From the NCBI GenBank assembly GCA_022821365.1, contig JAJEDS010000214.1, positions 1 through 40,314 on the forward strand: a stretch of 40,314 nucleotides of DNA, in the 5' to 3' direction. The notes beneath the pieces are model-generated. The model did not search any database and had not been told where the DNA came from. It worked only from the letters and a program-made list of their open reading frames with translations. This document shows positions 1 through 40,314 of this stretch, piece by piece. The stretch's first letter is position 1, and the number at the start of each line of letters is the position of its first letter. The stretch comes from Dehalococcoidia bacterium. GTDB lineage: Bacteria; Chloroflexota; Dehalococcoidia; Lucifugimonadales; UBA3495. The translations under genes and the position numbers were made by a program.

Positions 1-15
1 CAGCCCATCATTTAA

Positions 16-86
16 CACAGAAGCGCAGAGAACGTGGAGTTGCACGGAAAAACTCTGTGCTCCTCCACGTTCTCTGCGCCTCTGTG
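16..86. repeat. Intergenic inverted repeat / hairpin with 24-bp arms
   Basis: Arm 16-39 (cacagaagcgcagagaacgtggag) is the reverse complement of 63-86 (ctccacgttctctgcgcctctgtg) with one mismatch. The right arm is part of a 50-nt repeat seen again at 9216-9265. Confidence 0.8.
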
Positions 87-334
87 GTGAAAGGTAATCC
101 CCAAATGCGATCGCCCTGGGGGTTGGCAAAGGTGACCGCCAGACTTTGCGGCTCTATGCCTCTTCGTGAAGTGGGCGGCAGTCCGGTCCCTGGCCGAGTT
201 CAGCTTGACGCCTATCCAAGCCCAATGCTAAAATCCCGCTACGAATTCGCCCACTTTCACATACGATTTAGCTGTCTGGGATGTTCTTATTTCACCGATT
301 TCTGGTGAGGGAACCCCCGGAAGGAGGATGGTTA

Positions 335-1468
335 ATGGCCCCGGAGATAATGAAGGGACTTAAGGATGTTTACCTGGACACCACCAAATCCAGCTTCATT
401 GACGGTTCGGTGGGAAAGCTCCTTTACCGGGGCTACAGCATACACGACCTGGCGGAACATTCCACTTTCGAAGAAGTGGTATACCTGTTGCTCTATGGCA
501 AACTGCCCACCCAGCAGGAACTGTCAGATTTCGACAACACCCTCCGCGCCAACCGCCGCATTCCCGACGAAGTTATCCAGGTCCTGGACCTGGTCAAGAA
601 CAGCCACCCCATGGACGCCCTGCGCACCGGCCTTTCCGCCCTCTCCGCCTTTGACCCTGAGGTTAACGACAACTCGCCTGAGGCCACCATCCGCAAAGGC
701 ATCCGCCTCACTGCCATGGGGCCGACCATCGTGGCCGCCCACCACCGCCTGCGCCAGGGACTGGAACCCGTGGCCCCTAACCCCGACCTGAACCATGCGG
801 GTAATTTCCTCTACATGCTGTTTGACGAAATCCCCGACGAGGAAACCACGCGCCTGCTGGACGTGGACTTTATTCTCCACGCCGAGCACGGCGCCAACGC
901 CTCATCCTTTGCCGCCCGGGTAACGGCTTCCACTATCTCCGACCTGCACTCCGCCGTAGTAACCGGCGTGGGCACCCTCAAGGGGCCGGCCCACGGCGGC
1001 GCTGCCGAGGAAGTGATGAAGATGTCGCTGGAAATCGGCCAGCCCGAAAATGCCGAGGAATATTGCCGGGCCAGGCTGGACAGCGGCGGCCGTATTATGG
1101 GATTCGGTCACCGCGTCTACCGCGCCGAAGACCCGCGGGCCCGCCACCTTCGTGAGCGCGCCCGGGCCCTCAGCGAAAAGGTCGGCCAGCCTCACTGGTT
1201 CCAGATCCTCACCTACGTGGAAGAAGAGGCCATGGTCCCCTATCGCTCCCGGGGTATCCACGTCAATGTGGACTTCTTCGCGGGCTGCATCTATTACCTT
1301 CTGGGCATTACCGACGACCTGTTCATCTCCATATTTGCCTTGGGGCGCATACCTGGCTGGACGCTCCAGTGCGTCGAGCAGTTCGAAGACAACATCCTCA
1401 TCCGCCCCCTGCTGGAGTACACGGGCGAAATGGACCTGGAGTACGTGCCCATCGGCCAGCGCGGTTAA
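335..1468 (+). CDS. gltA: Citrate synthase family protein
   Basis: ORF 281-1468. Likely start is ATG at 335, after AAGGAGG at 321-327. Protein has GLKDVYLDTTKSSFIDGSVGKLLYRGYSIHDLAEHSTFEEVVYLLLYGKLP, LHAEHGANASSFAARV, GPAHGGAAEEVM and MGFGHRVYRAEDPRA, all citrate synthase signatures. Confidence 0.95.
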   Translation: MAPEIMKGLKDVYLDTTKSSFIDGSVGKLLYRGYSIHDLAEHSTFEEVVYLLLYGKLPTQQELSDFDNTLRANRRIPDEVIQVLDLVKNSHPMDALRTGLSALSAFDPEVNDNSPEATIRKGIRLTAMGPTIVAAHHRLRQGLEPVAPNPDLNHAGNFLYMLFDEIPDEETTRLLDVDFILHAEHGANASSFAARVTASTISDLHSAVVTGVGTLKGPAHGGAAEEVMKMSLEIGQPENAEEYCRARLDSGGRIMGFGHRVYRAEDPRARHLRERARALSEKVGQPHWFQILTYVEEEAMVPYRSRGIHVNVDFFAGCIYYLLGITDDLFISIFALGRIPGWTLQCVEQFEDNILIRPLLEYTGEMDLEYVPIGQRG

Positions 1469-1495
1469 GTTCCCCTTCTCGCGAGGAAAGAAAAA

Positions 1496-1520
1496 CGGGG
1501 CAGGCGAATGGCCTGCCCCG
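1496..1520 (+). terminator. Putative intrinsic terminator hairpin after citrate synthase
   Basis: CGGGGCAGGC-gaatg-GCCTGCCCCG perfect 10-bp stem, followed by a T-rich stretch (aactgtttatagttttt). Confidence 0.6.
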
Positions 1521-1599
1521 AACTGTTTATAGTTTTTGTCGGCGCAAATTAAACAATATCTGCCCATGGGCAATGTACGTCCCATGCACGGAGCTTTCC

Positions 1600-1635
1600 C
1601 GCGGTAGGGGCGCTTCGCGAATCGCCCCTACCGCG
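1600..1635. repeat. 36-bp near-perfect GC-rich palindrome
   Basis: CGCGGTAGGGGCG-cTTCGCGAAt-CGCCCCTACCGCG: 13-bp perfect arms and an internal TTCGCGAA palindrome; only one mismatched pair. Confidence 0.75.
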
Positions 1636-1661
1636 ACAGGAAAATGTTCCCGGGCCGTTCC

Positions 1662-2189
1662 CTATCCGCGCTCTTCCAACTGCTCCATCCTGTCCTGGTG
1701 AACCCCGGCCCAGTAATCCGCCCACGTTTCCCGTGTCTCACGTTCCGTCACTCCCGGCAAATAGGCGGGCGAGACCAGCGGCAGGGCCCTTTCCACTCTT
1801 ATCAGAACGTAGGCCCTGGCTGGCAGACGCACCTGGTGCACTCCCCGTATCCCGTTCTCGTAGGCCTGGAAGATCTCCTCGTGCAGTCCCGGTTCATTCT
1901 CCCTGTCCACGATATGGGCCATTCCTTTGAAGCGATACCCCTTGCGGGAATAAAGGTCCACCAGGTTGATCTCTACCGAGGGGTTGTGGCGCAGGTTTTC
2001 CATGGTTACGGGAGATGCCAGGTCGGCGAACAGAAGGTGGTCGTCGTCCCACACCGCAGCCGTCCCCTTGGGAGAAAGGTTTGGCGTACCGTCCGGACAC
2101 ACGGTAGCCACAAACCCGATTCGCTGCTGCCGGACTACCCGCTTCATATCATCAGTAAGAATGCCCATTTCCATGACCCTCATCGAGAA
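1662..2189 (-). CDS. Pyridoxamine 5'-phosphate oxidase / FMN-binding split-barrel family protein
   Basis: ORF 1662-2342 minus. Conserved part starts near M(RVM)EMGILTDDMKRVVRQQRIGFVATVCPDGTPNLSPKGTAAVWDDDHLLFADLASPVTMENLRHNPSVEINLVD, typical of PPOX/flavin reductase-like proteins. The N-terminal extension in the ORF track overlaps the repeat element at 2247-2366, so the true start is probably about 2180-2190. Confidence 0.75.
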   Translation of the reverse strand, partial: FSMRVMEMGILTDDMKRVVRQQRIGFVATVCPDGTPNLSPKGTAAVWDDDHLLFADLASPVTMENLRHNPSVEINLVDLYSRKGYRFKGMAHIVDRENEPGLHEEIFQAYENGIRGVHQVRLPARAYVLIRVERALPLVSPAYLPGVTERETRETWADYWAGVHQDRMEQLEERG

Positions 2190-2246
2190 TGTGTTGGAGA
2201 CCACCCTAGTCTGCTCGCCACTGCTGTTCGCACGAATTTGACCTAA

Positions 2247-2366
2247 GGAAGGTCTGAATAAGTCCATAACGCGAACCACAAACCCGTCGTTCCCGCGCCG
2301 GCGGGAACCTCGCCAGCTACAAACCGAGGTTCCCGTCTTCACGGAAAGACATTATTCAGAACTTCC
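2247..2366. repeat. MITE-like element (about 120 bp) with 15-bp terminal inverted repeats and an internal hairpin
   Basis: ggaaggtctgaataa (2247-2261) and ttattcagaacttcc (2352-2366) are inverted repeats with one mismatch. Internal hairpin GTTCCCGC-gccg-GCGGGAAC at 2289-2308. Confidence 0.7.
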
Positions 2367-5300
2367 CTGATTGGCACGTGCTGAACCCGGCAATGCCAGT
2401 TCCTCCACCGCCCGTCTCTCCGCGTCCCGGATAGCCTCCTCCAGGTCTGGAAGTGGCACATCCTTCTCAGCCTCCAGGTAAAGAAACCGCACTTCCTTGA
2501 CCCTCTTGCCGGTAGCTTTGGAGACGGCGTAGGCGTAAGCGCCGCCCTGGAGCCGGTACTTCTGAACGGCGTCTTCCGGTCGGTCATCTGGTATAGAATC
2601 CGTCTTGTAGTCCACCACCACCAGCCCGTCGGGTTCCTCAAATAGCAGGTCGATGAAGCCGTGGAGAAAGCCGCCCTCCACCGGCGCCGCCACCGGCACC
2701 TCCCGCCACAGGCGCTCCGACGCCACCGCCCGGCGCACCAGTTCATGCTCGACTGCAATCCGGGCCAGCCTGATGACGTCGTTCTCCCGATTGGGGATAC
2801 CCTCCGCGGTTGCCTGGGCCCTGGCCCGTTCCTCCAGCCCTGCGCCGCTTGCCAGGTCTATGGACTGGAGCACCGCGTGCACCGCCCTTCCCACCTGGGT
2901 ACCGGCACGGCCGCGCCGCCAGGGTTCATTCTCCTGGCCCCATTCCTGCTCGTCCTTGCGTTCCTGCTCATGCCGTTCACTCTGCCCCAGGGCAGTGGCG
3001 GAAGTGAACTGGGGCCGACCCCGGTTGGCTATCAATTCCTCCCGCCCGGCCACCCATTCGTCCCGCGCCTCTATGCTATGTTCCTGTCCAGCAGCCGATG
3101 GACCCGCCATATTCCCCCCATCGCCGGAGTCGGCCGCAATTGCCAGGCTCCCGCCCTTGAGAACAACCGTTTCCCATAACTCCGGCCGGTCCGCCATATA
3201 CCTGGATACGACGTGGGCGGCCGTGTTGCCCCCTCTTGCCGGACGGCGCAGGCTCAACACCAGGTGGTCGCGGGCTCGGGTGGCGGCAACATAGACCAGG
3301 CGCACCTGCTCCGCTTCGGACATGCGCCTTTCGCTGGCCACCAACTCTTCAAATCCCTCAGTAGCAATGCGGTCCCTTTGTGGCCCAAAACCAACCTCTA
3401 CCACTCCTCTCCGGCGGTCATAAAGTGAAGCCGGTGGCCTGAAGTCGTCGCTTGAATTCAAGGTGGTCAGGATAACCACTGGAAATTCCAGCCCCTTTGC
3501 CGAGTGTATGGTCATCACCCGGACCGTCTCTTCGTCGGACTCCGGTACCGGCGTTTCCGTAACCCGCACCCGATTGTTGATCTGGTCTTCTATCCAGTCC
3601 AAAAAGGAACGCAGGGATTTCCCGCCGGCGTCGGCATACTGGGCGGCCCGCTCCACCATGAACCGGTATCGACGCCATTGTTCCCTCATCCGCGGGTGTG
3701 AGGTGGCGCCCTCCATAAGCATGCGGCCCCGGACGAACCGCTCTATAAGCGTTGACGGCGGCTCCCACATTCGCCGCAAGTGAAACTGCTTCAGCGCCTC
3801 CAGCCCTTCGGAGACCACCGGTTCGCCCTTGCCGGAACTGTCGGAAAGATAATCAAAGCTCCCTCCGGCCTCATAATGCCGCAGCAGGTCAACGTCGCTG
3901 CACCCAAAGGCGGGAGACCGCAGCGCCGCCACGGTCGCCACCCGGTCTGCCGGATTGTCAATGGCCCTGAGGCAGTTAAGCAGGTCGCGAACTTCCTGGC
4001 TCTCGAAAACGAGTGAAGCGCTCTCCAGGCGGTAGGGAATATTGGCTTCCTCCATCGCACGCTCCAGGTCAGGCAGGGGAGTCCGGTTGCGAATGAGGAT
4101 GCAGATATCGGAAAATCCAACCGGGGCGTACACTTCCCTACCACCGGCGGCGCCGGTAGCGGCCTGGTCCAGCTTCAACCATCCGTCATCCACGATCTGG
4201 CGCAGCAGGGCCGCAATTTCGGCCGATTCCTGCTGGCGGATTGGACCGATACAGTCGGAGTGTTCCTCGTCGCCCAGGGCCCATACCCTGGGACCGACAG
4301 CGCTCTCCGTATCCGCTGACCAGCGATGTTCCATATTCACGTAGTCCGCCTGCGCCCGGTCCGGCAGTTCTTCACCTTCGCTCTTCCCCATCCACTCGGC
4401 AAACAGGTGGTTGACCCAGGCTACCACCGGCTCTTGCGACCGGAAGTTCGGCACCAGGTTGACCGTGCGCCCGCCGCCGGCTTGCATGCGGTCCCGCAGG
4501 TGCAGCATCTGCTCCACGTCGGCTCGCCGGAAGCGGTAGATGGACTGCTTGGGGTCTCCAACAACGAACAGCTTTCCCCTCTCCGGCGCCATGGAATCCC
4601 AGGTGGTCGGCCGTTCACTGTCACCCACTGCTTCAGTTACCGACTCCGCCAGGAACATGGCGATTTCCGCCTGTAACGGGTCCGTATCCTGGGATTCGTC
4701 GATCATCAGGTGGGAAAAGCGCCGGCGGAAATGGTCTCTAACGGTTATGTCATCTCGCAGCAGGTCCCTGGCCCACACCAGCAAATCCTGGAACTCGGCG
4801 CGGCCTTCCCGCCGTCGCCGCTCCGCGTAGTCCAGCACAAATTCAGTCAGGCTCCTCACCAGTTCCGACAGGGCGTGGCGCCTGCCATTCGCCAGTTCTG
4901 GCGTTACCTCCGCTTGAATCTCGCGAAGCAGGTCCTTGATGGCGGTGCAGGCATTCTTGCCGGTAATTGAATCCGTGTCCCAGTTCTTCTGGTTGCCGCT
5001 CGTCGTGCTCAGGGGCAGGAGACGGACCAGCTGCCGGTAGTAGTTGAAACTGCCTGGCGTCGCTGCCTCAAGGGCTTGAACTGCTGCGCCACGCCAGACT
5101 ATGTGGTCATACAATGGATCACCGGCGCCGTCCCTGGAGAATTTCAGCAGCCTTTCCGCCTCGGGCCAGCGCTGCAGGACGACCGTTCCTGTCGCGCTAT
5201 TCAGCGTCACATCGGCGACAGGGCCAGGCCTGGAAAGGTCAGCGTAGTTGTCGTGGAATTCTCCTGCCAGTTTCTTGAGCATATCCAGGGATATGCCTTG

Positions 5301-5837
5301 AGTAAGCAACAGGGAAATTGCCCCGCCGATGGGAGCGTCCTCGCCGAGGTTGCGGTCTATCCACTCCTCCCAAGCCTCGTCGAACGCCAACCCCGCGGCA
5401 ATTTCGTCGGAAGTCTCAAACCCCGGGGGCAGTCCTGCTTCCAGGGGCCTCTCGTGGAGCAATTGGCCGGCGAAGGAATGGAGGGTGCGAATGTTGGCCT
5501 GGTCCAGGTCTGAAACTCCCCGGCTGCACAACTCCCGCTCCGCATCCGGCAGGGCGGCATCGGCAGCGGCCTTTTCCAGTTCCTGCCTCACCCGGTCCCG
5601 CAGTTCGGCGGCGGCCAGGTCGGTGAAGGTGATGGCGGCGATGCGGTCCATAGTCGTCCTGCCGCTCACCACCAGGTTGACGATGCGCTGCACCATGCTG
5701 GTGGTCTTGCCCGTGCCGGCGCTTGCCTCCACGAATATGGTGTCATCCAGTTCCTGCGTGATTACCCGGCGCTCTTCAATATCGGCCGGTTCGAAGGGAG
5801 GCTTAACGGGAACTGGTTCCTGGGACTGGCTGGTCAC
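2352..5837 (-). CDS. addA: AddA/RecB-like UvrD-family helicase-nuclease
   Basis: 1161-aa ORF. Walker A in VEASAGTGKTTSMVQRIVNLV, DESQDTDPLQ, VVGDPKQSIYRFRRAD, VMTIHSAKGLEFPVVIL, VYVAATRARDHLVLS; C-terminal nuclease motif GFIDLLFEEPDGLVVVDYKTD. GTG start directly abuts the TAA of the upstream ORF. Confidence 0.9.
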   Translation of the reverse strand: MTSQSQEPVPVKPPFEPADIEERRVITQELDDTIFVEASAGTGKTTSMVQRIVNLVVSGRTTMDRIAAITFTDLAAAELRDRVRQELEKAAADAALPDAERELCSRGVSDLDQANIRTLHSFAGQLLHERPLEAGLPPGFETSDEIAAGLAFDEAWEEWIDRNLGEDAPIGGAISLLLTQGISLDMLKKLAGEFHDNYADLSRPGPVADVTLNSATGTVVLQRWPEAERLLKFSRDGAGDPLYDHIVWRGAAVQALEAATPGSFNYYRQLVRLLPLSTTSGNQKNWDTDSITGKNACTAIKDLLREIQAEVTPELANGRRHALSELVRSLTEFVLDYAERRRREGRAEFQDLLVWARDLLRDDITVRDHFRRRFSHLMIDESQDTDPLQAEIAMFLAESVTEAVGDSERPTTWDSMAPERGKLFVVGDPKQSIYRFRRADVEQMLHLRDRMQAGGGRTVNLVPNFRSQEPVVAWVNHLFAEWMGKSEGEELPDRAQADYVNMEHRWSADTESAVGPRVWALGDEEHSDCIGPIRQQESAEIAALLRQIVDDGWLKLDQAATGAAGGREVYAPVGFSDICILIRNRTPLPDLERAMEEANIPYRLESASLVFESQEVRDLLNCLRAIDNPADRVATVAALRSPAFGCSDVDLLRHYEAGGSFDYLSDSSGKGEPVVSEGLEALKQFHLRRMWEPPSTLIERFVRGRMLMEGATSHPRMREQWRRYRFMVERAAQYADAGGKSLRSFLDWIEDQINNRVRVTETPVPESDEETVRVMTIHSAKGLEFPVVILTTLNSSDDFRPPASLYDRRRGVVEVGFGPQRDRIATEGFEELVASERRMSEAEQVRLVYVAATRARDHLVLSLRRPARGGNTAAHVVSRYMADRPELWETVVLKGGSLAIAADSGDGGNMAGPSAAGQEHSIEARDEWVAGREELIANRGRPQFTSATALGQSERHEQERKDEQEWGQENEPWRRGRAGTQVGRAVHAVLQSIDLASGAGLEERARAQATAEGIPNRENDVIRLARIAVEHELVRRAVASERLWREVPVAAPVEGGFLHGFIDLLFEEPDGLVVVDYKTDSIPDDRPEDAVQKYRLQGGAYAYAVSKATGKRVKEVRFLYLEAEKDVPLPDLEEAIRDAERRAVEELALPGSARANQGSSE

Positions 5838-8800
5838 TTATCCTTCCTCCGACCCTGGTTCTTCCGGACTGCCCTCGGCCAGTTGCCGGTATATTGCCGC
5901 AGCATCGTCGCCTTTCTTGGTGTCCCATACATAGCCCCGCCTGGAAGGACATAGGGAATCAAAGTCGCAGTATTGGCAATTGATAAATCCGTCTTGCCCC
6001 ATTTCCCCGGGGTTGGCGGGAAAGACGCCCTGGCTGATGCCGGAAACCACCGTTGTTACCCCGACCCGAAAACGCCGGGCCGTATCAGGATCGTTGATGT
6101 TGAAGTGGGCCCGAGGAGCAAACCCGAACCGCCCTCGCGCGGAAGCCAGCCAGTAGGCAGCGCTAACCTCGGCAGCTTCCGGCGCCATGTGCTGGGCCGC
6201 CAGCGAGTATATCCCCAGTTGAAGGCGTTTCCCGTGGTCGATAGGGTCTTTCTCCAGGTCAGCATAGGGCCTGGGCGAACCGGTCTTGTAGTCCATCACC
6301 AGCACCGACTTGCCGTCGGCGCTTATGTCCACCCGGTCTATCAGGCCCCGGAACCTCAGGCCTGTTGCCTCGTCCAGTACTTCGGGGGAGTCGCCGCCCA
6401 AACCAAAGGGCGCCTCAACCCGTATTTCGCCAGTCTTCATAAGCTCCCGCACCCTGGCTTCTGCCACCAGGAACGTAGCCAGATCGTCGCGAATGTTCTG
6501 TTTCTCCAGCTCCCACAACAGGGACTTGCCGGTAACGCCCCTGGCCTCGGCGGCCTCAAACTCGGCCTCGGTAATTTGCAGCAGTCGCCGGTTATCCGCC
6601 TCGGTCCAGGGCTGGCCCGGGGGAGGCAGTGAGCCGTTGTCCATGCTCTGCACAATGAAGTCTTCCAGGATTTTGTGGACCAGCTTGCCCCGTTCCAGCG
6701 GGGTGATGCAGGTGGTGTCCTCCGGCGATTTCAGCGCCCCCAGCCACAATACGTTCCCCAGGAAGTAGCGGAAGGGACAGGTGGACCAGGCCTCCAGGCG
6801 TGTAGGCGAAATGGGCTGCCCCTCCATCAATTGGCCGAAGCGGGAAGCTGCCGCCGCCTCTACCAGGTTGCCGTCGTACTGGGTAAAACGCCGGGAACGG
6901 CGTCCCCGACCCATATTCGCTGACCGGGCCAGGCTACCATCGGCGCCCAGCGGGTGAACAGATATGGAGTTCCCGTCATTTTTCCAGCGCACCAACCGGT
7001 CCAACCGGTAGTCCAGCAGGTCGGCCAGGCCACTATCCACCAGACCGTCCAGCGCGTCTTCCGCCGACTTGGTTACCGTCAGCCAGGGTTGCTCAGTCAG
7101 GGAAGGCAAATCCCCGCTGTGCACTTGCCTCTCAGCCAGCATGGATGCTTGCTCCAGGAACCAGCGGGAAGGATGGGCGGCACGGCGAGAGGCCGATTCG
7201 GATAGCGGATAGGAGAGAGTACGACGGGGCGCGGTAGCCAGCGCGGAAAGGTAGTTGTAACGCTCTCCGGCCAAACGCCGTTGGGCCGGGGAGAGTTTGC
7301 CCTGTCCGGTCAGGTCACCTTGTGGCAGCAGAGGATCCGGGCGCAGGGCCGGTGGCGCCGCGCCCTCAATCATTCCCACAAGCCAGATTTTGTCAAAGCT
7401 CATTCCGGCGGCGCTGGCAAAAGAGGATACGAACACTCCGCGACCTGTGGGCCCCAGGTGCCCCTGGGGGGCCTGAAGCGCGTCCCTGACCACTTGCCTG
7501 AATTCTTCCACCGTTGCCGGACCGCCCAGGGCATCCGCCGATTTTACTTCCTCCAAAAGCTGCAGTACCCTTTCGACCTCCCGGTCGAAATTATCCAATT
7601 CATCGCCACCAATATCAGCTCTTGGTCGGGCCAGGTAGTCCTTGAGCAGGTCGGACTGCCAGTCGCAGAATGCGCGCCACGCGCTTCCGTCGTCCGGCGG
7701 CGTAAGGGCATCGGCCAGATTCAGTACGAAATCGTGAAGTTCCCGCGCCGCAGTCGCATTGTCCCGCATCGCCGCCGCCCGCGCTTCTGAAATGCTTCCT
7801 TCCCGTTCACCCTGTTCGGCCTGTTCCCGATTGGATTGGGCGTAGCCATTCAACCTGTCCCGCCATTGGTCCAGTCCTCCCACGATTCCTGCCTGCCTGC
7901 TCAGTGCGTCCCATAGACTGGGGCTGAAGCTGTCTCGCGACACCCCGGCCGGCTTGACGGGACACCCGGTCAGCCATTCCATCACTTCGTCCCGCCGAAA
8001 ATCGTTGACTGGCAGGTCCATTAGACCCAGCAGCGTGCGACCGGCCGCTGTGTCAGCCAGCAGGTCTCTCCCCGGGCCCGCCATCGGTATACCCGACATG
8101 GCAAGTTCGTCGCGAATCAACGTGCCGTAGGGGTTCTCCATTCGGTATAAAACGGCCATGCGATGGAAGGGTGTTCCGGGTGTTCCACGGCCGCCGGCCT
8201 CCCCCACAATTTGCCGGATTACCCAACGCAGTTCCTCGTGGCTGTTTGGGGCCACGTGCAGGTGCATGGCTTCCTGCGGCGCCGGGCCTGGAATTACCGG
8301 GTCTGCAACGGGCACAGCCATTCCCAGGGCCGGCTCAAGTTGCGCCTGCAAGTCCCTGATTAGCCTGTCTCCCTGGTCGTCGCCCGTCATCCCCAGGACG
8401 ACGGTGCACTTGCCCTCCCCGGCAAGCGCCCGTGCCAGCGCGGTCTCGCCGGGACTGAGGGGACGGGGCAGGAACAAAATGATGTGGCCCAGGTCGTCAA
8501 GGGCCGCGGCCTGTCTGCTCTCTACCGCCGACGCAGCCTCGCTCGCCAGGTCCTCCGGGTCGAACCATTTAGCGGTAATTTCTGCTCGATGCCGGTGGTA
8601 CAGGGAGACCACTTCAGAGGTCACCCCACCCAGGGCCTCCAGGTCTTCCAGTTCTCCCACTTCCAGTCGACGTAATTCCCGGAATGCCGTTCGGACGCTG
8701 CTCTGGGTCCGGGAGTGCAGTCTCACCGGGCGCAACAGCCCAGTGGATTCTGAAAGGACCTGGCGCAGGGAAATACTCTGCAGCGTAGGAGTAAGGGGTT

Positions 8801-9077
8801 TCTTTCCTCTGGCCGCCAGGGACGCCCCACCCAGCAACTCGGCCAGCACCGGCATCTGAATGAAGCGGACGTTGATGAATCCCTTGTCGCCCAGTTCCTG
8901 CCTCAGCGCCAGGCTGGCATAGCGGGATGGGGAGACCACGGTGACTGGGGTCATCAGGTCGTCCCGCTTAATCTCATTGACCAATTCCCACAGCGTCGCC
9001 CTGGCGCCATCCGCCGGCCTGCCGGTGAAGAGGTGGCCGGCAAGGGGAGAAATTTCGGAGTTGTTCGGCCTTGTCAT
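5838..9077 (-). CDS. addB: AddB-like helicase-nuclease subunit with PD-(D/E)XK nuclease domain
   Basis: 1079-aa ORF immediately upstream of addA. C-terminal Cas4/AddB-type nuclease: GLIDRVDISADGKSVLVMDYKTGS, with cysteines in WSTCPFRYFLGNVL and INCQYCDFDSLCPSRRGY consistent with the AddB Fe-S cluster. Confidence 0.85.
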   Translation of the reverse strand: MTRPNNSEISPLAGHLFTGRPADGARATLWELVNEIKRDDLMTPVTVVSPSRYASLALRQELGDKGFINVRFIQMPVLAELLGGASLAARGKKPLTPTLQSISLRQVLSESTGLLRPVRLHSRTQSSVRTAFRELRRLEVGELEDLEALGGVTSEVVSLYHRHRAEITAKWFDPEDLASEAASAVESRQAAALDDLGHIILFLPRPLSPGETALARALAGEGKCTVVLGMTGDDQGDRLIRDLQAQLEPALGMAVPVADPVIPGPAPQEAMHLHVAPNSHEELRWVIRQIVGEAGGRGTPGTPFHRMAVLYRMENPYGTLIRDELAMSGIPMAGPGRDLLADTAAGRTLLGLMDLPVNDFRRDEVMEWLTGCPVKPAGVSRDSFSPSLWDALSRQAGIVGGLDQWRDRLNGYAQSNREQAEQGEREGSISEARAAAMRDNATAARELHDFVLNLADALTPPDDGSAWRAFCDWQSDLLKDYLARPRADIGGDELDNFDREVERVLQLLEEVKSADALGGPATVEEFRQVVRDALQAPQGHLGPTGRGVFVSSFASAAGMSFDKIWLVGMIEGAAPPALRPDPLLPQGDLTGQGKLSPAQRRLAGERYNYLSALATAPRRTLSYPLSESASRRAAHPSRWFLEQASMLAERQVHSGDLPSLTEQPWLTVTKSAEDALDGLVDSGLADLLDYRLDRLVRWKNDGNSISVHPLGADGSLARSANMGRGRRSRRFTQYDGNLVEAAAASRFGQLMEGQPISPTRLEAWSTCPFRYFLGNVLWLGALKSPEDTTCITPLERGKLVHKILEDFIVQSMDNGSLPPPGQPWTEADNRRLLQITEAEFEAAEARGVTGKSLLWELEKQNIRDDLATFLVAEARVRELMKTGEIRVEAPFGLGGDSPEVLDEATGLRFRGLIDRVDISADGKSVLVMDYKTGSPRPYADLEKDPIDHGKRLQLGIYSLAAQHMAPEAAEVSAAYWLASARGRFGFAPRAHFNINDPDTARRFRVGVTTVVSGISQGVFPANPGEMGQDGFINCQYCDFDSLCPSRRGYVWDTKKGDDAAAIYRQLAEGSPEEPGSEEG

Positions 9078-9130
9078 TCGGGTATATTACCGCCTCCGGT
9101 CTGCCGCCGCCACACCCGCAGATGCTATGA

Positions 9131-9265
9131 CAGGGCAATCGCGTTCTGAGGGTTATTTTGTACCCGGAGGCCGAAAGTGTCCCGAGCCTCAAGTAGCATC
9201 TATGTGAAACTCCGTGTTCTCTGCGCCCCTGCGGTTAAGGGATTCCTCAAAACGCGATTGCCCTG
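9131..9265. repeat. Inverted 15-bp repeats flanking the addB-thi intergenic region
   Basis: cagggcaatcgcgtt (9131-9145) is the perfect reverse complement of aacgcgattgccctg (9251-9265). 9216-9265 aligns without gaps to 69-118. Confidence 0.6.
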
Positions 9266-9337
9266 ACCTGCGCGCGTTGCGTTTGACTGCATTGGCCTTG
9301 CGTGTTAAAGTTTGCTTCCAAACCAAATATAGACTGT

Positions 9338-9434
9338 TCTGGCGGGAGCTTGGGCAAGCCAGGCTGAGAGGGTAGCCGAGAGTCGCTACCGACCGTCTGT
9401 ACCTGATACGGGTAATGCCGTCGCAGGGACAAGA
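9338..9434 (+). promoter_or_regulatory. TPP (thi-box) riboswitch
   Basis: Conserved core: gCTGAGAGggtagc...gctacc...ACCTGATacgggTAATGCCgtcgCAGGGA at about 9362-9429, directly upstream of thiG-thiE-thiS. 5' boundary is approximate. Confidence 0.93.
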
Positions 9435-9449
9435 CGCTGGACATTGAGC

Positions 9450-9479
9450 AACCGCCGGTTAGTTTAACGGCGGTTTTGT
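9450..9479 (+). terminator. Putative riboswitch-controlled intrinsic terminator
   Basis: AACCGCCG (9450-9457) / CGGCGGTT (9468-9475) stem followed by TTTTGT; lies between the TPP aptamer and the thiG start. Confidence 0.75.
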
Positions 9480-9510
9480 CGTATTCAGCAAACCGGAAGG
9501 AGTAGCAGCG

Positions 9511-10302
9511 ATGCCGGACGACTTGGTAATTGGGGGCAAACACTTCAATTCCCGACTCATTGTGGGTACCGGTCGATACCGCACCAACGAGGAAATGGTT
9601 GAAGCCATCGAGGCTTCTGGCACGGAGATGGTTACCGTCGCCATTCGCCGCCTCAACCTCGACGACCCCACCCAGAAGACCATCTTGGACTACATCGACT
9701 GGTCCAGGTATAACATTCTGCCGAATACGGCCGGCTGCGCCACAGTGGAAGAGGCTATGTTTGTCGCAAGGCTGGGCCGCGAGGTCGCCAAAACCGACTT
9801 CGTCAAGCTGGAAGTCATCCCCGATCCCAAGTACCTGTTCCCCGACCCGGTTGGCACCCTGGAGGCGGCGCGGCAGCTGGTTCAGGAAGGCTTCATCGTC
9901 CTTCCCTACATCCACGCCGACCCCGTCCTGGCCCACCGGCTGGAGGATGTCGGTTGCGCCACGGTTATGCCCCTGGGCTCGGCCATCGGCTCCGGCCAGG
10001 GCATCCACACCGTCGAAGAGGTGCGCATCATCATCGAACAGGCCAAAGTACCGGTGGTGGTCGACGCTGGCCTGGCCGTCCCCTCCGACGCTTCCAAGGC
10101 CCTGGAAATGGGCGCTTCCGCGGTGCTGGTGAACACCGCCATCGCCCAGGCCGAAAACCCCGCGCAAATGGCCGAGGCCTTCAAGCTGGGCGTAGAGGGC
10201 GGACGAAAAGCCTACCTGGCCGGCCGAATCCCCACCCGGGCCTATGCTTCGGCCAGCAGCCCCACCGACGAGGTCCCGCAACCGGTAACGGCAGGCAGCT
10301 AG
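9511..10302 (+). CDS. thiG: Thiazole synthase
   Basis: 263 aa: [111 protein letters not shown]; classic ThiG. Confidence 0.97.
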
Positions 10303-10306
10303 CGCC

Positions 10307-10957
10307 TTGGCTATTGCCCTGCCCGACCCCAGCCTCTGCCTGGTAACCGACCGCCACGTAGGGGACGAGTCCACCCTGGTCGAGCGGGTCGCACAGGCCG
10401 TGGCTGGAGGTGTTGACCTGGTCCAGTTGCGGGAAAAGGACCTGCACGGCGCGCAACTGCTGGACCTGGCAACCCGATTACGCCAGGCCATTGGTGACCG
10501 GGCGCTGTTGGTAATAAACGAACGGGTGGACGTGGCCGCCGCCCTGCCCGCCGACGGTGCCCAACTGGGGGAAGACGCAGTTCCGGTTTCGGCGGCCCGG
10601 AGCATCCTGGGGCCGGACAGGCTGATCGGCCGTTCCGTCCACTCAGTTGAAGGCGCGGAACGGGCCGTCCACGAAGGCGCAGATTTCCTGGTAGTGGGCA
10701 CAATGTTCCCCAGCCGGTCCCACCCGGGCGAGGAACCGGCCGGGCCCCGGTTGGTTGCACAGATAATCAAGAGCTGCTCACTGCCCGCCATTGGTATCGG
10801 CGGAATAACGTCGGAAAATTGCAGCCAGGTAATCGGCGCCGGCGCGATGGGTGTCGCCGTGATTACGGGCATCCTGGCCTCCCCCGACCCGGAAAAGGCC
10901 GCCCGACGGCTGAAGGAAGCGCTGGTGGCGGCCCGGGAAAAGCAGTCCTCGACATAA
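10307..10957 (+). CDS. thiE: Thiamine-phosphate synthase
   Basis: 216 aa with TTG start: CLVTDRHVGDESTLVERVAQAVAGGVDLVQLREKDL, ALLVINERVDVAAALPADGAQLGEDAVPV, GRSVHSVEGAERA, PAIGIGGITSENCSQVIGAGAMGVAVITGI. Confidence 0.95.
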   Translation: MAIALPDPSLCLVTDRHVGDESTLVERVAQAVAGGVDLVQLREKDLHGAQLLDLATRLRQAIGDRALLVINERVDVAAALPADGAQLGEDAVPVSAARSILGPDRLIGRSVHSVEGAERAVHEGADFLVVGTMFPSRSHPGEEPAGPRLVAQIIKSCSLPAIGIGGITSENCSQVIGAGAMGVAVITGILASPDPEKAARRLKEALVAAREKQSST

Positions 10958-10984
10958 ATTAGACCCTGTTGAAACGAGGCGAAT

Positions 10985-11197
10985 ATGCCTGAAATGATTA
11001 ACCTGATGGTTAACGGCAAGACCAGGGAGGTGGAGGAAGCCACCAATCTGGAAACCTACCTGACCGCCTTCGGGCTGGACCTCCAATTTGTGGCCGTGGG
11101 CTACAACGGCGAGGTAATCAAGAAGGAGTCCTTCGCCCAGGTAACCCTGAGGAACGGGGACACCCTGGAAATTGTGCGCCCGGTGGGCGGCGGATGA
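10985..11197 (+). CDS. thiS: Sulfur carrier protein ThiS
   Basis: 70 aa ubiquitin-like protein ending in ...LEIVRPVGGG (C-terminal diglycine). Confidence 0.93.
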   Translation: MPEMINLMVNGKTREVEEATNLETYLTAFGLDLQFVAVGYNGEVIKKESFAQVTLRNGDTLEIVRPVGGG

Positions 11198-11430
11198 CCC
11201 AGCCCACTGAAAGCCTGGACGCCCTGCTGGTTGGAGTAATCAAGGACAACCGGGACAAGGTGGTGGGCTGGATAAACGAGGAACCCGGTAGCTGGGGCTT
11301 CCTGGCCGGCAGGGCCGTGCTGGCCTGCAAGGAACAAAAGGGAGCGCCCTTAACTGACCCGGAGCGCCGAATAGTCTGGCACCGTATGTGGGAACTGTTG
11401 ACCGTGCTGAGGGACCAAACAATCAAATAG
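11194..11430 (+). CDS. Small protein of unknown function translationally coupled to thiS
   Basis: 78 aa; ATGA overlap with the thiS stop. MTQPTESLDALLVGVIKDNRDKVVGWINEEPGSWGFLAGRAVLACKEQKGAPLTDPERRIVWHRMWELLTVLRDQTIK. Family not recognised. Confidence 0.65.
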   Translation: MTQPTESLDALLVGVIKDNRDKVVGWINEEPGSWGFLAGRAVLACKEQKGAPLTDPERRIVWHRMWELLTVLRDQTIK

Positions 11431-11462
11431 CTGACTACCAAGACTTCCGGCACACACAACAG

Positions 11463-11488
11463 GAGGGGCGATACCGGCATCGCCCCTC
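11463..11488 (+). terminator. GC-rich hairpin, possible terminator of the thi operon
   Basis: GAGGGGCGAT-accggc-ATCGCCCCTC perfect 10-bp stem followed by TTCATTTTC. Confidence 0.5.
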
Positions 11489-11525
11489 TTCATTTTCAGG
11501 ACATCCCCGACAGGGGAGGTGAATC

Positions 11526-12713
11526 GTGGAGACTCCAACTGCAACCAGAATCTGGCACGACCTGCATTACCGCCATACCGAGCCGGCCACCCACCCGAAA
11601 CTGTGGCGGCCCTTCATTGAGATCGACCCTTTCAATCCTCAGAACCGCGTGGCCGGCCACATCCAGTTCATCGGAGGCGACGAATACGGCGCGCTGGCAA
11701 TCTCCCACGTCAACGACCGGCCCGTCCCCCAGTTCATCAAGGTTACGCCCAAGGCGGCCTATCCCTTCCACAAGGACGGTTCCTGGGTGCTTCGCGGCGC
11801 GCAGGAGGTATCCTCCTTCGAGAAGATTGACGGCACCAACATCTGCCAGTACGGCTACCGGGACGCGGACGGCCGGCCCTTCACAACCTTCAAGCTGCGC
11901 ACCCGCCCTTTTATGTCGCCCCACTTCTTGAACCTGCTGGAACGCGCCCTCGCCGACTACCCCGCTGTCCGCGCTCACAATCTGAATCCCGGCGAGGCTG
12001 CGGCCTACGAACTGTTCGGATTCGAGAACCGTATGCTCATCCGCTACAACGTTGCCATCGGTCTGGCGCTGCTGTTCGGCAGAAATAAGGAGGGGGAACT
12101 GGTGGCGCCCCACGGGGCTGCCGGTATCTTCGAGGGACTGGACTGCCCGGTGGCAGACCGCCGTCCCATCGACTTGAAGGGGGACCTGGAGGGTGAATAC
12201 CGGGAACGGCAGCAGGACATCAGTTCCCGCCTGGTCCGCCTGGACGATGAGTATTTCGACGGCGAAGAGGGCGAGATGCTATACGTCCGGTTTGCCGACG
12301 GGTCGCGGGAGCAGCCGGGCGGCTTCACCCGCCTGATCAAGCTCAAACCGCCGGAAATCGAGGAAATTCACTGGGCCCTTGACCACGTTCCCCGGGAGGA
12401 GGCCGCCGCCGTGGCCCGCAACGTGTTTGAGGTCTCCGATACGCCGGAACTGGCCGATATGGTGCAGTTGCTCTCCGAGGAGTGGAGCGATGACCAGATT
12501 TCCCGTTCCCTCGACACCATCGAGCGAGTCCTGCAGGAGGCCGTCGAAAGGCGGGCCTTCCAGGAACAGGTGCTGGGCGTCTATGCCCAACTTCATGGCC
12601 CGGACGACTTTCGCCTGGACCGCCCCGCTGTCATGCGTTCCATGAGCCGGCGTTTCGCCAGGTCCCAGATGTCCAAGATTTACACCGTGCTGGTGGAACG
12701 GGGCTACGGCTGA
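11526..12713 (+). CDS. Putative RNA ligase (covalent nucleotidyltransferase superfamily)
   Basis: 395 aa. Candidate motif I FEKIDGTNICQYGY (K-x-D-G), motif Ia-like FKLRTRPF, motif III-like AYELFGFEN, motif IV-like GEEGEMLYVRFADG, motif V-like RLIKLKPPEI, then a helical C-terminal region (MSRRFARSQMSKIYTVLVERGYG). Confidence 0.75.
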   Translation: METPTATRIWHDLHYRHTEPATHPKLWRPFIEIDPFNPQNRVAGHIQFIGGDEYGALAISHVNDRPVPQFIKVTPKAAYPFHKDGSWVLRGAQEVSSFEKIDGTNICQYGYRDADGRPFTTFKLRTRPFMSPHFLNLLERALADYPAVRAHNLNPGEAAAYELFGFENRMLIRYNVAIGLALLFGRNKEGELVAPHGAAGIFEGLDCPVADRRPIDLKGDLEGEYRERQQDISSRLVRLDDEYFDGEEGEMLYVRFADGSREQPGGFTRLIKLKPPEIEEIHWALDHVPREEAAAVARNVFEVSDTPELADMVQLLSEEWSDDQISRSLDTIERVLQEAVERRAFQEQVLGVYAQLHGPDDFRLDRPAVMRSMSRRFARSQMSKIYTVLVERGYG

Positions 12714-12740
12714 CCCGGCCGCCCCGTATATTCTTTCCAA

Positions 12741-12812
12741 GAATAGGCACGAATGCTCACGAATGAGTTTACCTTGGGCGTAATTCTCATTAGCGGACAT
12801 TCGCGCCCATTC
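12741..12812. repeat. Imperfect inverted repeat of the 'TTCGTGG' intergenic repeat family
   Basis: gaataggcacgaatgctcacgaatgag (12741-12767) vs ctcattagcggacattcgcgcccattc (12786-12812) form imperfect 27-bp arms. 12788-12817 matches 13601-13630 closely. Confidence 0.6.
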
Positions 12813-12841
12813 GTGGACCAAGTTTCCTGGCGCCAGGTCGG

Positions 12842-13228
12842 CTAGTCCCTCTGCAGCAACTCTATGCGCACGTCGTCCGGCGCGCGCACGAAGGCCACGT
12901 GAACCCCGGGCCGGATTGTGCGAGGCTCCCGGGCCATATCCGCTCCCCGGCGCTTCAGTTCCGCCACCGTTTCCTCCAGGTTGTCGACGCGAAAGCCAAA
13001 GTGGTCCAGGCCCAGGTGCGGGTCCCGCGGACTGCCGGCCATGTCCTCATCCTCAGGCACCGCGGCAATGAACACCATCAACCCGTCAATGTCCAGGTCC
13101 ATGCGCTCGAACCCGTCAGACTGCACCGATTTGATAACCCGGGCATCGAACATTTTCTCAAAATACTCGGCCATCTCATCGGGCTTCTTGGTCCGCAGGT
13201 GAATGTGATCATACGTGTACTTTGGCAT
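12842..13228 (-). CDS. VOC (glyoxalase/bleomycin-resistance-like) superfamily protein
   Basis: 128 aa: MPKYTYDHIHLRTKKPDEMAEYFEKMFDARVI...HLGLDHFGFRVDNLEETVAELKRRGADM...VAFVRAPDDVRIELLQRD; VOC metal-site pattern (H..., H..F, E). Confidence 0.88.
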   Translation of the reverse strand: MPKYTYDHIHLRTKKPDEMAEYFEKMFDARVIKSVQSDGFERMDLDIDGLMVFIAAVPEDEDMAGSPRDPHLGLDHFGFRVDNLEETVAELKRRGADMAREPRTIRPGVHVAFVRAPDDVRIELLQRD

Positions 13229-13461
13229 CTAAGTACCTCCCCCGTTCTCAAGCTGTGAGGCCAAAGTAGGGTGGGCAAGGGTGTTTGTCAAGACAATCGG
13301 AGCGTCCTTCATCTTTCAGTCCATGCTCCAGGAGACCACCTCGACATGACGCTCCCCCTATTGCCAGCCTGCATAACACCCCGCCAACATAAAACCATGC
13401 CCACACCGAAACTCCACCCCCATAGGGGCGCACGGCCGAGCGCCCCGCCCAACGGCAAACC

Positions 13462-13598
13462 CCCAAAATGGGCCAAAATGGAACCAAATGGAACGATTAT
13501 TCAAAAATTTCCCATCTTCGTGCCCCTTTGTGCCCTTCGTGGATAAATCTCCCAAAATGGGCCAAAATGGAACCAAATGGAACGATTATTCAAAAATT
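13462..13598. repeat. 48-bp direct repeat (two copies, 89-bp period)
   Basis: cccaaaatgggccaaaatggaaccaaatggaacgattattcaaaaatt at 13462-13509 and 13551-13598, identical by eye. Confidence 0.85.
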
Positions 13599-13750
13599 CC
13601 CATTAGCGAACATTCGTGCCTGTTCGTGGAAAAATCAACAAGACGCGATTGCCTTGCATCAAGCCGGCGCATATTGAACTAACTCCCGCATTTCCCGCTA
13701 TAATATGCCCCAACGCTACCCCCATCCCAATCCCTATTCCTGGAGGATTC

Positions 13751-15322
13751 ATGAAGTACGACGTGATAATCGTCGGCGGCGGCGCTGCCGGCTCGGTACT
13801 GGCCAGCCGTCTTGTTGAAGACCCCGGCACTTCCGTCCTGGTGCTGGAAGCCGGCAAGGACTATCCCGACCCCGACACCCTGCCCGACGAGATCAAGTTC
13901 GGCGGAACCAGGTTCGCCGAGTCTCCCGACTCGGAACACAACTGGGCCCTGCGCGGCACCATCACCGAGGAGCAGGGCGAAATCCACGTGGCCCAGGGAA
14001 AGGTCATTGGCGGCGGTTCTTCCATTAATGGCCAGGCCATGCAGCGGGCCCTGCCCGAGGACTTCGACAACTGGTCCGCCTGGGGAAACACCGACTGGTC
14101 CTACGAAAAGGTTCTTCCCTTCTTCCGCAAGATGGAGCGGGACCTGGACATCCAGGATGACTTTCACGGCACCGACGGACCCATTCCTGTGCGCCGGCGG
14201 CAGTCTACTCCCTCCCCCATCCAGAAGGCCTTCTATGACGCCTGCCTTGCCGAAGGTTACTCCTTCGTGGAGGACACCAACGGCGCCAACCCAACCGGCG
14301 TGGGCATCGCTCCCACCAACAACCTTGGCGGCGTCCGCATGAGTTCCGCCCTGGCCCACCTCAGTCCCCTGCGCCACCGCCTCAACCTTACGGTCCGCGG
14401 GGAAGTGTATGTTCAGAAAGTCTTGTTCGAGGGCCGCAAGGCCGTTGGCGTGGAGGCCGCAAGCGGCGGCGAGACCTTCCAGGTATTTGCGGACCGCGTG
14501 GTATTGTGTTCCGGAGCTATCAGGTCTCCCCAGTTGCTGATGCTCTCCGGCATCGGGCCCAGGGAGCAGCTTGAGGAGTTCGGCATTCCCGTCCTGCAGG
14601 AATCCCCCGGCGTGGGCCAGAGCCTCTGGAACCACCTGAGCGCCCACATCAACTACAAGGTCAAGAACGGGGTCAGCATGGAACCCAACCTGGACGGCGC
14701 CCATTACTCCCTCCACTACACCGCCGATGGTTCGGACGAGACCAACGACATGCTGCTCCGCACCAACACCGTGGTGGACGAGCGCGAGGAGCGGGTTCGC
14801 GGCGTCCGCACCCGTTACCATACCGGCGACGTGCCCCCGGAACAGTCCGCCCGTATGTCTTGCACCCTGGGCCTGCCCAAGGGCAGTGGCTTTGTCCGCC
14901 TGGCCTCGGCAGACCCCAGTGTCCAGCCCACTTTCAACTACCGCTACCTGCACAACCCTGAGGACATGCGCCGGGTACGGGACGGCATTCGCATGGGGGC
15001 CAGGCTCCTGGAGACCGAAGCCTACAACGATGTCTATGACTACCGCATCACCCCTACTGACGAGGAACTGAACAACGACGACGCCCTGGACCTCTACATC
15101 CGCAAGACCGTGGGCACCGCCCGCCACGTTTCCGGCACCTGCAAGATGGGTCCGGACAGCGACCCCATGGCGGTGGTGGACCAGCACTGCCGGGTGAAGG
15201 GCGTGGAGAACCTGTGGGTAGCCGACGCCTCGGTTGTGCCTCAGATCCCCCGGTCCGGCGGTCTTCACCCCACCGCGCTGATGATTGGCGAACGCGTGGT
15301 GGAGTGGGTCGCGGCGGGTTAG
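13751..15322 (+). CDS. GMC family oxidoreductase (choline dehydrogenase-like)
   Basis: Start ATG 13751 after TGGAGGA. MKYDVIIVGGGAAGSVLASRLVEDPGTSVLVLEAG (FAD-binding GxGxxG-like), GKVIGGGSSINGQAMQRALPEDFDNW, VVLCSGAIRSPQLLMLSGIGP, ARHVSGTCKMG. Confidence 0.95.
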   Translation: MKYDVIIVGGGAAGSVLASRLVEDPGTSVLVLEAGKDYPDPDTLPDEIKFGGTRFAESPDSEHNWALRGTITEEQGEIHVAQGKVIGGGSSINGQAMQRALPEDFDNWSAWGNTDWSYEKVLPFFRKMERDLDIQDDFHGTDGPIPVRRRQSTPSPIQKAFYDACLAEGYSFVEDTNGANPTGVGIAPTNNLGGVRMSSALAHLSPLRHRLNLTVRGEVYVQKVLFEGRKAVGVEAASGGETFQVFADRVVLCSGAIRSPQLLMLSGIGPREQLEEFGIPVLQESPGVGQSLWNHLSAHINYKVKNGVSMEPNLDGAHYSLHYTADGSDETNDMLLRTNTVVDEREERVRGVRTRYHTGDVPPEQSARMSCTLGLPKGSGFVRLASADPSVQPTFNYRYLHNPEDMRRVRDGIRMGARLLETEAYNDVYDYRITPTDEELNNDDALDLYIRKTVGTARHVSGTCKMGPDSDPMAVVDQHCRVKGVENLWVADASVVPQIPRSGGLHPTALMIGERVVEWVAAG

Positions 15323-15442
15323 ATCAGTCCTCTCCATGCTCAATCGCGTATGCCAGAGGATTCGCGCCCGCTCAACTGGTTGAACGGGCGCGCTTTTCCC
15401 TGGACGGTAACTCCGGGCCTGGCCGGCAGATCGAGAATGTAA

Positions 15443-16411
15443 TCAGGCTGGTTCCTGAATAGGATAGTCGAAGTAGGCTTCCGTAATGAGGAAATGCAGC
15501 TCGTCGGCGCCCCCGGAGATATCTCGGAGCAGGGCAACCCGCTCCTCCTCGTCGGGCCATTCGTAGTTGATCATGGAGGACAGGCGGCCTACCAGCCGTT
15601 GCAGGGCTCGGCCGGAACGGGAGTAGGGGCCGCTGCCTATGGAGGCAATCTCTGACCCTATCAACCCCACGGATCGGCCAAGGGACTCAGGCAGCAGCGG
15701 GTCGCTGACCAACAGGTCCATCACCCGGTCGGGGAGCACAGCTACGGTGTAGGCGTGGTTGTACACTTCCAGCGCATAGAACACCCGCAGCAGCGAAGTC
15801 CAGTCCTCTTCGTGGAACTCCTGCTGGGAACTGGCGATGGCGGTGTCAATCTGGGACAACAGCAATGTCGCCGCACCCTGAGCCCGCTCCACCAGCCTGC
15901 CCAACTGCAGGAAGCTCCACCGGTCGTCGTGATACATGGTGCATTCAGCCAGACCGCCAAAGGTCTCGATATCGGTTACCAGCTCCTGGTAAAAGGCCCT
16001 GGGCTCCCATCGCCATACCGAGGCCATGTTCTGCTGCTGCAGCCGCAGGTAGCTCGCGTTAAGGCAAGTCCAGACTTCCGGGCTGATACAGTGGCGGGTA
16101 TGGCGGGCATTCTCTCTGCCCTGAGCGAAACAGCTGTAGACCGAACTGGGATTGGTGCGCTCAAAAGTCATGTCATCCGCCAGGGCAAAGGAGTCGGCCA
16201 GCACATACTCTTCATCGCCGAACAGCTGTATTTCACCGCCCGGCGGATCGCGCTGCACGTACTTGTATATCCGGTTCCAACCGAAGTGGATTTCACGCAC
16301 AGGCCGGTCCACCAGCGATTCCGATTGCAGCTGAAGCAAACGGCACAGGTTGCCGGCCCGCTCCAGGTATCGTCCCAGCCAGTAAAGGCTTTGTGCGCTG
16401 CGGGAAAGCAT
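15443..16411 (-). CDS. Alpha-E domain-containing protein (DUF403 family)
   Basis: 322 aa beginning MLSRSAQSLYWLGRYLERAGNLCRLLQLQ, the hallmark N-terminus of alpha-E proteins, located directly downstream of a circularly permuted ATP-grasp gene. Confidence 0.88.
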   Translation of the reverse strand: MLSRSAQSLYWLGRYLERAGNLCRLLQLQSESLVDRPVREIHFGWNRIYKYVQRDPPGGEIQLFGDEEYVLADSFALADDMTFERTNPSSVYSCFAQGRENARHTRHCISPEVWTCLNASYLRLQQQNMASVWRWEPRAFYQELVTDIETFGGLAECTMYHDDRWSFLQLGRLVERAQGAATLLLSQIDTAIASSQQEFHEEDWTSLLRVFYALEVYNHAYTVAVLPDRVMDLLVSDPLLPESLGRSVGLIGSEIASIGSGPYSRSGRALQRLVGRLSSMINYEWPDEEERVALLRDISGGADELHFLITEAYFDYPIQEPA

Positions 16412-16633
16412 TACATCCTCCGGGCATTATCTGCGTGTGTCCTGCCTAAGGCCGTGATTCCTACAACTTGGTCGCTTCTCCCTGAACAGGGGGACGTTCG
16501 GGACCGGAGCGATAGCGGGCAGTTCATTCGCCCGCACACTAAACAACTGTCGTGCCAGGTCTTGCGAGTGTGTCTTAGTATCTATCTCAAAACTGGTGCT
16601 TTGCACGTTAACAGGTTCTCGCGGCAACCTGTT

Positions 16634-16680
16634 CACCCCCACCCTGGCCCTCCCCGGTCAAAGTGGAGGGGACTTTTGAG
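16634..16680. repeat. Short CCCC/GGGG imperfect hairpin resembling common dispersed intergenic repeats
   Basis: cacccccaccctggccctccccggtcaaagtggaggggacttttgag between alpha-E and ATP-grasp genes. Confidence 0.35.
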
Positions 16681-16688
16681 ATGGTTTC

Positions 16689-18200
16689 TTAGTCCTCCGC
16701 CAGCACCCAGACGTCCTTGCCCCCGCCACCCTGGCTGGAGTTCACCACCAGGCTGCCCCTCCGCAGGGCAACCCGGCAAAAGGCACCCGGCACGATACGG
16801 GTCTGCAGCCCGTTCAAAATGAACGGTCTCAGGTCAACGTGGCGAGGTTCAAAGTTCCCCTCGATGAGGCATGGCGCCCGGGAAAAGGATTGTACCGGCT
16901 GAGCAATGAAGTCGGCGGGGTTCGCCCGCACGGCCTTGGCATACTCGTCGCGCTCTTCTTGAGTAGCATGAGGACCAATTATCATCCCGTACCCGCCGGA
17001 CTCCCCTACCCTCTTGACCACCAGTTCAGCCAGGTTGTCCAGCGTGAACTCCAGGTCCTCCGGTCTGCGGCACAGGTAGGTTTCCACGTTCTTCAGTATG
17101 GCTTCCTGGCCCAGGTAATACCGGATCATGTCCGGAACGTACACGTAAACGCTCTTGTCATCCGCCACGCCGGTACCCGGGGCGTTGGCCAGGGTCACGT
17201 TACCCGCGCGAGCCGCTTCGATGATTCCGGCCGCGCCCAGGAGCGAGTCCCGCCGGAAGACCTGCGGGTCCAGGAAGTCGTCGTCAATCCGCCGGTAGAT
17301 TACGTCTACCTGTCTCAGGCCCTCGGTGGTCCTCATGTACACCACCCGGTCCCGCACCACCAGGTCGCTCCCCTCAACCAGTTCCGCGCCAATCTCCCGC
17401 GCAAGGAACATGTGCTCGTAATATGCCGAGTTGTAAACACCCGGCGTCATAAGGGCCAGGGCGGGATCCGGTTTGCCGTTGGGAGACAGTTCACGGAGTG
17501 TAGCCTGCAAGGCCGCGCCGTACTGCTCCACCTCCTGCACCCGGGAGCTGCGGTACAAGCGGGGCAGGCTGGCCTTGGCCGCCTTACGGTTGGCTATCAT
17601 GTAGGAGACCCCGGAAGGCACCCTCAGGTTGTCTTCCAGGATACGAAACTCATCGTCGACCCTTATGACATCTGTGCCGCACACGGCCACCCAGCTGCCA
17701 TAGGGCTGCCTGAAGTCGCGCATTTCAGGACGGAACTGAGGACACTCCAGGATCATATCCGGCGGTATAACTCCGTCACTGATGATGCGGGCCGGCCCGT
17801 AAATGTCCTCCAGGAAGTTGTTGAGGGCCCTGACCCGCTGTTCCAGCCCCCGGGACAGAGTGTACCAGTCGGAAGCGGTGATTATCCGTGGTATGGGATC
17901 TACGGGAATGATCCTCTCTTCCGCCTCAGCATCACCGTAAACGGTGAAGGATATGCTCTCGTTGGAGAAAGTACGGTTCACCCGTCCCTGTATCGTGGCC
18001 AGTTCATTGGAGGAAAGTTCGGCCAGCGTATCGTGCAGGATTTGAGCGTGGGGGCGCGGCTCACCCCCGGGCAGGAACATTTCATCGTAAATGGATGGGT
18101 CGAGAATGTAATTGTCAAAGTTCACTGCGCCAGGGCCGCCTTCTGAGTAATCAAGTGTATCCGCTTCCACCGTACCCAAAATCCTTTGGCAATATACCAT
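16689..18200 (-). CDS. Circularly permuted ATP-grasp type 2 family protein (DUF404/DUF407)
   Basis: 503 aa: ERIIPVDPIPRIITASDWYTLSRGLEQRVRALNNFLEDIYGPARIISDGVIPPDMI, VWVAVCGTDVIRVDDEFRILEDNLRVPSGVSYMIANR-like segment, GGYGMIIGPHATQEERDEYAKAVRANPADFIAQP, HVDLRPFILNG. Confidence 0.92.
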   Translation of the reverse strand: MVYCQRILGTVEADTLDYSEGGPGAVNFDNYILDPSIYDEMFLPGGEPRPHAQILHDTLAELSSNELATIQGRVNRTFSNESISFTVYGDAEAEERIIPVDPIPRIITASDWYTLSRGLEQRVRALNNFLEDIYGPARIISDGVIPPDMILECPQFRPEMRDFRQPYGSWVAVCGTDVIRVDDEFRILEDNLRVPSGVSYMIANRKAAKASLPRLYRSSRVQEVEQYGAALQATLRELSPNGKPDPALALMTPGVYNSAYYEHMFLAREIGAELVEGSDLVVRDRVVYMRTTEGLRQVDVIYRRIDDDFLDPQVFRRDSLLGAAGIIEAARAGNVTLANAPGTGVADDKSVYVYVPDMIRYYLGQEAILKNVETYLCRRPEDLEFTLDNLAELVVKRVGESGGYGMIIGPHATQEERDEYAKAVRANPADFIAQPVQSFSRAPCLIEGNFEPRHVDLRPFILNGLQTRIVPGAFCRVALRRGSLVVNSSQGGGGKDVWVLAED

Positions 18201-18472
18201 CAGCTTCTAACCATATCAACGAAAGCGTTTACGCCCGGAAACTACGCGCCGGCCCGAGGTATACTCTTAAGACAGTCATCCGGCCTTGCTGGGGGAACCC
18301 GTTACCCGCATTAAACGGTATCATTTTCTATTACTGTTAAAGGAAAATGGAACGTTGTTCCTGTTGGCGAATAATCACCCTGTTCATTCCTTGTTTTCAG
18401 TCGATTATGGATTCAATTAGATGACTTAAAATGATACTTTCGTAGAGTGAAGCCTTATGTAAATCAAATACA

Positions 18473-19960
18473 ATGCCATCAAATCAAGGTAGTACGTTGG
18501 GCTTAACGGCGCGGAACAAGATGAGTGCGACTTCTTTTGCAACTCTGGGGCTCACAGCAGCTCTGGCAATTGCAGTTGCCGCGGCCTTGGCTTTCCCCAT
18601 CCTTTTCTCCGTATCAGCCCAGGGACAGAACCTCAACTTTCAAAACAGCGAATGCCAGGGAGTCAGACACCACAACACCAAGATATGGGTAACTCCGGTA
18701 ACATCGGGCAACCCCCCAGTTCTTGATGAAAACACCATCGATTGGCTTGAAAACCCTTCGGGGACCAGAGGAATGATACTTTTCCGGGCAGTATCAAATG
18801 TAGACGAAGGAACTGTGGAACTAAATTGGAAAGGACGTAGTTACTGGGACTCGGATTACACAGGAGCGATTCCTACGGACGAAGCCGACGGTCGAGCCAC
18901 CGAGAATGTGGAATACTGGTATCAAATAGGCTGGGTAGGCAGAGGCTGGGAAGAAGCAAGAGAAAGAGGGCAGACAGATCCCATGATCGCCTGTTCCAGC
19001 ATAGTCCACAGCTCGTACCGTGGAAATGATGGCGAAGACACAACGGGAAAGGTAATACCCCACATTCCTGGCTCTCCACCTCCCAACTCCGCCCCGGTCC
19101 CAGGACCGACCGAAGATAACAACGAGGACAACGAGGACAACGAGGACAACGGCGACAACGGCGACAACGGCGACAGCGATGACAACGGCGACAGCGAGGA
19201 CAACGACGACGGGAATGGTGGAGGTAATGGTGGCGGCAGCGGGAACGAGGACGACAACGATGACCTGGAGCCGACTCCTGAACCGGACCCGGAACCCACG
19301 GCCTTGCCGCCGCCCACCGAGCCACCGCCGCCCACTGAACCACCGCCGCCTGTTCCTACTCCCGAACCGGAACCGACCGCGGCGCCCGATCAACCCGGCG
19401 GGCCCAGCGGGACACGGGACTCCACGGACGGCGGCGATGCGAGGGAGGTTTCAACGCTTACACCGGCGCCAACAAGCACGCCACTTCCATCAGCCACGCC
19501 GATTCCCACGCCGATGCCAGCGCCCGAACCTACGGCTACGCCTCTTCCCACGCCCACGCATACACCTACGCCTACGCCTACCGCAACCCCCACCTCAACC
19601 CCTACTCACACGCCAACAGCGACGGCCACTCGGAGTCCGGGCAACTTGCTCAGACCGCCAGCGGAAATGGTCCGATTCCCCACACCTACGTTGCAAGTAC
19701 GGGAAGCAGAAACCCAAGCTGTCGGCCCCGCTCCGGCTCCCGTGTCCACTCTGGCGCCGCCTGAAGAGGTAAACGGGGAAGGAGTCCAGCCGCAACGACC
19801 GGCGCTGCCGATAATAGGCGACGCGCTGCCACGGCTCAGGAACAACCTTGAAGCCATTGCCAGCAATCCCCGGGAGCGCATTACCCTGATTCTGCTTCTG
19901 GGCTGTGCCCTGCTAATTGCCCTTGGGATCTTTGTCTACCTACTGGTACGCCGCCGGTAG
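18473..19960 (+). CDS. Secreted, C-terminally membrane-anchored surface protein with Asp/Asn-rich and Pro/Thr-rich low-complexity stalk
   Basis: 495 aa. N-terminal hydrophobic signal (LTAALAIAVAAALAFPILFSVSAQG), then about 130-aa globular region, then (N/E/G)DN repeats, EPTP/PPPTEPPPP/TPTPTPT stretches, then LEAIASNPRERITLILLLGCALLIALGIFVYLLVRRR anchor. Confidence 0.8.
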   Translation: MPSNQGSTLGLTARNKMSATSFATLGLTAALAIAVAAALAFPILFSVSAQGQNLNFQNSECQGVRHHNTKIWVTPVTSGNPPVLDENTIDWLENPSGTRGMILFRAVSNVDEGTVELNWKGRSYWDSDYTGAIPTDEADGRATENVEYWYQIGWVGRGWEEARERGQTDPMIACSSIVHSSYRGNDGEDTTGKVIPHIPGSPPPNSAPVPGPTEDNNEDNEDNEDNGDNGDNGDSDDNGDSEDNDDGNGGGNGGGSGNEDDNDDLEPTPEPDPEPTALPPPTEPPPPTEPPPPVPTPEPEPTAAPDQPGGPSGTRDSTDGGDAREVSTLTPAPTSTPLPSATPIPTPMPAPEPTATPLPTPTHTPTPTPTATPTSTPTHTPTATATRSPGNLLRPPAEMVRFPTPTLQVREAETQAVGPAPAPVSTLAPPEEVNGEGVQPQRPALPIIGDALPRLRNNLEAIASNPRERITLILLLGCALLIALGIFVYLLVRRR

Positions 19961-19962
19961 TG

Positions 19963-21846
19963 TTACGGCACGGCGGTTTCCGCCGGGATAGGTCCCGGTG
20001 ATTCCAGTTCAAAGGGCAGATTTACGATGAACTCGGCGTATTCGCCGTATACGGTTTCAACGGTCAGACTTCCGCCAGCCCTCCTCATCACATCGGCGGC
20101 AATGGGGAGGCCCAACCCTGCTCCGGAAGCGCCCTCCCGAGTTGAAAAGAAGGGATTGAAAATGTGCCCCACCACGTCATCGGCGATGCCGGTACCATTG
20201 TCCCGAAACCGCACTTCGAGAGAATCCCCGTCCGTCGAGCTCGAAATGTGGAGCCGAGGCCGGTAGTCCTGGTCCGTTCCTTCTGACTGCCGAATCCACA
20301 TCGCATAGCACGCGTTGGAGACCAGGTTGACCACCGCTTCCCCAAAGTCGTGCTCCACCAAAGAGACCTCGCCAACGTCCGGGTCCAGGTCGTACTGCAC
20401 CGACAAGTTTAACTCGGGATACTGGGCGACGAAGGCATCCTTCGCTACCTCGACGGCGCTGTGCACAGCAGAATTAAGTTCTACGGGCACCAGTTCGCCG
20501 CCAACCACACCCAGCCCACGCATGCGTTCAACGATGGCCAGCGCCCTTCCTCCGTTGGTCCTTATGCGGGTAAGACTGTCGGCCAGGTCCTCCTCCAGTT
20601 CGTCAACGGCTGCCCGGTCTTCATCGCTCATGGTATCCCGGTAAGAGTTAAGCACCTCTGAAAGTTCCTCGTACATTTCGACCGATACCTCGGCAAAGTT
20701 CTGCACAAAGTTCAGGGGATTGCTAATCTCGTGGGCAACGCCGGAGACAAGCTCGCCCAGGGCTGCCAGCTTTTCCTGGGCCACCAAGCGGTCCTGCATC
20801 CTTTGCAGCTCAGCGTTCGCCTCCTGCAATTCGCTGTATAACTTCTCCACCAGGTTCAGGCGTTGAACCTCCAGGGCCTGCTCCCGGAAGACTTCCAGGG
20901 CGTGTGCAAGGTCGCCAATTTCATCCCTGCCTACCCCGGGGACGGGGGTCTCCAGATCACCGTCGGCCATTCCCCGCATGCGCTCGGACAACCTGGTTAG
21001 GGGCCGGACCAGCCCGTTACCAACCAGCAGCCACGCGGTGACCGTGGCCATCCCCACACTGACCAGGCTGATGACCGCCAGCAGAACCCTGCCCTGGTCA
21101 AAACTGGCCACGGACGAGTCCAGCGCCTGGTTGGAACTAGCCCGGGCGTCAACCAAGAGGTCGACCAAGGCGATTTCAAGAACCCTGTCCGCGTCATCCA
21201 ACTGAACGGAGAGTTCGCCAATTCGATCCTCCAGGGCAAGTTGCTGAGCTCGAACTTCGAAGACCCGCTGTCCCAATTCTATGGAACGCGTGTCCACAGG
21301 AGGAGCGCTGCTAAACTCCTGCCACGAACTTTCCAGTTCGGCCTGGGTTTCCGCGGTAAACATCCTAACCAAGGCGGGGGCCGCTGACGGTTCGACCCCG
21401 GATGCCAGTTCTGCGCTTAACTCTGCCGCCGCTGTTTCGCTGTCCTGCCTGGCTCGTTGGGCAATTGCCAGCTTATCTATGACGTCGGTCAGATCGTAAG
21501 CCAGGTCCTGGGACTGGGTTGCCAAACCGGTTAGCGGAGGCGCACTTGCTGCTACTGACAAATGGTCTTCCAGGTTGCCAAGGGCCTCGCTTATTTGTTC
21601 TTCAACAATTACCCCGGTTGTGGCCTCCCCTCCAAGACTTCGTAGCCGCTCCCCTTCTCGAATGGCGGCCCAGGAAGCTTCCAGTACCGGCACGGATTGG
21701 GTACGCACCCGATGGCTGGCATCCCCGCTTTGCTCAAAGTAGTAGACCCCTACTGCACTGGACACTAGGGTCAGGAGAACGGCGAACCCCAGTGCCAGGT
21801 AGAGTTTGGCGCCTATGCGACGCCAGATACCCAAAAGGAAATTCAT
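19963..21846 (-). CDS. Membrane sensor histidine kinase with HAMP domain
   Basis: 627 aa: TM (LYLALGFAVLLTLVSSAVGVYYF), second TM, HAMP (LVRPLTRLSERMRGMADGDLETPVPGVGRDEIGDLAHAL), H-box LAALGELVSGVAHEISNPLNFVQN, HATPase (VSNACYAMW, FRDNGTGIADDVVGHIFNPFFSTREGASGAGLGLPIAADVMRRAGG). Confidence 0.93.
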   Translation of the reverse strand: MNFLLGIWRRIGAKLYLALGFAVLLTLVSSAVGVYYFEQSGDASHRVRTQSVPVLEASWAAIREGERLRSLGGEATTGVIVEEQISEALGNLEDHLSVAASAPPLTGLATQSQDLAYDLTDVIDKLAIAQRARQDSETAAAELSAELASGVEPSAAPALVRMFTAETQAELESSWQEFSSAPPVDTRSIELGQRVFEVRAQQLALEDRIGELSVQLDDADRVLEIALVDLLVDARASSNQALDSSVASFDQGRVLLAVISLVSVGMATVTAWLLVGNGLVRPLTRLSERMRGMADGDLETPVPGVGRDEIGDLAHALEVFREQALEVQRLNLVEKLYSELQEANAELQRMQDRLVAQEKLAALGELVSGVAHEISNPLNFVQNFAEVSVEMYEELSEVLNSYRDTMSDEDRAAVDELEEDLADSLTRIRTNGGRALAIVERMRGLGVVGGELVPVELNSAVHSAVEVAKDAFVAQYPELNLSVQYDLDPDVGEVSLVEHDFGEAVVNLVSNACYAMWIRQSEGTDQDYRPRLHISSSTDGDSLEVRFRDNGTGIADDVVGHIFNPFFSTREGASGAGLGLPIAADVMRRAGGSLTVETVYGEYAEFIVNLPFELESPGPIPAETAVP

Positions 21847-22064
21847 GAACAGGTCCTCCGGGGCCTTTCCTTACTTTGGTAATGGCAAGGCTGGCGATAT
21901 CAGGCAGCTCTCGCTGCAAGGGGTCGAGACAGAATCGCCCAAATTATTATGGCAGAAGAGGCCATGTCGTTCTGCAAGACCTGCTAGTTGTCAGGCGGCC
22001 TGTGTCAGGTAGCTGCCAGTCCGTTATGGAAATGCCCTCGAGATCGGCCACAGGCTGGTTTCGA

Positions 22065-23816
22065 CTAGTCGACGTCGGGCGGCCCAACGCGAACCGTAAT
22101 TATGTCAGTGTCGTGATACTGCTGATGCCTCACCGATGTAGCATAATTGCGCAGCAACCGCAGGGAGAGGTCGTGCTCAGTAGGTGGCAGGGTATCGTAT
22201 TGCTGTAATTGGTGCACCTGGTCCTCAATATTTGCGCCACTGCTCCCGCCGATGAATTCCAGGTCCGCCATTTGTCCATCGCTGGAAGCCAGAACTATCA
22301 GGCGGCGGTCGTCATTTCCATCTATGCCGTCGTCATCCGAAAGGAGTCCCTCCAAATCGAGCGGGGCCAGTGTAAGCAGGGTCTCTTCTGCAACTGCTCC
22401 TAATCTGTCCTTCATGGCATTGTTCCAGCCGCGCCGGTCCGCAAATTTGTTCACGAACTCGGTAAGGTCGGGCAGGGCGTCTATGTTCAACTGCGACTGG
22501 AACCGCATCTGCCTGGGGCTGGTCAACTCTATGTACAAAATCATGATAATGGCCGCGAGTCCCCCGGTAGTAATGCCACTCTTTAGCAGAGCATTGACCA
22601 CGCCGCCCAGGTCCGGCAAGGCGAACAAGCCAAACTGGAAGGCAGCGCCCAACCAGAAACAGACTCCTGCCACCACAATCTTCTGGCGATTAGGCTCGGA
22701 CTGGATGATAGTCCTGGCCCCGTCCACCAGCAGATTGCCCGTCACCAGCAAAAGGTAACCCGTCACCACCGGAGCTGGAATAGTGCCCAGCACGCTGGAA
22801 ATCTTGGGTGAGAAGGCGACGAGAACAAAGACCAGGCCGATGAGGTACCCGACCCTCCGTGACGCCATGCCTGTGGTCTGGGTGAACGAGACGGCCCCGG
22901 GGTTTATCACAGTGGGGACGGCTCCGAAGATGCTGGCCATCAAATTGGAGACGCCGGTTCCGGCCATGGCGCCCTGGACCTGCCTGAAGTCGACCGCCTG
23001 GGAACCCCTTCTTGACACCCTTTGGTGGGCAATGGATTCCCCATTTGTCTGGATGGAGATAATCACGCCAAGAAAAAGGAAAGAGGGCAGCAATGTCCAG
23101 AAGGGGATACCCAGGTGCAGTCCAAAACCGGGCCACTGGTCGGGCAATCCCACCCATGGCGCCCGCAATACGGGTTCAAAGTCATAGATTCCCAGCGCCG
23201 CGGCGGTGATGCACCCCGCAATGATTCCAATAACCGGGCCCCAGAGGCGAAGCATTGGCCACCCACGCAAGGTCAGAGCGGCAACGATTATCAGGGTTAT
23301 CAGTGCCGTTGCCGGCCCTTTTTCAGGCTCGGCCTGTGCCGCTTCGTCCAGCAACGCAAACACTACGGAGGCAAGGGTAATGGAGAGAATCATCACTACC
23401 GTACCACCGACTGTAGGGGTGATGACCTTGCGAAGGATAAAGAGCCACCTGGAGATGGCCAACTGGGCCAGGGCTGACACGAAGACAAGGGCCATCAATG
23501 TAGCCGGCCCCCCATCTACCACCGCGGTTATGCAGAAGGGAATGGAAAAAGCCGCGGTGAACATGGGTAGCAGCGCACCGGCGCCGACGGGGCCCAACCT
23601 GCGGACCTGGACCAAAGTTGACACCCCAACTACCAGGAGAGAGGCGAACATCATCCACGACAGGTAAGAGTTTCCCAGGCCCGACGCCCTGGCAACCACT
23701 ACCGGAGTCACCAGAAGTGTAACAGTGGCCATTAAGCTGAACTGAAACCCGTACCGGAGAGTTGGAAGAAGAGGTGGGGTCTCCTGGGCTTCATAGACCG
23801 GATTCTGACTGGCCAT
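22065..23816 (-). CDS. NCS2 (xanthine/uracil) family permease with C-terminal HATPase-like extension
   Basis: ORF 22065-23888; likely start at MASQNPVYEAQE. Permease core: LVQVRRLGPVGAGALLPMFTAAFSIPF, FLGVIISIQTNGESIAHQRVSRR..VDFRQVQGAMAGTGVSNLMASIFGAVPTVINPGAVSFTQTTGMASRRVGY. C-terminal ~135 aa cytoplasmic region: LTEFVNKFADRRGWNNAMKDRLGAVAEETLLTL...ADLEFIGGSSGANIEDQVHQLQ...DLSLRLLRNYATSVRHQQYHDTDIITVRV. Confidence 0.85.
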   Translation of the reverse strand: MASQNPVYEAQETPPLLPTLRYGFQFSLMATVTLLVTPVVVARASGLGNSYLSWMMFASLLVVGVSTLVQVRRLGPVGAGALLPMFTAAFSIPFCITAVVDGGPATLMALVFVSALAQLAISRWLFILRKVITPTVGGTVVMILSITLASVVFALLDEAAQAEPEKGPATALITLIIVAALTLRGWPMLRLWGPVIGIIAGCITAAALGIYDFEPVLRAPWVGLPDQWPGFGLHLGIPFWTLLPSFLFLGVIISIQTNGESIAHQRVSRRGSQAVDFRQVQGAMAGTGVSNLMASIFGAVPTVINPGAVSFTQTTGMASRRVGYLIGLVFVLVAFSPKISSVLGTIPAPVVTGYLLLVTGNLLVDGARTIIQSEPNRQKIVVAGVCFWLGAAFQFGLFALPDLGGVVNALLKSGITTGGLAAIIMILYIELTSPRQMRFQSQLNIDALPDLTEFVNKFADRRGWNNAMKDRLGAVAEETLLTLAPLDLEGLLSDDDGIDGNDDRRLIVLASSDGQMADLEFIGGSSGANIEDQVHQLQQYDTLPPTEHDLSLRLLRNYATSVRHQQYHDTDIITVRVGPPDVD

Positions 23817-24097
23817 GGCCAACCCTGCCTCCGGAACCAGGTTTCTTTTGCTGGGCCAAGTCTGCCAGAACAATGCCTCGCCACGCAAGTGTTAATCCGT
23901 GGATACAAATTTGCTGGGCCAAACAGGTCCGGAATAGATGTGGTACACCTTCCAGCCCTAATCTTGGGAAGAATAGACTATTCCGGTCCTAAAGTGATTA
24001 ATAATCGGTATTGCATTGAAGTCAATGATTGGCTGCCATATACTCCAACCGCATAGTCATTTTTGTGTATCGAAACAATTTTCGGAGAATATGCACC

Positions 24098-25651
24098 ATG
24101 AAATACGACGTAATCGTAATTGGAGCCGGTTCGGGCGGTTGCGTGGTGGCTGGCCGACTCTCGGAAGATCCCGCCAAGTCAGTATTGCTACTTGAGGCAG
24201 GACCGGATTATCCGGACTTCGAGACGTACCCCGACGACCTGAAGTACGGGTACAGCGCGACCGCATCGACTCCGGGGGCGCCCCACAACTGGTCGTTCCA
24301 GGCTCAGGCGCGGCCGGAGCAGGATGAGCCAATGCCGGTACCCAGGGGCAAAGTAGTAGGAGGGACGAGCGCCATCAATGGCCAGGTGATCCTGAGAGGA
24401 GTACCGGAAGACTTCGATTCGTGGGCGGATATGGGCAATGATGAATGGAGCTTCATAAGGGTGCTGCCCTATCTGAGAAAGCTGGAGACGGACACGGACA
24501 TTCACGACGACTTTCATGGCGGCGACGGCCCTATACCGGTCCGCCGCTTTGCCAGGGAGGAGTGGCTGCCCTTCCAGCAGGCCTTTTACCAGGCGACCCG
24601 AGATGCGGGACACCCGGATGATCCGGATATGAACCATCCGGAATCGGGCGGCGTTGGACCAATACCCATGAACAACCCCAACGGCGTGCGCATGAGCACC
24701 GGTCTTACCTATATCAACCCCAACCGGCACCGCCTGAACCTGACCGTCCGCGGCAATGTTGTGGTCCACCGCATACTCATTGAGGACGGTCGGGCCGTGG
24801 GAGTTGAAGCGGAAAGCGGTGGCGAGATTTTCCGTGTGGAAGCGGACCAGATTGTATTGAGTGGAGGGGCCATTGCCTCGCCCCAGATCTTGATGCTATC
24901 CGGCGTAGGGCCGTCCGCCCATCTACGGGAAGTGGGCATTGACGCGGTACAGGACCTGCCGGGCGTAGGTCAAAACTTTCGGGACCACCCAATGGCGCCT
25001 GTGCGCTTGCGCGTTCGTGACGACTTCCCCCAGGATGCCGAGGCCCCGAGAATTCAGGCAGCCCTGCGCTACACAGCAGCAGGGTCGGGGCTCCGCAACG
25101 ACATGCAGATCTTACCTTCCTCCTTCTCCTTCCCACTCGGAGGAGACCCGCTGGCAGGGGAGGGGGTTCGTTTTTCGTGCATATTGGAACTGGCCGAGGG
25201 CAAGGGCTCAGTTACCCTGACATCCGCCAGTCCCCATGACCAGCCCAGGCTCTACTACGGATTCCTGGAAGAGGAATTCGACCGGGAACGACTGAGAGAG
25301 GCGGTCCGGTTCTGCTTCGACCTGCTCAGGCACGAAGCCTTTGAGAATATTGTGGCGGGCCCGCTGACCCCGACATACGAGGACCTGGAATCGGAAGAGT
25401 CTCTGGACGACTGGCTGAACCACAACGTCACCACTTCGCAACACCTGGCGGGCACGTGCAAAATGGGGCCCGAATCGGATCCCATGGCCGTCGTCGACCA
25501 GTATTGCCGCGTAAGGGGCCTGGACGGCCTCTGGGTGGCCGATACCTCAGTCATGCCCAACGTGGTCCGCGCCAACACCAATACCACCGCCATTGCGATT
25601 GCGGAACGGGTTGCGGACTGGGTTAAGGAGCACTGGGCCGAAGCAGACTAG
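24098..25651 (+). CDS. GMC family oxidoreductase (second copy)
   Basis: Start ATG 24098: MKYDVIVIGAGSGGCVVAGRLSEDPAKSVLLLEAGPDYPDFETYPDDLKYG..., GKVVGGTSAINGQVILRGVPEDFDSW, SQHLAGTCKMGPESDPMAVVDQYCRVRGLDGLWVADTSVMP. Clear paralogue of 13751-15322. Confidence 0.95.
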   Translation: MKYDVIVIGAGSGGCVVAGRLSEDPAKSVLLLEAGPDYPDFETYPDDLKYGYSATASTPGAPHNWSFQAQARPEQDEPMPVPRGKVVGGTSAINGQVILRGVPEDFDSWADMGNDEWSFIRVLPYLRKLETDTDIHDDFHGGDGPIPVRRFAREEWLPFQQAFYQATRDAGHPDDPDMNHPESGGVGPIPMNNPNGVRMSTGLTYINPNRHRLNLTVRGNVVVHRILIEDGRAVGVEAESGGEIFRVEADQIVLSGGAIASPQILMLSGVGPSAHLREVGIDAVQDLPGVGQNFRDHPMAPVRLRVRDDFPQDAEAPRIQAALRYTAAGSGLRNDMQILPSSFSFPLGGDPLAGEGVRFSCILELAEGKGSVTLTSASPHDQPRLYYGFLEEEFDRERLREAVRFCFDLLRHEAFENIVAGPLTPTYEDLESEESLDDWLNHNVTTSQHLAGTCKMGPESDPMAVVDQYCRVRGLDGLWVADTSVMPNVVRANTNTTAIAIAERVADWVKEHWAEAD

Positions 25652-25786
25652 CGGAATAACCATCCCTTACCTGCAAGCCCTGCCATCGAGGGAGCCATCT
25701 TGGCCACCGGTGCCTGGGTTGGGAGACGCCTTCCAGACATAGAGAAATGAACAAGACCTTCATTTTCCGGTGGGTCTCGCGAGATT

Positions 25787-26686
25787 CTAATACTTTCGCA
25801 GGAAAGGCAGAAAAGCTCCCAGCAAATGCTTGCGGGCCACTGCCCAGCATTGTGTCAAAACCTCTCTTACCGCCGGGGTCTCATTGCCCAAAGCACGGAT
25901 TCCCACGCCCACATGGCCTGGCAGCAAAGTGGCCCCGGCGGCGATGCCGGGGATGGCGGGCGCAAGCTCCTGCAGTTCCGCCAACAGGGCTTGCAGTTCG
26001 GCGCCCTGCACGATAACCAGCATGGAGCCCAGCGTGTAGTCGGCGCCGATTCCCGGGAAACCTGGGAAGGCGTCCCGCGACAGGGGAAGCCCGCGGGAGG
26101 GATTGAGGTCATAGGCTTCGCGGTAAGCGGGTTGGCCGCTGCCATCCGTCACCTCCAGCCGGCAGGCCAGGCGGCGGTAGCGGAGGGACTCACCCATGGC
26201 CACCCGCCCGGGGGTGATGATATCCCAATAGATTAACTTGCCTCCAGGAGCCACGGTCAGACTTGCGCGCTGCTCAAAGTCCGAATCGCGGTAAGGAATA
26301 AGCGGGTCCGGCAGATATTCCAGGTAGCCTCCCTCCGCTACGACCAGTTCCACGTCCTGGCGGGCCGCCCCGTCGGGCATAGCGTGAATCCTGCTTGCTC
26401 CCTGGCCGGTGACGTGGGCCTCCGCCCCGGATTCAACGGTAACGGCAATGCGGTGATGATCACCCTGGAATATGCCGCCAGTAGGGTTGGCCACCATTAC
26501 CATCGCCAGGCAGGGCAGGGTCGGATCGGGGTAGAGGGCCTGCTGCACCTGCAGGGGAGGGCAGGTGCGGGACTGGGTCAGGCGGGTACGCCCGTCCCGG
26601 ATTGCCAGGGTCAGTTCCACGGAACCCCGGTAGGTGCCGGCGGGACTACCGGGCGCCGATAAGAGCATCGGCGGCCTCCAGCACAT
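25787..26686 (-). CDS. ureD: Urease accessory protein UreD/UreH
   Basis: 299 aa: [42 protein letters not shown]...[46 protein letters not shown]; adjacent to ureG. Confidence 0.9.
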
Positions 26687-27272
26687 GGTCCAGCACTTGC
26701 TCCAGGCCCTCGCCCTTGCGGCAGTTGGTGAACAGGTAGGGCTTGTAGCCGCGCACCAGTTCCAGGTCCCGGCGCATTATATCCAGGTCGGCGCCCACAT
26801 GGGGGGCCAGGTCCGTCTTGTTGACCACCAGCAGGTCTGTCAGGGTGATGCCCTGGCCCCTTTTGCGGGGAATCTTGTCGCCGGCGGCCACGTCAATCAC
26901 GTAAATCTGGAAGTCGGCCAGGGCGGGACTGAAGGTGAGGGTCAGGTTGTCTCCACCGCTTTCGATGAGAAACAGGTCTCCGTCGGGGTAGGCGCCGGTG
27001 AGTTCCTCCACCGCCAATAGATTCAGGCTGGGGTCTTCCCGAACCGCAGTATGGGGGCAGGCGCCCGTGGCGACGCCCCGTATGCGCTCCACGTCAAACA
27101 CTCCTTCCAGCGTTCTAGTGACATGGTCGGCGTCCTCCCGGGTGAAGATGTCGTTGGTGATGACCAGGGGGTTGCGACCCCGCTCCAGCATCATGGGCAC
27201 CAGCGCCTCTATCAGGGAGGTCTTGCCCGAACCTACGGGACCGCCCACGCCTATCCTTGGGATTCGCTTCAT
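26646..27272 (-). CDS. ureG: Urease accessory GTPase UreG
   Basis: Start ATG at 27272: [124 protein letters not shown]. Confidence 0.97.
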
Positions 27273-27342
27273 CGTTGCCGTCTCCTTGACTGCCTTACTG
27301 TCCCGTGCCCCGGGTGGCATCCCGGGAGAAGTCTCCATTCCA

Positions 27343-27417
27343 AAGGGAGGGAGGATCCCGAGGGACCTCCTGAAGAAATGCTGGAATGCGGAGGCGAATC
27401 GGGATCCTCCCTTCCTT
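27343..27417. repeat. Inverted repeat (19-bp arms) inserted between ureF and ureG
   Basis: aagggagggaggatcccga (27343-27361) vs tcgggatcctcccttcctt (27399-27417), one mismatch, 37-bp spacer. Confidence 0.65.
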
Positions 27418-27447
27418 CGGAAGGGGTTTTTCAGATTTATAAACTTT

Positions 27448-28164
27448 CTAGCTGGCGAACATACGCACCCCGGCGGTCTCGTGCCGCATGGATGCAATGT
27501 CTGCCCAAGGCGTGAAGGACGTCATATCTCTCCAATGCCGGTCCCGGATGGCGGCGGCCCCGGCGACCATCGGGGATTGCAGAGAACGAAGGACACTCTG
27601 CGCTTCGCCGTGGGTAACGGGCAGCAGCCGCAGGGCCGAACCCAGAATACCGACGGCAAAGGCGTGGCAAAAGCCGAACAAGGCGGCCTCCCCGGGGATG
27701 CCCTGGGCCCACATTGAGACTCCGCAACTGACGGAGCCGGCGCCGGGAGCCTCGCCACGAGCCACGGCGTCCCGGTATTCTCGCAAGGCCGCCGGAATGC
27801 TGTGGGTTGGCAGAAGAGCGTGGGACTCGTCCAGGAACCTGCGCCCACTCTGCGTGGAGGCACGACGCATCTCCACCGGCAGCTTCATGGCATGGAGCAG
27901 GCGGTCAATTTCGATGACGGTCGCACCATCGCCACCGGCCGCGCTGCGGTGGGCATGGAGCAGGGCTACACCGTCCGAAGGCAGTACGGCGTCCGTAAGC
28001 AGACCCGCCAGGTACTCCCCAACCTCCCGGGCGTTCCGGACCCAGCCCATGGCCACCATCTCCTCCAGTCCCTGGGAGTGGGCGTAGGCGCCCGTGGGAA
28101 AGAAGGAATCGGCCAGCTGCAGGGTGCGGAGCAGCCCAATACCCTGATCTTCCGCGCTTTTCAC
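27448..28164 (-). CDS. ureF: Urease accessory protein UreF
   Basis: Likely GTG start at 28164: [42 protein letters not shown]...; ...[47 protein letters not shown]. Confidence 0.9.
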
Positions 28165-28174
28165 GGCCGGCTCC

Positions 28175-29893
28175 TCATACCAGGAAATGCAACTGGGCCA
28201 GGCTGAGCCTCTCTGCCGGGGGCACGGCAGCGATTTCCCCGTCAACCCGCACCTGGTAGGAATCCGGGTCCACTTCAATCGCCGGCATGGCATCGTTGCG
28301 GACCATCTGGCGCTTGGTGATGTGGCGGCACCCCTGCACCGGCTCCACCCGCTTGGCCAACCCCAGGCCCCGGTGGACGCCGGCATCGTATGCCGCTCGA
28401 GAAATGAAGGTAAGAGACGTAGCCGACACTGCCTTGCCCAGCGCCCCGAACATGGGCCGGTAGAAGGAAGGTTCGGCAGTGGGTATGGAGCCGTTGGGGT
28501 CGCCCATCACCGACCAGGCAATGATCCCGCCCTTGATGATGAGCTTGGGCTTGGCCCCGAAGCTGCCGACGGGCCAGAGCACTATGTCTGCCAACTTGCC
28601 CGGTTCCAGGGACCCCACCAGGTGAGATATTCCATGGGTAACGGCCGGGTTGATGGTCAGCTTGGCCAGGTAGCGCAGCACCCGGAAGTTGTCGTGGTCG
28701 GGCGAGTCTTCGGGCAGCTTGCCCTTGAACTGGCGCATCTTGTCCGCAGTCTGGAACAGGCGAGTGAAGTTCTCTCCCACCCGGCCCATGGCCTGGGAGT
28801 CCGACGAGTACATGCTGATGACGCCCAGGTCGTGCAGCACGTCTTCGGCAGCCATGGTCTCGGGGCGGATGCGGCTCTCGGCGAAGGCCACGTCCTCGGG
28901 CACCCGGGGGCTCAGGTGGTGGCACACCATCAGCATATCCATGTGCTCGGCCAGGGTGTTGACCGTGTAGGGACGGGTGGGGTTGGTGGAAGACGGCAGG
29001 ACGTTCAGTTCCGCTGCAATCCTGATAATGTCCGGAGCGTGGCCGCCGCCGGCGCCCTCGGTGTGGTAGGTGTGGATGGCCCTGCCCGCGATGGCGGCAA
29101 TGGTGTCCTCGACGAACCCGGCCTCGTTCAGGGTGTCGGTGTGGATGGCCACGGGCACGTCGTACCGGTCGGCCACCTCCAGGCACCGGTCGATGGCGGC
29201 GGGGGTCGTGCCCCAGTCCTCGTGCAGCTTCAGCCCGCTGGCCCCGGCTTCCAGTTGCTCCTCCAACGGAGCGGCGATGCTGGCGTTGCCCTTGCCCAGC
29301 AGGCCCCAGTTGACCGGCAGGGCCTCGGCGGCTTCCAGCATGCGGGCAATGTTCCAGGGACCGGGAGTGCAGGTGGTGGCGTTGGTGCCGTCGGCGGGAC
29401 CGGTGCCGCCACCAATCATGGTGGTGATGCCATTGGAAAGGGCGTGCCATACCTGCTGGGGAGAAATCATGTGGATGTGAGCGTCTATGCCCCCGGGCGT
29501 GGCAATGAGATGCTCGCCGGCGATAACCTCGGTCCCGGCCCCCACCACCATGTCCGGGTGAACCCCGTCCATCACGCCGGGGTTGCCGGCCTTTCCGATG
29601 GCTACGATGCGGCCTGCCTTGACACCGATGTCAGCCTTGGTGATGCCCAGGACCGGGTCCATGATTATGGCGTTGGTGATCACAAGGTCCAGGGCGCCGT
29701 CCCGGCTGGTGGCTTCCGGGGCCTGGCCCATGCCGTCCCGCGCCGTCTTTCCCCCGCCGAAGACCAGTTCATCGCCGTAGGTGAGCAAATCCCGTTCCAC
29801 CTGGCAGACCAGCGAGGTGTCGGCCAGGCGGAAGCGATCACCCACAGTGGGGCCGTACAGTTCAACGTACTGCTGCCGGCTGATGCGCGCCAT
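28175..29893 (-). CDS. ureC: Urease subunit alpha
   Basis: Start ATG 29893: [146 protein letters not shown]. Confidence 0.98.
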
Positions 29894-29894
29894 G

Positions 29895-30302
29895 CTAATT
29901 CTCCCCCTGGGTGTCGGACTCTGCAGTGGGCAGGTGGGCAAATCCCCTCCGTTCCATATCGGCCAGGGCCCCCGTTCGCACCTGCGGCGAGTCCAGGCTG
30001 CCACCGGCAAGCCCGTTCAGGCCGTGGACCCGGCGGTCGCCCCCGATGGCAACCAGGGTTACGTCCTTGCGGTCGCCGGGTTCAAAGCGGACCGCGGTAC
30101 CGGCGGGAATGTCTAGCCTCATACCGTATGCCGCCTCCCGGTCGAAACGCAGGGCCCGGTTGGCCTCGAAGAAGTGGAAGTGGGAACCCACCTGGATGGC
30201 CCGGTCGCCGGTATTCCATACCGGCAGGGCTACCGTTGGCCGCCCCGAGTTAATTTCCACGGGCTCGTCGGAAGGGATGTAGTGAGCGGATGGGTTGCTC
30301 AT
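29895..30302 (-). CDS. ureB: Urease subunit beta
   Basis: 135 aa: [82 protein letters not shown]. Confidence 0.97.
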
Positions 30303-30335
30303 GCTTATGCCGGTCTCCGTAAATCCTCTGAGAAT

Positions 30336-30638
30336 TCAGACTATGGGGTCGTGGACCGATACCAGCTTGGTGCCGTCGGGAAAGGTGGCTTCCACCTGGA
30401 CCATGTCCACCAGGTCAGGCACACCCTCCATCACGTCATCGCGGGACAAGACCTGTCGGCCCAGCTCCATGGCCTCGGCCACGGAACGGCCGTCTCTTGC
30501 CGATTCCAGGATGGCCTCGGTAATCAGAGCCACCGACTCGGGGACGTTCAGCTTCAGGCCCCGGGCCTGCCGCCTTCGCGCCAGGTCCGCCGCCACGTAC
30601 ACCAGCAGTTTTTCCGATTCGCGGGGGGTGAGCATCAT
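30336..30638 (-). CDS. ureA: Urease subunit gamma
   Basis: [99 protein letters not shown]; start within ORF 30336-30719. Confidence 0.97.
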
Positions 30639-30655
30639 GGGGCAACTCCCAAGAC

Positions 30656-31993
30656 TTACAAAGTGGACAGGTACCGGGACACCTCGTAATCGGTGACCAT
30701 GGAGCGGTAGTCCTCCCACTCCAGCTTCTTGTTTTCGATCAGGCTGTTGAAGACGTGGTCTCCCAGGGCCTCGTACAGCAGTTCGCTGGACTCGGCCAGG
30801 GCGATGGCCTCACCCAGGCTGGTGGGCAGGGTGCGGAGGCCTAGGGACTGGCGACGCTGGGGGGACATTTCCAGCACGTTGCCCACCACCGGAGCGGGCA
30901 CCGGGTAGTCCTCCTCGATGCCCTTCAACCCGGCAGCCAGCATGGCGCTGAAGGCCAGGTATGGGTTGCAGGCGGGGTCCGGCGACCGGTACTCGACGCG
31001 GATGGATGTTTCCGTGCCAGGTTCGTAGGTGGGCACCCGTATCAGGTCGGACCTGTTTACGTGGGTCCACGAGACGTATATGGGAGCCTCGTACCCGGGA
31101 ACCAGCCGCTTGTAGGAGTTGACCCACTGGTTGGTCACCAGGGTAATCTCGGGGGCGTGGGCGATGAGACCGGCGATGAACTTCTTGCCCAACTGGGACA
31201 AGTATTGCTCGTCGTCCGCATCGAAGAAGCCGTTGGTCTCCCCCTGGAACAGGGACTGGTGCAAGTGCAGCCCGGACCCGTTGATGCCCGACACGGGCTT
31301 GGGCATGAAGGTGGCGTACACATTCTGCAGCAGGGCCAGTTCCTTCACCACCAGCTTTGCCGTCATCACGTTGTCGGCCATGGCCAGGGCGTCGGTGTAT
31401 TCCAGGTCAATTTCGTGCTGGCTGGGTGCCCCCTCGTGGTGGGAGTACTTGACGTCAATGCCCATCTCGCCCAGGTGCAGCACCGTGTCCCGACGCAGTT
31501 CGGTGGCGGGGTAGCTGGAAAGCTGGTCAAAGTAGCCGCTGGAGTCCAGCAATTCCGGGGTCTCAGAGTTACGCAGGTAAAAGAACTCCAGTTCCGCCCC
31601 CACGTTGTAGGTGTAACCCAGAGCGGCAGCCCGTTCCAGGTTGCGCTTCAGCACGTAGCGGGGGTCGCCTATGAAGGTCTGCCCCCGCTGGTGGCGGATG
31701 TCGCAGAACATGCGGGCCACGGCGTTCTGACGGGGACGCCAGGGCAGCAGGGTGAAGGTGGCCGGGTCGGGATAGGCGCGCATGTCGCTCTCGTGGTGGC
31801 GGGCAAAGCCGTCTATGGCGGACCCGTCAAAACCCACGCCCCGTTCCAGGGCCTCCTCCAGGTCGCTGATGGTAATGGCAAAGCCCTTCAGGTGGCCCAG
31901 GATGTCGGTGAACCAAAGGCGGATAAACTTCACGTCGCTGTCGTGGGCCGCCCGCAGCACTTCTTCCCGTCCGGTAATCGCTTCAGTGGTCAT
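30656..31993 (-). CDS. glnA: Glutamine synthetase, type I
   Basis: 445 aa: [131 protein letters not shown]. Confidence 0.96.
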
Positions 31994-32029
31994 CGTCTTT
32001 CCTCTAGTCGTTTTGTCTTGCCGCCAGTC

Positions 32030-32749
32030 CTAAACGGCCACGTATTCGCGGACCAGGTTCTGGTCCAGGTCCCGGGCCGTGCCTTCCAGGACAATGGCCC
32101 CTTTTTCCATCACGTAGCAGTAGTCCGCCAGCCCCAGGGCGAAGTCCAGGAACTGTTCCACCAGCAGAATGGTGGTCTCCTGCCGGTCCCTCAGCCGCTG
32201 CAGCAGTTCCTGGATCTCCTGGACGATGGACGGCTGGATGCCCTCGGTAGGTTCGTCCAGCAACAGCAGGGACGGCCGCCGGATCAGGGCGCGGGCCAGG
32301 GCCAGTTGCTGCTGCTGCCCGCCGCTCAAGGTGCCGGCCACCTTGCGCTGGTAGGTCTTCAGGGCCGGGAACAGGTCATACATCCGGTCCAGCGCGTCGG
32401 ACTTGCTCTCCTGGCCGTCTGCAGCCTCCAGCCCCATCAGCAGGTTGTCGTGGACCGACAGGTAGGGAAAGACGTGCCGGCCCTGGGGCACATAGCCGAA
32501 TCCTGCCCTGGCCCTGCGGTGGGGCGGCCACCGGGTAAGGTCCGACTGGGCGAATTTCACCTGGCCGGCCCGGGGATTCAGCAGCCCCATGATGGACTTG
32601 AGCAGGGTGGTCTTGCCCACGCCGTTGCGCCCCAACAGGCACACAGCCTGACCCTCGGGCACATCCAGGGCCACGTCATTCAATACCATGCTCTGGCCGT
32701 ATCCTACGGTCAGGTCTCGAATGGTCAGCAACGGCTCTTCGTATCTCAT
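32030..32749 (-). CDS. urtE: Urea ABC transporter ATP-binding protein UrtE
   Basis: 239 aa: LLTIRDLTVGYGQSMVLNDVALDVPEGQAVCLLGRNGVGKTTLLKSIMGLL, GYVPQGRHVFPYLSVHDNLLMGL, LSGGQQQQLALARALIRRPSLLLLDEPTEGIQPSIVQEI. Confidence 0.92.
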   Translation of the reverse strand: MRYEEPLLTIRDLTVGYGQSMVLNDVALDVPEGQAVCLLGRNGVGKTTLLKSIMGLLNPRAGQVKFAQSDLTRWPPHRRARAGFGYVPQGRHVFPYLSVHDNLLMGLEAADGQESKSDALDRMYDLFPALKTYQRKVAGTLSGGQQQQLALARALIRRPSLLLLDEPTEGIQPSIVQEIQELLQRLRDRQETTILLVEQFLDFALGLADYCYVMEKGAIVLEGTARDLDQNLVREYVAV

Positions 32750-32766
32750 AACTGCCCTCCGGCGTC

Positions 32767-33648
32767 TCAGGCGCCGACGGTCTCTACCGCCCGTGGCCGA
32801 GTATTTTCCGCCACCGTTCGCTGGCCCGATGCGCCGTGGCCCAGGTAGGCGCGGACTACCTCCGGGTCCTGCTGGACCGTCTCCATGGTCCCTTCGCTGA
32901 GAACACGGCCCAGGTGCAGCACCGTAACCGTTTCGGCAAACCGCCGGACAAACTCCATGTCGTGTTCCACCACCAGGACGGAGCGGGCGCTGCCGATGGA
33001 CTGTAGCAGTTCGCCGGTGCGTTCCCTTTCCCGGCGGGTCATACCGGCCACCGGCTCATCCATCAACAGCAGCTTGGGTTCCTGGACCAGCAGCATCCCT
33101 ATTTCCAGCCACTGCTTTTCGCCGTGGGAGAGGGAGCCGGCCGGGTCGCCGACCCGGGCCGCCAGCCCCACCTCTTCCAGGGTGGCCATGATGCGGTCCG
33201 AGTCGCGGCGCCGGGTACCCCCCAGCAGGCCGGTGATGCGGCTACGGAAACCCAGGGCAACCTCCAGGTTCTGGTACACAGTCAGGCTGCCGAATATAGA
33301 CGGGGTCTGGAACTTGCGGCCGATACCCAACTTGACCAGTTCATGCTCCTGTTGGCGCGTCAAATCGGCGCCACCGTCAAAGACAATACGGCCCCGGTCC
33401 GGTTTCGACTTGCCGGTAATGGCGTCTATGAGCGTGGTCTTGCCGGCCCCGTTGGGCCCGATGAGAAACCGCATCTCGCCGTACTTCATGCTGAAGTCCA
33501 GTTCGTTCAAAACGGTGAAGCCGTCGAAGCTGATGGTCAGTTGCTCCACGGAGAGAATCAGGTCGTCGGCCGGCGGCTTTGCCCCGGCGCCGTTGCCGCC
33601 GTTTTGATTCACTGCCCGGAAAATACCCCGGGCCCTGCGTCCGATCAT
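32767..33648 (-). CDS. urtD: Urea ABC transporter ATP-binding protein UrtD
   Basis: Likely start [10 protein letters not shown] at 33648; [125 protein letters not shown]. Confidence 0.92.
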
Positions 33649-34793
33649 TTGCTTACCCCCGGAATAAACCTGGTTGCCCCGTTTCTCAGCTGCTGCACCG
33701 ACAGCCACTCGGGCCGCCGCCAGCCCTCCCCTCGCAACAGGCCCATGATGCCCGCCGGGAATACGAGCACCGCGCCGATGAACAGCAGGCCCAGGAAATA
33801 CTGCCAGATGGCTGGGAAGGACTCGCTAAGTCCGCTCTTGGCCCCGTTGACCAGGATGGCGCCGACGATAGCCCCCAGCAGGACTCCCCTTCCGCCCACG
33901 GCCACCCAGATGGCAATTTCAATGGACGGCACAATCCCCATCATAGTGGGGGAAATTATGCCCACCTGGGGGGTGAACAATGCTCCCGCAATGCCGGCTA
34001 TGCCGCCGGAAAGGGCGAACACGATGGTCTTCAGGATAGCCGGGTTGTACCCGGAAAAGCGCACCCGGTTCTCATCGTCCCGCATGGCCACCAGCAGGCG
34101 GCCAAAGCGGGAGGCAATCAGCCACGTGCACAGCAGGTAAGTCAGCGCCAGCACCGCCAGGGTGGCGTAGTACAGGGCGACCTGGGTGGAAGGGGCGTTT
34201 ATGGAAAAGCCGAACATGGTCGTGTAGTTGGTGATGCCATTGGTGCCGCCAGTGTAGGGCTGCTGGCCGATGAACAGGATGCTGACAATCAGGGCCAGCG
34301 CCTGGGTTATCAATGCGAAATAGACCCCGGTGATTCGGCTGCGGAATACCAGGTAGCCCAGCCCGCCGGCCAGCGCTGCCGGAACGATGAAGGTCATGGG
34401 AATGGCGAACCAGGCATACTGGAAGGGCGCCCAGAAGAAGGGCAGTTCCGTCAGTCCGCTCCAGAACATGAAATCCGGCAGCTTGCCCTGGACCGATTCC
34501 AGTTTCAGGAACATGGCCATGGCATAGCCGCCCAGCCCAAAGAAAACACCCTGGCCCAGGCTCAGCATTCCCGCATAGCCCCAAATGAGATTCAACGACA
34601 TGGCCAGGATGGCGAAGGTCAGGAACTTGCCCAGCAGGGCCACCCGGAAATCGGACAGGACCAGGGGCGCGGCCAGCAATGCCGCCAGTACCAGGGCCGG
34701 AGCAATCCAATCGGTGGCAACGCCGCCCAGCCTTGTCGGTCCGGCCACGGTCCTGATTGCCCTGGATATGGATGCTTTGGTAGCCGTCACCAT
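33645..34793 (-). CDS. urtC: Urea ABC transporter permease UrtC
   Basis: 382-aa hydrophobic LivM-like permease: [35 protein letters not shown]..., [35 protein letters not shown]-like region and [43 protein letters not shown]. Confidence 0.9.
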
Positions 34794-34794
34794 C

Positions 34795-35691
34795 CTACCG
34801 TCCCCTGGCCCGCATCAGGCCGGCCGGTTTCCACTGCAGGAACAGGATGACCATGGCGAAAACCAGCACCTTGCCCACTACTGCCGTTGTCCCAAACTCG
34901 AACAGGGTATTCAGAATCCCGATTATCAGCGCCGCCATTATGGTGCCCGGTATCTGTCCCAGCCCGCCAAGAATAACCACGATAAAGGCGTCCACGATAT
35001 AGAAAGTGCCCAGGGACGGGCCAATGGGGCCGATCAAGGTCAGGGCGCAGCCGGCGACTCCGGCCAGGCCTGACCCCAGTGCGAAGGTAAAGCTGTCAAC
35101 CCGGCGGGTTGAAACTCCCAGGCTGGCGGCCATTTCCCGGTTCTGCATCACCCCCCGCATGCGGCGGCCCTCATTGGAGCGGTACATGTACCAGTACAGA
35201 CCACCCAGGCAGGCCAGCACCAGCCCGATGATGAAGATGCGCTTCATGGGCAGCAGCAAACCGGATGTAATTGACACGGTGGAACTGAGCCACGCCGGGG
35301 CCACTACCTGTACGTTGGGAGCGCCAAAAATAGAGCGGGCCAGTTGCTGCAGGAAAAGCCCCACGCCCCACGTCGCCAGCAGGGTGTCCAGGGGGCGGCG
35401 GTACAGGAAGCGGATAACCGTGTTCTCCACCAAGTAACCGGCGGCGGCGGCGGTTATGAAGGATGCAGGTATGGCGATAAGAAAGGTTACTCCAGCCTGG
35501 GGATCGCCGGTGTAGTGGCTGGCCACCTGCTGCAGAGCGTAGGTGGTGTAGGCTCCCACCATGATGAACTCACCATGGGCCAGGTTGATTACGTTCATCA
35601 ACCCGAATGACAGGGCTAGTCCCAGCGCCGTAAGGAGCAGGATTGAGCTGAGGCTCAGGCCGTTAAAAAGTTGCAGTGCCCAGACTTCCAT
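34795..35691 (-). CDS. urtB: Urea ABC transporter permease UrtB
   Basis: 298 aa: [39 protein letters not shown]..., [111 protein letters not shown]. Confidence 0.92.
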
Positions 35692-35737
35692 AATTCCAGA
35701 ACTGACGGTCGGATTCGGTTCTCGTACACAAAGCTAT

Positions 35738-35780
35738 ACCGTGGGGCAAGGAGGTACCGAGACCCCCTCGCCCCCACGGT
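35738..35780 (-). promoter_or_regulatory. Stem-loop in the urtA-urtB intergenic gap
   Basis: ACCGTGGGG (35738-35746) pairs with CCCCACGGT (35772-35780), with additional imperfect inner pairing (GGAGGT / ACCCCCTC). Confidence 0.5.
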
Positions 35781-35794
35781 GTAAGAGTCCGCTT

Positions 35795-37123
35795 CTATTG
35801 TGCCTGGGCCAGTTCCCTCAGGCCAGAGGCCCAGTCATAGGTGTCCAGGTAGGGGTCCGGCGCAACCGGGGCGCCAGAGTTCCAGATCTCGTCAATCTGG
35901 CCGTCGCTCCGGACCTTGCCTATGCGGACGGTCTTTGAGACGTGCTGGTTGGTGTCGTGGATGGTCACGGCGCCGCCGGGGGCCGCGAAGGAAATCCCCT
36001 TGGCCGCTTCCTTGACCGCCGCCACGTCGATGGACCCGGCCTTCTCCACGGCGGCTTTCCACAGGTACACTCCGAAGTAACCGGCCTCAATGGGGTCGTC
36101 GGTAACCCGGTGCTCACCGTACTTGGCCTGGAAGGCCGCGACGAACTTGGCGTTTTCCAGGGTGTCGGTGGTCTGGAAGTAGTTCCATGCCACCAGGTGG
36201 TCGGTGATGTTATCGGCGCCGATGCCGGTGATTTCCTCTTCTGCCACGCTGACCGAGATCGTGGGCAAGTCCTCGGCGGTGATGCCGGCGTCCTTCAACT
36301 GCTTGAAGAAGGCCACGTTGGAGTCGCCGTTCAGGGTGTTGAAGACCACGTCCGGCTCGGCGGAGCTGATCTTGGCAATGACGGTGCTGTACTCGGTGTG
36401 GCCCAGGGGCGTGTACTCCTCACCCACGGCCTCCAGCCCCGCCGCCTGAAGCTGCTTGTTGATGATCAGGTTGGATGTGCGAGGGAATACGTAGTCGGAA
36501 CCCAGCAGGTAGAACTTGGTCTTGCCCTCTTCCAGCAGGTATTCCACGGCGGGAACGATCTGCTGGTTGGTGGTGGCGCCGGTATAGAAGATGTTGGGAG
36601 AAGTCTCCAGCCCCTCATACTGGACGGGGTAGAACAGCAGACCGTTGTTGGCCTCGAAGACGGGCAGCATGGCCTTGCGGCTGGCGCTGGTCCAGCCACC
36701 GAACACCACGGCAACCTCGTCCTCCTGGAGCAGCTTGCGGGCCTTTTCGGCGAAGGTGGGCCAGTCGGAAGCGCCGTCCTCGATCACCACCTCCAGCTGC
36801 TTGCCCATGACACCGCCGGCGGCGTTAATTTCCTCAATGGCCAGCAGTTCCGCGTCGTGGACGGCGGTCTCGCTGATGGACATGGTGCCGGAAAGGGAGT
36901 GCAGGATGCCAACCTTGATGGTGTCGGATTCTTCGGCCACGGGTGCAGCAGGGGCGGACTCTGCAACGGTACCGGGGGCAACGGGAGCCTGTTGAGCAGC
37001 GGGCGGAGCCGGCGGGGCTTCGGAACCGCAGGCCACGGTCAACAAAATACCGAGGCTGACCAACAGGCTCAGGGAAAGAAACCGGAATGAACCAAAAGCC
37101 TTGGGTAATGATAAGACAGACAT
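35795..37123 (-). CDS. urtA: Urea ABC transporter substrate-binding protein UrtA
   Basis: 442 aa lipoprotein: [151 protein letters not shown]. Confidence 0.96.
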
Positions 37124-38269
37124 TTGAGAACTATCCTCCTGACATTTCGATGGTCGGCGCTCCTGAACTACTGATCCCCTGTCCGCGGGATTGCGATGGC
37201 AGTTTCTGCGCCGACAGGTACAAATTAAGGCCCCTTTATTTCGTCCCTATTTCTTTAATGTGAACTGGGAGTAACCATTGTGTTTCCAGACTGTTTCGCG
37301 GTATCACGTTCCTGAAATTGTCAACCACCCTGCAACTATGGGATTGACTCTCGAGTGCTTCCAGCTTATGAAAGTGAGTTGCCCTATTCGGGGCAAGTTT
37401 TCCATTGCCATCGAAGGAACGGCATCGTCTTTTGTTTCTGCAATGGCTGGCGCAGAATGTTCTCTAAGGGGCCACAGGGAGGGGAAGCAGCGGGTCTCAG
37501 ATTTGTCAGTGTTGCCGAAATCTGTCCCTAAATTGGAACATCAAATACGAAGCAGCAGTGCATTCGAAGGCGTTGAAACCACCCTATACGGTGAAGAGGG
37601 ACTGGTCCCCGTTGGCTAACGCCCCATTTGCCCGTACGTATTTGCCAAGCGGGAGTGCGGAAGCTGACCATGCCCAACCGATCTGCAGTTCCCTAATCTC
37701 TTCAATCTCATGTACGGAGAATGGGGGCAACCTGCAGAGGGCATCGGCGAGGATGTGATGGTTATGGTCAGCTGTTCAGCCAGCCCCCGGAGAGGCCAGA
37801 AACTGTGGAAATAGGGGCCGATGTGGGCGAAAAGAAGCCCGCCACTTCCTTTAATCGTCAGAAGTTCTGAAACTTCCAACGGCGAATGAACGGACGGCCT
37901 ATTGCTGTTCCATTTTGGCGCCATTCGTCTCGTAAAGGCATGCGGGAAGCGGGAAGACCTTGCCTATAGTCTCTTGTTTCGGCTGCCGCAAAAGCATACC
38001 GCCGCCAACCAGACCTGAACAGCTAGCGCGCGGCCAGCCTGAACCTGTCTGTGTGGCATAGTAGCCGCTTCAGGAACGCAGGTTTCCGTAGGGATTATGG
38101 GGTGCAGACGATCACGAAGTATGGGCAAGACGACTTCCCCCACTGAAAATCTGCGGCCTCATCAAGATCTCCCGCTATTTGAGATAATCAACCGAAACAG
38201 ACGCAAATCGGAAGAGTTCCTAATCCTACAATCGCAGATTAACTGAGGTAGAAAAACTTCACTTTAGCA

Positions 38270-39510
38270 AGTGGGCGAGGTGAGAGTTTGGTTGGGGAGA
38301 GGGTTGATGTGTTGGAAGCGGCCCGGTTGGCCAGGGGCATTGAGAAAGTCCACCGGCGATTTGAGGCCCGGTCTTACCGTCGGAACCCCGTCGTCGGGCG
38401 TTGGCATATTTGAAAGGACTGATGAGTCCCGTGGAGCGGATGAACGGGTGGCAGTTGGCGCAGCAGCCGCTGCACTCCGTCGGGCGTGGCATCACCGGCC
38501 GCTGTACGACTACGTGTGGGATGCTGTCCGGGTTCGGGATGATCTTCAAGACTACGTGGTGGGGCATTTGGGGGATGCCGAGGGTGTGCTGGTGGTGGAC
38601 GAGGCGGGATTCCCGACGAAGGGAACCAAGTCGGTGGGGGTGCAGCTTCAGTTCAGTGGTGCGGCGGATCGAATCGAGAACTGGCAGGTAGGAATCTTCC
38701 TGAGTTACTTCACCGGCCATGAGAGAGTCCTGCTGGACCGGGAGTTGTACCTGCCCTAGGGATGGGCCGGAGACGAAACGCGCCGCCGGTAGGCTGGAGT
38801 GCCAGAGGAAGTGGCCTTCCGTACCAAGCCCCAGCTGTCCCCGAAGGTGGTGGAGCGGGCGGCATAATGGGGAGTTCCCTAGGGATGTTTTGCCGGAGAC
38901 ACATTGTAAGGCAGCGACCGGAAGTTGCGTCAGTGGTTGGAGCAACAAGAGATACCCCATGCGCTGGCCATCAAGAACAACGAGAAGCTGTGGGCCTGGA
39001 CGGAGGAAAGCCCCAGGCAGGTGCGGGCAGACCGGTTGGCATCCCAGGTGGAAGAATCGGGCTGGGTCCCCTGCAGTGCGGGAGATGGAGCCAAGGGTCC
39101 CTCGGGTCTATGACTGGGCCTGGTTGGTGGTCCGGCCCCTGAGAGAACAAGGCAAGGGGTGCTGGCTATTGGTCCGTCGCGGCATAGTCCACCCTGAAGA
39201 GCTGGCCTATTACGTCTGCTACGGCCCCAGAGAGACTACGGGGAAAAACTGGTGAAGGCAGCGGACATCAGGTGGACCATTGAAGAGTGCTTTGAGGAAG
39301 CTAAAGGGCTCGCAGGACTGGACCTGTATGAGGCAAGGAAATGGGAGGGCTGGTACCGGCACGTCACCCTGGCCATGCTGGCCCACATCTGCCTGGCGGT
39401 AGTCCGGCTACAGGCTAACACCGGTCCAGAAGTCCAAAAGGGGGGAGACGCGGGGTGGGATGCAACCCTGATACCTTTCACGGTTCCCGAGGCGCTTGGG
39501 TTGCTGTGAC
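38270..39510 (+). pseudogene. Degraded IS701-like DDE transposase (multiple frameshifts)
   Basis: Transposase segments appear in different forward frames: [163 protein letters not shown]. Confidence 0.85.
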
Positions 39511-39624
39511 GGTTGATCTGGCAGCCCAGGGGATCGCCCGTACTGGCATTGGCCTTGTTCCAATGAAGACGACGCTACCAGGCAAGGGGCCGCCGCTGCA
39601 ACTACCAGCGCCGCCTCCGACACC

Positions 39625-40050
39625 TTAGGGGGTGTCGTCAAATTTTCCGTTTCCCTCCCGTACTGACTGCCCCACAACACTCCTCAATGGCCCAAGGGTT
39701 ACAACGACACTTACTGCCAGTGGTCCCTGGCCGTTCAAAGTCCAACGGTCCTCGTTGTTCCTTATGGCCATCAAATGCGGAATGTCCTCGCGCTCCAGCC
39801 ACAGCCGCAATTTCCGGTCGCTTCCGTACACCTCGTTCCCAGTAAACCAGGTGAGCGGTGAAGGAAAACCAAGGGAGGTTGCCGGAGGACGGGGCCGACG
39901 TGTTTTCCTACTGCCAGAAGACCAGGTTTGCCAATATGCAGCTCGATTTCTGCCAATGGCCCTCAACCTGCTCCGCCAGGACCAAACCCGCAAAACCCCC
40001 TGTCAAAGCCAAATGGAAAATGGCGGGCTGGGACAATAACTACTTGCTAC
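39625..40050 (-). pseudogene. Second, opposite-strand IS701-like transposase fragment
   Basis: Minus-strand ORF 39625-39993 contains WFTGNEVYGSDRKLRLWLEREDIPHLMAIRNNEDRWTL, similar to RQWLEQQEIPHALAIKNNEKLWAW in the 38270-39510 remnant; frame is broken upstream. Confidence 0.7.
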
Positions 40051-40231
40051 CCAACCTCTCCTCTTAGGACGTGTTTGCCATGCGGCGACCAGGGAGGTGG
40101 TTGACCAGCTAAAGACAATCTGATACTACTCCAATCACTATATTGTCAGGATGGGCTATTGTCCGTGAGAACGCTTGTTGATGTTCTACGATTAAGTCAC
40201 CAGCTAACTGGTCAGCGAAAATGTCACCCTT

Positions 40232-40314
40232 ATGAAGGAAGTGACATTGAAACAGCGAGAACAGGCAAGAATTCAGGTACTCAACACCGTGCTGGAACAC
40301 CACCTTTCCATCGC
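40232..40314 (+). CDS. 5' end of a probable transposase with N-terminal helix-turn-helix (ISNCY-like), truncated by the window edge
   Basis: ATG at 40232: MKEVTLKQREQARIQVLNTVLEHHLSI..., resembling N-termini of ISNCY-type transposases. Start codon sits inside an AATGTCAC/GTGACATT inverted repeat (40220-40227 / 40241-40248). Confidence 0.45.
   Translation, partial: MKEVTLKQREQARIQVLNTVLEHHLSI

What the first reader, a model, noticed from the sequence alone, without database searches (positions are those of the whole stretch)
11526..12713. RNA-ligase-like nucleotidyltransferase encoded just after the thiamine operon
Seen: FEKIDGTNICQYGY gives the K-x-D-G adenylation motif, followed in the expected order by FKLRTRPF, AYELFGFEN, GEEGEMLYVRFADG and RLIKLKPPEI, candidate motifs Ia, III, IV and V of the covalent nucleotidyltransferase (RNA/DNA ligase, capping enzyme) superfamily. 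Spacing and the helical C-terminal tail resemble T4 Rnl2/Rnl5-type RNA ligases. No phage genes and no partner RNA-repair enzymes (PNKP, Hen1, RtcB, archease) were seen nearby, so its substrate is unknown. Inference: a chromosomal RNA repair or RNA-modifying ligase of an uncharacterised subfamily.
Basis: partly seen in the sequence, partly recalled or inferred. Interest (0 to 1): 0.7.

Follow-up and report, generated by a model that had tools for sequence, protein, structure and literature searches.

The report
Phage-associated Rnl1-like RNA ligase gene
An uncultured Chloroflexota bacterium carries, next to its vitamin B1 genes, a gene for an RNA-joining enzyme whose catalytic part is a distant cousin of phage T4 RNA ligase 1 and whose wider family lives mostly in uncultured phages, so it is probably a phage-type RNA-repair tool kept by the bacterium.

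Summary
11526-12713 (+) is a real 395-codon gene with a strong Shine-Dalgarno, under purifying selection (dN/dS 0.19 against a 77% homologue). The window protein alone matches no Pfam, PHROG, NCBIfam or PDB entry by sequence. A 39-member family was assembled from 7 Chloroflexota genomes and about 30 IMG/VR viral contigs. In it K76, K100xDG, K123xR125, E162, E248G and K272xK274 are invariant, and 12 of 20 scanned members touch Pfam RNA_ligase. AlphaFold plus Foldseek place it with T4 Rnl1, fungal Trl1 and archaeal Rnl3. Profile comparison gives 97.6% probability with Rnl1 but 1% with Rnl2 (reversed or shuffled controls below 0.5%). The helical C-terminal domain matches nothing solved and is not detectably Rnl1's. 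Relatives sit beside RlaP, a CCA-adding enzyme, tRNA genes or restriction genes. Most likely: an ATP-dependent 5'-P/3'-OH RNA ligase of an unannotated Rnl1-like subfamily, phage-associated and kept as a single gene, probably sealing broken tRNA. Ligase class is well supported; tRNA substrate and phage-to-cell direction are inferred.

The parts
11526..12713 (+). Rnl1-like RNA ligase gene, 395 aa
11513..11522 (+). Shine-Dalgarno GGGGAGGTGA before the GTG start
   Evidence: sequence
11751..11753 (+). K76 codon, invariant Lys 24 residues before the motif I Lys (T4 Rnl1 K75 lies 24 residues before K99)
11823..11840 (+). motif I KIDGTN (K100, predicted AMP-accepting lysine)
11892..11900 (+). motif Ia K123-L-R125
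12009..12029 (+). motif III E162-L-F-G165-F-E-N168
   Evidence: aligned with the T4 Rnl1 E159 region
12267..12272 (+). motif IV E248-G249
12339..12347 (+). motif V K272-L-K274
12351..12710 (+). family-specific all-helical C-terminal domain (residues 276-395)
   Evidence: pLDDT 92.4; no PDB match at E<1
10985..11197 (+). thiS, end of the thiamine gene cluster upstream (context)
   Evidence: compared with relatives
11194..11430 (+). 78-aa ORF overlapping the thiS stop, no Pfam match; conserved in same-genus genomes (context)
11463..11488 (.). hairpin between the thiamine cluster and the ligase, followed by TTCATTTT on the + strand (terminator-like)
12842..13228 (-). VOC-type (glyoxalase-like, by eye) gene that follows the 78-aa ORF in same-genus genomes lacking the ligase (empty-site flank)

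Best explanation
The gene encodes an ATP-dependent 5'-3' polynucleotide ligase of an unannotated Rnl1-like subfamily, whose other known members are mostly in phage contigs. Expected chemistry (inferred from the superfamily, not shown): K100 attacks ATP to form lysyl-AMP; K76, K123/R125, E162, E248, K272 and K274 bind ATP and metal; AMP is passed to a 5'-phosphate RNA end; a 3'-OH attacks to seal. The helical C-terminal domain takes the place of T4 Rnl1's tRNA-specificity domain and probably selects the RNA. Most likely role: resealing tRNAs (or other structured RNA) cut by a ribotoxin or anticodon nuclease. Phages would use it against host defence; in this bacterium a retained copy works as a stand-alone gene, with end-healing supplied from elsewhere. 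Shown: gene, family, fold class, catalytic residue conservation, selection. Inferred: activity, end chemistry, tRNA substrate, direction of transfer. The confidence given is for a 5'-P/3'-OH RNA ligase of Rnl1-like type; for the tRNA-repair role alone I would say 0.5.
For: Invariant catalytic set over 39 members. AF2 model pLDDT 86.5, best PDB matches T4 Rnl1 3.1e-9, Trl1 4.1e-9, archaeal Rnl3 4.3e-8; viral library dominated by RNA ligases. hhalign family versus 10 Rnl1s: 97.6%, E 4.7e-12, motifs I, III, IV, V in register; catalytic part alone 97.3%; Rnl2 1.0%; reversed 0.09%, shuffled at most 0.4%. Members hit Pfam RNA_ligase (best 3.1e-5) and phrog_562/548 RNA ligase (best 6.4e-8 / 2e-4). 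Context: RlaP overlaps the ligase in L031 and lies 4 kb away in L011; CCA-adding enzyme adjacent in L015; tRNA genes in 11 of 25 viral loci; GmrSD and HsdM_N neighbours in L028. Tree: L010 and L007 group with viral rows (94/94, 97/99), the window clade sits among viral rows. dN/dS 0.19. Rnl1/RlaP/CCA roles in phage repair: PMC7824862; helical CTD of T4 Rnl1 confers tRNA specificity: PMC6592678.
Against: The window protein alone has no profile hit. TM-scores to Rnl1 are modest (about 0.40-0.45) and no model coordinates were available to check the pocket. Rnl1's N-terminal Arg (T4 R54, from memory) has no evident counterpart, and the CTD is not detectably Rnl1's (5.7%). No repair partner adjoins the gene in the window, G007 or G016. 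tRNA arrays and RlaP are common in large phages and RlaP occurs in 3 of 14 control genomes, so context is suggestive only. No biochemistry.
Confidence: 0.8

Rival explanations
1. It is an RNA ligase but its substrate is not broken tRNA: the unusual C-terminal domain directs it to another RNA (rRNA, mRNA, small-RNA circularisation), as a housekeeping or stress function.
For: CTD matches nothing solved and not Rnl1's CTD; the window gene is stand-alone with no repair partner; an archaeal ATP-dependent ligase circularises C/D box sRNA (PMC9014305, abstract) and archaeal ligases rank high.
Against: Viral relatives lie by tRNA genes and a CCA-adding enzyme; very patchy distribution, 3 of 250 genomes in the order, is odd for housekeeping.
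Confidence: 0.3
2. It is a member of the Rnl2/Rnl5 nick-sealing group, or a DNA ligase.
For: Shared superfamily motifs; EKIDGTN resembles T4 Rnl2's EKIHGTN (aligned).
Against: Rnl2 profile probability 1.0% versus 97.6% for Rnl1; Naegleria ligase and DNA ligases rank far lower.
Confidence: 0.06
3. A decaying phage-derived remnant with no present function.
For: Relatives mostly viral; gene absent from four same-genus genomes.
Against: Intact ORF, all catalytic residues, dN/dS 0.19, GC and GC3 like neighbours; same position after thiS in another genus.
Confidence: 0.06

Closest known systems
T4 RNA ligase 1 (Rnl1, gp63)
   Same: Catalytic domain by profile (97.6%) and fold; motif order; motif I Lys at 99/100; a conserved Lys 24 residues upstream; length 374/395; helical C-terminal domain
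   Different: N-terminal segment and C-terminal domain not detectably homologous; no PF09511 or PF09414 hit over cut-off; no adjacent PNKP
Fungal tRNA ligase Trl1, LIG domain
   Same: Second-best fold match (4.1e-9); adenylyltransferase plus all-helical CTD
   Different: No fused kinase/CPD domains; the CTD alone does not match any solved CTD
Archaeal homodimeric Rnl3-type ligases
   Same: Fold match 4.3e-8 to 1e-5
PHROG 562 / 548 'RNA ligase' and Pfam PF09414 RNA_ligase
   Same: Several relatives of the window protein match
   Different: Window protein itself does not; the L022 match is 24.3 bits against a cut-off of 27
RLIG1 / C12orf29
   Same: KxDG 5'-3' RNA ligase with the superfamily motifs (PMC11494293)
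   Different: RLIG1 lacks the C-terminal RNA-binding domain; only the Yasminevirus protein appears, low,

Membership tests
Covalent nucleotidyltransferase superfamily | Motifs I (KxDG), Ia, III, IIIa, IV, V in order, conserved across homologues | tested here: met
Covalent nucleotidyltransferase superfamily | Adenylyltransferase fold | tested here: met
   top matches are RNA ligases
Rnl1 family | Catalytic domain profile similarity above other RNA ligase families | tested here: met
   Rnl1 97.6%, Rnl2 1.0%, controls at most 0.4%; Rnl3 and Rnl5 profiles were not available
Rnl1 family | Conserved Lys 24 residues upstream of motif I (T4 K75) | tested here: met
   K76 invariant, spacing 24 in the window protein
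Rnl1 family | N-terminal essential Arg (T4 R54, from memory) and KFFN signature | tested here: not met
   TPKxxYPF in place of KFFN; no invariant Arg upstream; N-terminal segment hhalign 0.3%
Rnl1 family | T4 Rnl1-type helical C-terminal domain | tested here: not met
   helical, but profile 5.7% and no PDB match at E<1 for the domain alone
Rnl1 family | Pfam PF09511 / PF09414 over curated cut-off | tested here: not met
Rnl2 family | Profile similarity to the T4 Rnl2 group | tested here: not met
Rnl3 (archaeal) | Dimerisation domain and profile similarity | not tested
   only whole-chain fold ranking
Rnl1-like tRNA repair system | Linked end-healing or end-restoring enzymes | tested here: inconclusive
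   RlaP or CCA enzyme beside some relatives; none beside the window gene
5'-P/3'-OH RNA ligase | Enzyme-AMP formation and RNA sealing | not testable with these tools
   needs biochemistry

The most novel reading that the evidence does not exclude
A separate class of phage and bacterial RNA ligase, defined by a previously unseen helical C-terminal domain that recognises its own kind of broken RNA, exchanged several times between phages and Chloroflexota chromosomes and used there as a stand-alone shield against ribotoxins.
Probability: 0.25. Interest if true: 0.65.

Novelty: new variant of a known kind. Interest (0 to 1): 0.45.

Why it matters
It adds a coherent, unannotated ligase subfamily that standard profiles miss, spread over uncultured phages and a few bacterial genomes. 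It gives a concrete test of whether bacteria keep phage-type RNA-repair ligases as immunity or self-repair genes. A ligase with a new RNA-selecting domain could also be a useful RNA tool.

Tried and rejected
Direct profile and PDB sequence searches with the window protein: nothing. PDB search with the A3 profile: only spurious hits such as ThreeFoil. tblastn of the window protein in named phages and plasmids: only spurious IS21-transposase matches at E 0.04-0.1. Members L007, L014 and L050 found nothing in named phages, L010 nothing in plasmids, and L008 only a weak (E 0.3) match to a Vibrio phage Rnl1. hhalign against single T4 sequences was uninformative; family profiles solved this. Rnl2/Rnl5 placement rejected. 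CTD fold search gave no significant match. PrrC/RloC-type ATPase (PF13166) and Pnkp/Hen1 ligase (PF16542) were not found in the own genome; PF16542 occurs only in G016, far from its Rnl1-like gene. An RtcB gene (partial match) exists elsewhere in the own genome, so this is unlikely to stand in for it. Kinase search PF13671 was too broad to interpret. The scan of named genomes outside Chloroflexota could not be repeated (cap), so cellular distribution beyond the phylum is unknown. The 2016 NAR survey of RNA repair systems was not in the library, so an earlier mention of this family cannot be excluded.

Full report
What is there. The ORF at 11526-12713 (+) is a genuine gene: 395 aa, GTG start with GGGGAGGTGA just upstream and an in-frame stop two codons before it. 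It follows thiG, thiE, thiS and a 78-aa ORF, from which a hairpin at 11463-11488 separates it. Downstream on the other strand is a VOC-type gene (12842-13228). GC (0.63) and GC3 (0.80) match its neighbours, and dN/dS against the 77% identical G007 copy is 0.19, so it is selected for function.

Family. The window protein alone matches nothing in Pfam, PHROGs, NCBIfam or PDB sequences. Relatives were found stepwise: two in the same bacterial family (77% and 52%; uncultured Dehalococcoidia MAGs), two at about 33% in the class, two more in the phylum, then 17 and 16 further IMG/VR viral contigs. Over 39 members K76, Y79, K100, D102, G103, K123, R125, E162, G165, N168, L183, E248, G249, K272, K274, L316 and E318 never vary. 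Twelve of 20 members scanned touch Pfam RNA_ligase (best 3.1e-5) and eight and three touch the PHROG RNA ligase families 548 and 562.

Fold and class. AlphaFold2 on the 20-row alignment gives pLDDT 86.5. The best solved matches are T4 Rnl1, fungal Trl1 ligase domains and archaeal Rnl3-type ligases; the trypanosome editing ligase and the Naegleria ligase come later, DNA ligases and capping enzymes much later. The viral library returns RNA ligases. Profile-profile comparison with ten Rnl1 proteins gives 97.6% (E 4.7e-12) with the motifs in register; the catalytic part alone gives 97.3%; eight Rnl2 proteins give 1.0%; reversed and shuffled Rnl1 profiles give at most 0.4%. The N-terminal segment (0.3%) and C-terminal domain (5.7%) do not match Rnl1's by sequence. 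Folded alone with 31 relatives, the C-terminal domain is a confident helical bundle (pLDDT 92.4) with no significant solved match. T4 Rnl1 and Trl1 each carry their own all-helical C-terminal domain, T4's conferring specificity for tRNA repair (PMC6592678), so this looks like a third solution at the same position. It is therefore described as Rnl1-like, not filed as an Rnl1 member.

Context and history. In G483 a relative overlaps the gene for RlaP, the RNA-ligase-associated Pol-beta enzyme (role reviewed in PMC7824862). In viral contig L011 RlaP lies 4 kb away; in L015 the next gene is a CCA-adding enzyme; 11 of 25 viral loci hold tRNA genes near the ligase. In G479 the neighbours are GmrSD and a type I restriction HsdM fragment. 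The contigs carry phage genes such as a major head protein and replicative helicases. In the tree, chromosomal members fall among viral ones: L010 with L016/L039/L048 (94/94), L007 within a mostly viral group (97/99), the window trio as its own well-supported branch. This favours repeated exchange between phages and chromosomes; direction is not proven, and some chromosomal copies may lie in unrecognised mobile elements. Within the window's order the gene is rare (3 of 250 genomes). Same-genus genomes G002 and G004 have thiS, the 78-aa ORF and then the VOC gene with no ligase between, while G007 of another genus has the ligase in the same place after thiS, and ligase identity (77%, 52%) tracks ThiE identity (68%, 55%). 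An old acquisition with many losses, or later gain at a shared site, both fit.

Mechanism. By the established chemistry of this superfamily (PMC11494293; PMC3149579) K100 should take AMP from ATP, transfer it to a 5'-phosphate RNA end and seal a 3'-OH to it. R125 (motif Ia), E162 (motif III) and K272/K274 (motif V) correspond to residues that bind ribose and phosphate in Rnl2 and RLIG1. The likely job is sealing broken tRNA or another structured RNA, with the C-terminal domain choosing the substrate. In the bacterium the gene is alone, so end healing would have to come from elsewhere; no Pnkp/Hen1 ligase or PrrC-type nuclease was found in the own genome, which is 83% complete. All statements about activity are inference.

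Verdict. A real, conserved, unannotated RNA ligase subfamily: a new variant of a known kind, moderate interest.

Noticed in passing
L049:7965-10160 (IMG/VR contig 3300018018_000001): This viral ligase carries a 343-aa LAGLIDADG-type intein inserted inside motif V, between K and C of KCKPEE (insert begins with C and ends with HN).
   Followed up: partly
window:11194-11430: A 78-aa ORF overlapping the thiS stop codon, conserved after thiS in same-genus and same-family genomes, with no Pfam match.
   Followed up: partly
window:13457-13601: Two 56-nt direct repeats (95% identical, 89 nt apart) and a 32-nt inverted repeat (12734-12765 / 13601-13632) flank the VOC gene next to the ligase.
   Followed up: no
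L028:11507-14278: A GmrSD-type restriction protein with DUF5655 and a truncated HsdM near a ligase relative, possibly a defence island.
   Followed up: partly
L036:53-598: A small HAD-like protein (by eye; phrog_420, unknown function) overlaps the start of a viral ligase member; it could be an end-healing phosphatase.
   Followed up: no
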